Shown: one piece after another, positions 1 through 64,000 of the stretch | Layout of the letters: each line of letters opens with the position of its first letter | Position numbering within the stretch: position 1 is the stretch's first letter | Assembly (NCBI RefSeq): GCF_025685565.1 | Contig: NZ_JAGSYE010000003.1 | Span: 1-64,000 of the forward strand | From: Granulicella aggregans | GTDB lineage: Bacteria > Acidobacteriota > Terriglobia > Terriglobales > Acidobacteriaceae | Direction: 5' to 3' | Length of the DNA stretch: 64,000 nt | Position numbers and translations under genes: made by a program | The notes under the pieces: generated by a model | Seen by the model: only the letters and a program-made list of their open reading frames with translations | The model's database searches: none | What the model was told of the DNA's origin: nothing

Positions 1-402
1 GACTCGAAGAACTTTTACTATGAGGCCTACAGCAGCGTCAGCCAGTCGATCTTCGACGGCGGCAAGCTGCGGAATAATCTCCGGTACTACAGAGCGCAAG
101 ACCAGGAATATCTCGACACATATCAGCAGACCATCGCCGGAGCGTTGCGCGATGTCTCGAATGCTTTGATCGCCTACACGAAGACCCGGGAGTATCGGGA
201 AAAGCAGACGGCGCAGGTAGCATCGGCAGCGGAAGCCGTGCGGCTTGCCGACATACTCTACAGAGGCCGCTCGACAAGCTATCTTCAGGTTTTGACCAGC
301 GAAGCCACCCTCTACAGTGCGCAACTTTCCTTAGCTACAGCTCAGCAACAAGAAGCACTCTCGTTGGTGACGCTTTACAACGTCCTCGGGGGAGGATGGT
401 GA
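1..402 (+). CDS. Outer membrane efflux protein, TolC/NodT type (3' part)
   Basis: Only the last 133 codons lie in the window; frame 1 is open from base 1. The text near the start (QSIFDGGKLR) and the stretch ending in a tyrosine-rich YLQVLTSEATLYSAQLSLA segment are typical of the second repeat of TolC-family outer membrane channels, where long helices form the periplasmic tunnel. It ends with NVLGGGW, the usual 'LYxALGGGW' terminus of this family. The stop is at 400-402 and the lipid ABC permease follows about 40 bases later on the same strand, so the channel may be the outer membrane partner of the Mla-like transporter or of a pump encoded upstream. The family is clear; the substrate is unknown. 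Confidence 0.88.
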   Translation, partial: DSKNFYYEAYSSVSQSIFDGGKLRNNLRYYRAQDQEYLDTYQQTIAGALRDVSNALIAYTKTREYREKQTAQVASAAEAVRLADILYRGRSTSYLQVLTSEATLYSAQLSLATAQQQEALSLVTLYNVLGGGW

Positions 403-442
403 TGAGTTTACGTTTACCAGCAAGTCAGAGGATGTCGACGAA

Positions 443-1222
443 GTGGTGCTTATGTCGAGAAGACTGACGTTCTTTGAGTCTGTCGGCGACATGAGCGTAT
501 TTGGCGTCAGGGCTTTGGCTCGCGCCTTTATCCCTCCGTTCGAATTCGCAATTCTGCTTCAAGAAGTGGAAGAGATTGGCGCACGCTCTTTACCCCTTAT
601 CGGGGCTGCGGGTGTTGCGCTCGGCATTGTCCTGACGCTACACACAAGAAGTGCGCTGGTCAGCTTTGGAGCCGAGGCGTGGGGGCCAACCCTGCAGGCT
701 GTGTCTTTCTTCAACGAACTGGGACCGCTGGTGGCCGCCCTCCTGGTCTCTGGCCGAGTTGGCGCGGGTATAGGGGCCGAGTTGGCCAACATGCGAGCCA
801 ATGAACAGATTGACGCAATCGAGGTATTGTCCATCGATTCCTCGAAGATGCTGGTCTCAACACGGATTGTGGCCTGCATTATCAGCTTGCCTCTCTTGAC
901 GATCTTTATGGATTTTGCAAGTCTCCTCGGCGGCTTCATCTCCGAATACTTCGCGTCCCGTATCTCGTTGCAGCTTTACGTCAACCGCGCGTTTGTGAAC
1001 CTGAGTTGGGCCAGCTTTATCGCTCCAACGCTCAAGACATGCGTCTTCGGCTTCATCATCGGCACAGTCTCCTGCTACTTCGGATTCACGATCGACGAGG
1101 GATCGGCAGGCGTTCGTCGCGCGGCGACCAATAGCGTAGTGCTGTCGTCCCTGCTGGTAATCCTGTCGGACGTTTGCCTGGTCAAGATCATTTACTTTTT
1201 CTTCCCCGGGAGCGCTCTATGA
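443..1222 (+). CDS. mlaE: MlaE-family ABC transporter permease
   Basis: Inner membrane permease of a phospholipid/MCE-type ABC transporter. It is about 257 residues with five or six hydrophobic segments, and shows the family pattern in its middle (ELGPLVAALLVSGRVGAGIGAELANMRANEQIDAIEVL), where the ELG and the G-x-GAELA-x-M elements are hallmark residues of MlaE. Two starts are possible: GTG at 443, 11 bases after an AGAGG at 427-431, or ATG at 452, which is further from it. The stop overlaps the ATG of the ATPase gene (ATGA at 1219-1222), so the two are translationally coupled. With the following ATPase and MCE protein it forms an mlaE-mlaF-mlaD operon that moves lipids between inner and outer membrane. 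Confidence 0.93.
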   Translation: MVLMSRRLTFFESVGDMSVFGVRALARAFIPPFEFAILLQEVEEIGARSLPLIGAAGVALGIVLTLHTRSALVSFGAEAWGPTLQAVSFFNELGPLVAALLVSGRVGAGIGAELANMRANEQIDAIEVLSIDSSKMLVSTRIVACIISLPLLTIFMDFASLLGGFISEYFASRISLQLYVNRAFVNLSWASFIAPTLKTCVFGFIIGTVSCYFGFTIDEGSAGVRRAATNSVVLSSLLVILSDVCLVKIIYFFFPGSAL

Positions 1223-1962
1223 GTCCCGATCAGGCGGCTGTCGAGTTCAAGCAAGTCTCCAAGAGCTTTGGAAGCAGCCACGTACTCAGCGATGTGTCCT
1301 TCCAGGTGCTTCAGGGTGAGACGCTCTGCATCCTTGGCCGCAGCGGAACGGGCAAGAGTGTCACTCTCAAGTTGATGATTGGGCTACTAAAGCCCGATGA
1401 AGGCACCGTCCTCATCGGGTCAGAGGACATTTGTGGCATGGATGAAAAAGAACTGTCGCGCATTCGCCGGGAGATCGGCTTTCTCTTTCAGGGCGCAGCT
1501 CTCTTCGATTCATTCACGGTCGGCGACAATTTAGCGCTTCCTGAACAGCGCTTCAATCCTCAGAAATCCGCAGGAGAAGTCAAGACGGATGTGGAAGAGA
1601 TGCTCCGGCAGGTAGGTTTGGAACATGACATAGGAAAGCTTCCCGGCGAGCTTTCGGGGGGCATGAAAAAGCGGGCGGGCCTGGCCAGGGCGCTGGTCAT
1701 GAATCCCAAGCTGCTCCTGATTGACGAGCCGAGCAGCGGGTTGGACCGCATCACGGCGTCCGAGATCGACGACTTGCTTCTGAAGATTAAGACGGAACGG
1801 CACACCACGATGGTCATCGTCACCCACGACATACACGGTGCCAGAAAATTGGCGGATAAGGTCGCGGTACTTGACCAGGGAGCTCTGGTTGGATTCGGAA
1901 CGTTCGATGAACTGAAATCGAGTCAGAACGAAGTGGTTCGGGCACTCACGACGGAGTACTGA
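1219..1962 (+). CDS. mlaF: MlaF-like ABC transporter ATPase
   Basis: Cytoplasmic ATPase of the MCE/Mla lipid transporter, 247 residues. The Walker A motif GRSGTGKS is at residues 40-47, the Q-loop glutamine near 91, the ABC signature LSGGM at 145-149, Walker B LLLIDEP at 165-171 and the switch histidine in VTHD at 203. The signature continues as MKKRAGLARAL, the form typical of MlaF rather than of general importers. The ATG at 1219 overlaps the stop of the permease gene; an in-frame GTG/ATG further upstream would run inside the permease and is less likely. The MCE gene follows after one base. Confidence 0.94.
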   Translation: MSPDQAAVEFKQVSKSFGSSHVLSDVSFQVLQGETLCILGRSGTGKSVTLKLMIGLLKPDEGTVLIGSEDICGMDEKELSRIRREIGFLFQGAALFDSFTVGDNLALPEQRFNPQKSAGEVKTDVEEMLRQVGLEHDIGKLPGELSGGMKKRAGLARALVMNPKLLLIDEPSSGLDRITASEIDDLLLKIKTERHTTMVIVTHDIHGARKLADKVAVLDQGALVGFGTFDELKSSQNEVVRALTTEY

Positions 1963-1963
1963 T

Positions 1964-3328
1964 ATGAAGAAACACTTGACCATCGTAGGAGTCTTTATCG
2001 TCTCCGGACTATTGCTGTTCACTGTCGGCATATTCCTCATAGGCGACAGGCACGAGGCATTTAGCCGCCACGAAGAGCTGTACATTGACATGGCCGGCGT
2101 AAACGGCCTTACGCCCGGAACCAAGGTTCGTGTTGAAGGCTTCGATGCGGGACAGGTGAAGAGCATTCGCCTGCCTGACCATCCTTCCGGGACGTTCAGG
2201 CTGAAACTGGAGATTGCCAACAAGCTACACTCGCTCATTCGAGAGGATTCCGTGGCGACCGTGGAGACGGATGGTTTGGTCGGCGATAAGTATCTGTTGA
2301 TCCGCAATGGATCGGACAACTCTCCTGAGGCAAAAAATGGATCGACCATACCGAGCAAGGAGCCTGTTGAACTTTCGGCGGTCATCGCTAAAGTATCCGG
2401 TGTAGTGGACCAGGCGAATACGACGATAAGCGATGTGCGTGTCCGACTCGACGGTGTGCTGGATGACTTCAAGACCACAGTCAATGACACAAATGGCTTA
2501 ATCACTGATGCGCGCTCAGGCAAGGGCACGGTCGCTACCCTGCTGAACGACCCAAGTACCGCTGCACATATAAAGCAGGTGGCCACCAACGCCGATCAAG
2601 CCAGCGTAAGCCTTGAGCAGGCATCGGAACAAGCACGGCAGTTGGTCAGCGACTTCCAATCGAGAGATCTGCCCGCAAAGGTCGATGACAGCGTGACCAA
2701 CGTCCGCCACGCCTCCGAGCAGATCGATCAGGCCTCTCAAAAGGTAAACTCCACACTGACCGAGGCATTGGCGCCTGACAGATCCGGCACAAGTGCGGCC
2801 CAGAATTTGCGCGAGACTTTATCCAACGTAAATCTTGCGACTGCGAACCTCGCTGACGATACAGAGGCAATCAAGCATGAGTTCTTCTTCCGCGGGTTCT
2901 TCAAGAAGAGGGGCTTTTACAGCCTGAGCGAACTAACTCCTGGTGAATATAGAAACAACAGCTTTTTCCAGAATTCGCGCAATGAACGCTTTTGGCTTGG
3001 GACGGAATCCTTCACCAAGGATGCTGATGGGACGGACATCTTATCGGTCGAGGGTCAGGCAGAGATCGATCAGATCGCCGGCCAAGCTGGAGACGGGATC
3101 ATGGAACTTACGATCATGATCGAGGGCTACTCCACGGACCCATTGCCCTACCAGCAAATCGTTCTTTCGAACGCACATTCTCTCACCGTCGCACACTACC
3201 TGGAGAAGCGCTTCAAATTGCATTCCGCGAATCTCGGCACGATCTCTCTCGACACGAAGCCTCCACAATGGTCGGGAAAGGATTCTTGGAATGGTGCATG
3301 CATCGTGTTTCTCAGTAAACCGAAATAG
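1964..3328 (+). CDS. mlaD: MlaD-like MCE protein with OmpA-like C-terminus
   Basis: Substrate-binding MCE protein of the lipid transporter, 454 residues. Residues 1-30 form a single N-terminal membrane anchor; the MCE domain follows at about 38-120 (GVNGLTPGTKVRVEGFDAG..., then VETDGLVGDKYLLI). Residues 125-290 are a long heptad-like helix rich in V, D and Q, as in tunnel-forming MCE proteins. After FFFRGFFKKRG near 310 there is an extra domain of about 140 residues whose end (IMIEGYSTD...LSNAHSLTVAHYLEKRF) matches the pattern of OmpA-like peptidoglycan-binding domains. The extension could anchor the far end of the needle to the wall or the outer membrane. The order permease, ATPase, MCE supports the call. 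Confidence 0.9.
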   Translation: MKKHLTIVGVFIVSGLLLFTVGIFLIGDRHEAFSRHEELYIDMAGVNGLTPGTKVRVEGFDAGQVKSIRLPDHPSGTFRLKLEIANKLHSLIREDSVATVETDGLVGDKYLLIRNGSDNSPEAKNGSTIPSKEPVELSAVIAKVSGVVDQANTTISDVRVRLDGVLDDFKTTVNDTNGLITDARSGKGTVATLLNDPSTAAHIKQVATNADQASVSLEQASEQARQLVSDFQSRDLPAKVDDSVTNVRHASEQIDQASQKVNSTLTEALAPDRSGTSAAQNLRETLSNVNLATANLADDTEAIKHEFFFRGFFKKRGFYSLSELTPGEYRNNSFFQNSRNERFWLGTESFTKDADGTDILSVEGQAEIDQIAGQAGDGIMELTIMIEGYSTDPLPYQQIVLSNAHSLTVAHYLEKRFKLHSANLGTISLDTKPPQWSGKDSWNGACIVFLSKPK

Positions 3329-3525
3329 CCCCCCAACATCGAAGTCCAAGAGCATCGACAGCTGTACCTCGCCTGCCAAACTGGGGCCTTTTGCGCCCAC
3401 TCTCTGCCGTCGAACTCTTCGTTCAAAAAGCCCTCAAGGGAGATTCCATTATCCAGTCAACGTGACTTGAGAATTTAAACCCGGCCTTCGGAGCACAAAC
3501 ACCTTGCGTACGAAATGAGTAGTCT

Positions 3526-3711
3526 ATGAATGGCGTGGCGCAACTGACGTACCTGGCTCTCGGGTTGGCGGTCTTCGGCCAACAGCTATGCCTTCCGTTC
3601 CCATCGATGCTCCTCTTGATGACAGCCGGCGCAGTGGCCGTTCGCGGCGAAGGACATCTCACAATTCCACTCGTTCTGTTGACGAGCGTCGTCGCATGCG
3701 TTGCGGCGGAT
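3526..3711 (+). pseudogene. DedA-family membrane protein, 5' fragment only
   Basis: The first 62 codons from ATG 3526 resemble the start of a DedA/SNARE-associated membrane protein: a hydrophobic helix ([22 protein letters not shown]) followed by [33 protein letters not shown], where DedA proteins have the P-S-x-x-L-L-x-x-G loop and a conserved AD before the next helix. From about 3712 the reading frame switches to the antisense of the acr3 remnant and the rest (about 63 residues) is hydrophilic and without family resemblance, so the gene has lost its 3' two thirds. The fused frame stays open to 3903, but is unlikely to make a working transporter. Confidence 0.7.
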
Positions 3712-3900
3712 AGCGATCGGGATATTCGTGGTTCCCGTCTGGAACTTGTTGACGAGGTCGGCAGTCGAGGGAACGAAGTGGCCGATGGCAACGTCGATCA
3801 CCATTGCGAAGAAGATCCAAGGGGTCAGAAAACGATCAAGGAACTAGAGCTCTTTGCGAGCAGCAGGAGCACAGATCTGGCCTTGCGTGAAGGGAGACAT
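3709..3900 (-). pseudogene. acr3: Acr3 arsenite efflux permease, 5' fragment with nonsense codon
   Basis: Reading the minus strand from ATG 3900-3898, which overlaps the arsR stop as TAATG, gives 18 codons, then TAG at 3846-3844, then in the same frame [14 protein letters not shown] and [22 protein letters not shown]. This is the conserved beginning of Acr3 arsenite/H+ antiporters. The residue expected at the stop is a serine before FLDRF, and TCG to TAG is one base change. Similarity ends exactly at 3709-3711, where the antisense of the dedA fragment begins; Acr3 should continue with GLILMMYPPL. The pump that normally follows arsR is therefore lost. Family assignment is by motif recognition. 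Confidence 0.82.
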
Positions 3901-4310
3901 TAACAGGCCTCGCAGGACGTTTCTTGAATCGTTGTCGGAATGGGTGCGCCGTCGAGCGACGCATACTTAGATGGAGAGCAACAGGCCTTCGACAAACGCG
4001 CTCGATCAGCCTGCATCGCCTTGTCTTCCTTAAGCCAGCCGAGTGTTTGCTTCAGGATTTGTGCCGCACCAATATGTGGTGGCATCACGATCCGATAGTG
4101 CATCCACTTTCCCTCGCGCCGCGCCGCGACAATGCCCGCGCTGCGAAGGTACGCAAGGTGTCTGGACACCTTCGGCTGGGGTCCGCCGAGAATCTCGACA
4201 AAATAGCAGACGCAGATCTCCTGATCTCCCATCAGGTTCAGGAGGCGGAGCCGCGTGTTGTCGCCGAGAGCCTGGAAGAACCGCTCAACATTGAATGTCT
4301 GTTTCGCCAT
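3900..4310 (-). CDS. arsR: ArsR-type arsenite-responsive repressor
   Basis: Winged-helix metal-sensing repressor of 136 residues that releases its operator on binding As(III). The sensor cysteines CVC are at residues 33-35 in the DNA-binding helix region (DQEICVCYFVEIL), followed by PQPKVSRHLAYLRSAGIVAARREGKWMHYRI, the typical recognition helix and wing. The C-terminus has further cysteine pairs (ACC near 109-110 and CEAC at the end), which may add arsenite ligands. The ATG is fixed by the family start (MAKQTFNVERFFQALGDNTRLRLL). It lies divergent from arsM with overlapping promoters between them, and its stop overlaps the start of the ruined acr3. Confidence 0.94.
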   Translation of the reverse strand: MAKQTFNVERFFQALGDNTRLRLLNLMGDQEICVCYFVEILGGPQPKVSRHLAYLRSAGIVAARREGKWMHYRIVMPPHIGAAQILKQTLGWLKEDKAMQADRARLSKACCSPSKYASLDGAPIPTTIQETSCEAC

Positions 4311-4316
4311 GGCTTA

Positions 4317-4345
4317 TGTATACGCCTTGACGAATGCGATGGCAA
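4317..4345 (-). promoter_or_regulatory. Predicted arsR promoter
   Basis: On the minus strand TTGCCA (4345-4340) and TATACA (4322-4317) are separated by 17 bases. The -10 box ends seven bases before the arsR ATG (4310), so transcription would start at or next to the first base of the start codon and the mRNA would be leaderless. The elements overlap those of the arsM promoter on the other strand, so one bound ArsR dimer could shut off both. Predicted by eye. Confidence 0.5.
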
Positions 4346-4355
4346 GACATATATT
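4327..4355 (+). promoter_or_regulatory. Predicted arsM promoter (sigma-70 type)
   Basis: TTGACG (4327-4332) and TATATT (4350-4355) are spaced by exactly 17 bases, close to the sigma-70 consensus. The arsM start codon follows 26 bases later behind a strong GAGGAGG ribosome site at 4371-4377. The region is shared with the arsR promoter and is the expected place for the ArsR operator. Confidence 0.6.
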
Positions 4356-4381
4356 CACCTAAGCAGATGTGAGGAGGCAGT

Positions 4382-5272
4382 ATGTCAGAGCAGCTTTTGG
4401 AATCGGTGAAGTCGAAATACGGGGCAGTCGCAGAAAGTTCCTTGTCGAACGATTACGCAGGAGTGCAGGCTGTGGCAGAGGCCTTCGGCTATACCGCTGA
4501 GGAACTGACGTCCATTCCTGCCGAGGCAAACATGGGCCTTTCGTGCGGCAATCCGACTGCTACGGCGCATCTCCGGCCTGGGGAAGTGGTCGTCGATCTT
4601 GGTTCAGGCGGAGGGCTTGATGTGTTCCTGGCATCCAAGCTGGTCGGGCCGACCGGCCGCGCTATCGGCATCGACATGACCACGGCCATGATCGAGCGCG
4701 CACGCGCAAATGCGAAGGTCGGCGGCTACACCAATGTTGAGTTCTACCAGTCCACCATCGAACAGATTCCACTCCCCAACGCATCGGTCGATTGTGTGAT
4801 CTCGAACTGCGTCCTGAACCTTACTCCTGATAAGCCCGCTGTCTTCCGCGAGATTGCTCGCGTACTGAAGCCAGGAGGCCGGGTCGCTATCAGCGACATC
4901 GCCCTCAAGCATGACCTCCCCGAAGCGGTAGCGCAGAGCATGGCCGCTTATGTTGGTTGCATCGCCGGAGCCATCAAAATAGAAGACTACAAGAACGGGC
5001 TACTCGCAGCAGGTTTCGAACACGTCGAGATCGTCGACAGCGGAGCGGACCTCAATGCTTACGCGAAGGTGGAGAACCAAGCGGGATGCTGCTCCCCTGC
5101 AATGGACACCTCAAATCCGTTCCAGCTCGTTGAGACTGCTTGCTGTACCCCGGCACCGACTGAGCCTTCGCTGCACGACGATCTCACGGCGTTGCTCTCG
5201 CAGTATGACGTGAACGCGGCAGCGGCCAGTGTAAAGGTATATGCGATCAAGCCGCAGCCGGCTGACTACTAA
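4382..5272 (+). CDS. arsM: Arsenite S-adenosylmethionine methyltransferase
   Basis: Cytoplasmic enzyme of 296 residues that methylates As(III). The SAM motif [16 protein letters not shown] is at about 70-85. The three cysteines expected to hold arsenite are present: C55 in MGLSCGNP, C143 in SNCVLNL and C193 in VGCIAGA. The C-terminal part adds two CC pairs (236-237 and 254-255) as in long bacterial ArsM. The start has a GAGGAGG ribosome site and a sigma-70-like promoter upstream. With acr3 destroyed, methylation and volatilisation may be the main arsenic exit here. The end of the protein (SVKVYAIKP) is the usual family end; a cysteine-rich tail in another frame follows directly (see findings). 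Confidence 0.95.
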
Positions 5273-5370
5273 AAACTGCTGCGGCCCGGACTGCTGCGCG
5301 TAGCAGGCTGCCCATAGGAGAAAGTAAGACCAAGGAGCATCCATATCGGTAACCAGTAATCCGGAAGGTA

Positions 5371-5775
5371 ATGGTGCAAAAGATCATCTTCGCTTGTGTT
5401 CACAATGCTGGTCGGTCGCAGATGGCCGCAGCTTTCTTCAATCAACTTGCCGATCACAGCAAGGCTGAAGCGGTCTCGGCTGGCACAGAGCCGGGACTTC
5501 GCGTACACCCCGAAGTTCTATCCGCGATGCAGGAAGTTGGGATTGACCTGAGTGACGCCAAACCTCAGAAGCTTACTCAAGAACTAGCCGAGGGCGCTTC
5601 GCTACTCATCACCATGGGTTGCGGAGACAAGTGCCCTTATGTTCCGAGTTTGCGACGGGACGATTGGCCTCTCCGTGACCCAAAGGGCCTCTCACAAGCA
5701 GAGGTCAGGTCGATTCGCGACGAGATAAAAGCTAGGGTTCAAAATCTCTTAGAAGCGGAGAGCGTAGGACACTGA
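5371..5775 (+). CDS. arsC: Arsenate reductase, low-molecular-weight phosphatase (thioredoxin) type
   Basis: Reduces As(V) to As(III) in the cytoplasm; 134 residues, the usual length. The catalytic P-loop CVHNAGRS is at residues 9-16 (C-x5-R-S), and the resolving cysteines C84 and C88 sit in TMGCGDKCPYVP as in thioredoxin-coupled ArsC. DDWPLRDPKG near 97-106 supplies the conserved aspartates of the phosphatase fold. The start codon has GGAAGG just upstream. It lies 98 bases after arsM on the same strand and is probably in the same arsenic-induced transcript. Product As(III) would be passed to ArsM because the neighbouring Acr3 pump is broken. Confidence 0.94.
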   Translation: MVQKIIFACVHNAGRSQMAAAFFNQLADHSKAEAVSAGTEPGLRVHPEVLSAMQEVGIDLSDAKPQKLTQELAEGASLLITMGCGDKCPYVPSLRRDDWPLRDPKGLSQAEVRSIRDEIKARVQNLLEAESVGH

Positions 5776-6002
5776 GGGATGTTCGCCCGGCCGATGGCAC
5801 CTCTGGATTTTCCATCTCGCGTATGAATTCTGCCAGATCCAACGACGAGCGTTTCTCTGGTATAGACCTTTGGCGCTCCATCTGTCGCATGGCTCCCTAG
5901 ATAACAGGATCAGGATGGCATTGCCTTCCAGAGCGGCGCTACTGAACGGATACAGGGTTGCCGTGCAAAGCAAAAATGGTTCATCTTTGCGTACTTAGGC
6001 AA

Positions 6003-6032
6003 TTACGCCGCCTGCATCTGCAGGCGGCGTAA
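6003..6032. terminator. Perfect GC-rich hairpin
   Basis: A perfect 14-bp inverted repeat (TTACGCCGCCTGCA and its complement) with only two bases between the arms; in RNA the loop would open to four to six bases. It begins 12 bases after the stop of the 59-residue minus-strand gene and is the likely terminator for it; arsC on the plus strand ends 227 bases upstream. There is no run of T on either side, so it may work as a stabilising 3' hairpin. The stretch 5776-6002 holds no gene that I can support. Confidence 0.6.
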
Positions 6033-6044
6033 GTCGCTTTCGGA

Positions 6045-6224
6045 TTAGTGGCTATCTCCGTCGTGATCGACGTCGCCGCCAGTGGCCTTGTGTACTGCAG
6101 AGCTTAATGACACAGTATAAGCCGGGTGCGTCGTGTTTGATACTGGTGACACTGGAGCTTTGATAACGGATGGTTGCGACTCTGCCTGGATACTGGGGGC
6201 AGAACCGATCGGTGCAATGCTCAT
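6045..6224 (-). CDS. Small 59-residue acidic-tailed protein, unknown
   Basis: An open frame of 59 codons on the minus strand with a strong ribosome site (ACGGAGG about eight bases before the ATG) and a perfect hairpin just after the stop, which makes a real gene likely. The product is rich in S, P, A and V, has no cysteine and no membrane helix, contains a YTVSLSSAVHKAT stretch and ends in GGDVDHDGDSH. The DVDHDGD end resembles a calcium-binding D-x-D-x-D-G loop. It begins MSIAPIGSAPS. I do not recognise a named family. It is divergent from the methyltransferase gene at 6426, with about 200 bases of shared upstream region. Confidence 0.6.
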   Translation of the reverse strand: MSIAPIGSAPSIQAESQPSVIKAPVSPVSNTTHPAYTVSLSSAVHKATGGDVDHDGDSH

Positions 6225-6333
6225 AGGATTACCTCCGTTTCCTCTATCGGCTTGATCTTACAGAGTTACATCAAATGTGAGATGAACTTTTAGTCATGAT
6301 CACAGTCGTGGCGAGGTAGCGGCGAAAGTGACA

Positions 6334-6364
6334 GTCATGCTCGCCATTTCAATTCGAGCATGAC
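6334..6364. promoter_or_regulatory. Inverted repeat, candidate operator
   Basis: GTCATGCTCG and CGAGCATGAC form a perfect 10-bp inverted repeat with an 11-base spacer, in the divergent region between the 59-residue small gene and the methyltransferase gene. The geometry (centres about two helical turns apart) fits a dimeric regulator. It could also be an attenuator hairpin in the leader of the methyltransferase, which starts 62 bases further on. Confidence 0.4.
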
Positions 6365-6425
6365 AATAAGTTCATCTGCAAGGAGCGTTTAGGTTGTGCT
6401 TCTAGTCGTATCCTTGCAGTAACCC

Positions 6426-7349
6426 ATGAGTGATACCAAGGAACATGAGCTTGAAGCGGATATCTGGTCTGAGTGGCTTCTCAACGGCAGACATGGACGC
6501 GATCCCGACTACAAGCCCATTATGCGCGCTGCCGTTGCGCAGATTCGGGACCGGGTGCTCGACGGAGCCAGATTGACTTCCGGCATGAGGCTTCTCGATG
6601 TAGGTGCCGGTGATGGTCTGATTTCATTCGAAGCTCTCCGACGGGTGAAGCCCCCCTTTTCGGTTGTTCTATCAGATATCTCTACTCCCTTGTTGAAACA
6701 TGCCGAAAGCGTTGCAGCGGCCCTCGGGTTTCACGGGCAATGTTCCTTCGTACAGACTCCGGCACAAACGCTTGCGGGCATCGCCAACGAATCCGTCGAT
6801 GTCATCACATCGCGCGCCGTGCTCGCCTACGTTGACGACAAACCTTCGGCTTTACGCAGCTTTTCTCGTGTTCTCAAGCCGGGCGGACGCGTGTCCCTCG
6901 CTGATCCCATCGGTCAAGACGCGGCCGTTCACTTGGCCGCACTGACAAAGGTTTTGAGATCGGAGCCTGTAAATTCCAGCACTCCTTTCGTTAGCCTCCT
7001 GCAACGTTGGCGGGCCTTGCAAACGCCTTCGACTCTCGACGAGATTCGCTCTAACCCTTTGACCAACTTTTCCGAACGAGATCTCGTTCAGCTCTTCCGC
7101 GATGCTGACTTCGTCAACATCCACATGGAACTTCACATCGATGTCAAGACCGCTCCTCCAATCCCCTGGAGCACTTTTATCGAGATTCCTCCGCGGCCCG
7201 GAGCTCTCTGTCTCCGCGAGATCTTCGAGCAACACTTCACCGCGGTAGAGATCAGCGTTTTCGAGAGAGTCATGCGAGAAGACGTGGAGAAAGGCAAATT
7301 GACCAGTCAAAATCTCAACGTCTATTTGACAGCCGAGAAGCGGGCTTGA
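6426..7349 (+). CDS. Class I SAM-dependent methyltransferase
   Basis: Methyltransferase of 307 residues. The SAM-binding motif MRLLDVGAGDGLISFEA is at about 54-70, with SDIS after the second strand and the post-motif pattern [17 protein letters not shown] near 145-161, as in the UbiE/arsM-like group. The substrate is not evident: the C-terminal 130 residues lack the cysteine pattern of ArsM, and the tail contains an unusual PPIPWSTFIEIPPRPGALCL stretch. The ATG lacks a clear ribosome site, so translation may be weak or the leader unusual. It is transcribed away from the small gene and preceded by an inverted repeat. Enzyme class is secure, role unknown. Confidence 0.85.
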   Translation: MSDTKEHELEADIWSEWLLNGRHGRDPDYKPIMRAAVAQIRDRVLDGARLTSGMRLLDVGAGDGLISFEALRRVKPPFSVVLSDISTPLLKHAESVAAALGFHGQCSFVQTPAQTLAGIANESVDVITSRAVLAYVDDKPSALRSFSRVLKPGGRVSLADPIGQDAAVHLAALTKVLRSEPVNSSTPFVSLLQRWRALQTPSTLDEIRSNPLTNFSERDLVQLFRDADFVNIHMELHIDVKTAPPIPWSTFIEIPPRPGALCLREIFEQHFTAVEISVFERVMREDVEKGKLTSQNLNVYLTAEKRA

Positions 7350-7671
7350 GAGTGCCAAAAAAATGATCTGCCCTTGAATTTATCTTGAGCACCCCCTCGA
7401 TGACGGTTCTACAGAGCGTCTCCCGGTACGTAAGCTGTATACGCAGCGGGATTCTGGTGGTTGCCGTTGTGCGCAGGATCGCATTCTTTACGAGGAACAT
7501 CGCATAGGGCATACGAGCGCATTTGTGAGATAGGGTGGAGATGGGAACCTGCTCAATGATGCGCCCAGAAACTAAATAAACTTTATGTTATCCGAACGAT
7601 TCCAGACGCGAGATTCGCGGATTGCGCCATCTCAAGCTGGTATCTCCATGTATCAGCGCAAAGGTGGTTTC
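7350..7671. other. Non-coding stretch before the OM-like gene
   Basis: No convincing gene. A 65-codon minus-strand frame (7315-7512) overlaps the methyltransferase end and has no family look. The AT-richer part around 7569-7590 (aaataaactttatgttatcc) may hold the promoter of the gene at 7672. An in-frame extension of that gene to 7585 exists, but the ribosome site favours 7672. Confidence 0.5.
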
Positions 7672-8535
7672 ATGAAGTCAACGACTATGATTTGTGAGCT
7701 GTGTTCGTTTTTCCGGATGGCCTCTCCCTTTCCTCGGCAGCTTTCTTTGATCTTAGCTTTTTGGTGTGTGGCCGCTGCGGCAAGAGCGCAGACCATTCCG
7801 GAGGGCCAGATTAGCGGATCGCGTGAGATGTCGAGCAGTGCCGCCCCGATGGCACTACCTGATTCCCCGACTCCTGTTTCACTTATGGGTTTGAGCGATA
7901 CGCCCGCTTCGAGCACAGCGCAGAACGTGGGGAGCGGTCTTCAATATCCGCCCCGTACCGTCCGTACCAGTCATTTGGACAATCTGATCGACCCGCAAGA
8001 GGTGGCTCCCAAGCCCAGCGCGAGCGATAAAGTTGGAATGGGGCTCAAAGCATCTGTGTCCCCGTTTGCAGCAATTGGATGGATAGGGTCGGCGACATAC
8101 TCTGAGACCTTCAATCGGAGCCCCAACTACGGACAGTCAGCGAAGAACTACGGGCAGCGTCTTGGAGCCGCGGCCGCCCGCGCGAGTTCCGAAGGCATCT
8201 TCTCTACATCAGTTATTGCTCCCATCCTGCACGAAGACCCGCGTTACTTTGTGGAAGGGCCGGGGCATTCCGGCCTTCGCAGAACTGGGTACGCCCTCTC
8301 CCGAGTGCTGTTCACGAAGACAGACGACGGCCGCAGCACGATCAACTATGCACTTCTGAGCGGCAACGCCATCGGTGCCGGACTGACACAGACCTACTAC
8401 CCGGCGGGGAACCGCAACTTTCACGGGACGGTGACTACCTTCGGCATTTCTCTGGCTGGCTCGGGCGTCAAATATCTGTTCGAGGAGTTTTTCTATAAGC
8501 AGGCGTCTATTGCCCAGTTGAAGAGCAGATTCTAA
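7672..8535 (+). CDS. Secreted or outer-membrane protein of unknown function
   Basis: The start at ATG 7672 is chosen because AAAGGTGG lies five to ten bases upstream; the frame is open back to 7585. The product has 287 residues. A signal peptide with the hydrophobic core LSLILAFWCVAAAARAQ ends near residue 40. A low-complexity S/P/A-rich segment (40-110) leads into a conserved-looking domain with many aromatic and glycine residues (SPFAAIGWIGSATYSETFN, HEDPRYF, GTVTTFGISLAGSGVKYLFEEFF). This style is common in acidobacterial outer membrane or periplasmic proteins without known function. Convergent with the MbfA-like gene. Confidence 0.7.
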   Translation: MKSTTMICELCSFFRMASPFPRQLSLILAFWCVAAAARAQTIPEGQISGSREMSSSAAPMALPDSPTPVSLMGLSDTPASSTAQNVGSGLQYPPRTVRTSHLDNLIDPQEVAPKPSASDKVGMGLKASVSPFAAIGWIGSATYSETFNRSPNYGQSAKNYGQRLGAAAARASSEGIFSTSVIAPILHEDPRYFVEGPGHSGLRRTGYALSRVLFTKTDDGRSTINYALLSGNAIGAGLTQTYYPAGNRNFHGTVTTFGISLAGSGVKYLFEEFFYKQASIAQLKSRF

Positions 8536-8589
8536 GGATGTGTTCTGCCATAAGAACCGCAGCCTTTGAACGAGGCCCAAACACTTCTG

Positions 8590-9792
8590 CTACCCGCCGC
8601 CGAGTTTGCCAAGCCCGATCCCGATCACATACGTAACGACACCTTCTAACGCGCCAATCCAAGTCATCTCGAAGCCGCTCGCCCACCAGGAACGGATGGT
8701 GATGAGCGACTTCGCTGCCCCAACAGCGAAGTGTGCAAAGAGAGAAACGATGGCCGCAACGATAACCGCCGGAATGCCGTTCAAGAAGAAAAAGGGGATG
8801 ATCGGGATAAAAGCGCCGACCGCCGTGGATAGGGCTCCGGAGACCGCTGAGACCATGGGTTTGCTCAGCCCCTCTTCGGTGGTGCTAAGACGTTCCCTCG
8901 CAAGCGCCTTGATGAGCTGGTTCTTGTCCCTCGCGATATGTTCCACAAACCGTTTCGCATCTTCCTCAGGAAAGCCACGAATCTGATAGCTGAGAGATAG
9001 TATCTCTTGCGCCTCGGCCTCATTATCCTCGACGGCTTCCTTCTCTCGTGCAAATTCTGCTTCGTAGATCTCCCGCTCGCTCTTGGCCGCGAGATACGCG
9101 CCAGAACCCATCGACAATGCGCTCGCAACCATGCCCGCAAGACCTGCGATGAGAACGAAATGGCTGTTGCCGAGGGTCGCCCCAGATACTCCGGACACGA
9201 TGCCGAAGATTGACCCCAGTCCATCATTGATCCCGTAGATCGCGTCGCCCACCCAGCCTGCTGCTGGGGAGTGGCCCTTATCGCGCGCGGCCACCAAATC
9301 ATCGAGCGCCGCCTGAGCCTGTTCGGGTGGCAGCGAAGGCAGAGCACCTCGGGAGCGGATAAGATTGCCGAGAGTCGCATAGTGCTCACGTTCGTCGGCG
9401 ATTACCTCCTCAAGAATTGCGATGCTGGGTTCATCTCCAAGTGCCTTGAGTTGCTGGCCATACTTTGCAATATCTCTGCCTTCATCGATCTCAAGTCGTC
9501 GAAGCGCGAGATCAGGACCGCCGACACGATTTGCAAGCGAGTCGGCCTGCCCCGATGGATCTCCTTTGTATGTCGGCTCTATTCCGCCGATTGCTTTGAT
9601 CCGCGCTGCCCATAGCGCCGCATGGTGCTTCTCTGCCATCGCCAGCCCACGGAGCGCATTGCGGCGATGTGGGTCCGGCTCACTCTTGGATAGAGCTGTA
9701 TAGGTGTGGAAACCTTCCATCTCCGCTTGCCAGTTCGCCTCCAATGCGGAAAGAAGTCTCTTGTTGTCTGAAGCTGCCACGTTCTTCTCCAT
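8590..9792 (-). CDS. mbfA: Ferritin-like / VIT1-CCC1 fusion membrane protein (MbfA type)
   Basis: 400 residues in two parts. Residues 10-150 form a rubrerythrin-like four-helix bundle with the iron ligands in EGFH (26-29), EKHH (54-57) and DEREH near 132-136. Residues 180-400 form a VIT1/CCC1-type membrane domain with about five helices (GIVSGVSGAT, GMVASALSMGSGAYLAAKSERE, IPIIPFFFLNG). The fusion matches MbfA of alphaproteobacteria, which exports iron across the inner membrane and protects against iron and peroxide stress; that role is known for those proteins and inferred here. No clear ribosome site precedes the ATG, and I saw no obvious Fur or Irr site upstream. Confidence 0.88.
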   Translation of the reverse strand: MEKNVAASDNKRLLSALEANWQAEMEGFHTYTALSKSEPDPHRRNALRGLAMAEKHHAALWAARIKAIGGIEPTYKGDPSGQADSLANRVGGPDLALRRLEIDEGRDIAKYGQQLKALGDEPSIAILEEVIADEREHYATLGNLIRSRGALPSLPPEQAQAALDDLVAARDKGHSPAAGWVGDAIYGINDGLGSIFGIVSGVSGATLGNSHFVLIAGLAGMVASALSMGSGAYLAAKSEREIYEAEFAREKEAVEDNEAEAQEILSLSYQIRGFPEEDAKRFVEHIARDKNQLIKALARERLSTTEEGLSKPMVSAVSGALSTAVGAFIPIIPFFFLNGIPAVIVAAIVSLFAHFAVGAAKSLITIRSWWASGFEMTWIGALEGVVTYVIGIGLGKLGGG

Positions 9793-9909
9793 TCTTGGGG
9801 CCTTGGCTCTTCGAGAGCGGAACGGTCAGGTGCATCAGTTCCATCGGAGGACTTCTGAATGAGTCCATCTCTTGAGAACAAGCGTCATCGGTCTATAGGC
9901 CGTCGCCCA

Positions 9910-10707
9910 TCAGGGCCGCCAAGGGTGCACATTTAGGTCCCGGGACAACATCAGCTTGAGAGTCCATTTGTCGGACGCTGCGGTCAACCCGTATCCAACA
10001 CCGGTCTCGACGTTCAGACCAAGGAACTTGTTGCCGTTGTAATTCGTCGTGGCCCAGACCTCGTGGAATTGCTTGGAGAGTGGCAGGAAGGCGTGCAGCG
10101 GGCCAAACCCGTCATACTCTTCCCCGGCGAGAGCCCATCGTTCATTGAAGTTGTACGCCACTCTTCCCGAGGGATTGTACTGAAGATTGCCCAGCCCTCC
10201 CGTGTAGTCGGTATCGACAATCGGATTGTAGATAATATCCCATGGCTTCAAATGTAGGCCGATGATTGGCCGGATCTCTGACGTGACCGTTCGGGACTCC
10301 CAATAGTGACGGTTGAAGCTCAACTCAAAGTTGGCTGCGTAGAAGAACTTGTGATCGTGAGCGTTCGGTCGCGCGAACAGTTCGCGAATCTTGAAGCCGT
10401 TAAGGGTCGATCCGTAGTTCTCCGAATAGGGCGAGCTTACCGGGAGATAGAGTCCCTGCTCAAGCCACGGAGTCACGCCGTAGGCGAACTCAGCAGTCAC
10501 CTGATACGAATGATTGGCGACGATTGCCCCAGCATAGTCAGGAGTGGTGCGTCCCTTGGGAGTGAAATTGTTGTGAATCATCAGATTGAAGATTCCTGGA
10601 GGCGCGATCTCCCCGTTATAGACTTGAATTTCGTCGGTCTGCGCCAACATCGCTGCCGGCATCGATATGAGAGCAAGAAGGGACAGTAGCGTCGCACGCA
10701 TCTTCAT
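9910..10707 (-). CDS. Predicted outer membrane beta-barrel protein
   Basis: 265 residues with a Sec signal peptide (about 22 residues, ending AMLAQ). The mature part shows alternating polar/hydrophobic strands with many aromatics (YQVTAEFAYGVTPWLEQGLYLPV, FFYAANFELSFN, RVAYNFNERWALAGEEY) and looks like a small barrel of the kind annotated as phenol-degradation MetA-like or transporter-like. It reads away from the YceI gene's 3' end, 99 bases downstream on the same strand, and could be part of the same transcript. A GGGAG lies 13 bases before the ATG. The substrate is unknown. Confidence 0.7.
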   Translation of the reverse strand: MKMRATLLSLLALISMPAAMLAQTDEIQVYNGEIAPPGIFNLMIHNNFTPKGRTTPDYAGAIVANHSYQVTAEFAYGVTPWLEQGLYLPVSSPYSENYGSTLNGFKIRELFARPNAHDHKFFYAANFELSFNRHYWESRTVTSEIRPIIGLHLKPWDIIYNPIVDTDYTGGLGNLQYNPSGRVAYNFNERWALAGEEYDGFGPLHAFLPLSKQFHEVWATTNYNGNKFLGLNVETGVGYGLTAASDKWTLKLMLSRDLNVHPWRP

Positions 10708-10806
10708 CTTTTGTGGAATCTCCCGGTTGATTCAATCTTCTCAAAGGTACAATCCGCACGGGAAGGCCTGCGACGCACCATGTGCGTGCGAGCAAAATAG
10801 CCGCTG

Positions 10807-11370
10807 TCAGTTCGAAACCTGGCCCACTAAATTGAGGTCGATTGCGACGTCATTCTCGGCCTTCCAGAACAGAAAACTCGGGTTCTTGAGACCCCACTGC
10901 ACGTAGGGAATAACGAAGTGTGCCTTCGCAGTCGCCATCGACCGCTCCATGTGAATCTGCAATGGAATCGTTAGATCATGCGGGGTGCCGAGCAGCGTAA
11001 AGACGCCGCTCACCTGGATTGTCGAATCACCCGATGGGGCGATCGTCCCCGAATACGTCTTTGGAGCAAATGAAACCGTGGTGTACTGATCGACCTTCAA
11101 AATGTCGTTATTCATCTTCCTATCCCGGCTGCCGTTTCCCGTCTTACCACTGCTAGCTAGGACGATCACCACCCCCGATATCTTGGAAGCAGCACGGTCG
11201 AAGTCGACCGATCCGGAATGTACGTGGAAGGTGCCGTTCACGATCTCGTGCGTCGTGTTGAGCTTGATCTTGACCTCGCTCGCATCGGGATTTACAGCGA
11301 AGGTTTGATGCTGGCCGAGCGCGGCCGGAGCAAGGAAGACAGCAAGAGTTATCACAGCGAAGACTTTCAT
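10807..11370 (-). CDS. YceI-family periplasmic lipid-binding protein
   Basis: 187 residues from ATG 11370, chosen because CCAGGAGAG lies directly upstream and a signal peptide follows (MKVFAVITLAVFLAPAALGQ); the frame is open to 11439 but that would overlap the flavoprotein gene. The mature part has the YceI pattern: FAVNPDASEVKIKLNTTHEIVNGTF, MNNDILKVDQYTTVSF, GVFTLLGTPHDLTIPLQI. YceI proteins form a lipocalin-like barrel that binds isoprenoid quinones or other amphiphiles. Here it follows the flavoprotein gene by 43 bases, which suggests that its ligand could be the lipid product of the nearby type III PKS pathway (inference). Confidence 0.88.
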   Translation of the reverse strand: MKVFAVITLAVFLAPAALGQHQTFAVNPDASEVKIKLNTTHEIVNGTFHVHSGSVDFDRAASKISGVVIVLASSGKTGNGSRDRKMNNDILKVDQYTTVSFAPKTYSGTIAPSGDSTIQVSGVFTLLGTPHDLTIPLQIHMERSMATAKAHFVIPYVQWGLKNPSFLFWKAENDVAIDLNLVGQVSN

Positions 11371-11413
11371 TGCATCTCTCCTGGGCACATTGGCTACTGA
11401 TGTAATTGCGGTA

Positions 11414-12544
11414 TCAGCCAGCGACTGTCTGTGCTGCAATGGCGGCAGGCTGAGTGACCCGTGTGAGTTTCGCTGTTACGCGCATCGCGCCGGGCCAGAT
11501 CCTCAAACAGAACGGCAATACAGCGCGCGCAAATGAGTTGGTTAGGCCATCAGCCGCGATCTCGGCAAGCCGCATCTGCGGGAGCATGGCAGAGCGCAGT
11601 TTTGACTGGAAAGCCGGGGCCGATTCTCCGGCAAGATAGGAAGCTGCGCCCCGACGCGCAGTATGCAGGGCGATGGAGATGCCATCGCCCGTGAACGAAG
11701 GGATGACAGCTGCCTGGTCGCCGATACAGTAGAGCCCATCTTCTGTTTCCCGTCGCAGGTAGCCGTATGGGATATGAGTGACGGTGATAGGTTTTTCGAG
11801 CTGCGGCTCTGCACCATCAAGCCGCATCGCGAGGTGGGGACAGTCCTCTTGCATCTTCGCGAGCAGGCCCTCCCATCGAAGACCCGCACGCGCAAAGTAT
11901 CGCCGTTGCACCACGCAGCAGAAGTTCACAACGCCGTCTTCCACGGGTTGGACGCCTCCGTACCCACCGGCATAGAGCGTCAACTCCGAGGCATCTGCCA
12001 GATCCGCAGTCTGCGCGGCAGACAGCCGGTAGTACATCTTGAAGGCGACCCATTGATGAGGATCTTTTGGACGGCCATGGCCGCGCAGGTCATGCTTCCC
12101 GGTGGCGAGAAACGCGGTTGGAGCTTGGAAGGTGCTTCCGTCGACGAGCGTGGCCTGCCAGAGATCGTTGGTTGTGCGACCGAACAACTGAACACTGCGC
12201 CCTCGCTCGACTCGGACACCCGCGGCGATGGCTTCGGCGATGAGTGCCGTATCAAGCGCCTTGCGCGTGAGCGAAGCGGCCGGAAAGGGTAGAGGAGCCT
12301 CCGCAGCTCGCCTTGCCGCAGCAAGGCGAACGTGATTCAGGGGCACGGCACCAAGGGAGGCTACGTTGATCCCAAGCGCGTGCAGATCTTCAAGGGCCTC
12401 ACCACTTAGGAACTCTCCGCAGACCTTATGTTGCGGCGTCGGCTCGCGTTCGATCAGCGTGACGCTCCGTCCCCTCCGGGCGAGTGCGATAGAAGCTGCA
12501 CATCCCGCCACTCCACCACCAACGATCAATACTTCGTCTTGCAA
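11414..12544 (-). CDS. FAD-dependent oxidoreductase (geranylgeranyl reductase-like)
   Basis: 376 residues. The FAD-binding motif VLIVGGGVAGCAASIALARRG is at about 5-25 with the acidic ribose-binding residue in LIERE, and the second FAD motif GLYCIGDQAAVIPSFTGDGISIAL sits near 277-300. It belongs to the group of FAD monooxygenases and geranylgeranyl reductase-like enzymes that accompany type III polyketide synthases, where they hydroxylate or oxidise the aromatic ring (as SrsC does with alkylresorcinols). The start is a TTG at 12544 behind an AGGAG site. It probably acts with the synthase and methyltransferase at 14254-16006, although one opposite-strand gene lies between. Confidence 0.88.
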   Translation of the reverse strand: MQDEVLIVGGGVAGCAASIALARRGRSVTLIEREPTPQHKVCGEFLSGEALEDLHALGINVASLGAVPLNHVRLAAARRAAEAPLPFPAASLTRKALDTALIAEAIAAGVRVERGRSVQLFGRTTNDLWQATLVDGSTFQAPTAFLATGKHDLRGHGRPKDPHQWVAFKMYYRLSAAQTADLADASELTLYAGGYGGVQPVEDGVVNFCCVVQRRYFARAGLRWEGLLAKMQEDCPHLAMRLDGAEPQLEKPITVTHIPYGYLRRETEDGLYCIGDQAAVIPSFTGDGISIALHTARRGAASYLAGESAPAFQSKLRSAMLPQMRLAEIAADGLTNSFARAVLPFCLRIWPGAMRVTAKLTRVTQPAAIAAQTVAG

Positions 12545-12708
12545 AGGTTTCTCTCCTAGTATCTGTATCTACACTCAGTCTGAAACGGACTCCACCCCTA
12601 GTAGACGTCGAGAAGGCTGCTCGGTGCATCATTCTGTACAAATCGTCATTTAGAGGTCTGCAGGCCGCAGGTCTCACAGTGCGTCTAAGGTGATAGAACG
12701 AGGTATTG

Positions 12709-13488
12709 ATGAGGCGAAATGATCTCCTGCTGCTGGCTTTGCTGGCAATCGCGTTGGATCCCGCAGCACCGGCTAAACCGATTCCAGTAAGGCACGTCCA
12801 ACGGCCAATGCATCGTTTTATGGTGGCTCGCTCCGAGGCCGGCAAAACCATCGCAAATGGTGAGTTTTCTCAGTCCGTGCAGGGCGACGAAGTGACGATG
12901 CGTATGACCTATAAGTTTGTGGATGGCTCCATTGATGATGAGACCACGACCTACCGGCAGCAGGGTACATTTCGATTAGTACGCAATCATCACATACAGA
13001 AGGGGCCGTTCTTCACAAAGCCCATCGATTTTTCAGTAGAAGCCGCTACCGGCATAGCGACCAGCCGCACAGCCGACAGCAAGGGCAACCTACACGTCGA
13101 GAGCAAGCACATGGACCTACCGGCCGATCTGGCAAATGGCTTCGTCGGGACATTGCTGTTGAACGTACCTCACAACACGTCGCCGTTTCGGGCGGCGATG
13201 CTGGCGCCAGTTGGCGGGGGACGGTTGGTTCAACTTCTGATCTCACCGGATAGCGAGCAGGCGGTTAACTTGGAAGGACAAACCGTAAAGGCTACAGTGT
13301 TTCGAATTCATCCGGAGTTGGGTGGTGTCGTGAGGTTGATCGCGCGGCTGCTTGGCCTTGAGCCGAAAGATGTGATGGTGTGGGTACTGGAGGGTGATGA
13401 GCCTGCGGTGGCGGTAATTGTCGGACAGCTTGGAGGGTACGGACCCGTCGTCAGCTCGGACCTCGTCGGGACCAGATTCGAGAAATAG
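12709..13488 (+). CDS. Secreted protein of unknown function
   Basis: 259 residues beginning at ATG 12709 with a GAGG site (12699-12703) just upstream. Residues 1-23 look like a signal peptide (DLLLLALLAIALDPAAPA). The rest is a mixed alpha/beta protein with repeated charged strands (FSQSVQGDEVTMRMTYKFVDGS, THHIQKGPFF-like region, and a C-terminal GVVRLIARLLGLEPKDVMVWVLEGDEPAVAVIVGQLGGYGPVV). No family recognised. It lies on the opposite strand between the two halves of the type III PKS region, divergent from the flavoprotein gene (164 bases) and convergent with the DUF2306 gene (29 bases). Confidence 0.75.
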   Translation: MRRNDLLLLALLAIALDPAAPAKPIPVRHVQRPMHRFMVARSEAGKTIANGEFSQSVQGDEVTMRMTYKFVDGSIDDETTTYRQQGTFRLVRNHHIQKGPFFTKPIDFSVEAATGIATSRTADSKGNLHVESKHMDLPADLANGFVGTLLLNVPHNTSPFRAAMLAPVGGGRLVQLLISPDSEQAVNLEGQTVKATVFRIHPELGGVVRLIARLLGLEPKDVMVWVLEGDEPAVAVIVGQLGGYGPVVSSDLVGTRFEK

Positions 13489-13517
13489 GGAGTTTCGGCA
13501 TCTTCACTGGAAGACCG

Positions 13518-14156
13518 TCAGTCACGACGTGTGGTGAGCTCGTGCCAGTTGAGGCCGAGATCGACGATCAGCAGCGAAGCAAGCGTGAAGGCAATCACGC
13601 CCACCGCGGACAAGACATCGCCTAAATGGCTCCAATAACGCGGCCACAGGTTGAGCACGCGGCTGGAGACGAAGGTAAAGGTCACCGCATAGGAGCGCGC
13701 CATCCATTGGCGATGCTGGATGATCTGGCGATTGCGCGCAGTGATGAGGGCGGCAGTAGTGCAGACCATCCAGGCGGCAGCCTGCATGGAGGTTCCCGGG
13801 AGCCCTGGACGTCCGGCTGCCAGAGCGATTCCCGTGAACGAACCAACAAACACAGAGATTACGTAGACGCGGCCAAGCACTCGATGCAGTTGCAGATAAC
13901 GCTGCCGAATCCGCGAAGAGAAGTTGAGCGGCCCAATCAAAAGAGCAAACGTTCCAGCGAGCGTATGCGGGATCAGCAGATGACGGTCAGCAATGACCTG
14001 CAGGCGATACGTATGGTACATCGGATAATCGGTGACGAGCAGCAGCTCTGAAGTTATAAAGACGAAGAGAACGATGAGACCAAGCGAAACCCACAGAGTC
14101 GTCTTGAATCTCGAAGCAGCTGTAGTGGGCGCTATCAGAGTGGAAATCGGCATCAT
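13518..14156 (-). CDS. DUF2306 integral membrane protein
   Basis: 212 residues with about six membrane helices. The family signature is clear: HTLAGTFALLIGPLNFSSRIRQRYLQLHRVLGRVYVISVFVGS at about 64-106, with conserved H, GP, R-x-R, LHR and GR-Y, and a later HRQWMARSYA stretch. DUF2306 proteins are uncharacterised; the histidines on both sides of helices suggest possible haem or quinone binding (inference). ATG 14156 overlaps the stop of the 36-residue microprotein; a second ATG follows at once. It is the last gene of the type III PKS operon. Confidence 0.85.
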   Translation of the reverse strand: MMPISTLIAPTTAASRFKTTLWVSLGLIVLFVFITSELLLVTDYPMYHTYRLQVIADRHLLIPHTLAGTFALLIGPLNFSSRIRQRYLQLHRVLGRVYVISVFVGSFTGIALAAGRPGLPGTSMQAAAWMVCTTAALITARNRQIIQHRQWMARSYAVTFTFVSSRVLNLWPRYWSHLGDVLSAVGVIAFTLASLLIVDLGLNWHELTTRRD

Positions 14157-14263
14157 TTCCCTCTCAGAGAAGCAGATAGTACGAGGTATGCCACGAAGAC
14201 GACAGGAACAATAGACCTTCTTCGTCGAACGAGATTCTTCAACAGACCCGGCCTCACTTCCAT
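14153..14263 (-). CDS. 36-residue single-helix membrane microprotein
   Basis: A short frame fills the gap between the methyltransferase and DUF2306 genes. Its ATG (14263-14261) lies ten bases inside the end of the methyltransferase gene and its TGA (14155-14153) overlaps the ATG of the next gene, so it is positioned for translational coupling on both sides. The peptide has a basic N-terminal part (RRRR) and one hydrophobic segment (SIVPVVFVAYLVLSA) and ends SLRGK, as expected of a one-pass N-in membrane peptide. No family recognised. An alternative is that it is only a read-through linker that couples the neighbouring genes. Confidence 0.45.
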   Translation of the reverse strand: MEVRPGLLKNLVRRRRSIVPVVFVAYLVLSASLRGK

Positions 14264-14967
14264 CGCCCCACGCATAACCGTCCCGGTCGCCACTTCTCCA
14301 CTGTCACTGCCTCTTGCGGAACTTCCGCCGCAGCCAGAAGGCGTACCCAATCTTCTTTACGGAAGGCGCGTCGGAACGACACCGGCCCATCATGCCGCAC
14401 CAGCCAGTGCCACCGCACCCACCCAAACATGCGGCTGCTTCTCTTCGACCGCTCCAGATCGTTGACGAACCAACCCACCTGCACGGTCGCTTCCATCCAC
14501 CGCAGCAGCGAGACGATCTCCTCGTCCTCCAGATGATGTGCCATCAGCGAACTAACGACGATGTCCACCGGCTTCTCCGGCCGATACAGCATCGCATCGC
14601 CGGTTACCCACGTAATTCCCAGCTCTTTCGGCGTGGACTCGACTGCCGCTCGCGCGGCATAGGGATTCAAGTCGATTCCGGTCAACCGCACCGCAATTCC
14701 CTTTCGTTCCGCCCATCTCGCAATCTGCCGCAACATATCTCCACCGCCGCAGCCCACATCGACAATGTGTACTGGATCACTTGATGTGGGGACCACCTGA
14801 TCCAGCCAGGTCAGCGTTGGTCGATAACCTAGTAACCACCGGTTGACTGTCTCCAGACTTCTCATGCAGGCACGGAAGTCCTCGTAACTCACGTCTCCAT
14901 CCATCAGCTCCGGCAGATCGCTCGGAGAGACTCGCTGGCTGAAGTCGATCTCTCTACTAGACCACAT
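14254..14967 (-). CDS. Class I SAM methyltransferase of a type III PKS cluster
   Basis: 237 residues. SAM motif HIVDVGCGGGDMLRQIARW at about 67-85, TGIDLNPYA near 96-104, and SSLMAHHLED with the post-II segment near 139-148. In bacterial type III PKS operons (for example srsA-srsB in Streptomyces) the partner methyltransferase O- or C-methylates the phenolic lipid or pyrone; the same role is inferred here. Its ATG overlaps the stop of the synthase gene by 11 bases (ATG 14967, synthase TAG 14959-14957). Its own end overlaps the start of the microprotein. The region is highly biased in codon use like its neighbours, with no sign of recent transfer. Confidence 0.88.
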   Translation of the reverse strand: MWSSREIDFSQRVSPSDLPELMDGDVSYEDFRACMRSLETVNRWLLGYRPTLTWLDQVVPTSSDPVHIVDVGCGGGDMLRQIARWAERKGIAVRLTGIDLNPYAARAAVESTPKELGITWVTGDAMLYRPEKPVDIVVSSLMAHHLEDEEIVSLLRWMEATVQVGWFVNDLERSKRSSRMFGWVRWHWLVRHDGPVSFRRAFRKEDWVRLLAAAEVPQEAVTVEKWRPGRLCVGRWK

Positions 14968-16006
14968 GGAATCGCATCGTCTCCGCTGTCAGGCCCGGCC
15001 CAAACGACATCGCACACCCATGCTGCCCCGGACGTGCATCCTGCATGATTCGCTGCAACACAAACATCACCGTCGCCGACGACATATTACCGAAGCGCGA
15101 CAGCACCTCTCGCGATGCCGCCAGTGCATCGGCTCGCAGCCCCAACGCCGTCTCTACCGCGTCCAGCACCGACCTTCCACCGGGATGCACTGCCCATAGG
15201 TCAATGTCATCACGCTCCGCCATCAGCTCGCCTCCATGTAACGCTCGACCCAACTCCGCCGGCACCTTGCCGGACAGCAGCATGTCGAAGCCCAGTCCGC
15301 CGATCTTCCAGGTAATCAGCCCACGCGTCTCCGGCACCATTACCGCCTTGAAGCTGTCCAAAGCGAAGCCCTGCTTGCGCGCTGAAACCAGGCTCGCCGC
15401 GGCCCCATCGGCAAAGACGAGGAAGGAAAGCACCTGTTCCAGCTCCTGCGTCTCCTGGAAGTGCAGCGTACACAACTCAAGGTTCAACATCAGCACAGTC
15501 GCCTCCGGCTCCGAGCGCATAATGTGCCGCGCCAGCTTCAGTGCATTGATCGCAGCATAGCACCCCATGAATCCAATCATCGTGCGTTCCACGGTTGAGG
15601 ACAAGCCAAGGTGCTCAACGATCTCAAAGTCCAGCCCCGGCGCATAGAGCCCTGTGCAGCAGGTCACCAGGACGTGCGTCACACTAGCTCGCTCCTCTTC
15701 ACTCAGTGCAAGCCGGTCTACTGCCTTCCGCATCAGCACCGGAGCGCTCTGTTCAAAGAGCTTCATACGTCGCGAAGTGTCGGGAAAATTGCCGAGTTGA
15801 TAGAACTCATTCGCATCATTCGGAGTGCCTTTTTGCGGGTCGAGAAAGGAATAGCGATGCGCGATCTCGGCGCGGCTCGACATTCGGCGAAAGACCGTGC
15901 GCAGCCGTGGGTCAGTCAGCATCTTCTCTGCGAAGAAGACGAACGCGTCATGCACATTGTGCTCAGGTACGGCAGTAGCGATGCGGTTCAAATAAGCCGT
16001 AGTCAA
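14957..16006 (-). CDS. Type III polyketide synthase (chalcone/alkylresorcinol synthase family)
   Basis: 349-residue homodimeric ketosynthase that condenses an acyl-CoA starter with malonyl-CoA. The catalytic triad is visible: C149 in GFMGCYAA, H274 in WAVHPGGRS and N307 in FGNMSSAT; the family C-terminus is SFGPGLTAETM. CCTGLYAPGLD near 116-126 is also typical. The start is a TTG at 16006, with no good ribosome site, and no alternative exists before a stop. The starter unit cannot be told from sequence; association with a flavoprotein, a methyltransferase and YceI points to a long-chain phenolic lipid or alkylpyrone (inference). First gene of the operon 16006 to 13518. Confidence 0.94.
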   Translation of the reverse strand: MTTAYLNRIATAVPEHNVHDAFVFFAEKMLTDPRLRTVFRRMSSRAEIAHRYSFLDPQKGTPNDANEFYQLGNFPDTSRRMKLFEQSAPVLMRKAVDRLALSEEERASVTHVLVTCCTGLYAPGLDFEIVEHLGLSSTVERTMIGFMGCYAAINALKLARHIMRSEPEATVLMLNLELCTLHFQETQELEQVLSFLVFADGAAASLVSARKQGFALDSFKAVMVPETRGLITWKIGGLGFDMLLSGKVPAELGRALHGGELMAERDDIDLWAVHPGGRSVLDAVETALGLRADALAASREVLSRFGNMSSATVMFVLQRIMQDARPGQHGCAMSFGPGLTAETMRFHVV

Positions 16007-16370
16007 GCGGTAGTGGCCCTCAGCCCTGAGTATAGGACTCTCGTCGTTGGATGGTGGTCCTTGGGAAAGCTGGACAATGAAGAGACGGCAATTCAGTGGA
16101 AGGCGACGACTTGAGAGCGAGCTCCGAATTCTAGATACAAGAGCTACTCATTGAGACGAGACCCATCCTCTTTTGATAGCACTTCGCCATGGACGAACGG
16201 GATGACGATTTGTTCATAGATGGCGTAATAGCTGAAGACGTTCGTAGATTCCATGGGCTGCCGTGCTACGTTACAGATCAGTAAGTTCAATGTGCGATGT
16301 AAAGAACGGACGAACTCACGTTCCTACGCTCAGTCTGAGGTCTATATATCGCCTAAAATCGACAGCCAAA
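16007..16370. other. Intergenic region upstream of the PKS operon and PepSY-like gene
   Basis: Divergent upstream region of about 360 bases. It should hold the promoter for the PKS operon and that of the gene at 16371; CTATATATC at 16342-16350 is a possible -10 area for the latter. A 36-codon minus-strand frame (16254-16144) exists but lacks a ribosome site. Nothing else recognised. Confidence 0.5.
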
Positions 16371-16853
16371 ATGATATCTGCGACCAACCTCAAAGCCATA
16401 CGTCTCACCCATCACTACCTTGGGGTGTTCTTCGCGCCGACGATCCTCTTCTTTGCGGTCACGGGAGGCCTTCAGATGTTCGGCCTGCACGAGGCGAGCC
16501 GAGGCAGATCCTACCTGCCGCCCGCTATCCTCGTTCATCTATCCCAGCTTCACAAAAACGGGACGCTCTACCTTCCGCCTAGGAGAGAGGCTCCATCCGC
16601 GCCCTCGAAAGCGGAAGGTTCGATGCCTGACGCTCTAGAACCAAGTGCTCCAAAGCCTCCGGCGACACCCTCAACTCCTACCGCGCCGAATGCGCTTCCT
16701 ATGAAGATATTCTTCGCTGCGACCGCCCTCGCCCTCGTCGTGTCGACTTGCACAGGATAGTTTATGGGTTGGAAATATGCGCGACGCAAAGCCGTAATCG
16801 GCGGCGTGTTCCTAGCGGGAATTGCATGTCCGCTCCTCTTGCTGCTTGTATAA
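16371..16853 (+). pseudogene. PepSY-associated membrane protein with in-frame amber codon
   Basis: From ATG 16371 the product begins with TNLKAIRLTHHYLGVFFAPTILFFAVTGGLQMFGLHE, the first helix of short PepSY-associated membrane proteins, followed by a proline- and alanine-rich linker and a second helix (MKIFFAATALALVVSTCTG). A TAG at 16758-16760 stops it there, but the same frame continues with FMGWKYARRKAVIGGVFLAGIACPLLLLLV to a TAA at 16851-16853, which is the missing cytoplasmic loop and third helix. So a single nonsense change (for example from TAT or TAC, giving GYFMGW) has cut off the last helix. Amber suppression cannot be excluded. The gene precedes a two-component system. Confidence 0.75.
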
Positions 16854-17029
16854 CTACACCCCGTAAAAGCCAAAACTGAGGACATGCCCACGGCCGCGAC
16901 CTCCGCGCGTTTGGAGATTCATCAAGCCCAGCGCATCGCGCCCGGGCGAATATTCGACGGCTTCAAGATGACAGAAACGTCATTCAGGAGCTTCCGACGA
17001 AATCACAAGCCGAGCAATAGTATGGAGGT

Positions 17030-17707
17030 ATGCGCCTGCTGCTGGTCGAAGACGAAAAGGAAATTCGGAGCTTCGTCGAACAATCCCTGATAGAAGCCGG
17101 TTACGAGGTCGATACTGCCGAGGACGCGGGGACGGCGTCTGAATTAGCAGGCAAACACGCCTACCACGGACTCATAGTGGATCTCGGTCTTCCGGATCAG
17201 GATGGCATCGACCTTATTCTGCAATTGAGACGCTCCGGGGTGAGCAGCCCTGTTCTGATTCTGTCGGCACGGCGTTCGGTCGACGACCGGGTAAAGGGAC
17301 TCGAACTCGGCGGAGATGATTACCTCACCAAGCCGTTCGCCGTCGCGGAGCTGCTTGCAAGGATGCGCAATCTTCTGCGCCGCAATTTGACGCAGGCCGA
17401 AGACGCCACGCGCCTCCGGATCTGCGACCTGGAACTGGACATGCTCAAACGCAGGGCTACGAGGGCCGGCGAGGTTCTAAACCTCAGCCCACAGGAGTTC
17501 GTCCTTCTTGAGTACCTCTGCCGCCATGCTGGCAGAGTGGTGACACGCTCGATGCTCCTGGCCGAAGTCTGGGGTATTAGAATCCAGCCTGATACGAACG
17601 TCGTCGATGTTCACATCTACCGTCTTCGCGGCAAGATCGACACGGAGGGGCGCGAGCCATTGATCAAGACCTTGCGAGGTATCGGATATGTTCTCAAAGC
17701 CAGCTAG
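17030..17707 (+). CDS. OmpR-family response regulator
   Basis: 225 residues. Receiver domain 1-115 with acidic pocket E7/D8, phosphoacceptor D51 (GLIVDLGLPDQDG), the switch S/T (ILSARRS) and K at LTKPF near 104; winged-helix DNA-binding domain 128-223 ending in the usual TLRGIGYVL. The ATG is fixed because a stop lies three codons upstream; GGAGG ends only one base before it, an unusually short spacing. The sensor kinase gene overlaps its end by 20 bases. Confidence 0.94.
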   Translation: MRLLLVEDEKEIRSFVEQSLIEAGYEVDTAEDAGTASELAGKHAYHGLIVDLGLPDQDGIDLILQLRRSGVSSPVLILSARRSVDDRVKGLELGGDDYLTKPFAVAELLARMRNLLRRNLTQAEDATRLRICDLELDMLKRRATRAGEVLNLSPQEFVLLEYLCRHAGRVVTRSMLLAEVWGIRIQPDTNVVDVHIYRLRGKIDTEGREPLIKTLRGIGYVLKAS

Positions 17708-19169
17708 CCCGATTCTACGAAGCGCCGCATGGCGAATCTCGCTTTGGGCAACCCTCGCCTTCGCCATCGGCACCATGCTCGTCTTTGCCATGTTGCACCG
17801 TTTCGTTGCCGACGACATCCAGCGACGTAGTGACGCGTGGTTGTCAGGGGAAGTCGGGGTTCTGGGCGATGTCGCCGAACGAACACCAAAGGACAGGCTC
17901 TACGGTCGCGTCGTCGGAGAGATTGCTGAGCTTGCCAGCCGGGAAGTCCCAAACAGGCGACGGGGGACCGGCGATGGAAATGAGAATGACTCTGTCTTCT
18001 TCCTCCAGGCCTCCGACAAAGGCAAAATCCCGCTCTGGGTGGGTTCAGGAGACGGAGCGGCCACACTGTCTGCCATTCTCTCGTCCAAGACTCGGCGAGA
18101 TGTTCCTTTCGATGTGAGGGTAAAAGGCTTCGGCATTCCGTTCCGCGTCGCGTCAGTTCGCATACCTGACGGAAGTAATATCTATCTGGGACTGTCAGAA
18201 CGCGATGAACTGCACGTCTTGCGGAACCTGCGTATACGATTCCTTACTCTCTGGCTTGCCATTGTCCTCCTTGGTTTCCTTATCGTGTTTTACGCGACGC
18301 GCAGGATGCTCGGCCACGTCCGGGAGATCACCGAGGCGGCTTCACTAATCGGCCAATCAGACCTCAGCAGTCGAGTCCCAAATGCCAACAGCAAGGATGA
18401 GATTGGGCACCTCGCACGCACTCTGAATCACATGCTGGACCGGATCGAGAATTCCGTCCAGCAGTTGCATACAATTACAGACTCGCTCGCGCACGATCTC
18501 AGAAGTCCTCTGACCGCAATTCGTGGAAAGCTTGAGACCGCTCTATCCAACGATGTGCGAATTGATCAAGCCGAACCGATCGTTTCAGCGATCGACGAAC
18601 TGGACCGCCTTACGGAGTTCCTGAACACTTCTCTTGACGTGGCAGAAGCGAAGGCCGATGCGCTCCGTCTTGTTCGCACCGAAATAGACTTGGACGAATT
18701 GGTGCGAAGCATGATGAATCTATACGAGCCCTGCATGAGCGAAAGGGGCTTGAGTGTTCAGATTCGCAGTGCCGGTGCAGTCAACGTTCTGGCTGACGCG
18801 GCACTTCTCCATCGCGTGATTGCGAACCTACTCGATAACGAGCTCAAACATTTGCCCGCAGGTTCTAACGTCTGGCTATCGCTTCAGTCAACAAGCGATA
18901 TGGGCATACTTACGGTGGAGGACAATGGGCCTGGCTTCGATGAGGAAGTTGGACATCATCTCTTCGAGGGAAGAGTGAAAGGGCGGGCATCGCGAGGACA
19001 CGGACTTGGACTTGCCTTCGTTGACGCGGTTGTCCGGGTTCACGGGGGAACTGTGACTGCTACAAATCGTGCTGAAGGCGGCGCGAAACTTGCTGTCAAG
19101 CTCCCTCGGTCTGAGGTCCATAATCAAGAGGAGCGTCATGCTCTTGCCGGTGAATGGGTAACCCCGTGA
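17688..19169 (+). CDS. Sensor histidine kinase
   Basis: 493 residues. An N-terminal membrane helix (about 18-40), a periplasmic sensor region of about 130 residues, a second helix (about 180-203), then HAMP (RRMLGHVREITEAASLIGQSDLSSRV), HisKA with phosphorylated H269 in DSLAHDLRSPLTAIRG, and HATPase with N in LLDNELKH, DNGPGF and GHGLGLAFV. The H-box is of the less common AHDLRSPLT type. It overlaps the regulator gene by 20 bases. The signal is not evident. The secreted protein gene at 19341 and the phosphate genes beyond may be its targets. Confidence 0.93.
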   Translation: MFSKPASPILRSAAWRISLWATLAFAIGTMLVFAMLHRFVADDIQRRSDAWLSGEVGVLGDVAERTPKDRLYGRVVGEIAELASREVPNRRRGTGDGNENDSVFFLQASDKGKIPLWVGSGDGAATLSAILSSKTRRDVPFDVRVKGFGIPFRVASVRIPDGSNIYLGLSERDELHVLRNLRIRFLTLWLAIVLLGFLIVFYATRRMLGHVREITEAASLIGQSDLSSRVPNANSKDEIGHLARTLNHMLDRIENSVQQLHTITDSLAHDLRSPLTAIRGKLETALSNDVRIDQAEPIVSAIDELDRLTEFLNTSLDVAEAKADALRLVRTEIDLDELVRSMMNLYEPCMSERGLSVQIRSAGAVNVLADAALLHRVIANLLDNELKHLPAGSNVWLSLQSTSDMGILTVEDNGPGFDEEVGHHLFEGRVKGRASRGHGLGLAFVDAVVRVHGGTVTATNRAEGGAKLAVKLPRSEVHNQEERHALAGEWVTP

Positions 19170-19340
19170 TGCTTTGGTCTTAGGGCGGTGCGGGAGTAAT
19201 TTGTTGAAAATTTTGAAGTTTATACAGCATTCATCGTCATGCAACTGCACCGTAAACCTGGTCTCCTAGCCTCGGGCACAGCCGTCAGCCGAAGGATCGC
19301 TCGCTCGGTTTGACATGTGCTGTCGACTAAGGAGATGTAA

Positions 19341-21023
19341 ATGGCTCTGTCAAGCTTTACGGGAAACAGGAATCGCGCACTTGCAATTGCAGCAGTGCTG
19401 ACGTCGGGTGTCACAGCTAGCGGCATCCAGGCCTTCGCTCAGGAACTCTATCCGAACAATCTGGTTGTAAGCCGCAGCGTGTACGACAACCGCGCCAGCA
19501 ATGTGAAGGTGGGTACAATCCTGCCCCCGAACTGCGCCGAGACGCTGGGCGGTTGCTCCGCGGTCACTGGTGCGACGAACGACGGGACCTACCCGTATGT
19601 CTTCAACAACGATCTTTACGATGGCAGCTTTGGGATTACCTCAAGGATCTATCTCGACCAGATCTCGATCTTCGGCAGAGAGATTAACTCGATTGAAGTT
19701 CCAAACAGCGACGAGAAGCACCTGGGCTCGCCATCTCATATGGTCACCAGCTTCAGTTCGAAGTCTGAGCTTGCACTGAACCTTTCAACTGACGGTAAAA
19801 AGCTGACCTTCATGGGCTACGTCGCACCGGTAAATGCACTTGACGTCTCGAACTCGAATACACCGCTGGCGATCGATCCGACGAACCCGGATGGACAGAC
19901 TACCTACTATCGCGCAGTCGCGGAGATCGGTGAAGAAGGCCGATTCAAGTTCACCGAGACGAATGCCTATAGCGGCAACAATGGCCGCGCGGCAATCCTG
20001 AACAACTCGAACGGCGCCAGTTTTTTCTATACGGCGGGGAACGCGGGCAACGGCGCGAATCCGCAACCAGCTGGAGTGGTCGAGGGAGCAGGCGCGCAGT
20101 TGATCGTGCCAACACGTCAGGATGAAGAGGCGCAGGACCCTGCACTCCCAACGCCTGTCGGAAGCTTCAATGTTACGGAGCTGAAAGACAAGGCTGACAA
20201 GATCGGTAAGGACGATAACTTCCGGGGCATGACGATCTTCAACAATGTTCTCTACTACACGAAGGGCAGTGGCGGAAACGGCGTCAACACGGTCTACTTC
20301 GTCGACACGACGGGAACGGCATGCCCCACTGGAGTTGGTCTGCCGGTAGCTGGAGCGAAGCTCCCCACGAAGTCGATCAGCTACGATCCCATGACCATCT
20401 CGACGACCGGATTGACCAGCAATATGTGCATCCTTGCCGGATTCCCGACGGCTCTGGCGAAGACGGCAAACCCTGTGGCCTATCCGTTCGGGATCTGGTT
20501 CGCGGATCCCAAGACGTTGTATGTGGCGGATGAAGGCGACGGATACACGGGCGGCACGGACCTCTACACGCATGCCGCGGCTCAGACCACGGCCGGGCTG
20601 CAGAAGTGGGTCTTCAATTCGACGACCAAGACCTGGAGCCTGGCGTATGTGTTGAGCAACGAGCTACGGATTGGAACGCCTTACACGGTTGCGGGATATC
20701 CGACGGGAACAAACGCAGCGACCGGGCTTCCATGGGCTCCGGCTACGGACGGCCTGCGCAACATCACCGGTCTGGTCGGGCCTGATGGGCTTGTCGCCAT
20801 CTGGGGCATCACATCGACGGTGAGTGGCGGCGGCGATACGGGCGCTGATCCCAACCGCCTCGTAGTTGTGGTCGACGAGATCGCAAACACCAATCCTGCC
20901 TTCGCAGCCAAGACTCCGTTCATCGACGTGAAGGACGCACACTTCGCAGAGGTGCTGCGCGGCGTTTCGTTCACCCCGGGTACGAACCTTGAAAAGCTGA
21001 AGGACCTATTCTCACGGCGGTAG
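19341..21023 (+). CDS. Large secreted protein, probably beta-propeller
   Basis: 560 residues with a signal peptide (cut near AFAQ-E, residue 35). The mature protein starts ELYPNNLVVSRSVYDN, has repeated strand patterns and segments such as NNVLYYTKGSGGNGVNTVYFVD, PFGIWFADPKTLYVADEG and GLVAIWGITST that look like blades of a propeller. Four cysteines lie near 58-65, 338 and 362-365 and could form disulfides in the periplasm. Similar proteins occur in soil bacteria next to alkaline phosphatase-like genes; the function is unknown. An ATG with GGAGAT upstream is used. A strong hairpin follows the stop. Confidence 0.78.
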   Translation: MALSSFTGNRNRALAIAAVLTSGVTASGIQAFAQELYPNNLVVSRSVYDNRASNVKVGTILPPNCAETLGGCSAVTGATNDGTYPYVFNNDLYDGSFGITSRIYLDQISIFGREINSIEVPNSDEKHLGSPSHMVTSFSSKSELALNLSTDGKKLTFMGYVAPVNALDVSNSNTPLAIDPTNPDGQTTYYRAVAEIGEEGRFKFTETNAYSGNNGRAAILNNSNGASFFYTAGNAGNGANPQPAGVVEGAGAQLIVPTRQDEEAQDPALPTPVGSFNVTELKDKADKIGKDDNFRGMTIFNNVLYYTKGSGGNGVNTVYFVDTTGTACPTGVGLPVAGAKLPTKSISYDPMTISTTGLTSNMCILAGFPTALAKTANPVAYPFGIWFADPKTLYVADEGDGYTGGTDLYTHAAAQTTAGLQKWVFNSTTKTWSLAYVLSNELRIGTPYTVAGYPTGTNAATGLPWAPATDGLRNITGLVGPDGLVAIWGITSTVSGGGDTGADPNRLVVVVDEIANTNPAFAAKTPFIDVKDAHFAEVLRGVSFTPGTNLEKLKDLFSRR

Positions 21024-21055
21024 CTCATCGTGAGTAAGGACGAACCTAGAACAGC

Positions 21056-21079
21056 CCCGGTCGGAGTGATCCGACCGGG
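21056..21079 (+). terminator. Hairpin terminator after the secreted protein gene
   Basis: CCCGGTCGGA and its exact complement separated by GTGA give a 10-bp GC-rich stem with a tetraloop, 33 bases after the stop at 21023. The downstream bases (CCTGCTTCCTGC) are only partly T-rich. Bases 21080-21362 hold nothing else I can name apart from a good ribosome site (CGGAGG, 21353-21358) before ATG 21363. Confidence 0.65.
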
Positions 21080-21362
21080 CCTGCTTCCTGCACCGACACG
21101 CCTCTCGGCCCGAGATGAATGCACCTCTGAAGGCTGTCCAATCGCCGTCGTCTCCGGCCGATCGCTCATGCGCAGTCGATGGCGCTCCAGGTTGCGGCCC
21201 GCAGTCGAACACCTCATATCTCGATTGATTCAGGTACAACTACGCGCTGCCTGCTTGCACTTTAATCGTGCCCCGGACAACCTTTGCATCACACCAATTT
21301 TTTCTCTGATTCGTAATGCTGTTTCGTGTCTTCGGGGTCCACACTTCTCTCCCGGAGGTCTT

Positions 21363-21574
21363 ATGAATAAAACTTTTTTCTCTTCGCGCACGACGACACC
21401 AACGTCGTCCTGCTCGTCTCGCACCCTGACCTCAAAGCCGAGACCCTCTCCATTCCGACTGCGACGGCGCAGGTCGCTCCTACCATCCTCGAAGTGCTCG
21501 GCCTGTCGCCCAGCAAACTCGATACCGTCAAGCTTGAGGGAACCACGGAACTACCTCACTTGAACCTGCAGTAA
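21363..21574 (+). pseudogene. Phosphodiesterase / alkaline phosphatase-family gene with internal deletion
   Basis: A good ribosome site (CCCGGAGG) leads to ATG 21363 and a few codons (MNKTFF), but from 21380 the recognisable protein runs in another frame: FAHDDTNVVLLVSHPDL, ATAQVAPTILEVLGL and KLDTVKLEGTTELP to TAA 21572-21574. That is the C-terminus of type I phosphodiesterase/alkaline phosphatase family enzymes, with the metal-binding H-D-D-T-N of the active site. The likely history is loss of the central 400 or so residues plus a frame change, which fused start and tail. An intact terminator follows. A frame open from 21030 to 21563 reads this region out of phase and is not real. Confidence 0.65.
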
Positions 21575-21592
21575 ACTCTGCGTAACTAGGAG

Positions 21593-21626
21593 CGGAGCTA
21601 TCACGCGTAGCTCCGTTCTTTTGTTT
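21593..21626 (+). terminator. Rho-independent terminator
   Basis: CGGAGCTA (21593-21600), seven-base loop, TAGCTCCG (21608-21615), then TTCTTTTGTTT: a textbook intrinsic terminator on the plus strand, placed 19 bases after the stop of the phosphodiesterase remnant. Read on the other strand it lies just beyond the 3' end of the phosphatase gene but lacks a T-run there. Confidence 0.8.
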
Positions 21627-21678
21627 AGGCAGCATCTCATCGCGAATTCGTAGATTCCCAAACGACCCATCTCTTCGC

Positions 21679-22995
21679 CTATGGCTTGCCAAGAGCCGCT
21701 TGCACCGCTGTCTGGAACTCGACCCAGTTGCAGGGAGCACCCGCCTCCGGCAAGCTACATCCCGGAACGAAGATGTCTGCGCTCGCAGGCGGGGCGGCGA
21801 GAGATAAAGGCATCGCTCGTCGCATCTGGTCTGGTGTTTGCACCCAGTAGGAGAGCTTCACGGCGTCGGGCTTTCCTGATCGACGCCAGAGTGTGAAGAC
21901 CAAGGCACCGCCGGGCGCAGCATCATCGCGCTGGTATCCATCGATGAGCCAGTGGGCATCGAGCAATGCGGCAACGTTAGAGACGTTCGTGTCGTGTCCC
22001 ACGAGGAAGACAGCACGTTCGCCGAGAGATCCGATCGCACCGTCTACACTCTTGCCGGCTTCAGCCTGCTGTATCGTGCGAACAATCGCATCGAGCAGAT
22101 GTGCCGCTTGCATGCGCGCAATGGCCGGCGTCCGCTGCACGAGGTCCGAGACTGCAGCATGCAACGCCATGAGCGATTGCACCTGTGCGCCGTTCGCTCT
22201 GCCCCAGCCCACTTCGGCATCGGGCATACCCTCAAGATATTCCAGTTGGAGATTCTCGGCGAAGGTTGCCGCAGTCGTCAGTGGTCCCTTCAACTCAGCC
22301 AAATGATCGCCCGAGCCTGGAGCGACGGACGCCTGCGCCGCAAGCAGGCTCTTCTTCAAGGGCACACTGCAACTGCCTCCTTTGCAGTCAAAAAGAACCC
22401 GCTGCATCTCGTCGAGTGGCTCCTGGTAAGCGTCAGCAAGCGCGTCCGGATGATTGCCGATGCGTCCCGCTAGAGCGGCGAACGCCTTCTGCGACTGCGC
22501 TGCGCCCGGTTTACGAGTCGCGTGGAAGAGCTCGTCCTGAGTGTCGCCCTCGAGCGCATGAACCTCAGCGTGACATCCGGGCATCATGCCGTCCGCTAGA
22601 CCGGCTCCCGTCTCTCTCGTGCGTTCGTCTGTATCAGCCCAGATGAAGACGCGCGCTGCATCCGCGCAGCCCGAAGCAGAGAGCAGCTTCTGCTCCGCAA
22701 ACCATGACCGGTAGTAGCCTCCAAAGAAGGTCATGAGCTGCCTACCGTGAGGCGTCAAGATTCCCGGAGCAACGGGCCACTGCGGCCATGGCTGTTTTGA
22801 ATATTCATCGAGCCGCTGATTCGCCCAGGTCGGCGAGCGCACACCATGTCTGGTCAAGACCAGCGCAAACCGCAATTCGTCTGCTGAGCTTTGGACAGAG
22901 GGCGACGTCTGAGCTGTCATAGACGACGCATGAACCAGCGTCAACGCGAACATCGCAACGCCCGAAAACGTCTTTATTACCTTGTTCAAGCTCAA
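21679..22995 (-). CDS. Histidine acid phosphatase (AppA-like phytase / glucose-1-phosphatase)
   Basis: 438 residues with a signal peptide (cut near MTAQ, about residue 29), so periplasmic or secreted. The phosphate-binding loop TRHGVRSPT is at 48-56 with nucleophile H50, and the proton-donor motif GHDTN near 331-335 has HD as in AppA and Agp. W-P-x-W-PVAPGILTPHG at 71-85 is conserved in this group. It releases phosphate from phytate or sugar phosphates. The start is TTG 22995 behind GGAGAGG. It lies 14 bases after the YncE-like gene in an operon that begins with the TonB receptor, and may be controlled by the divergent two-component system at 27207. Confidence 0.92.
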   Translation of the reverse strand: MSLNKVIKTFSGVAMFALTLVHASSMTAQTSPSVQSSADELRFALVLTRHGVRSPTWANQRLDEYSKQPWPQWPVAPGILTPHGRQLMTFFGGYYRSWFAEQKLLSASGCADAARVFIWADTDERTRETGAGLADGMMPGCHAEVHALEGDTQDELFHATRKPGAAQSQKAFAALAGRIGNHPDALADAYQEPLDEMQRVLFDCKGGSCSVPLKKSLLAAQASVAPGSGDHLAELKGPLTTAATFAENLQLEYLEGMPDAEVGWGRANGAQVQSLMALHAAVSDLVQRTPAIARMQAAHLLDAIVRTIQQAEAGKSVDGAIGSLGERAVFLVGHDTNVSNVAALLDAHWLIDGYQRDDAAPGGALVFTLWRRSGKPDAVKLSYWVQTPDQMRRAMPLSLAAPPASADIFVPGCSLPEAGAPCNWVEFQTAVQAALGKP

Positions 22996-23009
22996 ACCTC
23001 TCCAGTCAG

Positions 23010-24008
23010 CTATTGAGTCTCGTAGACGCGAACAACGGCGGCACCGTCGATGCCAGGAACGCCAACATACAAGGCATGGCCAGCCTCATCAAGCAATCCC
23101 GTCTTTGCGCCGGCGGCTGTGTGCGTGACCGAGAGTGGTGTGAGTTCTCCTTGTGCCGAGAGAGAGTACGCATCGACCGCGCCTGAGCCCGCGATCAGGT
23201 ACGCCCGTCGTTCTGTCGCGTCGAAGAAGAGATCATCTGCGCCAGCATCGGAGCTCGCCTTCGCAATGACCCTGCCATCTTTGCCGTCAAGTACGACTAT
23301 CTGGGCTGGCGTCCGACACCCTACCAACAACAGATCCTGCATCGCATCGTAAGCCAATGGTGTGTTGCCCTTGCTCGTACCAAGTGACCAGATTGCTGTG
23401 ATCGAGTGGCTTTTTCCGTCGATGACTGCAATCTGTCCCGAATCCGCGACGTTTATCAGGATGCGATCGTGCTTTCGATCGAACTCCAACGCTTCCGGAT
23501 GACTGGCAACGGAAAGTTCCGCGACGAGCTTCAGAGTCTCCGCGTCGACCACCGCAACGCGCGCGGGATTCGCGGCATCGGTGCCGCCGTGACCGACATA
23601 AAGTAGATGGCTCTGATCGTCATAGACCATATCATCGGCGTCTTCAGAGAGTGCGATCGCCGCTATGCGCTTCAGGGGGGAACCCTCGAAGACGTCCAGC
23701 TCGCCCTTGGCTCCGTCAGCGACGAAGAGTCGGCGCTTCGACGCAATCCACGCCAGCCCGTGAGGCTTTCCGATCCCGGGCAAGCTCTCGATGATCTTCC
23801 CGCTGGCGAGGTCCGTGATCTCGATCGCGTGAGCTCCGCCGGCGCTTGCGAACAGCCGGTTACCGTCGAGATCCATCGCAAAGTGGTCGAATTTTCCGGT
23901 CACAGCCGGGAGGTCGATGGTGCGTTTCAGCGTCAGTCCGTGGGGCTCCTGCCCATGCAGGATGCCGCTAAGACCTAGAAGTACAAGAGAAGAAGCCAAC
24001 TGCTTCAT
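23010..24008 (-). CDS. YncE-like secreted beta-propeller protein
   Basis: 332 residues with a signal peptide (about 19 residues, ending LHGQ). The rest consists of seven or so repeats of about 40 residues of the YVTN/YncE type: KFDHFAMDLDGNRLFASAGGAHAIEITDLASGKIIESL, HGLAWIASKRRLFVADGAKGELDVFE, HLLYVGHGG...VAVVDAETLKLVAEL, and so on. Propellers of this kind bind ligands or DNA in the periplasm; some accompany TonB receptors. It lies between the TonB receptor gene (90 bases) and the phosphatase gene (14 bases) and probably helps to capture or process the same phosphorylated substrate. Confidence 0.88.
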   Translation of the reverse strand: MKQLASSLVLLGLSGILHGQEPHGLTLKRTIDLPAVTGKFDHFAMDLDGNRLFASAGGAHAIEITDLASGKIIESLPGIGKPHGLAWIASKRRLFVADGAKGELDVFEGSPLKRIAAIALSEDADDMVYDDQSHLLYVGHGGTDAANPARVAVVDAETLKLVAELSVASHPEALEFDRKHDRILINVADSGQIAVIDGKSHSITAIWSLGTSKGNTPLAYDAMQDLLLVGCRTPAQIVVLDGKDGRVIAKASSDAGADDLFFDATERRAYLIAGSGAVDAYSLSAQGELTPLSVTHTAAGAKTGLLDEAGHALYVGVPGIDGAAVVRVYETQ

Positions 24009-24098
24009 TGGAAATATGCCTCGTCGTCAGTCGGGTAGAAGGGCACGCGGGTCAGCGTTATGCGGCTCGGCGAAAAAAGGTGCCGAACCGCAACTTCA

Positions 24099-27008
24099 CT
24101 AGCGGTCCTGGTGGAAGTTCCACTTCAATCCGAAGGAGTAAGTCGGCTTGTAGTACTCGCGCTGAGTAAGATATTGCGGGCTGCCGTTGTAGAACCCAAA
24201 AACTTCATTGTTCATGTTTTCGCCCGATGCAATCACAGTGAAGCCTTTCAACAAGTGATAGCTGACCTGCGCGTCGATCTGGGTGTGACTGTAGAAGTAG
24301 TTGTCGCCGCACGGACTGCTGGGCGTGTTGTAAGCGAGGCTTCCGCTCGTGATGTTGGAGACGCAGGTGGGCGGGTTCTGCGCGAGTGCGTCGCCGGAGT
24401 TCACGAACTGATAGGCATAGATATTCGCGCTGTTGTGGCTGATACCGACCGACGCGAGAAACCGCCGAGTGGCGTAGGACGGTCCGATGTTCCAGGAGTA
24501 CGGAGCCTGACCCACTAGCTGCGGAGTGTCGTTCCGGCCAGCCAGGTTGTAGTTCTTCGAGTTGGTGTAGGTGAAGTTGGCATTCAGACGCGCGTTACCA
24601 AGATATCCGGGAAGGAACTTCAGATGCTGCTGGTACGCGATCTCCAATCCCTGAACATAAGCGTGGTCCCCGTTGACCTCCTGCTGCGCGAGCGCGCCAA
24701 CATAGTTCGAATTCGAAGAGAGCGGTGAATTGGTGGCCGGCACGAGATACTGCTGAAGGTAGATCGGCTTCGTGATCTGCTTGTAGAAATAGCCGCCCTG
24801 AAGCATGCCGACATTGGGAAGGTACTTCTCATAGAGCAGGTCATAGTCGTTCGCATGTTCGGCGACGAGCGCTGGGTTTCCAAGTTGGACCTCATTGTTG
24901 CCAGCGGGCGCGCCGTTAACCGTATAGACAAGGTAAGGGACAAGCTGGTAGGGGTCAGGGCGGGAGATGCCTCGTCCATAGACTGCCCGGAGATCCGAGC
25001 TGCTGTCGATGGTGTAACGAAGCTGCACGCTCGGCAGCGGATTGATATAGGACTCGCTTCCATTCTGTGGCGTGGTACCGCCCCATGTGCCGTCTGAGTT
25101 CGTCGTAACGATGTAGCCGGTGTTCGAAGTAGATGTGGCTTCGATACGCAGGCCGGTCTGCAGATGGACCTTCGATCCAAGCTGAAGCGTATTCATGATG
25201 TAGCCAGCCGTCACCCTCTCCTGCAGGTTGTAGTTGGCCGGGTCCGACTGTTCATGCGATGCATTTGGGTCGAGTGCAAAGTTCTGCGGGTTATTCGCCA
25301 GATCGCCCGTGATGGCGTCGAAGCTCGTCACCTGAGCCATGGGATAACTACCGCCGTAGAAGTGCGGATTGGAGAAGCTGCCGAGATACGCACTGGCGAG
25401 CGTATTGAGGTTTGAGTCGTACTCGGGCGAATAGGCGTCCTGCCCTTTGTGTTCGTTGCGGACCTGCGCTCCCAACTCGAAGGTGGATGCGTGTGATCCG
25501 AGGTGGTAGTTGCGGCCGTAGGAACCGTTCGCCTGCAGATTCAGTTGCGTCGCTTGGCCAGAGGTAAGGTCGATCGTATCGAGCTTATAGTTAGAGAGCG
25601 TGACTGCCGGGTCGCCAAGCACCGAGCATGAGAACTGAGGACGGAACTCCGTTCCCGGGGTCGCCGGGTTATAGGCGCAGTCATCGGTTGCGGAGGTTCC
25701 TTTGAAAGCTGCTCCGGGGTTACCGGCTGCACCGCCAAATCGAGAATGCGCTGCGGCGACCTGATACTTGAGGAAAGAGTTCCCGAACACGTGGCTTCCG
25801 CCGAGCGCAAGATCAGCAACCTGCAGGTTAGGACGACGGATGCTGGTGTGATATTTGGCTTTGGATCCGTTCTGAAGTTCGTACGCGTATTTCTGGCCGT
25901 AGTCGCGGAAGTTCGAGAACAGCCCGTGCGCGTAAAGATTCGCGCCGGCCGATGGCTGATAGTCCAACGCGCCGGCGAATCCGTACCGGGTGCGGTCGTA
26001 GAGGTACTGCTGCAGATTCATCGAGTCGAAGGTCTTGTTCCCGTTTTGATCGATGTCGGGCGAGGGCTCTACGTCGTCGATGCCGCGCTGATTGTCGTCA
26101 TAGCTATAGCCAAGTTCCAGCCCGAACTTCTTGCTGCCGCCATTCAACCTGGGGCCAAACCGTATCCCCGATGAAGAGTTCATGCTGAAGACGTTGCGCG
26201 TATTCGCGATCGGTGTAAAGCCGCCCATGCCCTCGATAGAAATCGTCGGCCGGTCTGCCGTCGCCTGCTTGATGCGGAGGTCGACTGAACCACCAATCGC
26301 ATCGCCATCCTGGTTCGCGCTGAGCGTCTTGTTGATCGCTACACTACCCACCAGCCCCGCCGGAATCGTATCCAGGTCGACCTGCCGGACTTCAGGATCA
26401 GGGCCGGGCACAATTACGCCGTCAATGGTCGTGTTGCTAAGGCGAGGTTCAGTCCCGCGAATCTGAACATACTGTCCTTCACCCTCATTGCGCTGCAGCG
26501 TTACTCCTGGCAAGCGGCCAAGCGCATCGGCAACGTTTGCATTCGGAAGGCTCTGAATCTCAACATCCGTTTCGACATTGAGAATGTTCTCGCTGGTGCG
26601 GGTCTCGTTGATAGCCGCAGCGTCTCCGATAAGGTTCGCATTGACTTCGACATGCTGTGCATTTGCACCGACGCTCAACGTTGCGTTAAGGACAGCTGGC
26701 GCCCCGGCTTCTACGACGATGGTCGATGTAAACGAGGCGAATCCGACATAGGAGATGGTGACCGTATACGTTCCCGGCTTCAGGTCGCGGATCGTGAAGC
26801 TGCCCTGTGCGTCCGACGCTGCGGTTGCGTCCGTCGGCCGGAGCACGATCTTTGCTCCCGGAAGAACGGCGCCACTAGGATCCTTGACCGTCCCATTCAT
26901 CGCGCTGTTCGCGCTCGAGATTGTCTGCGCCATAGTCTGCCTGGGCGACGTTACGGCTGGGCTGAGCAGAAGCAGGGCAAGGAAGAGGAAATTGGGTTTC
27001 GTGATCAT
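24099..27008 (-). CDS. TonB-dependent receptor with N-terminal carboxypeptidase-like domain
   Basis: 969 residues from ATG 27008, which has TTTGGAGG just upstream. Signal peptide 1-27; a CarboxypepD_reg domain at about 35-115 (GTVKDPSGAVLPGAKIVLRPTDA, TYTVTISYVGFASFTSTI); plug at about 125-235 (IQSLPNANVADALGRLPGVTLQRNEGEGQYVQIRGTEPRLSNTTIDGV); then a 22-strand barrel to the C-terminal aromatic SFGLKWNFHQDR. This is the SusC-like/TonB type that takes up large or scarce nutrients across the outer membrane. Genomic context (phosphatase, YncE-like propeller, divergent two-component system) suggests a phosphorylated ligand such as phytate (inference). First gene of the minus-strand operon. Confidence 0.93.
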   Translation of the reverse strand: MITKPNFLFLALLLLSPAVTSPRQTMAQTISSANSAMNGTVKDPSGAVLPGAKIVLRPTDATAASDAQGSFTIRDLKPGTYTVTISYVGFASFTSTIVVEAGAPAVLNATLSVGANAQHVEVNANLIGDAAAINETRTSENILNVETDVEIQSLPNANVADALGRLPGVTLQRNEGEGQYVQIRGTEPRLSNTTIDGVIVPGPDPEVRQVDLDTIPAGLVGSVAINKTLSANQDGDAIGGSVDLRIKQATADRPTISIEGMGGFTPIANTRNVFSMNSSSGIRFGPRLNGGSKKFGLELGYSYDDNQRGIDDVEPSPDIDQNGNKTFDSMNLQQYLYDRTRYGFAGALDYQPSAGANLYAHGLFSNFRDYGQKYAYELQNGSKAKYHTSIRRPNLQVADLALGGSHVFGNSFLKYQVAAAHSRFGGAAGNPGAAFKGTSATDDCAYNPATPGTEFRPQFSCSVLGDPAVTLSNYKLDTIDLTSGQATQLNLQANGSYGRNYHLGSHASTFELGAQVRNEHKGQDAYSPEYDSNLNTLASAYLGSFSNPHFYGGSYPMAQVTSFDAITGDLANNPQNFALDPNASHEQSDPANYNLQERVTAGYIMNTLQLGSKVHLQTGLRIEATSTSNTGYIVTTNSDGTWGGTTPQNGSESYINPLPSVQLRYTIDSSSDLRAVYGRGISRPDPYQLVPYLVYTVNGAPAGNNEVQLGNPALVAEHANDYDLLYEKYLPNVGMLQGGYFYKQITKPIYLQQYLVPATNSPLSSNSNYVGALAQQEVNGDHAYVQGLEIAYQQHLKFLPGYLGNARLNANFTYTNSKNYNLAGRNDTPQLVGQAPYSWNIGPSYATRRFLASVGISHNSANIYAYQFVNSGDALAQNPPTCVSNITSGSLAYNTPSSPCGDNYFYSHTQIDAQVSYHLLKGFTVIASGENMNNEVFGFYNGSPQYLTQREYYKPTYSFGLKWNFHQDR

Positions 27009-27091
27009 GGGCCTCCAAAGACGCAACAGTATTCAGAGCGCTTGCGCTCCGATCGTTTGGGATAGCGGGACTTCTTCAGACTGCGCCGCCG

Positions 27092-27109
27092 CTGTAAACC
27101 TCTGTTCAC
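27092..27109 (+). promoter_or_regulatory. Candidate direct-repeat operator
   Basis: CTGTAAACCT is followed directly by CTGTTCAC, giving two CTGT half-sites ten bases apart, followed by the short inverted repeat TTCAC-GAAGTG-GTGAA (27106-27121). OmpR/PhoB-type regulators bind direct repeats with a period of 10-11 bases. The site lies between the TonB receptor and the divergent response regulator. Weak evidence; by eye only. Confidence 0.3.
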
Positions 27110-27206
27110 GAAGTGGTGAATAAATCCTAAGGAAGCCGCAGCCCGCGCTCATCGATGCCGGAGCGGTGTAGAAAAGAGGGAGCACTCACTTTCCACGGAG
27201 ACTCTT

Positions 27207-27917
27207 ATGTCTTTTCCCCCAAAGCAGCGCGTGTTAGTTGTAGAAGACGATCCTCGCATGCTTGCCCTGGTATGCCAGGGCCTGCGGGAGGTTGGACATA
27301 CGCCCATGCCCGCCTCGGACGGTGATACTGGCCTCGATCTTGCAATGAAGTTGACCTTCGACTCGATCATTCTGGACATAGGCCTTCCCGTTCAGGACGG
27401 CTACTCCGTGGCCCTGGCGATACGATCGCAACGCAGCGTCCCCATCCTCATGCTCACCGCGCGCGATAGTGAGGAGGAGATCCTGCGCGGCTTCGATCAC
27501 GGTGCCGACGATTACCTCACCAAGCCATTCTCATTCCGGGAGCTTCTGGCCCGGCTCGAGGTACTTGGCCGCGCCGCGACTCGGCAGGCGACGAACGAAC
27601 TGCACCTGGATCCCGCGCGACTGCTCGTCTATCGGAATGAAAGACCGATTCAACTCACACGCAATGAGTACCTTCTGCTCGTCGAACTCCATCGAAGATC
27701 GGGCTCAACCGCCGACCGCCAGAGCCTTATGGAAGCCGTCTGGGAGCAACCCCAGATGATCTCTGCCAACGCCCTCGAAGTCCTTGTGAACGGACTCCGT
27801 GCGAAGCTTGACGGAGACTTCCCCAACAAATTGCTGCTCACTGTGCGCGGTGTAGGCTACCGCTTGCAATCCTTCGTCAACGCGTCAGTCGAGACAGATC
27901 CGAGGCAAGCCCCATGA
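27207..27917 (+). CDS. OmpR-family response regulator
   Basis: 236 residues. Receiver domain 8-122 with D14/D15, phosphoacceptor D57 in DSIILDIGLPVQDG, T in MLTAR and K in YLTKPF; winged-helix domain about 135-228 ending in TVRGVGYRLQSF. CACGGAGA precedes the ATG. It is divergent from the TonB-phosphatase operon, the usual place for its own regulator, and its stop overlaps the kinase start (ATGA at 27914-27917). Confidence 0.94.
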   Translation: MSFPPKQRVLVVEDDPRMLALVCQGLREVGHTPMPASDGDTGLDLAMKLTFDSIILDIGLPVQDGYSVALAIRSQRSVPILMLTARDSEEEILRGFDHGADDYLTKPFSFRELLARLEVLGRAATRQATNELHLDPARLLVYRNERPIQLTRNEYLLLVELHRRSGSTADRQSLMEAVWEQPQMISANALEVLVNGLRAKLDGDFPNKLLLTVRGVGYRLQSFVNASVETDPRQAP

Positions 27918-29386
27918 AGCCGCTGCCGATTCGCGTCCGACTGACTGTCTGGTACTCGGTGATGTTCGCCACGGCTGCACTGCTGCTTTCGCTCACTAGC
28001 TGGTGGATGCTCCGCCGCACCATCCATGCCACCATCCAGCAGGATTTTAGGGAGCGCGTCGACGACGTTAGCATGCAACTCCACCAGTTTGCGATTCAAC
28101 CATCGGATCAGCCGATGCAAGCTCGATTCGACGCGATCTATCACTTCCGGGACGATGGCAAATGGCTCCAAATCATGGACTCTAACGGTGCCTGGATCTA
28201 CCGGTCTTCGAGAATGATCGCTGCTCATGAAGGTCTTGCTCTTCCGGGTTCCATCACGTCCATTGGAATCGCGTCTGAGTTTCGCCAGGGTACACGCCAT
28301 GTACACACGTTCTCGTCCGCCGTTTCGGTGGATGGGCAAATGTACGCTGTAGAACTCGGAGCTTCGACCAACAAACAGGAGGCGCTGCTGCTTCAATTCG
28401 GCCTGGAACTTTTCTTCCTCACGCCACTTGTGCTCGTGGCCGCCATCGTCGCGGGACATCACATGAGCCGGAAGGCGCTCGACCCGGTTACGCAGATTGC
28501 CGTCGAAGCACGTCGAATCAGTGATCGCAACCTCGACCTGCGCCTTCCCGTGTCTTCGACAGACGATGAGATCTCGCACCTATCGAAGACTCTCAACAAT
28601 ATGCTTTCGCGGATCGATGCCGGATACCGAAGCGTGCGCGACTTTACCGCCAACGCTTCGCACGAACTTCGCACTCCTCTTGCCCGCCTTCGTACCGAGG
28701 TTGAGATCGCCCTGCTCCGGCCACGGTCACGCGAAGAGTACACCGAGACTTTGCTGAGTGTGCAAGATAGCGCAGAGGAGATGACACGGCTCACCGAAAA
28801 TCTACTCATGTTAGCCCGAGCGGATGCTGATTCAGCTGCGCTCGCGCTCGAACCTGTAGACCTCTGGTCGCTTGTTCTGGCAGCTCAAACAGAGTGGTCC
28901 TCAATCGCTGAAAAACTAAACCTATCGCTTGAGGTGGAGCGGATTGGAGTAGACGCCCTCCCCACGGGAAGACCCGTATTTATCCTTGGCGACTCTTCTT
29001 CCTTGCGTCGACTTCTCCGCATTCTGCTCGACAATGCGTGTAAGTGCACGCCTGCGGGGGGCTCCATCGCAATTGGAGTCGAAGTGACCGAAGAGCTAGC
29101 CACCCTTTCGGTCAAGGACTCCGGCATCGGAATCCCTGAAGACGAGCATCATCGTGTCTTTGAGCGCTTCTATCGCGTTAACGCAGACAAGAGTGGCGCT
29201 AAATCGGGATCAGGACTTGGACTGAGTCTTGCCGCCTGGATTGCAGAGCAGCATCAATCCGCAATCGACCTCAAGAGCGCTCTTGGTTCGGGATCATGTT
29301 TCCTGCTTCCCCTTCGAAGGATCGACGATGGGTTCTGGTGCAAATCGGAGCGTGCCGTCGGGTACAGTGGTGTTTCGGAGACTTGA
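27914..29386 (+). CDS. Sensor histidine kinase, 3' end altered by IS insertion
   Basis: 490 residues. TM helix about 9-33, periplasmic domain, TM helix about 158-180, HAMP (RRISDRNLDLRLPVSSTDDEISHL), HisKA with H250 in NASHELRTPLARLRTE, and HATPase with DNACKCTP, DSGIGIP and SGLGLSLAAWI. The natural C-terminus is near FLLPLRRID (about residue 472). The last 17 or so residues are encoded by GGTTCTGGTGCAAA and following bases that look like the left end of an IS6-family element, so an old insertion replaced the final codons. All catalytic motifs lie upstream, so the kinase is probably still active. Confidence 0.9.
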   Translation: MKPLPIRVRLTVWYSVMFATAALLLSLTSWWMLRRTIHATIQQDFRERVDDVSMQLHQFAIQPSDQPMQARFDAIYHFRDDGKWLQIMDSNGAWIYRSSRMIAAHEGLALPGSITSIGIASEFRQGTRHVHTFSSAVSVDGQMYAVELGASTNKQEALLLQFGLELFFLTPLVLVAAIVAGHHMSRKALDPVTQIAVEARRISDRNLDLRLPVSSTDDEISHLSKTLNNMLSRIDAGYRSVRDFTANASHELRTPLARLRTEVEIALLRPRSREEYTETLLSVQDSAEEMTRLTENLLMLARADADSAALALEPVDLWSLVLAAQTEWSSIAEKLNLSLEVERIGVDALPTGRPVFILGDSSSLRRLLRILLDNACKCTPAGGSIAIGVEVTEELATLSVKDSGIGIPEDEHHRVFERFYRVNADKSGAKSGSGLGLSLAAWIAEQHQSAIDLKSALGSGSCFLLPLRRIDDGFWCKSERAVGYSGVSET

Positions 29387-29721
29387 GGAGCGGCGGTGAG
29401 CAAGCTGAGCAGCATGAAGAGTTGTTTGCAAGGCGACACTTTGACCGCGAAGTGATGCTCCTGTGCGTTCGCTGGTACCTGTGACACAAGCTCAGTTTCC
29501 GTCACCTAGTCGAAATGATGGCAGAGCGCGGCCTGCACCTTGCACATACAACGATCCTGCGCTGGGTTCAGCGGTATACCCCGGAGTTCGTCAAACGCTG
29601 GGACCGTTTTGGTCGGATGGTTGGCCGCTCGTGGCGCGTCGATGAGACCTAAATCAAGGTGCGTGGCCACTGGGTGTACCTCTACCGAGCAGTGGACAAG
29701 GCCGGTCAAACAGTTGACTTC
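29331..29721 (+). mobile_element. IS6-family insertion sequence remnant
   Basis: GGTTCTGGTGCAAA at 29331-29344 resembles the terminal repeat of IS6/IS240-like elements. A transposase start follows at ATG 29414 (MKS...), then after a one-base frame change at about 29418-29432 the frame RRHFDREVMLLCVRWYL, stop TGA at 29482-29484, HKLSFRHLVEMMAERGLHL, TTILRWVQRYTPEFVKRW, SWRVDET, stop TAA at 29650-29652, IKVRGHWVYLYRAVDKAGQTVDF. This is the N-terminal third of an IS6 transposase (helix-turn-helix and the first catalytic D of DDE in VDET). Similarity ends at 29721; the rest and the right end are gone. Dead element. Confidence 0.8.
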
Positions 29722-30422
29722 TGGAAAGGGTTTCCACCCGAACCGGGGTAGTAGCAGATCGTTGGTGGACCGATGCCCTCATTCATGTCTTTTTCAAGCC
29801 AGTAGGGAGTACCGAGTATGTCTTTGAAATGAAGAACAACTCGTGCCCTCATGAACGCTTCGGTATCTGCGTTCGGGAGCATAAACCGAATCCAACCAGC
29901 AGTCATCGAACCTGCCTTAATCGGAGTCATCGTTCGCTCTTCGAGTCGATTACTGGCCGTGAACGTTGCTGTTTCAGAACCAATTTCTAATTTGAAACCA
30001 TCTTCGATGAAGGTCGCATTGGTTTCAATTGTGTTTAGCTCCGATGAGATGACACTTAGCTTCCAATCTCTAGCAATGCTGTCCGCACCTAGGTTTTTCA
30101 GTGCTACATTCGCCATAAAGTGAACTCCGATCTCACCACTCTGCAACGAATAGCGACCGGTCACTATTTGCCAAAACTCGGCTGACAGCTTGGGTTTATT
30201 GCGGTCGATAGCAAGATCCAACTCAATTGTCTTAGTGCGAAGAGCCCTAGACACCTCGCGAAGTTCGTTGTCCTTTTGGGTCGTGCGTCTTCTGGCCCAC
30301 TTCGTCTCGGAGATGAAGATGATTGCGCCCGAGGTCGGCAAGCGAAAGAACATATCCAACGAGGAGGCCCGCCGCGTCCTCGGCTGGACGCCTCGTTCCA
30401 ACGAGGAGTCTATCGTCGCCAC
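29706..30422 (-). CDS. Mosaic frame: truncated gene of unknown function
   Basis: The open frame codes for 238 residues but its two ends are antisense to other remnants: residues 1-40 or so are the complement of the epimerase tail on the plus strand, and the last four (KSTV) the complement of the IS6 remnant. Only about residues 44-230 look like a real protein, starting with a charged helix (TTQKDNELREVSRALRTKTIELDLAIDRNKPKLSAEFW) and continuing as a beta-rich domain (GEIGVHFMANVALKNLGADSIARDWKLSV). The original N-terminus, perhaps with a membrane helix, is missing. I do not recognise the family. Probably a fragment; translation of the chimera is uncertain. Confidence 0.4.
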   Translation of the reverse strand: MATIDSSLERGVQPRTRRASSLDMFFRLPTSGAIIFISETKWARRRTTQKDNELREVSRALRTKTIELDLAIDRNKPKLSAEFWQIVTGRYSLQSGEIGVHFMANVALKNLGADSIARDWKLSVISSELNTIETNATFIEDGFKLEIGSETATFTASNRLEERTMTPIKAGSMTAGWIRFMLPNADTEAFMRARVVLHFKDILGTPYWLEKDMNEGIGPPTICYYPGSGGNPFQKSTV

Positions 30423-30462
30423 AGCCGAAAGCCTTCAGCGTCTCGGACTGCTCAAGCCATGA
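30313..30462 (+). pseudogene. NAD-dependent epimerase/dehydratase, C-terminal fragment
   Basis: The last 49 codons before TGA 30460-30462 read MKMIAPEVGKRKNISNEEARR, VLGWTPRSNEESIVATAESL and LGLLKP, the conserved end of NAD-dependent epimerase / dihydroflavonol-reductase-like SDR proteins (LGW-x-PRS is their C-terminal signature). The preceding 290 or so residues and the NAD-binding site are absent, because upstream of about 30310 the sequence belongs to the mosaic minus-strand frame. A decayed gene tail. Confidence 0.65.
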
Positions 30463-30498
30463 AGCTCGCTCGGGATCGACCCTTTGTCGGTACTGGTC

Positions 30499-30542
30499 GG
30501 ATCTCGATGAGTGCCTTGGCGATTGTGCACTCACCGAGATCC
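30499..30542. terminator. Long imperfect hairpin between convergent genes
   Basis: GGATCTCG-A-TGAGTGC (30499-30514) pairs with GCACTCA-C-CGAGATCC (30527-30542): 15 of 16 positions match around a 12-base loop. It lies eight bases after the stop of the minus-strand SDR gene and 37 bases after the epimerase tail on the plus strand, as expected of a bidirectional terminator, but neither side has a T-run. Confidence 0.6.
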
Positions 30543-30549
30543 GCTGATA

Positions 30550-31284
30550 TCAGATGGCCGTCATACCGCCATCGACACTCAACTCCACCCCATTCACGAA
30601 GCTCGAATCGTCTGAAGCAAGAAGCAGCGCGACCGTTGCGATCTCCCCAGTTTGCCCCATCGTTCCCCGCGGGATCAGCGACTCGAACATCTCCTTCGCC
30701 TCCTTGGTGAGAACTTCTTCCTGCATCGGTGTAGCAATCGGCCCCGGGCTCAGCACGTTCACCCGGATCTTCCTGCCCTTCAGTTCGTTGAGCCACGTGC
30801 GTGCGAAGGAACGCAAGGCTGCCTTGCTCGCCGCATACACGCCGAAACCGGGAAACCCCTTCACCGAAGCAACCGATCCGGTCATGATGATCGATCCGCC
30901 ATCGTTGAACAGCGGCAACGCCTTCTGCACAGTAAACAGAGTTCCACGCGTATTCAGGTCGAAGGCCGCATCGAAGTGCTGTTCGGTAATCTCGCCCAGC
31001 GATAAGGCCTCGCCCCGGCCAGCGCTCGCGAACAAGACGTCGATCCTGCCCTTTTCTCGCTTGACCGTATCGAACAGACGGTCGAGGTCCTCGAGATTGG
31101 CCGCGTCACCGCGCACGCCGGTGACGTTCCGGCCAATCAGCTTCACGGCCTCATCGAGCTGCTCCTGCCTCCTGCCCGTGATGAAGACGTAGGCACCCTC
31201 TTCAACGAACCGCTTGGCGCTCGCCAGTGCCAGGCCGCTCGATCCTCCCGTGATGACTGCAACCTTACCTTCAAGCTTTCCCAT
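30550..31284 (-). CDS. Short-chain dehydrogenase/reductase
   Basis: Classical SDR of 244 residues. NAD(P)-binding TGGSSGLA at 12-19 with R39/R40-type residues after the second strand (ITGRRQ, favouring NADP), ASAG at 87-90 in place of NNAG, and the catalytic Y150-x3-K154 (YAASK) with a serine at 137-140. The end AxVNGVELSVDGG is typical. The substrate is unknown. It is divergent from the AraC regulator at 31405, with about 120 bases between them, a common arrangement in which the regulator controls the SDR. Confidence 0.93.
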   Translation of the reverse strand: MGKLEGKVAVITGGSSGLALASAKRFVEEGAYVFITGRRQEQLDEAVKLIGRNVTGVRGDAANLEDLDRLFDTVKREKGRIDVLFASAGRGEALSLGEITEQHFDAAFDLNTRGTLFTVQKALPLFNDGGSIIMTGSVASVKGFPGFGVYAASKAALRSFARTWLNELKGRKIRVNVLSPGPIATPMQEEVLTKEAKEMFESLIPRGTMGQTGEIATVALLLASDDSSFVNGVELSVDGGMTAI

Positions 31285-31404
31285 ATTGACTCCTTGGGTA
31301 GATCTGTAGAATTCAGTCCTGAAGAGTAGAGTTCTTTGGTGGTGGACGAGAACTGCCCGAGAATCCTAATATTTTGTCTATTCGTCCAAAACATAGAGGC
31401 TTTC

Positions 31405-32394
31405 CTGGATCCGATAACCGACATCTTTAAAACGATGCACGTCACTGCCTTCGGTCTGCACAGGCTCGAAGCCACAGCCCCTTGGGGCGTGAAACAGGAA
31501 AATGAGGCCGAAGAAGATGTCACGTCTTCGGGCAGAAAGACACTCCCCACAGATCTGGCGCACTTCGCTATGCTTTCGCGCGGCAACTGCTGGCTGAGTG
31601 TGAAAGGGGTTCCCGAGCCGATCCCCCTCACCGGTGGAGATTGCTTCTTGCTGGCCCGGGGGACTTCGATTGTCCTGCGTGACAGCCCGCAAACACGTCC
31701 GAGATGGAGTTTCCGCGAGATCGGCGCCAGTGCCAACGGCAATGTCGCTCTTTGTGGAGGTGGCGGCGCGCCGACGACCATCGTCTGTGGCTCCCTGAGC
31801 TTCGACCGCGCCGGTCTGAAGCCAATCACTCAACTCTTGCCGAGCTTCATTCTGATTAAGGCCGATCAGGCCCGCACGCTTGCTCTTCACACCACGATGC
31901 TGGCGCTGGCATCAGAGATGGCGGAGCAGGCACCGGGATCGGAAGTCGTCGCGACACGGCTGGCCGAGGTTTTGTTCATTCAGGCACTCAGGGCGCATAT
32001 CGCGTCGGAGGTGGAGTGGCACAATCAAGGCTGGCTTCGTGCCATCTTCGATCCTCAAGTTGGCGCTGCCTTGAGTGCCGTTCACGACAGTGTGAGTACA
32101 CCCTGGACGGTCGAATCCCTGGCTGCCGCAGCGGGCATGTCCCGCTCCGCGTTCGCAATCCGTTTCAAGGAGCTGCTCGGACAAACACCGCTGGAATATG
32201 TAACCGAGTGGCGGATGCAGAAGGCGATGCAGCTACTCCAGCAGCGTGACAAGAAGCTCATAGACGTCGCCCGGTTGGTCGGTTACGACTCCGACGCTGC
32301 GTTCAGTAAGGCGTTCAAGCGAGTTGTCGGATCCAACCCTGGGGAATATCTCAAACGTGGCTATCCAAAGCCGAGGCGCGAACCAGCCGATTGA
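31405..32394 (+). CDS. AraC-family regulator with cupin_6 domain
   Basis: About 329 residues. The N-terminal cupin_6 ligand-binding domain (LEATAPWGVK..., FAMLSRGNCWLSVKG, LTGGDCFLLARG) is followed by two helix-turn-helix motifs at about 215-310 (TVESLAAAAGMSRSAFAIRFKELLGQTPLEYVTEWRMQKAMQLLQ and IDVARLVGYDSDAAFSKAFKRVVGSNPGEYLK). The start is uncertain: the family normally begins MDP(L/I)..VF, which here is CTG-GAT-CCG at 31405 with AGAGG five bases upstream. The next ATG (31435) would cut a conserved segment; TTG/GTG codons at 31336-31342 give a longer non-conserved N-terminus. A CTG start is proposed. It probably senses a small organic compound and controls the divergent SDR gene. Confidence 0.85.
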   Translation: MDPITDIFKTMHVTAFGLHRLEATAPWGVKQENEAEEDVTSSGRKTLPTDLAHFAMLSRGNCWLSVKGVPEPIPLTGGDCFLLARGTSIVLRDSPQTRPRWSFREIGASANGNVALCGGGGAPTTIVCGSLSFDRAGLKPITQLLPSFILIKADQARTLALHTTMLALASEMAEQAPGSEVVATRLAEVLFIQALRAHIASEVEWHNQGWLRAIFDPQVGAALSAVHDSVSTPWTVESLAAAAGMSRSAFAIRFKELLGQTPLEYVTEWRMQKAMQLLQQRDKKLIDVARLVGYDSDAAFSKAFKRVVGSNPGEYLKRGYPKPRREPAD

Positions 32395-32535
32395 TCGGCG
32401 GGTCCGCGAGAATGCCTGGTGAAGCCGGACCGACTCCTTTGCCAGACCGTCAAGTCCGCGTTCGCCTCATTGACTCCTGAAATTGACTTCTGAATTCGCG
32501 ACATGCTTCCATTGTTTCGCTTCTTCGCCAGGATC

Positions 32536-33951
32536 ATGATCCCATTGAACAGACGAGAGTTTCTCTACAAGATCGGCTCGACTGCTTTCCTGCCGTCCCT
32601 GGCGCCGCTCGCGACCGGGCGCGCGTTCTCCGCGGCTCTTCCCGCTTCGACCGCAAAGGCTGACCATACCCTCCGGATCGAGCCGACTACGCTCGACATC
32701 GGGCCCGGCGTCTCTATCCGTACCGTCACCTATAACGGCCAGGTTCCAGGGCCTCTCCTTCGCATGAAGGAAGGTAGCCCCGTCGTGATCGACGTGACCA
32801 ACGCCACATCCACGGACGACATCGTTCACTGGCACGGTCTAGCCATTGGCACCGTCCCCGATGGCGCAGTGGAAGAAGGCTCCCCGCTGATCGCCGCGGG
32901 CAAGACTCTCCGCTATAGCTTCACGCCGAAGCCAGCAGGCACCCGCTGGTATCACACCCATGCCATGGCGATGGGCGATCTGAAGCTGGCTGCCTACACC
33001 GGCCAGTTCGGCTTCCTGCTGGTCGAAGGCCGAGAGCCAAGCCCGCACTATGACCGGGAAGTTAACCTCGCCGTCCATCACTGGGAGCCGTCCTTCGTCC
33101 CCATGGTTGAGACCATGCGCGCCGAGTCTTCCAACATGCCGCAGACGACTGGCTCGGACGTCGGCTACAAGTACGCTACGTTCAATGGCCACATGCTCGG
33201 CGCGGGCGAACCCATTCGAGTGCGAAAGGGCGAACGGGTGATGATGCGTCTGCTGAACGCCAGCGCGACTGAAAACGTCGTGCTCGCGTTGCCTGCCCAC
33301 ACCTTTCGCGTCATCGCGATGGACGGCAACCCGGTTCCCAGGCCGCGCTCGGTGGAGGTTCTCTCGCTCGCCGTCGCGGAGCGGGTAGACGTTATCGTCG
33401 AGATGAACTCGCCCGGCGTCTGGGTTCTCGGGTCAACCCTCGAAGCGGAACGTACCAAAGGTCTCGGCATCGTCATCGAGTACGCTGGCAGCACCGGCCA
33501 GCCGGTCTGGCGTGATCCCGCACCCGCCGAGTGGGACTACTCCCTCTTTGCAGCAAACAAACCTGCACCCGAGCCGGCGGAGACCTTCGTCCTCACGTTC
33601 CGCGACGCCGGATCACTGGATGGCTCGAAGTTCGACACGTGGACCATCAATGGAGACGCGTGGCCAAAGGTCCAGCCCATCATGGTGGACCAGGGCGAGC
33701 GCTATCGCATGCTCTTCCGCAACGCCAGCGGCGATCAGCATCCCATGCACCTTCACCGGCACAGCTTTGAAGTCACGAAGATCGGCGACAAACCTATGAG
33801 CGGCCTGATGAAGGACGTCATCAACGTGATGCCGCTTCAGACTATCGCCGTCGACTTTATCGCCGACAATCCCGGCGATGCCCTGCTGCACTGCCACCAG
33901 CAACTCCACATGGACTACGGCTTCATGCAGATCGTGAAGTACCGCGGGTGA
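32536..33951 (+). CDS. Multicopper oxidase
   Basis: 471 residues from ATG 32536 (an in-frame ATG at 32503 would add 11). A Tat signal (PLNRREFLYKIGSTAFLPSL) directs it folded to the periplasm. All copper motifs are present: HWHGL near 98, WYHTHAM near 139, HPMHLHRHSFEV near 396 and HCHQQLHMDYGFM near 454, giving T2/T3 centres and a T1 site with M as axial ligand. The three-domain SufI/CueO-like order is suggested by length. Its stop overlaps the GTG start of the PQQ dehydrogenase gene (GTGA), so the two are coupled and may form one periplasmic oxidation system. Confidence 0.92.
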   Translation: MIPLNRREFLYKIGSTAFLPSLAPLATGRAFSAALPASTAKADHTLRIEPTTLDIGPGVSIRTVTYNGQVPGPLLRMKEGSPVVIDVTNATSTDDIVHWHGLAIGTVPDGAVEEGSPLIAAGKTLRYSFTPKPAGTRWYHTHAMAMGDLKLAAYTGQFGFLLVEGREPSPHYDREVNLAVHHWEPSFVPMVETMRAESSNMPQTTGSDVGYKYATFNGHMLGAGEPIRVRKGERVMMRLLNASATENVVLALPAHTFRVIAMDGNPVPRPRSVEVLSLAVAERVDVIVEMNSPGVWVLGSTLEAERTKGLGIVIEYAGSTGQPVWRDPAPAEWDYSLFAANKPAPEPAETFVLTFRDAGSLDGSKFDTWTINGDAWPKVQPIMVDQGERYRMLFRNASGDQHPMHLHRHSFEVTKIGDKPMSGLMKDVINVMPLQTIAVDFIADNPGDALLHCHQQLHMDYGFMQIVKYRG

Positions 33952-36386
33952 CGCGCACGGGCAACGCACTTCCGCCATCCCTCCGCCTCGCCCTGGCGGC
34001 CCTTATGACGGCGCTGGGGTTCGGCCTGTGGCTAGGCTATCCGCACATCACGCATGCGGCCTTCGCTGTCGCATCGAATCAACCGACACTCTCGACCGAC
34101 TGGCCTGCCTACAACGGAGGAGTCAACGGAGATCACTACTCCGAACTCGCCCAGATCAACGTCGGCAACGCTCATCTCCTCAAGCAGGTCTGGCGCACCG
34201 ACGTCGGCAATGATGGCGGCGTGCAGGTCAACCCGCTCGTCGTTGGGCGCGTCGTCTACGGCTACACGCCTACGCTCCAGGTCATCGCGATGGATGGTGC
34301 CACTGGCAGAAAGCTCTGGACCTTCGACTCGAAGATCGAGGGCCGCCAGCCCAGCCGCGGCTTCAGCTACTGGCATTACGGCAAAGAGTCCGTTCTCTTC
34401 GCCTACATCATGAACTTTCTCTACGCGCTCGACCCTGCCACTGGCCAGCCAATCAGAAGCTTCGGCGAAGACGGACGACTGGATCTGCGCAAGGACCTGG
34501 ACTCGGACTACACCCAGAACAACGTCGCCCTGACCACACCAGGGGTGCTCTTCCACGACCTCCTCATCGTTGGCTTCCGCGCTCCGGAGACAAACCCTGC
34601 TCCACATGGCGACATTCGCGCCTATAACGTTCGCACCGGAAAACTTACCTGGAGCTTTCACACCATTCCGCATCCCGGCGAAGCGGGCTACGCCACATGG
34701 CCCCAAGACGCATGGCAAACCGCGGGAGCCGCCAATAATTGGGCCGGGATGACCGTCGATATCCAGCGCGGCATCGTCTTCGCACCCACCGGTTCGGCAG
34801 TCTCTGACTTCTACGGTGCCGACCGCGTAGGCAACGACCTCTTCGCCAACACGCTCCTCGCGCTGGACGCGAACACCGGCAAGCAGCTCTGGCACTTTCA
34901 AGGCGTGCATCACGACATATGGGATCGCGACTTCCCTGCTTCACCTGCCCTCGTCACTGTCCAACACGATGGCAAGACAATCGACGCCGTCGCCCAGACC
35001 AGCAAGCACGGCTTCGTCTTCCTCTTCGACCGCGTCACCGGCAGGCCGCTCTTTCCCATCGAGGAGCGTCCGTTCCCTTCCTCCGACGTACCGGGTGAAG
35101 TCGCCTCACCGACCCAGCCGATCCCCACGGCGCCCGAGCCGTTCGCCCGCCAGAGGCTCACCTCCGATATGCTGACCGCGCGCACGCCCGAGGCGCATGC
35201 GTGGGCCGAAAAAGAGTTCAAGACCTTCCGCAGCGAGGGACAGTTCATCCCTCTATCGGTGGACAAACAGACTGTCGTCTTCCCGGGCTTCGACGGCGGA
35301 GCCGAGTGGGGCGGACCAGCCATCGATCCTCGCTCCGGCGTGATCTACGTCAATGCGAACGACCTTGCCTGGACCAGCGGCCTCACCGAAAACAAGCCCG
35401 GCACTCCTGGCCAGGTGCTGTACCAGACGCAGTGCGCCATCTGCCACGGCGGCGACCGCAAGGGCAATCCACCTGCTTTTCCCACGCTCGTCGATATCGA
35501 CAAGCGTCTCACCAAATCTCAGCTTGTCGCGACCATTCACGGCGGCAAAGGCCGCATGCCCGGATTTCCCGCGGTTCAGAACACGCGCCTCGAACAACTT
35601 GTCGACTATCTCGATCACCCCACGACCGCCGATCCGGACATGAACATCGCTTTGGCGTTGGGTGGCACGGATGTTCCCGGCGGCAGGCTCTATGCGAAGA
35701 ACTGCGCCATCTGCCACGGCGAAGATCGGCTCGGGGCGCCTTCGAACTACCCCGGCCTGCTGGGCGTTCGCGCACGCATGTCCGATGCGCAGATCGTCAC
35801 GATCATCCACCAGGGCAAAGGCCGCATGCCCGCATCTCCGAAGCTCACAGCCGACGACAACGCCGCCATCCTGCGCTATCTCGGGCCGCCGATGGACGCT
35901 CCCCCCGCCGCGTCCGAGAAACGCGAGCTCGTCGGCGCGAACTCGTCGACCGTCCCGAGGTACCGCTTCACCGGATATCGCAAGTTTCTCGACCCCGACG
36001 GTTATCCGGCCGTCGCTCCGCCCTGGGGCACGCTTAACGCGATCGACCTGAACACCGGCAAATTCATCTGGAAGATTCCACTGGGCTCTTATCCTGAACT
36101 CGCAGCAAAGGGCATGGGCGATACCGGCACCGAAAACTATGGTGGCCCCGTCGTCACCGCAGGCGGCGTCCTGTTCATCGGAGCTACGATCTATGACCGC
36201 AAGCTCCGCGCCTTTGAGTCCGCGACCGGCAAGCTGCTCTGGGAGGGCGATCTCCCCTTCGCCGGCACCGCCACCCCCAGCACGTACATGATCGATGGCA
36301 AACAATACATCGTGATTGCCACCAGCGGCGCCCGCAACCCGAAAGGCCCGCAAGGAGCGGCCTACGTCGCCTTTGCCCTGCCATAG
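33948..36386 (+). CDS. PQQ-dependent dehydrogenase with two internal cytochrome c modules
   Basis: 812 residues from GTG 33948. An N-terminal membrane/signal helix (LALAALMTALGFGLWLG) is followed by an eight-bladed PQQ propeller (WPAYNGGVNGDHYSELAQIN; ATGRKLWTFD; WDRDFPASPALV; FPGFDGGAEWGGPAIDP). Before the last blades come two c-type cytochrome modules with CAICH at about 496-500 and 586-590, each with a following GRMPGFP or GRMPASP that supplies the methionine ligand. The propeller then resumes (PWGTLNAIDLNTGKFIWKIPLGSYPEL) to the end. It belongs to the quinoprotein glucose/alcohol dehydrogenase group. Electrons from the sugar or alcohol would go through the haems, possibly to the coupled multicopper oxidase (inference). 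Confidence 0.92.
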   Translation: MTRTGNALPPSLRLALAALMTALGFGLWLGYPHITHAAFAVASNQPTLSTDWPAYNGGVNGDHYSELAQINVGNAHLLKQVWRTDVGNDGGVQVNPLVVGRVVYGYTPTLQVIAMDGATGRKLWTFDSKIEGRQPSRGFSYWHYGKESVLFAYIMNFLYALDPATGQPIRSFGEDGRLDLRKDLDSDYTQNNVALTTPGVLFHDLLIVGFRAPETNPAPHGDIRAYNVRTGKLTWSFHTIPHPGEAGYATWPQDAWQTAGAANNWAGMTVDIQRGIVFAPTGSAVSDFYGADRVGNDLFANTLLALDANTGKQLWHFQGVHHDIWDRDFPASPALVTVQHDGKTIDAVAQTSKHGFVFLFDRVTGRPLFPIEERPFPSSDVPGEVASPTQPIPTAPEPFARQRLTSDMLTARTPEAHAWAEKEFKTFRSEGQFIPLSVDKQTVVFPGFDGGAEWGGPAIDPRSGVIYVNANDLAWTSGLTENKPGTPGQVLYQTQCAICHGGDRKGNPPAFPTLVDIDKRLTKSQLVATIHGGKGRMPGFPAVQNTRLEQLVDYLDHPTTADPDMNIALALGGTDVPGGRLYAKNCAICHGEDRLGAPSNYPGLLGVRARMSDAQIVTIIHQGKGRMPASPKLTADDNAAILRYLGPPMDAPPAASEKRELVGANSSTVPRYRFTGYRKFLDPDGYPAVAPPWGTLNAIDLNTGKFIWKIPLGSYPELAAKGMGDTGTENYGGPVVTAGGVLFIGATIYDRKLRAFESATGKLLWEGDLPFAGTATPSTYMIDGKQYIVIATSGARNPKGPQGAAYVAFALP

Positions 36387-36451
36387 CTCTATGCGTATGG
36401 GACGCAAGGGATCTACTTCTCATCACGACACGCTTACAAAGGAGCAATCCA

Positions 36452-37351
36452 TTGAACTTCACACGACGTCACTTCATCGCAACTGCAGCTGCCGCCCTCA
36501 CCGTCCGCACCGCGCTCTCCGAACCCCTCGGCCTGCCCGCAGGCATCCAGCTCTATGCTGTCCGTGACGAGCTTGCGAAAGACACACCCGGAACCCTGAA
36601 AGCGCTCCACGACCTCGGCTTCCGTGAGGTCGAGTCCGCCGGCTTCGGCAAGTACACCGCAGTCGAGTTCGGCAAGCTCATCAGCGACGCGGGGCTGAGC
36701 TGCCCCAGCGCCCATCTTCCCTTCACCGGTGCGGCCGACCTGGCCCCCATCTTCGCCGACGCCAATGCGCTTGGCGCTCACTTCGCGGTCAGCTCCGTCT
36801 TCGTCAATCTCTTTCCCAATGGACGGCCAAAATCCACGGATCAGGCTGCACCCTCGCCCGCGCTTGGACTGGACGGCTTCAAGAAGATCGCAGCGCACAT
36901 GAATGATGCAGGCAAGCAAGCCAAAGCCGCCGGTCTGCAGTATGCCTACCACAACCACAACTTCGAATTCGAGAAGATGCCCGACGGCTCATTCGGCTAC
37001 GACGTCCTGCTCAACGAGACCGACCACGATCTGGTGAAGTTCGAGATCGATTGCGGCTGGATGACGGTCGCAGGCGCCAGCGCTCCGGCTTACTTCAAGC
37101 GTCACCCCGGCCGCTTCCGCATGCTTCACGTCAAAGACTTCCGTCCCATCAAGCCCACGATCGACCTCGTCGGTCCCGGCCGCCCTACCGGCGTGGAACT
37201 CGGGCACGGCTTTATCGACTACAAGTCGATCTTTGCCGCCGCGAAGACAGCAGGCATCGTGCATATCTTCGCCGAACAGGAAGCGCCCTACCAACGCGGA
37301 CAGCTTGAGTCCGCCAAAGTCAGCTACGACTTCCTCCACTCTTTCTCTTAG
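36452..37351 (+). CDS. Secreted sugar phosphate isomerase/epimerase-like TIM barrel
   Basis: 299 residues with a Tat-like signal (FTRRHFIATAAAALTVRTAL). The rest is an AP-endonuclease-2-type TIM barrel of the xylose isomerase-like group: GIQLYAVRDEL, GFREVESAGF, YHNHNFEF with metal-binding residues, KFEIDCGWMTVAGA, MLHVKDF and IFAEQEAP with the conserved acidic metal ligand. The start is a TTG (36452) seven bases after AAAGGAG; no ATG fits. It follows the PQQ dehydrogenase gene by 65 bases and may work on its sugar product or simply share its promoter. Confidence 0.9.
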   Translation: MNFTRRHFIATAAAALTVRTALSEPLGLPAGIQLYAVRDELAKDTPGTLKALHDLGFREVESAGFGKYTAVEFGKLISDAGLSCPSAHLPFTGAADLAPIFADANALGAHFAVSSVFVNLFPNGRPKSTDQAAPSPALGLDGFKKIAAHMNDAGKQAKAAGLQYAYHNHNFEFEKMPDGSFGYDVLLNETDHDLVKFEIDCGWMTVAGASAPAYFKRHPGRFRMLHVKDFRPIKPTIDLVGPGRPTGVELGHGFIDYKSIFAAAKTAGIVHIFAEQEAPYQRGQLESAKVSYDFLHSFS

Positions 37352-37709
37352 CTCTGTTCCAGCCCGGAGTTTCGGGCCAGAACGCGCTCCTCATGGGCCC
37401 CGATGGCGCGTTCATTACCGGAAGCGACTTTCTGAGGACGGTGGAGTGAAAGCGGCCTATTGGTTAGGAGATCTCGCTCCCAGGTAAGCACGGTCTCGGA
37501 CCGACTGTGCAATGACTGGGCGTGGGGAAGAATCAAAGAGGCGAGACGGAACAAGGGTTCACAGCAAGGGTTAGACTGCTCCGGCTCAACTCGAAGTCCT
37601 TGCACGCCTCGCACCTGTGATTCAGAGTTCGGGGAACTCCTTCGAACGACAGCCATCAGAACTGCCGGGCCATGCTGATCATCCAGATGCAAGCGCAGGA
37701 GATGTGCCT
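37352..37709. other. Non-coding stretch with weak terminator-like hairpin
   Basis: After the isomerase gene a hairpin with arms GTTC..GCCCG and CGGGC..GAAC lies at 37356-37383 (loop GAGTTT, two mismatched bases in the stem), a possible terminator without a T-run. The rhomboid frame stays open from 37617, but its start is placed at 37710. No other gene or RNA is recognised. Confidence 0.5.
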
Positions 37710-39188
37710 ATGCCTGAAGATCCATCGACGCCTGTGGCCGTTCAAGAGCTTCCTACCCTTCAGCAGACCCTGGATGCCGCAACCCCGAAGGTGATGGTCA
37801 CGATCGCGCTGATCGCAATCAATCTGTCCATCTTCGTGGCAATGTTCATCCTCGGTGCCTCGTCTTTCCAACCTGCGCAGATTCTGCCGTGGGGAGCGAA
37901 CTATGGCCCACTTACCACGCACGGTCAGTGGTGGCGGCTACTGACTGCCTGCTTTATTCATCTCAGCGTCATCCACGTTCTGATGAACATGTACATCCTC
38001 TTCCAGGTGGGCATCTTCACCGAAAAGCTCTTTGGCAATCTCCGCTTTCTTGTGCTTTACCTGCTCGCCGGGGTCTTCGGAAACGTAGCGGGTCTTTACC
38101 TTCATCCCAATGTTGTCTCGGCGGGAGCTTCAGGGGCCGTCTTCGGCGTCTACGGAGCCTTGCTGGCGTTCCTGCTGAAGGAACCCGACGTGATCCCGAA
38201 AGCGAATGCACTCGCGATCGCAAAGTCCGCCGGCGTTTTTCTTCTCTTCAACATCATCTATGGCTTGTCCAAATCAGAAGTTGATATGACCGCACATATC
38301 GCTGGATTGGCCGGAGGCTTCGTAGCCGGATGGTTTCTCGCGAGCCCGCTCTTGCCAGCAGCCCAGCACATTCAGCCTCTCCGGGCTCTGACGGTCGCGG
38401 CAGGTGGAACCCTCCTCGCAACCGTTTGCCTCATGGCCGCTCCGAAGACCCAAATGAACATAAGTGAGTTGAACCGCCAGGTCATGACCGGGAAGAGCAT
38501 ACCGGTGGGCAACGGCGGCAAGATCATATACAGCGGCGCAGCCACTGTGGAAGACGCCGAAAACCTCGGCAAATTGCTTCGAGAACAATACTTCTTCTCG
38601 AACCAGGGCAACGTCATCCTCTTCTCGAAAGACTCTACCGGCCCGTCGATCACCTTCCCACTGAGAAGCCAGCGAGCGAAGGGAGTGTCCACAATCGCAG
38701 GGAATGTCCAAGCCCCGGCAAACGCGGTGCCGCTGTGGGACGATCCAAACACGATTCTGAACTTTGAGAGGCTCGGCGTACTAATCGCTCCGTTTGTTGG
38801 CGGCCCACCTTTGGAGGTTCGCTTGACCGACGCCAAAGGCGATCTGAAACATGTACTGCATATCGAGTACCGGTCGCGTGCCGTAAGCGCGCATGATCGG
38901 GTCTGGTACTCCGGCACCGCAAGCGAAGCAGACGCAAAGGTCCTCGGCAAGACGCTTCAATCCCTCGGATACTTTCATGACACCGGCGGCCTTGTCCTGC
39001 TTAAGAAAAATGCCGGAGCGACCGACTTGTCTTTGATCGTGAAGGACGGTGTTTGGAACGATCAGCGCCTTGTCGCAGGCTTTCAGACTCTCGGAGTCAA
39101 GATCGCCGACGCAATGGGAAGCCACCCTCTGGCTCTTCATTTACTTGACGGAACCCATCAGGAAAAGAAACTCCTGACAGTCCCTTAG
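37710..39188 (+). CDS. Rhomboid-family intramembrane serine protease with duplicated C-terminal domain
   Basis: 492 residues from ATG 37710, which has CAGGAGA upstream. Six membrane helices span about 25-220, with the loop WWRLLTACFIHLSVIHVLMNMY, catalytic serine S140 in GASGAVFG and histidine H196 in MTAHIAGLAGG; rhomboids cut membrane proteins inside the bilayer. After a further helix (LRALTVAAGGTLLATVCLMA) comes a soluble region of about 270 residues with two copies of one domain (see findings). The usual bacterial rhomboid ends near 220-280, so the extension is extra. No operon partner is obvious. Confidence 0.9.
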   Translation: MPEDPSTPVAVQELPTLQQTLDAATPKVMVTIALIAINLSIFVAMFILGASSFQPAQILPWGANYGPLTTHGQWWRLLTACFIHLSVIHVLMNMYILFQVGIFTEKLFGNLRFLVLYLLAGVFGNVAGLYLHPNVVSAGASGAVFGVYGALLAFLLKEPDVIPKANALAIAKSAGVFLLFNIIYGLSKSEVDMTAHIAGLAGGFVAGWFLASPLLPAAQHIQPLRALTVAAGGTLLATVCLMAAPKTQMNISELNRQVMTGKSIPVGNGGKIIYSGAATVEDAENLGKLLREQYFFSNQGNVILFSKDSTGPSITFPLRSQRAKGVSTIAGNVQAPANAVPLWDDPNTILNFERLGVLIAPFVGGPPLEVRLTDAKGDLKHVLHIEYRSRAVSAHDRVWYSGTASEADAKVLGKTLQSLGYFHDTGGLVLLKKNAGATDLSLIVKDGVWNDQRLVAGFQTLGVKIADAMGSHPLALHLLDGTHQEKKLLTVP

Positions 39189-39429
39189 CGCCCCGGGCGA
39201 GAGCCCGCTGCTTCCATTGCCGCAAGCGCTGCTCTCTTCTGGACACGCGATACGACATCAGGCATATCTTAGTATCTAGCTGGGTTACGGAGAGACGGTG
39301 CATATCCAGCGAGATATCCGGCTTATCACGCTACGTTGCCAACTTCGAGTCGCCCCGAAAAAGGGCAACTACTCCAAAATCGGAATCATCTACCTTTGTG
39401 GAAGCCCACTTCCGGAGGCCATTACGAGC

Positions 39430-40176
39430 ATGAAAGTTTACCGTCTTCTTTCCAGGGTTATTCTCTTGGCGGGCATCGCAGCGGCGATGGGCGCGATCGG
39501 ATGCAAATCGACTCCCCCTGCTACCCCAGCACCTGTAGCCGGACAGAACGCCCCCGCCGGTCCGGTGAACTCCGACGGAACTCCAACCAACGCTGCACCC
39601 GCGCCCTCCACTGCGCCGACGGTCGCCGCCACGCCCGCACAGCCTGTGGCAGCTCCCTTGCCACCGCCCCAGCCAGTTGCCTTGGTAGCTCCAAGAGGAA
39701 CGCGCGTCGTAGTTCGTACCAATGAGACCCTCAGCGCTGGAAAGAATGAAGTCGGCGATGCCTTCTCCGGCGAACTCGAGGAGCCTATCGTCTCGCACGG
39801 CGAAACCCTGTTCCGCCGCGGCACACGAGTCTCCGGGACTGTCGTGGCGGCCAAAGGCAGAGGCAGATTCAAGGGCGAAGGAGCCATCGGGATCGAGATC
39901 TCATCCATCGGTTCCGTCCATGTTCACACTTCGGAGTACGAGAAAGAGTCCAAAGGCAAAGGCAAGCGTACCGGAGCTCTGATCGGCGGCGGCGCGGGTC
40001 TCGGCGCGATCATAGGCGGCCTCGCGGGCGGCGGAAAGGGCGCAGTCATCGGCGGTCTGGCTGGCGCTGGAGCGGGTACTGCAGGCGCAGCATACACCGG
40101 GAACAAGGATGTTGTGATTCCATCCGAGTCTGTAGTGACCTTCAGCCTTCTGGATCCCTTGACAGTGCAGCCCTAA
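39430..40176 (+). CDS. Lipoprotein with glycine-zipper segment
   Basis: 248 residues from ATG 39430. The signal peptide ends in a lipobox (GAIG-C at about residue 22), so the protein is anchored in a membrane. Then follows a disordered stretch rich in P, A, T and V (about 25-85), a conserved-looking domain (GTRVVVRTNETLSAGKNEVGDAFSGELEEPIV, LFRRGTRVSGTVVAAKGRG), and a glycine-zipper region near 185-225 (ALIGGGAGLGAIIGGLAGGG) of the kind found in outer membrane-associated proteins. The end, VIPSESVVTFSLLDPLTV, is typical of acidobacterial family members. Role unknown. A terminator-like hairpin follows. Confidence 0.8.
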   Translation: MKVYRLLSRVILLAGIAAAMGAIGCKSTPPATPAPVAGQNAPAGPVNSDGTPTNAAPAPSTAPTVAATPAQPVAAPLPPPQPVALVAPRGTRVVVRTNETLSAGKNEVGDAFSGELEEPIVSHGETLFRRGTRVSGTVVAAKGRGRFKGEGAIGIEISSIGSVHVHTSEYEKESKGKGKRTGALIGGGAGLGAIIGGLAGGGKGAVIGGLAGAGAGTAGAAYTGNKDVVIPSESVVTFSLLDPLTVQP

Positions 40177-40203
40177 AATCTGTCTGAGTTTGTTGTGAGA
40201 GAG

Positions 40204-40244
40204 TGCCCATCCGGATCGCGATAGCATCGCAGCCCGGATGGGCA
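40204..40244 (+). terminator. Hairpin after the lipoprotein gene
   Basis: TGCCCATCCGG and CCGGATGGGCA form a perfect 11-bp stem; inside it GCGAT and ATCGC make a second stem with loop AGC. It starts 27 bases after the lipoprotein stop and ends 32 bases before engB. Followed by ATCTTCATGC, so only a weak T-tract. Confidence 0.65.
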
Positions 40245-40276
40245 TCTTCATGCAATCAAGAGACTAAGATAGAGCT

Positions 40277-40891
40277 ATGCGCCTCTCGCCGGTCTTTCTG
40301 CTCTCTGCCACTGATGTGTCCCACTTCCCCACCAAGGCAAAGACCTTCGATGTGCCGGAAGTCGCGTTTCTCGGCCGCTCGAACGTAGGCAAATCTTCCC
40401 TGATCAACTCGCTCATCGGATCGAAGGAAGCGCACGTCTCCTCGACCCCCGGCCGAACCCGCGCGATCAACTTCTTCGCTCTGCACGAGGGCGCAGGCGA
40501 AAAAAAGAAGATCCGCCCCACGCTGATCTTTGCCGACCTCCCCGGCTACGGATACGCCAAGATCTCGAAGTCCATCTCCTCCGAGTGGCCTACCTTCATC
40601 GAACCTTACCTGGCCAACCGTGAGACGCTGGCACTGTGCATCTGCCTCGTAGACACCAACATCCCACCCCAGGCCAACGACACCCAGCTCATCACCTATC
40701 TCAAGCAAAGCCAGCGGCCTTATCTGGTGGTGGGCACCAAGGCCGACCGCATCTCAGGGAACGTCCTGTCAAAGTCCATCGCGGCACTCAAGCGCGAGCA
40801 CGAGGTCGACGAGATTCTGCCGATCTCCGCCAAAACCGACGCCGGCATCAAGACGCTATGGTCACGCCTGATGGCCGTGTCGGAGGAATAG
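40277..40891 (+). CDS. engB: Ribosome biogenesis GTPase EngB/YsxC
   Basis: 204 residues, the usual length. G1 GRSNVGKSS at 33-41, G2 region TPGRTR near 54-59, G3 DLPGYGYAK near 82-90, G4 TKAD near 149-152 and G5 ISAK near 179-182. This essential GTPase assists late assembly of the large ribosomal subunit. It has a short AGATAGAG ribosome site. The sialidase-like gene follows after six bases, probably on the same transcript by chance of position. Confidence 0.95.
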   Translation: MRLSPVFLLSATDVSHFPTKAKTFDVPEVAFLGRSNVGKSSLINSLIGSKEAHVSSTPGRTRAINFFALHEGAGEKKKIRPTLIFADLPGYGYAKISKSISSEWPTFIEPYLANRETLALCICLVDTNIPPQANDTQLITYLKQSQRPYLVVGTKADRISGNVLSKSIAALKREHEVDEILPISAKTDAGIKTLWSRLMAVSEE

Positions 40892-40897
40892 ACACCT

Positions 40898-41950
40898 GTG
40901 CGCCGCCACCTCTCAATCGTTCTTGCACTCATCGCGGTCTTCACCATGCACCTGTCTGCTCAACCGAAGGGCGAGTTCATCTTCCCGCCCGGCAGCACCT
41001 TATTTCCATCGAGCCACGCCTCCACCCTCGTCGAACTGAGCGACCACTCGATCCTTTCCGCCTGGTTCGGGGGTACCGCTGAGGGCGCAAACGACGTGGC
41101 GATCTGGAGCTCGAGGCAGATCGCCAGAGCATGGTCGAAACCGGTCGAACTGGCACGAGAACCCGGCGTCGCCTGCTGGAATCCAGTCCTCTTCCATGCG
41201 CCGAATCCGCCCGCCAAATCTCAGCGCCTGTGGCTCTACTACAAGTTCGGGACCGACCCGCAAAATTGGACCGCCGCCCGCAAGTACAGCGACGACGAAG
41301 GGACGACCTGGTCGCCCGCAGAACACCTTCCGGCAGGTTTGATCGGCCCGGTTCGGGCCAAGCCGCTCGTCTTACCCGACGGCACCATCGTCAGCGGAAG
41401 CTCCACTGAGTCTTATCACTCCTGGGCCGTATGGATCGAGCGCAGCAAGGACAACGGCAAGTCCTGGGCGAAGATCGGGCCAATTGCCCCGGCCCCTTCA
41501 GACCCCGCCTCGAACCAGCGCGAAGGCATCATCCAGCCCTCCGTCGTCTCGCTCAGAGCAAAGCACCTGCGTCTCTATGCACGTTCCACCGAGGTCATCG
41601 GACGAGTCGTCGTATCCGACTCCTTCGATAAAGGCATCACATGGACCGAGGCCCGTCCCATCGATGTGCCTAACCCAAACTCTGGCATCGATGCCGTCGC
41701 CCTCAAAGACCACCGCGTCGTCCTGATCTACAACAACACAACAAAGGGCCGGTCTCCTCTGAACCTCGCCCTAAGTAACGACGGCGACCACTTCAAAATG
41801 TTTCTCACGCTGGAAGACGAACCCGGAGAGTTCTCCTACCCGGCGATCATCGAGGCCAGCAACAATGACCTCTGCATGACCTACACCTGGAACCGCAAGT
41901 CGATCCGATTCGTCCGCCTGCGGCAGTCAGAGATCCCAAAGCTCCCATAA
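40898..41950 (+). CDS. Sialidase-family (BNR) exo-glycosidase-like protein, secreted
   Basis: 350 residues from GTG 40898 behind GGAGGA. A signal peptide of about 21 residues ends LSAQ. The mature part is a six-bladed propeller of the BNR/sialidase type, with repeated Asp-box-like strands: SILSAWFGGTAEGANDVAIWSSR, SDDEGTTWSPAEHL, SKDNGKSWAKIG, SDSFDKGITWTEA. The GGT-EG pattern and F-P-S-S-H-A-S-T-LVEL start match bacterial 'exo-alpha-sialidase' annotations; substrates may be plant or fungal glycans rather than sialic acid. Convergent with accA (17 bases). Confidence 0.85.
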   Translation: MRRHLSIVLALIAVFTMHLSAQPKGEFIFPPGSTLFPSSHASTLVELSDHSILSAWFGGTAEGANDVAIWSSRQIARAWSKPVELAREPGVACWNPVLFHAPNPPAKSQRLWLYYKFGTDPQNWTAARKYSDDEGTTWSPAEHLPAGLIGPVRAKPLVLPDGTIVSGSSTESYHSWAVWIERSKDNGKSWAKIGPIAPAPSDPASNQREGIIQPSVVSLRAKHLRLYARSTEVIGRVVVSDSFDKGITWTEARPIDVPNPNSGIDAVALKDHRVVLIYNNTTKGRSPLNLALSNDGDHFKMFLTLEDEPGEFSYPAIIEASNNDLCMTYTWNRKSIRFVRLRQSEIPKLP

Positions 41951-41967
41951 ACGCAGAGCTTCGTAAG

Positions 41968-42819
41968 TCAGCCGACCGTATAGAACTGGGCGATGTTGCG
42001 GAACTTCGTATAGCGCTTCTCCAGCCGCTCAGCCTCCGGCATCGCCGTCAACTCTGCCAGATGATGCCGCAGCCGATCGTCCACAAACGCCATGGCTGCC
42101 GCAGGATCATTCTGCGTGCCGCCCACCGGCTCCGAGAGCACATCATCCACGCAGCCCATCCGCAGCACATCGATCGCCGTGTAACGCAACGCAGCAGCAG
42201 CCTGCTGCTTCTTGCTAGCGTCCTTCCACATAATCGAAGCGCAACCCTCAGGCGAGATCACCGAGTAGATCGCGTTCTCGAGCATCAGCACGCGATCGGC
42301 AACAGCCAGCGCGAGCGCTCCACCTGAACCACCCTCGCCTGTAATCGTCGCGATCGTAGGGACCTTCAACCGCGACATCTCCAGCAGGTTGCGTGCGATC
42401 GCCTCACCCTGCCCACGCTCCTCCGCACCGAGCCCTGGAAACGCTCCAGCAAGGTCAAGAAACGTGAAGATAGGCCGCCCAAATTTTTCCGCAATCTTCA
42501 TACAGCGAAGCGCCTTACGATAACCCTCGGGCTCCGGACTGCCGAACTTGCGCTCAACACGCTCTTTGAGAGTACGGCCCTTCAGGTTGCCGATCACCAT
42601 CACCGGTTCGCCATGAAAGAAGGCCATTCCACAGGCCATCGCGTGGTCATCGCCGAAGGCACGGTCGCCGTGAATCTCGCTGAAGTCAGTAAACAGAGCT
42701 GAGATAAAGTCCATCGGATAGGGGCGCTTCTCGTGCCGCGCAAGCTCCGTCTTGATCCACGCTTCCGGCACCGCCGGAGGGGACTTCTGTGCGTTTCGTG
42801 TCGATTCGATCTCTGCCAT
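41968..42819 (-). CDS. accA: Acetyl-CoA carboxylase carboxyltransferase subunit alpha
   Basis: 283 residues. Carboxyltransferase core with GDRAFGDD, VMVIGNLKGRTLKERVERKFGSPEPEGYRKALR, FTFLDLAGAFPGLGAEERGQGEAIARNL, ITGEGGSGGALALAVADRVLMLENAIYSVISPEGCASIMWKD, all diagnostic. The protein lacks about 35 residues of the N-terminal coiled coil seen in E. coli AccA (about 319 residues), so it begins just before the KTELARHEKRPYPMDFI segment. Transfers the carboxyl group from biotin to acetyl-CoA in the first step of fatty acid synthesis, with AccD encoded elsewhere. Follows dnaE after 123 bases. Confidence 0.95.
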   Translation of the reverse strand: MAEIESTRNAQKSPPAVPEAWIKTELARHEKRPYPMDFISALFTDFSEIHGDRAFGDDHAMACGMAFFHGEPVMVIGNLKGRTLKERVERKFGSPEPEGYRKALRCMKIAEKFGRPIFTFLDLAGAFPGLGAEERGQGEAIARNLLEMSRLKVPTIATITGEGGSGGALALAVADRVLMLENAIYSVISPEGCASIMWKDASKKQQAAAALRYTAIDVLRMGCVDDVLSEPVGGTQNDPAAAMAFVDDRLRHHLAELTAMPEAERLEKRYTKFRNIAQFYTVG

Positions 42820-42880
42820 AACTTAGCCTGTTCCATCTTACTTGATGGCGTTCTTCCGCGCGCCCAGAATGCGCGGGTGC

Positions 42881-42917
42881 CCCATCCATCGCGCTCTTGC
42901 TTCATGCGATGGGTGGG
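42881..42917. repeat. REP-like palindromic unit
   Basis: CCCATCCATCGC (42881-42892) and GCGATGGGTGGG (42906-42917) form an 11-of-12 inverted repeat with a 13-base loop, inside GGGTGCCCCATC...GGGTGGGAC. From memory, short GGTGCCCCATCC..GGGTGGGAC palindromes are scattered between genes in Acidobacteriaceae; only this copy was noticed here. It may also serve as the dnaE 3' hairpin, though no T-run follows on that strand. Confidence 0.45.
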
Positions 42918-42942
42918 ACGTAGGCGTTCACACCGCCCGTTC

Positions 42943-45900
42943 TTAGTTGATGACCCTTACTCCACCCCGTCCCACCAACTCTTCAATCCTGTCGATAAAG
43001 AGCTTATCCGCAGCGACCATCACATCCTGCGGTTCCAGCACCGCACAGAACGCTCCCGGCTCTTCAAGATCAAGCAGCAGCTTTCCTGTGCCGGGGGCGC
43101 TCCGAAAGACCGCCTGCATCTTCACCAGCAGCTCCTTGTCCGGGCTGTGCAGTGGCACCTTGATCCGTAGTGCCTCCGGCAGCTTCAGCTTGATATCCTC
43201 AAGCGCCTGTATCTTTGAAACGGCTAGCTTCGGGGCCGAATCCTCTTCCCCGCGCAGCGAACCCGTGATGAGCACCGGCACATCGATCTTCAACTTCTCC
43301 GCCAGCTTCTCGTAGCTCTGCGGAAACGCAATCAACTCGATCTTGCCGACAGTATCTTCCAGCGATGCCTGCGCGTAGAACTCGCCCGAACGCTTCGACT
43401 TCGCCACCTTCAGGCCGGTGATAACACCCGCAATCGAGATCTCGTTCGTAGGCTCCTCACTGCGCCCGCGCCGGAACACCTGCGGCTCTGGCTTCATCTC
43501 GATGGCCTGAGCCGTCGTGACGACCTTCATATTACGTAACTTTTCGCGATACTTATCCATCGGGTGCCCGGAGACAAAGAAGCCCAGAACGTCCTTCTCA
43601 TTCTGTAGACGCGTATGCTCGTCCCACTCCGCCACGTTCGGGAGGGCATGTTCCGTGCTCGCCCCGCCGACCGGCCCATCGTCGAAGATCCCGAAGAGTC
43701 CACTCTGTCCCGCAGCATTGTCGCGCTGCGCCTTCGCTGCGCCTTCCATCGCCTTGTCCAGCGCCGCCATGATCGACGCACGCGCTCCGAACGCATCCAT
43801 AGCGCCCGCCTTGATCAGCGACTCCAGCACGCGCTTGTTGAGCAGCCGCAGGTCGACCTTCTCGCAGAACTCCCACAAGCTCGCGAAGCCCTTCTTACCC
43901 TCGGCCTCAAGTAACGCACGAGCCGCGATGATCGACTCAATTGCGTTGTGGCCGACGTTTTTGATCGCCGCCAGCCCGAACCCGATCGCGCTTCCCTGCT
44001 CGGTCTGAATCGGCGTAAAACTTGCAAACGACAACTGCACATCCGGGGGCACGACCGGGATATTCATCTCCTTGCACTCGGAGATGTACTTGACGACATT
44101 CTCCGGCTTGGAGGTTTCACTGGTCAGCAGCGCCGCCATGAACTCGACCGGATAGTGAGTCTTCAACCACGCCGTGTGATAAGCCAGCAACGCATACGCA
44201 GCCGAGTGCGACTTGTTGAAGCCGTACCCCGCAAACTGCGCCATCAAGTCGAAGATCTTTCCTGCGGTATCCTTCGGGTGCTTGTTCTTCGCCGCGCCGG
44301 CCATGAAGCGCTCACGCTGCTTGGCCATCTCCCCCGCATCTTTTTTCCCCATAGCCCGGCGCAGCAGGTCGGCATCGCCCAGCGAGTAACCCGCAAGCGC
44401 GTTCGAGATCTGCATGACCTGTTCCTGGTAAACGATGACGCCCAGCGTCTCGCGCAGGATCACTTCCAACTCAGGCAGCTCATAGCTCACCGCCCTGCGT
44501 CCCCACTTACGCTCGATGAAGTCGTCGATCATGCCACCCTGGATCGGGCCCGGACGATAGAGCGCGTTCAACGCGGTCAGGTCTTCAATGGAGGTGGGCT
44601 TATAACGTCGCAGAACGTCGCGCATCCCGCCCGACTCAAACTGGAAGACGCCTGAGGTCAGCGCGCGATGATAGACCTGCTCATAGGTCCTCTCATCGTC
44701 CAGCGGAATCGTGGCCATATCGACCGTCTCACCAGTCGTCCGCTTGATGAGCTTCAGACAGTCATCGATGACCGTCAGCGTCGTCAGGCCAAGGAAGTCC
44801 ATCTTCAACAAGCCCATCTTCTCGATGGCGCCCATGTCGTACGACGTGACAATGTCTTCGTTCTTCGCTCGCGTCACTGGCACAAGCTCAGTGAGAGGCT
44901 TAGGCGCAATTACAACGCCCGCCGCGTGAACACCCGCGCCGCGGATCAGGCCTTCAAGCCTCAGCGCCGCATCGATGATCTCTTTCACCTTGGGGTCGGT
45001 CTCATACGCGGTCGTCAGCGGGCCGCCATCCTTCAGCGCCTGATCGATAGTGATGCCGATGGTCGGCGGAATCATCTTCGCAATGCGATCGACTTCGCCA
45101 TAGGGCATATCGAGAGCGCGTCCAACGTCCTTGATCGCCGCCTTCGCCGCCATCGTGTTGAAGGTGATGATCTGCGCGACCTGATCGCGGCCATACTTCC
45201 GCGTGACGTAGTCAATGACTTCGCCACGCCGATTCATACAGAAGTCGATGTCGATATCGGGCATCGAGATACGTTCGGGATTCAGGAAGCGCTCGAAGAG
45301 CAGCTCGTTCTGTAGCGGATCGACGTCGGTGATCTCCATGCAGTAAGCGACAAGCGATCCTGCCGCCGATCCACGTCCCGGCCCCACGGGAATGTTCTGC
45401 TCACGCGCGTAGCGAATGAAGTCCCACACGATCATGAAGTAGCCGGGGAACTTCATGTCCTTGATGATGCCGATCTCGCGATCGAGCCGAGCGTGATACT
45501 CGTCGATCGTCTTCCGCAACAACCCGCGCGAACGCAGATGCGCGACCGATGTATCCAGCCGCTTTTGTAACCCTTCGCGGCACACTCTCTCGAAGTAGCT
45601 GAAGAGCGTCTCGCCCTCGGGCACCGGAAACTCCGGGAAGGGATTGTCCACCTTCTGCATCTTCAAATTGCAGCGCTCGATAAACTGCATGGTCCGCGTG
45701 CAGACCTCGGGATGCTCCGCAAACGTGCGGTGCATCTCCTCCGCACTCTTGATGTAGAACTCCTGCGTGTCGAACTTGAAACGGTTTGGATCGTTCATCG
45801 ATCCCGCCGTCTGCACACACAACAAAATCTCGTGCGCCCGCGAGTCATCCGCCGCCACATAGTGCGAATCGTTCGTCGCAATCACCGGAATATCGAGCTC

Positions 45901-46479
45901 GCGCTCCATCTTGAAGATCGCGTCGCAGACCTCCTTGTCAGGCTTCAGACCGTGGTCCTGCACTTCGAGAAAGAAGTTCCCCTTGCCAAACATGTCCTGA
46001 AACATGCCCGCGCTCTTCTTCGCTTCTTCATACTTGCCAGCCATGATGTGCTGATTAACTTCGCCAGCAAGGCATCCCGAAAAACCAATCAAACCCTCAG
46101 TATGCTTCGACAGAAAGTCCTTCGAGACACGAGGCTTGCGATAAAACCCATGCAGCGACGCTTCGCTGGTCAACCGAACAAGGTTGCGATAGCCTTCCTG
46201 GTTTTCGGCGATCAGCAAAAAGTGGTTGTAGCCATCGGCGAGCGTGCGGTGGTCGTCCGTCTTCGAGAGATACAGCTCGCACCCGAGGATCGGCTTCAGG
46301 TTCTTCTTCGCCATAGCGTTGAAGAAGTGCACCGCGCCATAGATGTTGCCGTGGTCGGTCATCGCGGCCGCCGTCTGGCCGATCTTGCTGAGGTGCGATG
46401 CGAGCTTGTCTACATCGCATGCGCCGTCGAGAAGGGAGTAGTCCGTATGAAGATGAAGGTGGGTAAACTCTGCTGCCAT
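42943..46479 (-). CDS. dnaE: DNA polymerase III alpha subunit
   Basis: 1178-residue replicative polymerase of the DnaE1 type. N-terminal PHP domain (THLHLHTDYSLLDGACDVDKL at 6-26 and later ATNDSHY), palm catalytic aspartates in SMPDIDIDFCMNRRGEVIDYV near 400-418, GPGRGSAAGSLVAYCMEITDVDPL near 370-390, fingers and helix-hairpin-helix around 800-880 (GFNKSHSAAYALLAYHTAWLKTHYP), an OB fold near 985-1080 and a C-terminal tau-binding part. GGAGGG precedes the ATG. Core replication gene, upstream of accA as in many bacteria (dnaE-accA order is conserved). Confidence 0.97.
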   Translation of the reverse strand: MAAEFTHLHLHTDYSLLDGACDVDKLASHLSKIGQTAAAMTDHGNIYGAVHFFNAMAKKNLKPILGCELYLSKTDDHRTLADGYNHFLLIAENQEGYRNLVRLTSEASLHGFYRKPRVSKDFLSKHTEGLIGFSGCLAGEVNQHIMAGKYEEAKKSAGMFQDMFGKGNFFLEVQDHGLKPDKEVCDAIFKMERELDIPVIATNDSHYVAADDSRAHEILLCVQTAGSMNDPNRFKFDTQEFYIKSAEEMHRTFAEHPEVCTRTMQFIERCNLKMQKVDNPFPEFPVPEGETLFSYFERVCREGLQKRLDTSVAHLRSRGLLRKTIDEYHARLDREIGIIKDMKFPGYFMIVWDFIRYAREQNIPVGPGRGSAAGSLVAYCMEITDVDPLQNELLFERFLNPERISMPDIDIDFCMNRRGEVIDYVTRKYGRDQVAQIITFNTMAAKAAIKDVGRALDMPYGEVDRIAKMIPPTIGITIDQALKDGGPLTTAYETDPKVKEIIDAALRLEGLIRGAGVHAAGVVIAPKPLTELVPVTRAKNEDIVTSYDMGAIEKMGLLKMDFLGLTTLTVIDDCLKLIKRTTGETVDMATIPLDDERTYEQVYHRALTSGVFQFESGGMRDVLRRYKPTSIEDLTALNALYRPGPIQGGMIDDFIERKWGRRAVSYELPELEVILRETLGVIVYQEQVMQISNALAGYSLGDADLLRRAMGKKDAGEMAKQRERFMAGAAKNKHPKDTAGKIFDLMAQFAGYGFNKSHSAAYALLAYHTAWLKTHYPVEFMAALLTSETSKPENVVKYISECKEMNIPVVPPDVQLSFASFTPIQTEQGSAIGFGLAAIKNVGHNAIESIIAARALLEAEGKKGFASLWEFCEKVDLRLLNKRVLESLIKAGAMDAFGARASIMAALDKAMEGAAKAQRDNAAGQSGLFGIFDDGPVGGASTEHALPNVAEWDEHTRLQNEKDVLGFFVSGHPMDKYREKLRNMKVVTTAQAIEMKPEPQVFRRGRSEEPTNEISIAGVITGLKVAKSKRSGEFYAQASLEDTVGKIELIAFPQSYEKLAEKLKIDVPVLITGSLRGEEDSAPKLAVSKIQALEDIKLKLPEALRIKVPLHSPDKELLVKMQAVFRSAPGTGKLLLDLEEPGAFCAVLEPQDVMVAADKLFIDRIEELVGRGGVRVIN

Positions 46480-46559
46480 CCCTCCATTTTAGGCTTCCGC
46501 GAGAGCACGCTCCTGCTGAGGAAAACGCGTCCGAAACCTCGAATCCCTGACCATCATCG

Positions 46560-47447
46560 CTATCGGAATTTTTCGGGAAACCTCAAACGGTCTGCGCGCA
46601 GATGTTCCTGTAGGTTGTCCGCCGTACGCTTACCACGAAGCGAGACATAATTTGCTCTCAACCATTCGACGGCCAGCCGAGTGAACTCCAAAAACGGTGG
46701 TGGTTGGGGCAACAGCTCGCCATCGGCAATAACTTCTTCGGAGAACCTGATCGAGTACAACAAGCAGACATCGCTTTCCAGGCGGCTCAGATCGAAGACT
46801 GCTGAATAGTGCATATGATATGGACTGGACAGCCTTAGAAATGGCGAGCTGTTCTCTGGTCGCTCTTTCGAGGCCGGAACAATATCAGGCACATTCGTAA
46901 AGAGAACATCTCGCGTCAATTCAGGATAAAAACATATGTCTCTGAGTTCACGCGGTCTGTAGTCGTAGTCAGTATCAGACGAGAACGCCCGTCCATCCAG
47001 TTCCTCCACAAGATACTTGGCGAATCGCTCGGCATCCTGAGGTATCCATAGCGAAGTCAATTCCTGCCTCTTCGGCTGAAACCAGGGTCGTTCAATTGGA
47101 TCCAGAGGCCTTGCGACGAGGTGGTCCGTTGGGGCGTACTTGGTCTCAAAGAGGGCAGCCGCTTGCGGTCTGGCGCAAGCCGAACAGTCAGCAGTCACTT
47201 CAATGCTGCGCACCTCTCCCTCATCTCGGAAATCATAACGTAACTCGACTTTGAAAAGGTTGTTGCCACAGCGACACCGGCTTAGCTTCGGTCGTCCATC
47301 TTCCAGGATATCGGCCCAATAGTCACGACTATCGAGCAGCAGCGAATGGTGCCCAAGCATACAAGTCAAGAGCCCGACCTGTTCAGCACGTTTCAGTCTC
47401 ATCTGAAAACTCTGGGAGCCACATTCGCATTCGCAGATTATGTTCAT
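46560..47447 (-). CDS. Protein of unknown function with three zinc-ribbon-like cysteine clusters
   Basis: 295 residues from ATG 47447; a GTG three codons upstream (47456) is also possible and neither has a good ribosome site. The N-terminal third holds CECECG (5-10), CRCG near 58-61 and CSAC near 87-90, which look like paired zinc knuckles, with strands between (NNLFKVELRYDFRDEG). The rest is acidic and mixed, containing DICFYPELTRDVLFTNVPDIVP and a C-terminal helical end. I do not recognise the family. It lies alone between dnaE and the carboxylesterase gene on the same strand. Confidence 0.7.
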   Translation of the reverse strand: MNIICECECGSQSFQMRLKRAEQVGLLTCMLGHHSLLLDSRDYWADILEDGRPKLSRCRCGNNLFKVELRYDFRDEGEVRSIEVTADCSACARPQAAALFETKYAPTDHLVARPLDPIERPWFQPKRQELTSLWIPQDAERFAKYLVEELDGRAFSSDTDYDYRPRELRDICFYPELTRDVLFTNVPDIVPASKERPENSSPFLRLSSPYHMHYSAVFDLSRLESDVCLLYSIRFSEEVIADGELLPQPPPFLEFTRLAVEWLRANYVSLRGKRTADNLQEHLRADRLRFPEKFR

Positions 47448-47480
47448 TAAGGCCACTTGAAATTCGATTCAACTGCTACC

Positions 47481-49010
47481 TTACAGCTTCCCATCCCAAA
47501 GCCGAAACTCCGCCTCCTGCGGCCTCTCCTCAACCTTACTCACAGCATCCAGAATCATCGTAGGACGCGTATCCGCACGATACTTCGGCCACACCGGCAA
47601 CCCCTGCGCCGAGGGCGTCTCCCCCTTGATAAACGCCACCCAGGCAGCATGAATCTGTTTTCCGAGCGCCGCTTCCTGCGCTCCGTTTGCCGCATCCAGA
47701 TGGGGATGCTGCCAAATCATGCCCACATCCAGCGAGTGATAGGAGTACCCACCCAACCTTCCGCTCGTCTCGGCAAAAGCAAGCTCGTACACAAAGGCTG
47801 TTCCGCCCGCGTTCACATGCGAGTCCGCCAGCCTCAGGCTCGGAACCCAATACTCTTCCGCTGTGAGCGCGCGTATCCGACGCTGCTCGTCCGTCATTTG
47901 CGGATAGGCCGACTTGTACCGCTCGTAAGTCTCATGGAAGGAAGATAGCCCCAGATTGCCAACATTCTGCGCCGTTGCGTCGCCAGGATGCGGCCCAACG
48001 AATAAGGCGCTCTCATCGCGATTCGTCCCGATCAGCAAGCGCTTCGTTCGCGCACCTCCAGCCCCGACAACCTGCACCGGCAACTTCGCGATCAGCTTCC
48101 CGTCGATCTCAGGCCGCAGAGGAAAGTGTTGCGGCCAGCGATCCATAAACTCCTTCTGCACAGGGATCAGCCTTTCGGCAGGAGCCGTCAGCATCGCCGC
48201 CGCTGGCTGGCCAGTCGCCTCCGTCCAAGCATCGGCAAAACCCTTACCGATCGGCGTCGCGAGCACTTTCGGCCACACCCGTTCCGCGCCACCGCTTTCG
48301 GAAATCACCTGATGAAACAGAGGCTCCGCCGACGGGACACCCAGCAGGATATCCGATAACTTCGCTCCCGCCGACTCGCCGCCAATCGTCACGCGAGCCG
48401 GATCGCCGCCGAAGCTCGCGACATTCTGTTGAATCCACTCCAATGCTGCGATCAAGTCGCGTACCGCGTTGTTCGAAGAGCCTGCATATTTAGGGCCAAG
48501 CACAGGTTCAAGATCGAGGAAGCCGAAGACGCCAAGTCTGTAACCGACAGAGATACAAATAACGCCTTCGCGAGCAAAACCGGTTCCATCGTAGGTCGCC
48601 TCGAACGAATGCCCACCGGTAAATCCGCCACCATGAATCCACACGAAGACCGGAAACGGCCCCTTACCCTCTGGGGCCCAGATATTCAGATACAGGCAGT
48701 CCTCGCTATGCTGAGTTCCCACTTCGCCCGGCTGCATCGGCGAAGCGCTGAAGCTCGTAGCATCCCGCTCGCCCTTCCACGGCTTTGGTGGCAAAGGCGG
48801 CATAAACCGAAGGGCGCCAACGGGAGGCTCGGCGAACGGAACTCCGCGAAAAGTGCGGACGCCGTCCTGAGTCAGACCCCGAAGAACTCCCAGAGAGGTG
48901 CGGACGTTGGTGTTTGCGGCACTTTTCTGCCCAAACATACGACTACCGCCAAACACTGTGGCCGTAGCAAGAGAACGCTCAATAAACTCTCTGCGGTTTA
49001 GAATCGCCAA
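47481..49010 (-). CDS. Type B carboxylesterase, exported
   Basis: 509 residues. A Tat-like signal (LNRREFIERSLATATVFGGS) is followed by an alpha/beta-hydrolase of the carboxylesterase type B family: FRGVPFAEPPVGALRF, SEDCLYLNIWAP, VFVWIHGGGFTGGHS (oxyanion hole) and nucleophile serine in VTIGGESAGA near 205-213; the catalytic acid lies in GTNRDESALF and the histidine in SYHSLDVG or nearby. The start is TTG 49010, with AAGGAG only about two bases away; an ATT two codons later would be better spaced. Hydrolyses esters in the periplasm; substrate unknown. Confidence 0.92.
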   Translation of the reverse strand: MAILNRREFIERSLATATVFGGSRMFGQKSAANTNVRTSLGVLRGLTQDGVRTFRGVPFAEPPVGALRFMPPLPPKPWKGERDATSFSASPMQPGEVGTQHSEDCLYLNIWAPEGKGPFPVFVWIHGGGFTGGHSFEATYDGTGFAREGVICISVGYRLGVFGFLDLEPVLGPKYAGSSNNAVRDLIAALEWIQQNVASFGGDPARVTIGGESAGAKLSDILLGVPSAEPLFHQVISESGGAERVWPKVLATPIGKGFADAWTEATGQPAAAMLTAPAERLIPVQKEFMDRWPQHFPLRPEIDGKLIAKLPVQVVGAGGARTKRLLIGTNRDESALFVGPHPGDATAQNVGNLGLSSFHETYERYKSAYPQMTDEQRRIRALTAEEYWVPSLRLADSHVNAGGTAFVYELAFAETSGRLGGYSYHSLDVGMIWQHPHLDAANGAQEAALGKQIHAAWVAFIKGETPSAQGLPVWPKYRADTRPTMILDAVSKVEERPQEAEFRLWDGKL

Positions 49011-49037
49011 ACTCCTTTTGGTGCCTTACTGCCAATT

Positions 49038-50198
49038 TCACTGCGAGACAAAGCGTACCTGGATAATCTTTACGGGCTTGATTGGCTTGTTCGCAGCGTC
49101 CCTTGGAACGCGAGCGATGGCCTCGACCAGCCTGACGGAAGCGTCATCGCATTGCCCAATGATGGTGAAGCCACCATCAAGCCGCCGCATCGGATGTTCC
49201 GAGATAAAAATCTCACTGTTGTTCGTGTCAGGTCCATTATTGCCGAACGCCAGTCGCCCCGGGCGGTCGTAGCTTAGCCCCGGAAAGGTCTCGTTCTTGA
49301 AGCGGAACCCGATATCGGTTGCCCCGCTGATATCGCCCGTATAGTCGCCCGTCTGAATCACGAAGTCCGGGATGACTCGATCGAACCCCATGCCGTCGTA
49401 GAAGCGCGTCCCGTGCTCCACCTTTTTCGTGACGGGATTCGTCCACTCCTTCGTACCATCGGCCAGCCCGATGAAGACACTCGTGGCTACAGGCGACTCT
49501 TTCGTAAACAGGCGGCAGGATAACTGCCCCATCGTCGTCTCAATCACCGCCAAAGGCCCTGCCGGTTCAGGCGCGGAGGCAATCGGTGCCCGAGGATTGG
49601 CAACGAGCATGGCCGGAGGCAGATCGCGCGCGACCGGCGGCAGAGGCTGGCCCTCGCGAAGGATCGCAATATGATGGATCACGATCAGCCTGTCCGGGTG
49701 GTTGTCCGCTACGGCGAGCCGATGCGAGATCTCCGTTACCACCGGCAGCGACGCGTCATCGCATTGGCCAAACACCACCGCGTCGTCGCCATCATCTTCC
49801 GAGTTCGCGTGATCGAGGATCATGAACTCGGTCGTTCCGGTCTGTCCCGCCCTCCGCCGCATGCCCATTCGGCCCGGACGGTCATATCGAAGGACAGGTT
49901 CGTTCTCCACTGGAAGACTCGCTGCTGGCCAGTCTGACCGGCTCCCTCCGCGAACTCCCGCCGGTATGCCGTAAAGCGGGGTGCCGTCGTAGAAGGGCTT
50001 CTCATGAGCCTTCGTGCCCTGGGCCAGGGCGATGAACTGCGCGGTTGTCTTCGGACGCTCAGCCTCGAAGAGCTGACAACGTATGCGGCCCAGGGAGGTG
50101 TCGATCACCGCAACCGGTGCTTTGTGCGAACTCTGCGCAGCGATCGCAGATACATCCATCGCCAGCAGCAACACGCAACAGATTCGGTGAAGACGCAT
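49038..50198 (-). CDS. Peptidyl-prolyl isomerase with two cyclophilin domains
   Basis: 386 residues with a signal peptide (about 21 residues, cut near AIAAQ). The first domain (about 27-190) starts APVAVIDTSLGRIRCQLF but has lost much of the active-site FHRVIPxFMIQGGD motif (here PAGVRGGSRSD). The second (about 225-386) keeps it as FDRVIPDFVIQTGD with TNNSEIFISEHPMRRLDGGFTIIGQ. So one domain is probably active and the other structural. It works as a periplasmic protein-folding helper. It lies 27 bases upstream of the carboxylesterase on the same strand. Confidence 0.9.
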   Translation of the reverse strand: MRLHRICCVLLLAMDVSAIAAQSSHKAPVAVIDTSLGRIRCQLFEAERPKTTAQFIALAQGTKAHEKPFYDGTPLYGIPAGVRGGSRSDWPAASLPVENEPVLRYDRPGRMGMRRRAGQTGTTEFMILDHANSEDDGDDAVVFGQCDDASLPVVTEISHRLAVADNHPDRLIVIHHIAILREGQPLPPVARDLPPAMLVANPRAPIASAPEPAGPLAVIETTMGQLSCRLFTKESPVATSVFIGLADGTKEWTNPVTKKVEHGTRFYDGMGFDRVIPDFVIQTGDYTGDISGATDIGFRFKNETFPGLSYDRPGRLAFGNNGPDTNNSEIFISEHPMRRLDGGFTIIGQCDDASVRLVEAIARVPRDAANKPIKPVKIIQVRFVSQ

Positions 50199-50240
50199 GT
50201 TGGAGTTGTAACACTTCGCCGCGCCGGAGCGTTATGCAGG

Positions 50241-51428
50241 TCACCACATCGGCGCAACGTGCCTCTTCAACTCCGCAAGCGGATAGAACGTGCCTCGCCA
50301 GACGACCCCTCCCTGCCGCAGTGTCGTCACCATCGACCTCAGCAAGGCGTAGATCAGCAGCAGCGCAGCGATCGGTGCCAGTAACCCATTCCAGGCAGAG
50401 ATGCCGGAATGCCGTCCCAACCCGATGTACAGCGACACCACGGACACCGCCGTTAGGATCGCCGGCAGCATCAGCCCTGGCGCAATCACCACTACCGGCA
50501 GCACGCAAAATGCGAGAAGCCATCCGCATGCAAAGAGCAGCAGGGGAATCCGAAACTGAAAGGCGGAAAATATATTCTTCGTGAGAACCCCGACTACGCC
50601 CAGTGCGCCCGGCGCCCAGTGGACGTTCACCAGACCTCTGCCAAAGGCGACTCTCTGCCGCAGTCCCGCCCGCTTGACGCGGCGCGCTATCCCAAGATCT
50701 TCGATGATCTCCATGCGCAGCGCCTCGAAGCCGCCCACGCCTTCGTACACATCGCGGCGGATTAGATTGAAGGCACCCACACCTACGGCATCGCGCTTTG
50801 CCTTGGGGTCCGCAACCTTCCAGGGACGCGAAGCCCACATGGCGCAGACCTGGAAGAAGCTCAGCAGCGCCGCCTCGTCCCACCGCTTCAAAACCAGCGT
50901 CGGCAGCGTCACCAGATGATCCGCCTGGCTCGCAACGGCATACGCCATAGACCGCCGCAGAGCATCCGGGCCAAAGAGAATGTCGGCATCCGTGAACAGC
51001 AGATACTCGCTCGTCGACTCGCGGGCCGCGACCGCCATGGCGTGCGTCTTACCCAGCCATCCCACAGGTAGATCGGTGATGTGCAGCACCTTCAGCCGAT
51101 CCGGATAGCGCGCCGCGAACGAGTCCATGATCGCGCCCGTGCCATCCGTCGAGCGATCATCCACCGCCAGTATTTCTAACGACGTGTACTCCTGCTTCAG
51201 CAGCGACTCCAGACATGCCCCGACATTCTCGGCCTCGTTCAGCGCAGGCACGATGACGGTCAGCGCCGGTCCTGATGCCGGCGCTGCGTCCCAGCCAGCA
51301 TCCAGAAGATCAGGAACCTTTGGCAGACCTAGCGCAGCCTCTATCGCCTTCCACGCCCATAGCAAACCCACCACCCAGGCCTGAACAACCCAAACTCGCA
51401 GTACAAGGTTCCAAAGGTGGAGCATCAT
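50241..51428 (-). CDS. Family 2 glycosyltransferase, HpnB-like
   Basis: 395 residues. One N-terminal and several C-terminal membrane helices surround a GT-A domain with TVIVPALNEAENVGACLESLLKQEY, EILAVDDRSTDGTG, LPVGWLGKTHAMA, FTDADILF (DxD for metal) and MEIIEDLGIARRVKRAG. This matches glycosyltransferases encoded with hopanoid genes (HpnB) and CrtQ-like enzymes; hopanoid or carotenoid modification is the family precedent. No squalene-hopene cyclase is in the window. Its double ATG start (51428/51425) overlaps the stop of the transporter gene, so the two are translated together. Confidence 0.88.
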   Translation of the reverse strand: MMLHLWNLVLRVWVVQAWVVGLLWAWKAIEAALGLPKVPDLLDAGWDAAPASGPALTVIVPALNEAENVGACLESLLKQEYTSLEILAVDDRSTDGTGAIMDSFAARYPDRLKVLHITDLPVGWLGKTHAMAVAARESTSEYLLFTDADILFGPDALRRSMAYAVASQADHLVTLPTLVLKRWDEAALLSFFQVCAMWASRPWKVADPKAKRDAVGVGAFNLIRRDVYEGVGGFEALRMEIIEDLGIARRVKRAGLRQRVAFGRGLVNVHWAPGALGVVGVLTKNIFSAFQFRIPLLLFACGWLLAFCVLPVVVIAPGLMLPAILTAVSVVSLYIGLGRHSGISAWNGLLAPIAALLLIYALLRSMVTTLRQGGVVWRGTFYPLAELKRHVAPMW

Positions 51429-52699
51429 CCAGCAAGCCCATGCTCGGACGTCGCATCGGCGCTCGTCGACACCGTCCTCGCGCCAAGAAACAGCAACGCC
51501 CCAGCCACCACCATGCTGATGAGCGTCACGCCTAAGCCCGTACCCAGCGTGGAGTGATCGCTGACCAATCCAATCAGCCGGGGACTAGGAGCATCGCCCA
51601 ACGCATGGATCAGGAATAGCTCCATGGCAATGGCCGTCGCGCGAATCGCTCCCGAGACCGAGTTCACGATCGCGGCATTCAACGGGCCATTACCCAGGAA
51701 GATAAAGAACAGTGCGGTGGCAAGTCCGGGAACCATCGCCCACTTCGGACCAAAGAAGCACGCGACCGCTGGAGGCACGGTAAGCAGCGCCGACCACGCC
51801 GAGATCAAATACAGCGCCCGCTTGTTCTTCTTAAGCCAAATCTGCGCGATCCATCCGCCAACCGCCGTCCCGCCAAGACCGCCAAAGACCGTGACAGCGC
51901 CCACAATCAGCCCGGCAGAGCTTGAGGAGTAGCCGCCTGCCCGTTGCAGGAAGCTCGGCACCCACGCCGAGATGCCTCCGAGTGAAAAGACCACCATCGC
52001 CATGCCGAAGGTCGCATAGAGATACTGCGGATTCGCGGCGAGCCCAAAGAGCGTCTCGGTGGCTGCCTTTTTCTCGCCGGGCTTGCGCACGTCGGTAGCG
52101 CCGCGCTTGGGCTCCTTCATCACGAAGAGAATCAGCAGCGCAATCAGGATTCCCGGCGCGGCCGAGACAGAGAACGGAATACGCCAGCCGTACCGTCCAC
52201 CCAGCGCTCCACCAAGCGCATAGCCAACCGCCGCTCCCACGGGAATCGCCGTATAAAAGATGGTCAAGATCCGGTTTCTCTGGTCCGGCTCAAAATAATC
52301 TGCCAGCATCGCGGGGGCGTACACGCTGAAGCTTGCCTCCGCGATCCCGAGCGCAGCGTGACGCAAATTCAATGCAAGGTACGAGTGCACGGTTGCCGTG
52401 AACAGATTCATGCCGCTCATCAGCAGCGCGGAGAGCACGATCAGCGGCTTGCGCGGAAAGCGGTCACCCAGCCAGCCAGTAAGCGGCGCCGCGCACATGT
52501 AGGTCACAAAGAACCAGAAGGTCAGCGCTCCAACCCGCTCGTCCGAGAGCGCAAACTCCTTCTTCACCAGCTCCTGCACTCCGGGCAGGATGTAGCGGTC
52601 GATGAAGTTGACGAAGTTCATCGCCGTCAACAAGACCAGTGCGGTCGTCGCCCCGGCGACCTGCAAGATGGGCAACTTGTTCTCAGCAGTCTGTGGCAT
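51425..52699 (-). CDS. Major facilitator superfamily transporter (Spinster type)
   Basis: 424 residues with 12 predicted helices. MFS motif A appears as GWLGDRFPRKPLIVLSAL near 75-92, and LADYFEPDQRNRILTIFYTAIPVGAAVGYALGGALGGRYGWRIPF near 130-175 is typical of the Spinster/ACS-like group. The second half repeats the pattern more loosely (GWIAQIWLKKNKRALYLISAW). A short C-terminal tail follows. The substrate is unknown. It is co-transcribed with the glycosyltransferase gene (overlapping stop and start), so it may move a precursor or product of that enzyme. Confidence 0.92.
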   Translation of the reverse strand: MPQTAENKLPILQVAGATTALVLLTAMNFVNFIDRYILPGVQELVKKEFALSDERVGALTFWFFVTYMCAAPLTGWLGDRFPRKPLIVLSALLMSGMNLFTATVHSYLALNLRHAALGIAEASFSVYAPAMLADYFEPDQRNRILTIFYTAIPVGAAVGYALGGALGGRYGWRIPFSVSAAPGILIALLILFVMKEPKRGATDVRKPGEKKAATETLFGLAANPQYLYATFGMAMVVFSLGGISAWVPSFLQRAGGYSSSSAGLIVGAVTVFGGLGGTAVGGWIAQIWLKKNKRALYLISAWSALLTVPPAVACFFGPKWAMVPGLATALFFIFLGNGPLNAAIVNSVSGAIRATAIAMELFLIHALGDAPSPRLIGLVSDHSTLGTGLGVTLISMVVAGALLFLGARTVSTSADATSEHGLAG

Positions 52700-52768
52700 C
52701 CTGTGGGGAGCATATCAGGGCCATGATGCCCGGTGCCCGCACCCACGTGCTCGCATCAAGGAGAGGCC

Positions 52769-53239
52769 ATGTCCGCCACTCGCCCACCGCTCCCACCCTT
52801 CACCCTTGAAACCGCCACCCAGAAGGTCCGGCTGGCCGAGGACGCATGGAACTCCCGCGACCCGGCGCGCGTCTCTCTCGCCTACACCGAAGATAGCGTC
52901 TGGCGAAATCGCTCCGAGTTCCTCACCGGGCGCGAGGCCATCGTCGAATTCCTCACCCGCAAATGGGCGAAGGAGAACGGCTACCGCCTCATCAAGGAGC
53001 TATGGGCCTTCACCGGAAACCACATCGCCGTCCGCTTCCAGTACGAGTGGCATGACGAATCAGGACAGTGGTTTCGCGCCTATGGGAATGAGCAGTGGGA
53101 GTTCAGCGAAGACGGCCTGATGCGGCGACGCGAAGCATCCATCAACGACGTCGCAATCGCCGAATCAGACCGCAAGTTCCACTGGCCACAAGGAGCGCGC
53201 CCCGCCGATCATCCCGGGCTGGGCAATTCCGTCCAGTAG
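52769..53239 (+). CDS. SnoaL/NTF2-like protein (DUF1348)
   Basis: 156 residues from ATG 52769, with GGAGAGG upstream. A cone-shaped NTF2-like fold is expected: [102 protein letters not shown]. This sequence type is widely annotated as nuclear transport factor 2 family, DUF1348. Function unknown; such folds serve as small enzymes or binding proteins. Convergent with queF (two bases between the stops). Confidence 0.92.
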
Positions 53240-53241
53240 GT

Positions 53242-53658
53242 CTACTTCTCGTCTGGCCGGGGATATCGTGCCTCGACAATTGTGGAGATCCCGCCGCGCG
53301 GCCGAAAGTCGCCCTTGACCACGGCCCAGACAGGGTCGCAAGCCTTCACCACATCGTTCAGCACCTGGTTGACGATGTTCTCCTGAAAGATTCCCAGATT
53401 GCGGTAGACAAACAGGTACTCCTTTAGCGACTTCAGCTCAAGGCAGGTCTTTCGGGGAGAGTAACGGATGGTAAGCACGCCGAAGTCGGGCAATCCCGTC
53501 TTCGGGCACACGGAGGTAAACTCGGGGTCGTCGACGAGAATCTCATATCCGGCAAACTGGTTCTGCCAGGTCTCAATATCGGGAAACTTCGTGTCGAGAC
53601 CAGCCTTGGCGTGGTCGTCGGTGTAGCCGGTAGTTCTCTTTTTCTTCTTAGCCATCAC
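53242..53658 (-). CDS. queF: NADPH-dependent 7-cyano-7-deazaguanine reductase
   Basis: 138 residues, short (unimodular) QueF. It reduces preQ0 to preQ1 in queuosine synthesis. The thioimide-forming cysteine C51 and general-acid D58 are in FTSVCPKTGLPDFG, and the family motif ELKSLKEYLFVYRN (E-x-K-S-x-K-Y) follows at about 74-87. The N-terminus is lysine rich (KKKKR). Two ATG codons (53658, 53655) are possible. No preQ1 riboswitch was seen in the 42 bases before the M48 gene's end. Confidence 0.95.
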   Translation of the reverse strand: MMAKKKKRTTGYTDDHAKAGLDTKFPDIETWQNQFAGYEILVDDPEFTSVCPKTGLPDFGVLTIRYSPRKTCLELKSLKEYLFVYRNLGIFQENIVNQVLNDVVKACDPVWAVVKGDFRPRGGISTIVEARYPRPDEK

Positions 53659-53700
53659 TTCAGTTTACCGGATTCAGACGATCAAATCACGGCACGCGGA

Positions 53701-54927
53701 CTAGGTGTGCTTGCCCAGGGTCGGGCGGTCGTCGGTCGAGGAGGATGGGTTGTTCGGATCGTTATTGGTGCCACCAGCGCGACGCAGCGTGGGCTTGTTG
53801 CCGCCCTTGCCGTCGTTGACCTTACGCTTGTTCTCAAGCCGCGCCAGGCGAGCCTTTACATCGTCGAACTCCGAAGTCGTCACGATGTAATCGGGTTTGG
53901 CCGGCATAATCGTCGCGATCTCATCTTCGGAGCGGTTGATCCGGTCCGGCGTCTGCGGATGGTCGGAGAAGACCTTCGCCAGCGTTCCTGGCTTGTGCTT
54001 CTCGAGCGCATCCAGCTTCTCAAAGAACTGGATAAACGCCTGCGGATCGTACCCCGCGCGATACATGTACTGCAGCCCCAGGTAGTCCGCCTCAGACTCA
54101 AACTGCCGCGAAAACTGCAGGAAGGTCACCGGAATCGCCAATTGCGACGCCTCATAGATTCCGTATCCTGTCCACGATCCCGAAGTAAGAATGTACAGAG
54201 GAATCGAGCCGATCTGCATGTATCCCAGCCGTGTCTGCTCGCGCGCCGCGTGGTGGGCGCACACATGAGCGGTCTCATGCGCCATCACTCCGGCGAGCTC
54301 CGCCTCTTCTTCGGCGGCCAGGATCAGCCCGGAGTTGACGTAGAAGAATCCGCCCGGGAGCGCCATGGCGTTGATCTCGTCCGTATCGATGACCTTGATG
54401 GTGAACGGCACCTTGCAATCGGAGTTCTTCACGATGTTCTGCCCGATGCGATTCACATATTCATTGATGACGGGGTCATTGACGAGGTGAGCCGACTTCT
54501 CGATCTCCATCGAATACTGTTTGCCGTTCGAGATCTCCCAGTTCGTCGAGAACCAGTTCCCTACACCGCGACCGCCGATGTTTCGCGTCCCCACCGCGTT
54601 CACGTCATCTTCACTGCCCGCCTTGATATGCGGATCGAGCGCCTCGCCCGGAGACGGCAACGAGTCCGTCTTCGCCGCAGGAGCGGGAAGCGGCTTTGCA
54701 TCCTTCGCCGCAGGAGCGTCGGAACCCTTATCCGATCCTGTGATAGGCGGCGTGCTCGCCGGCTGAGCGCCGGTATCTGCCGGAGTACTGGTAGACGGCG
54801 TTGAGGAGGTAGGCGCAGGACTGGATGCAGGAGCCGGAGTCTGTTGCGAGATAGCCGACACAGGAAGAGCCAGAGCCGCGGCCATTCCGACCTGGAGAAC
54901 GGGATATTTGATGGAGGCGAAACGCAT
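53701..54927 (-). CDS. M48-family zinc metalloprotease
   Basis: 408 residues with a signal peptide (cut near SAISQQ, residue 28). A long P/A/S/T-rich segment (30-100) precedes the peptidase domain. The zinc motif HETAH is at about 216-220 with the third ligand in FQSEADYLGLQYMYRAGYDPQA (E-x3-D). The arrangement is that of BepA/YfgC-like periplasmic M48 proteases that watch over outer membrane protein assembly. GGAG lies eight bases before the ATG. The tail (DDRPTLGKHT) is hydrophilic. Located downstream of the type II secretion genes on the same strand. Confidence 0.92.
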   Translation of the reverse strand: MRFASIKYPVLQVGMAAALALPVSAISQQTPAPASSPAPTSSTPSTSTPADTGAQPASTPPITGSDKGSDAPAAKDAKPLPAPAAKTDSLPSPGEALDPHIKAGSEDDVNAVGTRNIGGRGVGNWFSTNWEISNGKQYSMEIEKSAHLVNDPVINEYVNRIGQNIVKNSDCKVPFTIKVIDTDEINAMALPGGFFYVNSGLILAAEEEAELAGVMAHETAHVCAHHAAREQTRLGYMQIGSIPLYILTSGSWTGYGIYEASQLAIPVTFLQFSRQFESEADYLGLQYMYRAGYDPQAFIQFFEKLDALEKHKPGTLAKVFSDHPQTPDRINRSEDEIATIMPAKPDYIVTTSEFDDVKARLARLENKRKVNDGKGGNKPTLRRAGGTNNDPNNPSSSTDDRPTLGKHT

Positions 54928-55111
54928 GGGAGAATCTCCGGTGAGACGGCTGGACTCGCCTGGCGAACCGCGAGATACAGCTCTACACGTCCTTGGACGC
55001 TAGTATGCGCCTTTTCGTGAGCAACAGCCAGAGAGGAACCGTCAGAGCAGCTTCTTCCCGCTTTGCTCCATAGAGGAACGACGAGAAGAACCGATTGGAT
55101 TCAGCCCGCCG

Positions 55112-55546
55112 TCACCAGGTGGAGTACGACGTCCCCTCGCTCGAGGTCTCCTGCGCCCCGCTGTGTACGTCGGTAATGCCACCCTGCGTCTCATCGACCG
55201 AGGTTAAGGTGTCACTCTGGTCGGCGATCCAGGTGTCGGTCCGCGCGGTGATCGGGTCCTTGGGAATCGCCTTCAGATATCCCGACTCCACCAGATCGTT
55301 CAGCGACTGCGGCGCCTTCGACTTGTCCACCGTGTAGGAGTCGATCGCCGACCGCATCGTGTGAAGGTCTTCCCGCAGCACCGCTTCCTTGGCCTTGCGG
55401 ACGGAGGCTAGGTACGACGGGACTGCGATCGCCGCCAGCACGCCGATGATGATCATGACGATCATCAGCTCGAGCAGCGTGAACCCCTGCTCTCCACCCC
55501 GTGCCCCGGCGGCTCTTTGGCCCGATACTGTCTTTTGAATCACCAT
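55112..55546 (-). CDS. Type II secretion/type IV pilus-like pseudopilin (GspG-like)
   Basis: 144 residues with a prepilin signal cut between G and F in QG-FTLLELMIV (E5 present) followed by the hydrophobic helix MIVMIIIGVLAAIAVPSYLASVRKAKE. The mature domain (LREDLHTMRSAIDSYTVDKSKAPQSLNDLVESGYLKAIPKDPITAR) is GspG-like, with the KDP(I/W) turn. The end is STSYSTW, similar to that of its neighbour. The ATG overlaps the stop of the preceding pseudopilin gene by seven bases. Third gene of the gspD operon. Confidence 0.93.
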   Translation of the reverse strand: MVIQKTVSGQRAAGARGGEQGFTLLELMIVMIIIGVLAAIAVPSYLASVRKAKEAVLREDLHTMRSAIDSYTVDKSKAPQSLNDLVESGYLKAIPKDPITARTDTWIADQSDTLTSVDETQGGITDVHSGAQETSSEGTSYSTW

Positions 55547-56061
55547 GTGCTGTACTTCGTTCCGTCCAGTGCCGTGCCGTTGCTCTTCGTGTAGACGTCG
55601 AAGACGTTCTGTCCGCCGAAGGAGTCCGAATCCGGCTCGTCCTGATTCGACCGTAGTCCCCAGTCCGTATTGCCTGTCATCGGATCGATCGGAATCTTCC
55701 TCAGAAACTTGACCTTCTTCGATTGAATATCGACACCATCCACCAGCGTCTGAAGATCGGGCGGATAATTCATGCTGTCCGCCTTGGTCACCATGCCGCC
55801 CTTCATTGCCGCATCCTTGTAAGCGTCGATGGCGGCCCGCATCTCCCAGAGGTCCCTGCGCAGCTCCTTCTCCTTTTGGCGCTTCACCTGAAATCTTGCG
55901 ATCGGCACCGCGGCACCAGCCAGGATCGCAAGGATCGTGACCACGATAATCAGCTCGACGAACGAGAGACCGGACTCCGAGACCCTCTTCCCCACCGGCA
56001 GGCCAGGCCGGTCGCCGATGCCGGGGCGGGTAAGGAGCTTCCCCTCCGGGTTCAGCTTCAC
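55540..56061 (-). CDS. Second pseudopilin (GspG/PilE-like)
   Basis: 173 residues. Start GTG 56061 overlaps the stop of gspD (GTGA). Prepilin motif ESG-LSFVELIIVVTILAILAGAAVPIARFQVKRQKEKELRRDL, with E5 and a hydrophobic helix; the cleavage G precedes a leucine. The mature part has RKIPIDPMTGNTDWGLRS, the GspG turn. A 28-residue leader, longer than usual, precedes the motif. The end (DGTKYSTW) resembles that of the next pseudopilin, so the two may have arisen by duplication. It likely builds the short piston fibre with GspG. Confidence 0.92.
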   Translation of the reverse strand: MKLNPEGKLLTRPGIGDRPGLPVGKRVSESGLSFVELIIVVTILAILAGAAVPIARFQVKRQKEKELRRDLWEMRAAIDAYKDAAMKGGMVTKADSMNYPPDLQTLVDGVDIQSKKVKFLRKIPIDPMTGNTDWGLRSNQDEPDSDSFGGQNVFDVYTKSNGTALDGTKYSTW

Positions 56062-58496
56062 TTCACATGCACCACGGCCTGCGATCCGGTGGCCGGAATG
56101 TTGATGTTCCTGCTGTCGCTTGCGCCAACCTTGACCATCGTGATCGGCGAGTCACCCGGGGCGATCGCCTTGAAGGTCAGGATGCACACCGTACCTTGTC
56201 CGCTGACGCCCTTCGTGTTGGGCGGACGCCTTGCAGAGAGCGCTACCAGCCCGTTGCCCTCGTCGCGGTGAGCCAAAGCTACAGCCTGGCCGTCGGAGCC
56301 GAGGAACGGTCCTGAATCCACGTTGACCAGCTGCAGCACCGCCGGATTGAACTGCAGCTGCATCGGCACTGCGAATACGTCTTCACCGTTTGCGAGGGTC
56401 ACGGAGGTCTGGAAGGTGCTGCCCACCGCCTGCGACGCATTTGCGGGCTCGATGCCAAACTGGATCGCGGTTCGTCCCCCCGGTTGAGCGAACGGTGCCG
56501 CAGGGGGTGCGGATGTGATCCCGCTGCCGCCAATCGGAGCCGTCGTCTGCGGAAGATCGCTGGGCAGATTCGAATTCAACTTCTGCGGCGTCGGATGCAC
56601 CATCGCAGCCGCGGCGCTGGCCGCTGTCACGCTTGAGACCGGCTGGATCGCCGAAGGCCCAGCCTCGGCGTCCGCAGGATCGGAGCCAATGGCCGAGCCC
56701 CCTTCGCGGTGCAGCTCGATCGACTGGCTGGTTCCGGTATCGATGGCGCGCGTGTTCAAGCGGCTCAGTACCGATTCCCGAACAATATGGGGGATCAGAA
56801 GAAAGACGATCTCGTCCTGCTGCTTCTCGTTCTTGCGCGATCCAAAGAAATACTTAAGTAGCGGAAGTTCACCAAGTCCCGGCGTTCCACTCAGCGACAG
56901 GCTGTCCTGCTGTGTAAGGATTCCAGCCATCACGCTGGGTTCTCCGTCCAGCAGCTGGATCGTCTGCTCCGCCACACGCTGCGAGATGATCGGCTCCGTG
57001 ACGCCGCTGATGGTCACGTTGCCGTTCTGCGAAGAAACTTCAACCTTCAGCTTCAGGGTCACCTCGCGGTCAAGGTGGACGGTTGGCGTCATGTCGATGT
57101 TCACGCCCACGTCGAGATAGGTGAACTGGGTCTGGACACCAATGCCAGAGGTCAGACCAGTTGCGGCGCCGGCGCTATAGGAGCCGGTCGCTACCGGGAT
57201 CTTCGATCCGATCTTGAGCGTCGCGCGCTGGCCGTCGGAGGCGCGAATACGCGGATTCTGCAGGATGCGCGTGTCGCTGTCGGTAAGCAGCGCATCGACC
57301 TCAGCCGCTCCGATGGTCACAGCGATATTGTTTCCAGTCAGGTGCGCCAACGTATTGAGCGTCGTTCCGCTGGTAGTCGTCGTGGTGGTACTGCTCGAAC
57401 TCGTGGACGCCGCGGTGCTCTGTACCGAGGCTCCGAAAGACTGCGGCAACTGGATGCCCAGCTGCCGAATCCGGTCGCGATTCACTTCAAGTACCGCCAC
57501 GTCGACGACGACCTCAGGCTTCGCCCGGTCGAGATCGTTCAACAGCTTCTGGGCCAGCAGAAGCTGGTCCGGGGTTGCGCGCATCACGATCGCGTTCTGT
57601 GTCGCCACCAGGAAGATCTTCACGCTCGGATCGAGCAGGTTGCGGATCGCGGTCAGAACTTCGGTCGCGTCGTTCGCGGTACTGGTATTGCTCAGGTAGA
57701 AGGTTTGCACCGCCATCTCGTCGAGGTCGGTGCGCTTCTGCCGGGTGTTCTGGGCGACAAAGATCGTATTCGCCGTCACCGGCTTGTAAAACGTGTTCGA
57801 GATCGTTCCCACGATGCGCAAAGCATCCGAGAGAGTCACCGTCGTCAGATCCACCGGAATGCGCTTCGAGGTATAGTCTGGGTCGAAGAGAACATTCAGG
57901 CCAGCGGCCTTGCCGATCGCCTGGTAGATAACCTTTGTGTCCTCAATCATATGCAGCGTGATCGGATCGTTCGATACCGGCTTCAGTTCGACGATTCCGC
58001 TTACCGATCCAATCTTCTGCTGCGCCTCATTTTGTCCCCCGATCTTTCCCGGAGAAGGCATCTGCGCGGCCGCCTTCGGGTTGCGGATGATGTCGATCTC
58101 CTGCTGCGCGGTCTGGTTCGACGGATCGATCTCGAGCGCGCGGGTAAACTCCATCAGCGCGGCCCCAGAGTCTCCTCCCTGGAGGTAAACACGGCCACGG
58201 TCCACGTGCGCTGCACCTGCTTTGAAGCGCATGTTCTCGTAACGAGTCTTGAAGCGGATGTCTTTGGGTGCTTTCGCGGCGGCCTTCTTGTAGTCCTCGA
58301 AGGCGGCATCGTAGTCCTGCCGCGCCTCGGCTGCCTGGCCGCGCTTGTTCCAACCCGCTGCCGACTGCCCCTGGGCCGTGCGGCCCGAGAGTCCAACGGT
58401 CAGCGCAAGTCCGCCCACGATCAACAAAGATGCCGGAAGACCACCCAGAACGACGGGGAGACGCCTCGAAAGATATGTGCTGAACCAGCGTCCCAT
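56058..58496 (-). CDS. gspD: Type II secretion secretin GspD with TPR and cohesin-like domains
   Basis: 812 residues from ATG 58496 (AAAGGAAG 11 bases upstream); the frame is open to 58625 with another ATG. Domains: N-terminal membrane helix, TPR-like repeats at about 40-120 (GWNKRGQAAEARQDYDAAFEDYKKAA), N0/STN-like (AIGKAAGLNVLFDPDYTSKRIPVDLTTVTLSDALRIVG), N-domain (DATEVLTAIRNLLDPSVKIFLVATQNAIVMRATPDQLLLAQKLLNDLD), secretin barrel about 430-600 (VPVATGSYS, TVHLDREVTLKLKVEVS, LLDGEPSVMAGILTQQD, GLGELPLLKYFFGSRK). After a linker, about residues 680-812 look like a cohesin fold (IQFGIEPANASQAVGSTFQTSVTLANGEDVFAVPMQLQFNPAVLQLV). It forms the outer membrane pore. Confidence 0.92.
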   Translation of the reverse strand: MGRWFSTYLSRRLPVVLGGLPASLLIVGGLALTVGLSGRTAQGQSAAGWNKRGQAAEARQDYDAAFEDYKKAAAKAPKDIRFKTRYENMRFKAGAAHVDRGRVYLQGGDSGAALMEFTRALEIDPSNQTAQQEIDIIRNPKAAAQMPSPGKIGGQNEAQQKIGSVSGIVELKPVSNDPITLHMIEDTKVIYQAIGKAAGLNVLFDPDYTSKRIPVDLTTVTLSDALRIVGTISNTFYKPVTANTIFVAQNTRQKRTDLDEMAVQTFYLSNTSTANDATEVLTAIRNLLDPSVKIFLVATQNAIVMRATPDQLLLAQKLLNDLDRAKPEVVVDVAVLEVNRDRIRQLGIQLPQSFGASVQSTAASTSSSSTTTTTTSGTTLNTLAHLTGNNIAVTIGAAEVDALLTDSDTRILQNPRIRASDGQRATLKIGSKIPVATGSYSAGAATGLTSGIGVQTQFTYLDVGVNIDMTPTVHLDREVTLKLKVEVSSQNGNVTISGVTEPIISQRVAEQTIQLLDGEPSVMAGILTQQDSLSLSGTPGLGELPLLKYFFGSRKNEKQQDEIVFLLIPHIVRESVLSRLNTRAIDTGTSQSIELHREGGSAIGSDPADAEAGPSAIQPVSSVTAASAAAAMVHPTPQKLNSNLPSDLPQTTAPIGGSGITSAPPAAPFAQPGGRTAIQFGIEPANASQAVGSTFQTSVTLANGEDVFAVPMQLQFNPAVLQLVNVDSGPFLGSDGQAVALAHRDEGNGLVALSARRPPNTKGVSGQGTVCILTFKAIAPGDSPITMVKVGASDSRNINIPATGSQAVVHVK

Positions 58497-58843
58497 GTTG
58501 CTGATGGCTTCCTTTGCTTTTCCGTTAGGTTGAAGTGACCGGCGCGGCACGCTGGCAGTCGGCGGTCCAGGGAACGTTCTCTCCGGCGGGGCGATCGATG
58601 CCGTTGATTCGGCTGAGTATAGCATTTGAGGTGCACAGTTCTTGTGTTCAGATGCGGTTGGCTATCCCATTACGGGCCGTTTCGGCTTTTGCCGCCGACT
58701 CCTTTAGCCCCGGCCTCAACATATTCTTTCTCTATAAGATAGTGACCCGCAAGCTGTTTGACGTTCCAGCGTCGAAGTCGCCACTGCCTCTTTCGTGCTA
58801 CTGACCAAAGTGGTACCCCATCCTGCTAAACTTAAAAGTTCTG

Positions 58844-59383
58844 ATGCCTCGTTCTCTATCCAATCCGACCGTCGCCCACCAACCCAAGCCGGTGGTGAAG
58901 GAAAAGGACCGCGATCCTGTCGCCGCTGGCCTGCGCGATGCCGCCTATAACCGATCGGCGAGCCATAACTACTTCCTTACTGACAAGTTCGAAGCCGGAG
59001 TGGCGCTGCGCGGCACCGAGGTCAAGAGCATTCGCGAAGGAAAAGCCAACCTGAAGGACGCCTACGGCCTGCTCAAAGATGGCGAATGCTTCCTGCTGAA
59101 CGCCCACATCGGTCCCTTCTCCCACGGCAACGCCATGAACCACGAATCCCTCCGCACCCGCAAACTTCTGCTGCACAAACAAGAGGTGAGGAAGCTCGAA
59201 GGTATGACGAAACAGAAGGGCTTTACGCTCATTCCGACACGTCTTTATTTTCGGCATGGACGGGTGAAATGTGAGCTTGCTTTGGCTAAGGGCAAGCAGG
59301 AATGGGACAAGCGCGCGACCGAGCGCAAGCGCGAAGCGGATAACGAGGCCAAGTCCGCCATCGCCCGCAGCCAGCGGCGATAG
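58844..59383 (+). CDS. smpB: SsrA-binding protein SmpB
   Basis: 179 residues; binds tmRNA and brings it to stalled ribosomes. Core motifs NYFLTDKFEAGVALRGTEVKSIREGKANLKDAYGLLKDGECFLLNAHIGPF, RTRKLLLHKQEV, GFTLIPTRLYFRHGRVKCELALAKGKQEWDKR. The N-terminal 30 residues are extra compared with E. coli SmpB, and the basic tail (ERKREADNEAKSAIARSQRR) is the part that enters the decoding centre. The ssrA gene itself was not seen in the window. The upstream 220 bases after gspD hold the promoter; nothing else is recognised there. Confidence 0.96.
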   Translation: MPRSLSNPTVAHQPKPVVKEKDRDPVAAGLRDAAYNRSASHNYFLTDKFEAGVALRGTEVKSIREGKANLKDAYGLLKDGECFLLNAHIGPFSHGNAMNHESLRTRKLLLHKQEVRKLEGMTKQKGFTLIPTRLYFRHGRVKCELALAKGKQEWDKRATERKREADNEAKSAIARSQRR

Positions 59384-59508
59384 CAGCCTAAATACCGGTA
59401 GCTCGAAATTGCCCTTTTTCAGCGCGGATTCGGCGTATTCACAGGCCAATTCGGGAGTCGATGGCGGAATTCCCAATGTTTTTGCAGGCAGGATGTTCTA
59501 TCTGCGGT

Positions 59509-59550
59509 TCACACCGGTTAATGTTCCACGTGGAACATTAACCGGTGTGA
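59509..59550. promoter_or_regulatory. parS: 42-bp perfect palindrome with parS-like core
   Basis: Bases 59509-59550 form a perfect inverted repeat with 21-bp arms and no spacer. Its centre, TGTTCCACGTGGAACA (59522-59537), matches the ParB binding site parS (consensus TGTTNCACGTGNAACA) at every fixed base. The outer arms add TCACACCGGTTAA. It lies in the 205-base gap between the convergent genes smpB and bglX-like. parS sites are usually close to the replication origin, so this place may be origin-proximal. No parA or parB gene is in the window. A terminator role is a second possibility, but there is no T-run. Confidence 0.75.
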
Positions 59551-59588
59551 CATGAAAGCGGTAATACTTCCGTAAAAGATTGTCCGAC

Positions 59589-62273
59589 TTACTTCACCTC
59601 CGCCTTCAAGGTCAGGTCGCGCGACGAATCCCCCACCCATACCATCCGCGTCCCTTCAGGCCTAATCCACGTCTTCTTCTCGACCGACCAGTACTCAAAC
59701 GCGCGCGGAGCAATCGTCAGTTTGACCTCACGCTCCTCACCCGGCTTGAGCGAGATCCGGTCGAATGCCGCCAGCGTCTTCGGCGCGAACTGCACGCCTT
59801 CAGGCTTCGACTTCGGTGCTTCGAGATAGACCTCTGCCACTTCATCGCCCGCGACCGCTCCCGTGTTCTTTACCTTCACGGAAACTTCAGCACCACCGCC
59901 TGCACTCGGCTTCACCTTCACGTCCGACATGGCGAACTTCGTATACGACAGCCCGAACCCGAACGGGAACAGCGGCTCAATCTTCTGGTCGTCGAACCAG
60001 CGGTAGCCGACCAGTACGCCTTCCGAGAAGGTCGTCTTGCCATCGACGCCCGCTGACGACCGCTCCGGATGAGCAGGCGAGGTTGCCGGATAGTCCCCAA
60101 GCGTCTTGCCCCAGGTCATCGGCAGCTTGCCGCCGGGATTCGCCAGCCCGAGCAGGATCTTCGCCTCGGCTGGTCCACCCTCGTCACCGGTCCACCACAT
60201 CTCCACCACGCCCTTCACCTTATCGATCCAGGGCATCGCCACCGGCTGGCTCGAGTTCAGAACAACCACCGTGTTCGGATTCACCGCAGCGATGTCCTCA
60301 ATCAGCTTGTCCTGATCTCCCGGCAGTCGGAAGTGCGGCTTGTCACGCGTCCATACAAAGACGACAGCGGTCTTTGAAGACTTCGCCGCCGCAACCGCCG
60401 CATCGTGATCGCGCTCGCGAGCCTCGGGAGTGGACCAGTTCAGGCGAACCTGCACCGGAGCGCTGGAGGTGTCGAGGGACGTCCTGATCTCGATTGCGTG
60501 TGCTCCCTTGGTGAGTTGGATTGAGCGCCGGACGTTGTCGAGACCGTCCGTGGTCGGAAGACCGCCGTCCTGGGTGGCGTACTGGATGTCGCCGTGCACT
60601 GCGCCCTTGGCAGCGCCGGTGCGGCCGATCTCCTTGCCGTCGATGCTGAGGATCGCGCGGGTTCCGAGGACCTGCAGGTAGAGCCAGTAGTCCCCATCAG
60701 CGGGGACGGTCAGGTCGCCCTTCCATATGGCTACCGTGTTGGGCGGCAGCGGCTTACCGTTCGTCTGCGTAAAGTCCACCGACAAATCGACCATCGCGCT
60801 GCCCGAAGCGTCCGTCCGCTCCAATCCAGGCTGTCCGCCGTGGCTCAAAGCGCTGGCAGGGATGGTGGCTCCAGTGAGATCGTCGGCCACGGCGAAGTTG
60901 ACCTCCGTCTTTGGCGCGAGCTTTTTCATGGCTGCCAGCGGCGATACTTGCCGGGCAGGGATGCCAGGCGAGCGCTCGCCAAAGGTGCCGATGGCATCCA
61001 CCTGCCCTGCGGTAGGGCCAATCAGCGCGACGCTTTCGCTCTGCTTGAGCGGGAGAATGCCGCCCTCATTCTTCAGCAGAACAGCAGCGTCTTCGGCGGT
61101 CTTTTCGATGATCGCGCCGTTGCCTTCAAGATCCTGCGGAGTGACATCGTGTTTCTGCTTGCCATCCAGATATCCAAAGCGCGCAATCTCGTAGAGCACA
61201 CGCCGCGCGGCCGCTGTGATGGTCGCCTCGGTGATCGAACCATCCTTGAGCGCGTCTTTCATCGTCGCCGGGTCGGAGTCCATCGGGAAGGCGTTGACGT
61301 CCATGCCTGCCGCGCCCTTCTCTTCAGGGATGGAACCGCCGAGCATCCCTGCAAGCGCTGCGGGGTCGAGCGGAGCAGGAGGAGGCCCCTGCGGCGGAAC
61401 GGTCACGAAGTAGTTGTGGATCAGCGAAGCGAGCGGGCTTACCGGATCGGCTGCCCCTGGCATCTCCATCGTCAGACCTTCGTTCAGGAAATGGACGTTG
61501 TGTACCCCGCCCCAGTCCGAGGTGATGAAGCCTTTGAAACCGAGTTCGTCGCGCAAGATCGTCTTCAGCCCGTCGGAGTTACCGCAGGCAAACTTGCCAT
61601 TCAGCCGGTTGTAGGAACACATGATCGACGCCACGCCTGCTTTGATCGCGGCGTCAAAGGGCGCGACATAGACTTCGTGGAGTGCTTGTTGATCGACGAA
61701 GACGTTATAAGAATCGGAGTCATAGGCAACAAAGTGTTTGGCCTGCGACATCACTCCCTGCGCTTGTTCGCCCTTGATCTCGGCCGCGCCCATCGCTCCG
61801 TTCAAGAGAGGGTCCTCGCCCAGCGTGTTGTAAGCGCGCGCAAAGGTGATGTCGCGATCGATGTTGATGAAGGGCTGCAGCACAACATCTATCCCCAGCG
61901 ACCGCGCCTGCCGGCCAATGGCCACGCCATTCTGTTCGGCGTCCTTTGTGCTCCACGTTGCGGCAACGCCCATGGTCGCCGTCTGCGCCTGCCCTGCATT
62001 CTTCGTCAACACGCCCGGAGGCCCATCGGCCATGCGCAGCGACGGCACTCCAAGGCGCGGCACTCCCGGCAGATAGCCCGCCTGTCCCTGGTACGTCGCG
62101 TCCGGCTCCACAGCGCCGCGGATCAGGTTCATCTTCTCTTCCAGCGTCATCTGTTGCAGCAGCTTGTCGATTCGGGCCTCGTCCACCTTCTCGGGCGGCG
62201 TCACCTGGGCGCCCACCGATACGGCGATCGCGGTTGAAAGAACGGCAAAGACAGCAAGATGGCGGAAGTTCAT
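59589..62273 (-). CDS. Glycoside hydrolase family 3 beta-glucosidase with PA14 domain
   Basis: 894 residues with a signal peptide (about 22 residues, cut near VGAQ). The GH3 N-terminal barrel carries KHFVAYDSDSYN and the nucleophile aspartate in KGFITSDWGGVHNVHF near 255; GVPSLRMADGPPGV is also typical. The C-terminal half contains the alpha/beta sandwich (VALIGPTAGQVDAIGTFGERSPG), an inserted PA14 carbohydrate-binding domain near 470-610 (WKGDLTVPADGDYWLYLQVLGTRAILSIDGKEIG) and a fibronectin-like end (VSVKVKNTGAVAGDEVAEVYLEAPKS). Secreted or periplasmic; releases glucose from beta-glucosides, fitting a plant-polymer degrader. An ATG start is used; upstream gene pepA is divergent. Confidence 0.94.
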   Translation of the reverse strand: MNFRHLAVFAVLSTAIAVSVGAQVTPPEKVDEARIDKLLQQMTLEEKMNLIRGAVEPDATYQGQAGYLPGVPRLGVPSLRMADGPPGVLTKNAGQAQTATMGVAATWSTKDAEQNGVAIGRQARSLGIDVVLQPFINIDRDITFARAYNTLGEDPLLNGAMGAAEIKGEQAQGVMSQAKHFVAYDSDSYNVFVDQQALHEVYVAPFDAAIKAGVASIMCSYNRLNGKFACGNSDGLKTILRDELGFKGFITSDWGGVHNVHFLNEGLTMEMPGAADPVSPLASLIHNYFVTVPPQGPPPAPLDPAALAGMLGGSIPEEKGAAGMDVNAFPMDSDPATMKDALKDGSITEATITAAARRVLYEIARFGYLDGKQKHDVTPQDLEGNGAIIEKTAEDAAVLLKNEGGILPLKQSESVALIGPTAGQVDAIGTFGERSPGIPARQVSPLAAMKKLAPKTEVNFAVADDLTGATIPASALSHGGQPGLERTDASGSAMVDLSVDFTQTNGKPLPPNTVAIWKGDLTVPADGDYWLYLQVLGTRAILSIDGKEIGRTGAAKGAVHGDIQYATQDGGLPTTDGLDNVRRSIQLTKGAHAIEIRTSLDTSSAPVQVRLNWSTPEARERDHDAAVAAAKSSKTAVVFVWTRDKPHFRLPGDQDKLIEDIAAVNPNTVVVLNSSQPVAMPWIDKVKGVVEMWWTGDEGGPAEAKILLGLANPGGKLPMTWGKTLGDYPATSPAHPERSSAGVDGKTTFSEGVLVGYRWFDDQKIEPLFPFGFGLSYTKFAMSDVKVKPSAGGGAEVSVKVKNTGAVAGDEVAEVYLEAPKSKPEGVQFAPKTLAAFDRISLKPGEEREVKLTIAPRAFEYWSVEKKTWIRPEGTRMVWVGDSSRDLTLKAEVK

Positions 62274-62424
62274 CGAATAAGGCTCCTTAGATCAAACTGC
62301 AGGAAACAAAACCTGATATGAAACTCAACCTGAAGCTGGGAGTATAGCGCCCGAAGTGGAGTTTGGTCTCCTCCAGCCAGAATGTAGGAAAAAGGCCACC
62401 AGCGCGACGCGATACGATAGACAG

Positions 62425-63933
62425 ATGGATACGAAGCTGATCAGCCAGGACCTCGCCACCGTTGCAACGCCTCTGCTTGCCGTCTTTGCCGTCGACACCG
62501 CCGAACCAAAGAGCGAGAAGCCTTCGCTGAGCTTGCTGACGACCAATGAAGCGGTGTCGGCTGCCGTAGCGGCCGTCCTCACTTCGGGCGAATTCAAGGC
62601 CGCAGTTGGCGACACCGTCGTGATCCACGCGCCCGCTGGCCTTGCCGCAGAGCGCCTGCTGATCATCGGGCTTGGCAAGAAAAAGTCTCTCTCGCTCGAT
62701 GAGCTTCGCAAGGGCGGCGGCACCGCCGTTCGCGCCGCGAAACCTCGTGGCCTGCGCGAGGTCGCCATCGCCTTCCCCACGCTCGAGACGATTTCGGCTG
62801 CCCATGCTGCTCGCGTCATCGCCGAAGGTATTGAGCTCTCGGACATCGACTACGACACGTACAAGAGCGACCGCAAGGACCTCTCCGTTACCACAGCAAC
62901 TGTCGTCATCTCCGCACCCAGCGCTGAGATTGAGGCGGGCGTCGAAGAAGGCCGCATAATCGGAGCCTCCCAGAACTTCACCCGCGAGCTGGTCAATGAG
63001 CCGGGAAACATTTTGACCCCGACGGTGCTCGGCCAGCGGGCCGCCGCCATGTGCGCGGAGGTCGGCCTGAAGTGCGAGGTCTACTCCACCGAAAAGCTGC
63101 ACGAGTTGAAGATGGGCTCGTTCTGGGCCGTCTCGCAGGGATCAGCCGAACCACCCGCGCTCATCGTCATGACCTACGAGCCGGAAGTGGCCCAGGCAGA
63201 AGGCGCACCCGTCATCGGACTCGTCGGTAAGGGCATCACCTTCGACACCGGCGGCATCTCCATCAAGCCCGCCGACGGCATGGAGAAGATGAAGTACGAC
63301 ATGGCCGGCGCTGGAGCGATGATCGGCGCGATGCGCGCCATCGCGCTGCTGAAGCCCGCCGTCAAGGTCATCAGCGTTGTCTGTTCTGCTGAGAATATGC
63401 CCGATGGGAAGGCCTTCAAGCCGGGCGACGTGGTCACCGCCATGTCGGGCAAGACCATCGAGATCGTCAACACCGACGCTGAAGGCCGGCTTGTACTCGC
63501 CGATGGTTTGCACTATGCGAAGACGCTCGGCTGCACCCATCTCATCAACGCGGCTACTCTCACGGGTGCTGTAGCTATTGCGTTGGGCAAGCTCAACGTC
63601 GGGTTGTTCTCAAACGACGACGCGACGGTAGAAAAGTTCACCAGCGGCCTCGCCGTCTCGGGCGAAAAGTACTGGCGTCTCCCCTGCACCGACGACTACG
63701 CCGACCAGATCAAGAGCCCCATCGCCGATATCCAGAACACCGGCATCACGCGCTATGGCGGGTCGATTACGGCGGCAATGTTCCTCAAGGAGTTCGTCGG
63801 AGAGACGCCGTGGATCCACCTCGATATCGCAGCTATGGCCTGGAACGACGAGACCAAACCTTGGCTCGCCAAAGGCCCATCCGGGATTGCAGTCCGCTCC
63901 ATCACAGAGTGGGTCAGAAGCTACGCGGAGTAG
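62425..63933 (+). CDS. pepA: Leucyl aminopeptidase (M17)
   Basis: 502 residues from ATG 62425; the frame is open to 62356. The M17 catalytic domain has the two-zinc ligands in GLVGKGITFDTGGISIKPADGMEKMKYDMAGA (K, D) and the signature NTDAEGRLVLADGL near 350-363, with the conserved arginine in it; N-terminal regulatory domain 1-160. ENMPDGKAFKPGDVVTAMSGKTIEIVNTDAEGR is diagnostic. A cytosolic zinc/manganese aminopeptidase that removes N-terminal residues; some PepA also bind DNA at recombination sites. Divergent from the GH3 gene (about 150 bases between the starts). Ends 67 bases before the window end, and that stretch holds nothing recognised. Confidence 0.95.
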   Translation: MDTKLISQDLATVATPLLAVFAVDTAEPKSEKPSLSLLTTNEAVSAAVAAVLTSGEFKAAVGDTVVIHAPAGLAAERLLIIGLGKKKSLSLDELRKGGGTAVRAAKPRGLREVAIAFPTLETISAAHAARVIAEGIELSDIDYDTYKSDRKDLSVTTATVVISAPSAEIEAGVEEGRIIGASQNFTRELVNEPGNILTPTVLGQRAAAMCAEVGLKCEVYSTEKLHELKMGSFWAVSQGSAEPPALIVMTYEPEVAQAEGAPVIGLVGKGITFDTGGISIKPADGMEKMKYDMAGAGAMIGAMRAIALLKPAVKVISVVCSAENMPDGKAFKPGDVVTAMSGKTIEIVNTDAEGRLVLADGLHYAKTLGCTHLINAATLTGAVAIALGKLNVGLFSNDDATVEKFTSGLAVSGEKYWRLPCTDDYADQIKSPIADIQNTGITRYGGSITAAMFLKEFVGETPWIHLDIAAMAWNDETKPWLAKGPSGIAVRSITEWVRSYAE

Positions 63934-64000
63934 CTTATGTCCATCTCTGTTGGAGGGCTGTTCTGACCGTCGTGACCATGTTGAATCTGTGAACTATGCT

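Follow-up and report, generated by a model that had tools for sequence, protein, structure and literature searches.

The window, by which we mean the whole stretch of DNA that was analyzed (64,000 nucleotides from the soil bacterium Granulicella aggregans), carries on its forward strand a gene whose product, judged by its sequence, is a rhomboid intramembrane serine protease with an intact Ser/His dyad. The enzyme class is known; what is new is the C-terminal domain, present in two copies and unnamed in the libraries that we searched. The features of the locus are as follows:

37617-39188, forward strand: open reading frame from GTG, 523 codons (523 aa)
37697-37702, forward strand: AGGAGA, candidate ribosome-binding site read from the sequence, 7 nt 5' of ATG 37710
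37710-39188, forward strand: rhomboid protease gene with tandem C-terminal domains, likely coding sequence from ATG 37710, 492 aa
37797-38354, forward strand: rhomboid core, predicted TM1 to TM6 (Pfam, hydropathy, alignments with GlpG and iRhom)
38130-38132, forward strand: codon of catalytic Ser172 (GASG), aligned with GLSG of Haemophilus GlpG (2nr9)
38295-38297, forward strand: codon of catalytic His227 (TAHIAG), aligned with AHI of Haemophilus GlpG (2nr9)
38385-38441, forward strand: predicted TM7, residues 257-275, hydropathy 1.89 over 19 residues
38517-38864, forward strand: domain copy 1, residues 301-416 (profile matches and AlphaFold2 tandem model)
38895-39182, forward strand: domain copy 2, residues 427-522 (profile matches and AlphaFold2 model, pLDDT 95.5)

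The AGGAGA box favors the 492-aa start over GTG 37617, and translation therefore probably begins at ATG 37710. Residues are numbered here from GTG 37617; subtracting 31 gives the numbering from the ATG. The reading frame, its coordinates, and the repeat units are as described in an earlier note on this DNA, whose residue numbers fit the 492-aa product. Pfam family PF01694 matches residues 103-242 (37923-38342) with an E-value of 7.1e-34 and 117.5 bits, above the cut-off of 22.6, and in the alignment with Haemophilus GlpG the Ser and His are found in GxSG and AHxxG contexts. The window protein scored below the cut-offs of two NCBIfam models, the GlpG equivalog (62.5 bits; cut-off, 250) and rhombosortase (52.8 bits; cut-off, 84). 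It has the rhomboid core and the Ser/His dyad in common with GlpG of E. coli and Haemophilus, although the best GlpG score was only 30.5 bits; GlpG is not known to have TM7 or the C-terminal module of the window protein.

A hydropathy scan predicted seven membrane helices, so that the "six-helix protease" of the earlier note holds for the core and not for the total count. Given the seventh helix, the tandem repeats would sit on the extracytoplasmic side, toward which rhomboid active sites open at the inner membrane; the number of K and R residues per loop weakly agrees with a C-terminus outside, and we consider the tandem domains, which follow predicted TM7, to be probably extracytoplasmic. 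The same scan called five helices in the related rhomboid of Granulicella rosea (G202), whose topology therefore rests on homology.

The two copies are related to each other well beyond chance, as the earlier note had read from conserved positions. Aligned by the Smith-Waterman method they score 113, whereas 2000 shuffles of copy 2 gave a mean of 25.8 (standard deviation, 4.3) and a maximum of 48, none reaching 113. An out-of-sample profile, built from 18 copies that all come from non-rhomboid proteins of other genomes, matched the two copies separately, with 44.6 bits for copy 1 and 78.4 bits for copy 2. Shuffling the C-terminal part of the window protein 1000 times gave no more than 6.0 bits, and 11 other rhomboids, with TPR or unrelated tails, all stayed below the 8-bit print limit. 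When two copies from the phylum of G762 were added to this profile, copy 1 was matched as two pieces (31.4 and 22.1 bits). The domain unit is about 96 residues long, and copy 1 holds an additional stretch of about 21 residues, part of which was modeled with a pLDDT below 50. The single copy of a third rhomboid, G681, was matched weakly by the non-rhomboid profile, in two pieces (22.6 and 17.1 bits), and rose to 80.9 bits only when the profile drew on every copy not in the window protein, its own included.

No match at a meaningful E-value was obtained for the domain in Pfam, NCBIfam, PHROGs, or PDB sequences, in keeping with the earlier note, which knew no name for it. Across 24 copies scanned, the best E-values were 0.019 (Pfam) and 0.041 (PHROGs), the test being a curated cut-off or an E-value below 0.001; in NCBIfam, for which the queries were the window protein and four further carriers, no match on the repeats came near a cut-off. 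TPR families were absent from the Pfam matches of the window protein up to an E-value of 10, and literature search results held no paper on the domain. It sits in proteins that the searched libraries leave blank, and it deserves a name.

AlphaFold2 modeled the tandem with a mean pLDDT of 86.9 and a pTM of 0.73, and copy 2 alone with a pLDDT of 95.5 and a pTM of 0.85. The domain is predicted to be a two-layer alpha/beta structure of six strands and two helices, in the order strand-strand-helix-strand-strand-helix-strand-strand, and this order appears twice in the tandem model, which bears out the duplication by the structure prediction that the earlier note had proposed. The closest solved fold to a single copy is the KH-type N-terminal domain of ribosomal S3 (Z 7.8, 82 residues, rmsd 3.2); the best Z for the tandem is 7.9, and Foldseek returned no PDB match at an E-value of 0.001 or better for either model. 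The tandem model also had a match, at an E-value of 9.3e-4, to one unnamed viral model. Because every Z is below 8 and Foldseek found no such PDB match, only a common two-layer alpha/beta arrangement can be claimed: this is shared with the KH type II and ring-building folds (ribosomal S3, PrgH, and FliF), from which the domain, with its six strands and two helices, differs in the lack of any sequence match. Among 26 aligned copies, a single Pro is the sole residue identical in all; next come one Ala (25/26), a Gly, a Tyr, and another Ala (24/26 each), and a Trp and a Gly (23/26 each), with a Leu also among the most conserved. No acidic, basic, Ser, Cys, or His residue is invariant across the 26 copies, which makes it unlikely that the domain is itself an enzyme and favors a scaffold or binding surface.

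The domain also occurs without a rhomboid, a search that the earlier note had called for. In a survey of 398 genomes of the family Acidobacteriaceae, with the domain required at an E-value of 0.001 or better and at most 12 candidates scored per genome, it was found in at least 17, with one domain gene per genome among the matches listed. The carriers are rhomboids in three genomes, a caspase-like protease in one, and zinc-ribbon or multi-helix membrane proteins in 13. Two of the rhomboids, those of the window genome and G. rosea, have two copies, and that of G681 has one. The caspase-like peptidase (G673) has one copy and a CarboxypepD_reg domain; its gene lies at 1222-2811 of its contig (reverse strand), the protein also has a hydrophobic leader, and its copy of the domain is diverged. 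Two unrelated protease types, rhomboid and caspase-like, have this module in common. The zinc-ribbon protein of G759 (46-1503, reverse strand) has three copies and a long linker rich in Pro, with a linker of TGPQ-type repeats between the first copy and the second, and that of G688, cut by the contig end, has membrane helices and two copies. A multi-helix membrane part precedes one copy in G540 and two copies in G545, G578, G615, G619, G641, G664, G678, G705, G748, and G754.

The window genome was the one match among 149 genomes sampled across its phylum, and 2 of 89 genomes matched in the phylum of G762, which includes a contig titled Planctomycetota: G833, where one copy follows a multi-helix part, and G775, where a single copy accompanies one hydrophobic stretch. 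By eye, the multi-helix part ahead of the domain (G833 1012-1794, reverse strand; L151; L153), with a consensus like GTPLAGxxLMALNYRRLG, looks conserved across the two phyla; L151 and L153 had no Pfam match at a useful E-value. With profile A7, none of 81 genomes of the Plesiocystis phylum and none of 85 of the Chitinophaga phylum matched, which are weak absences, though A7 does match copies elsewhere. Neither the window tandem nor a more typical copy pair had a tblastn match in plasmids and phages, and viral contigs held no domain match. Two candidates were rejected: a match in G393 (profile A1, E-value 5.3e-4, profile positions 10-57) was judged to be chance because it lies within the caspase-like portion of its protein, and one in G595 (E-value 0.089) falls in a glycosidase-like protein. 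With non-rhomboid carriers in two phyla, the domain is a mobile module rather than a tail specific to rhomboids. It appears likewise to be exported on at least some of them: G748 has four predicted helices, with K and R in both loops that would be cytoplasmic, and in G673 a hydrophobic leader precedes the caspase domain, both of which point in this direction. In G759 no helix exceeded the hydropathy threshold, though a hydrophobic stretch is visible by eye.

Within the genus, some rhomboid match was found in every one of the 47 genomes with completeness of 90% or more and contamination of 5% or less, and full-length matches in only 2 of 62, the window genome and G. rosea, whose 487-aa open frame is 43% identical to the window protein over residues 41-512. 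In a tree of 52 of 64 rhomboid cores (12 rows were dropped by name), these two proteins are sisters (99/83), and their subfamily (98/89) further includes G681, ten short rhomboids that lack the domain, and L073, which has another tail. The ten bare rhomboids lack the domain and, from frame length, TM7 as well; the domain is therefore not needed for the basic role. The domain-bearing rhomboids require two changes on this tree, which may be one gain with losses or two gains; the tree of the domain itself is poorly resolved, and its long branches meet. In the 14 rows grouped as TPR the core is followed by TPR-like tails; together with a short rhomboid found genus-wide, these rows form a separate part of the tree (97/92). 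Like the window protein, these TPR-tailed rhomboids (L048, L049, and L058, for example) combine a rhomboid core with an extra C-terminal module, but the module is different and they lie across the 97/92 split. TPR-like tails were also seen in L051, L054, and L062, several of the six having an N-terminal zinc-ribbon-like CxxC, and at least two different C-terminal modules are in use among the rhomboids of the family.

The window gene is flanked by genes for a sugar-isomerase-like protein, an unmatched protein, a GTPase, and a BNR-repeat protein; just 3' of it, the product of 39298-40176 (forward strand) has a lipoprotein-like start, a Gly-rich stretch, and no Pfam match. Across 17 stretches no neighbor genes were shared apart from local synteny, among G678, G705, and G754 and between G578 and G664, and the neighborhood thus gives no clue to a pathway. 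A link to defense, in which caspases serve as effectors, was dropped: the window protein gave no PADLOC match, and in G673 the match was confined to the caspase part.

The layout of the window protein, a six-helix core followed by a seventh helix and an extracytoplasmic C-terminal module, would resemble that of Bacillus subtilis YqgP (GluP), in which a rhomboid core is likewise followed by a repeat-built module predicted outside; the analogy is one of position only (PMC7231995). In YqgP the TPR domain is extracellular and C-terminal, and deleting it increased activity four- to sixfold with two substrates (PMC7231995). The window protein differs in having a tandem alpha/beta domain with no TPR signal and in lacking the large N-terminal cytosolic metal-sensing domain. 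Because of this analogy we read the tandem as a binding or tuning module, and the absence of invariant polar residues and the predicted position after TM7 also fit a binding or regulatory role. The interpretation that we prefer, and to which we give about an even chance, is that of an intact rhomboid with a YqgP-like layout whose tandem is a non-enzymatic binding or regulatory module tuning cleavage. Two copies of a mobile alpha/beta domain would stand where many rhomboids of the same family have TPR repeats, on the outside of the membrane and next to the active site; there they might grip the ectodomain of a substrate or partner in the membrane or, alternatively, keep the protease restrained until bound, and in either case would adjust the choice of proteins cleaved and the rate of cleavage. 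The earlier note had suggested that the domain may present substrates or sense stress, and no finding of the analysis points to stress in particular.

Other readings seem less probable to us. The tail could be a neutral passenger, fused by recombination and of little effect on the protease; its very patchy occurrence (full length in 2 of 62 genus genomes, the window genome included), the same-subfamily relatives that do without it, and the lack of conserved neighbors would all suit this, but two intact, foldable copies have been kept in two lineages at only 43% identity (residues 41-512) and one copy in a third (G681), and we regard a passenger as quite improbable. Somewhat less so, although still doubtful, is an assembly module that packs against itself like the ring-building motifs of secretion systems and flagella and oligomerizes its carriers in the periplasm. 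The motifs of PrgH, YscD, CdsD, and FliF do figure among the Foldseek rows for both the tandem and the single copy, PrgH (5tcp_1) aligning over 69 residues with a Z of 6.7 and an rmsd of 2.4, and tandem copies are common; however, these matches all have Z below 8, none reaches an E-value of 0.001, the kind of fold is very common, ribosomal S3 scores higher, and carriers with a single copy exist (G681, G540, G673, G833, and G775). An envelope sensor, which would bind a cell-wall component or a small ligand and so switch the protease or membrane protein to which it is attached, strikes us as just as doubtful: sensor domains are often attached to partners as varied as the two unrelated protease kinds and the zinc-ribbon and multi-helix membrane proteins seen here, but no polar residue is invariant across the 26 copies to line a ligand pocket, and no ligand-binding fold was prominent in the fold searches.

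The preferred reading, a module that tunes rhomboid cleavage, could extend beyond the rhomboids. Since the domain is also found on unrelated bacterial proteins, it is probably a binding module that can be reused, with a part in deciding what the protease cleaves. A broader version, which we put forward tentatively as having perhaps one chance in a few, is that the extracytoplasmic family of Acidobacteriota and Planctomycetota is a shared regulatory or docking module joined independently to rhomboids, a caspase-like peptidase, and membrane anchors; if so, one kind of envelope signal or partner would control several outputs. Substrate choice and regulation of bacterial rhomboids are largely open questions, for which extramembrane domains are an obvious place to look. 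Being compact, confidently modeled, and present in one to three copies with or without a protease, the domain should be expressible alone, so that its partners can be searched for directly.

Two further observations concern other rhomboids. Contigs from Myxococcales and Deltaproteobacteria (L120 and L126) encode rhomboids with other long C-terminal extensions. The same rhomboid as in G681 is also present on a contig of G767 titled "Verrucomicrobia bacterium Tous-C9LFEB," a title that disagrees with the placement of G681 in the family of the window genome.
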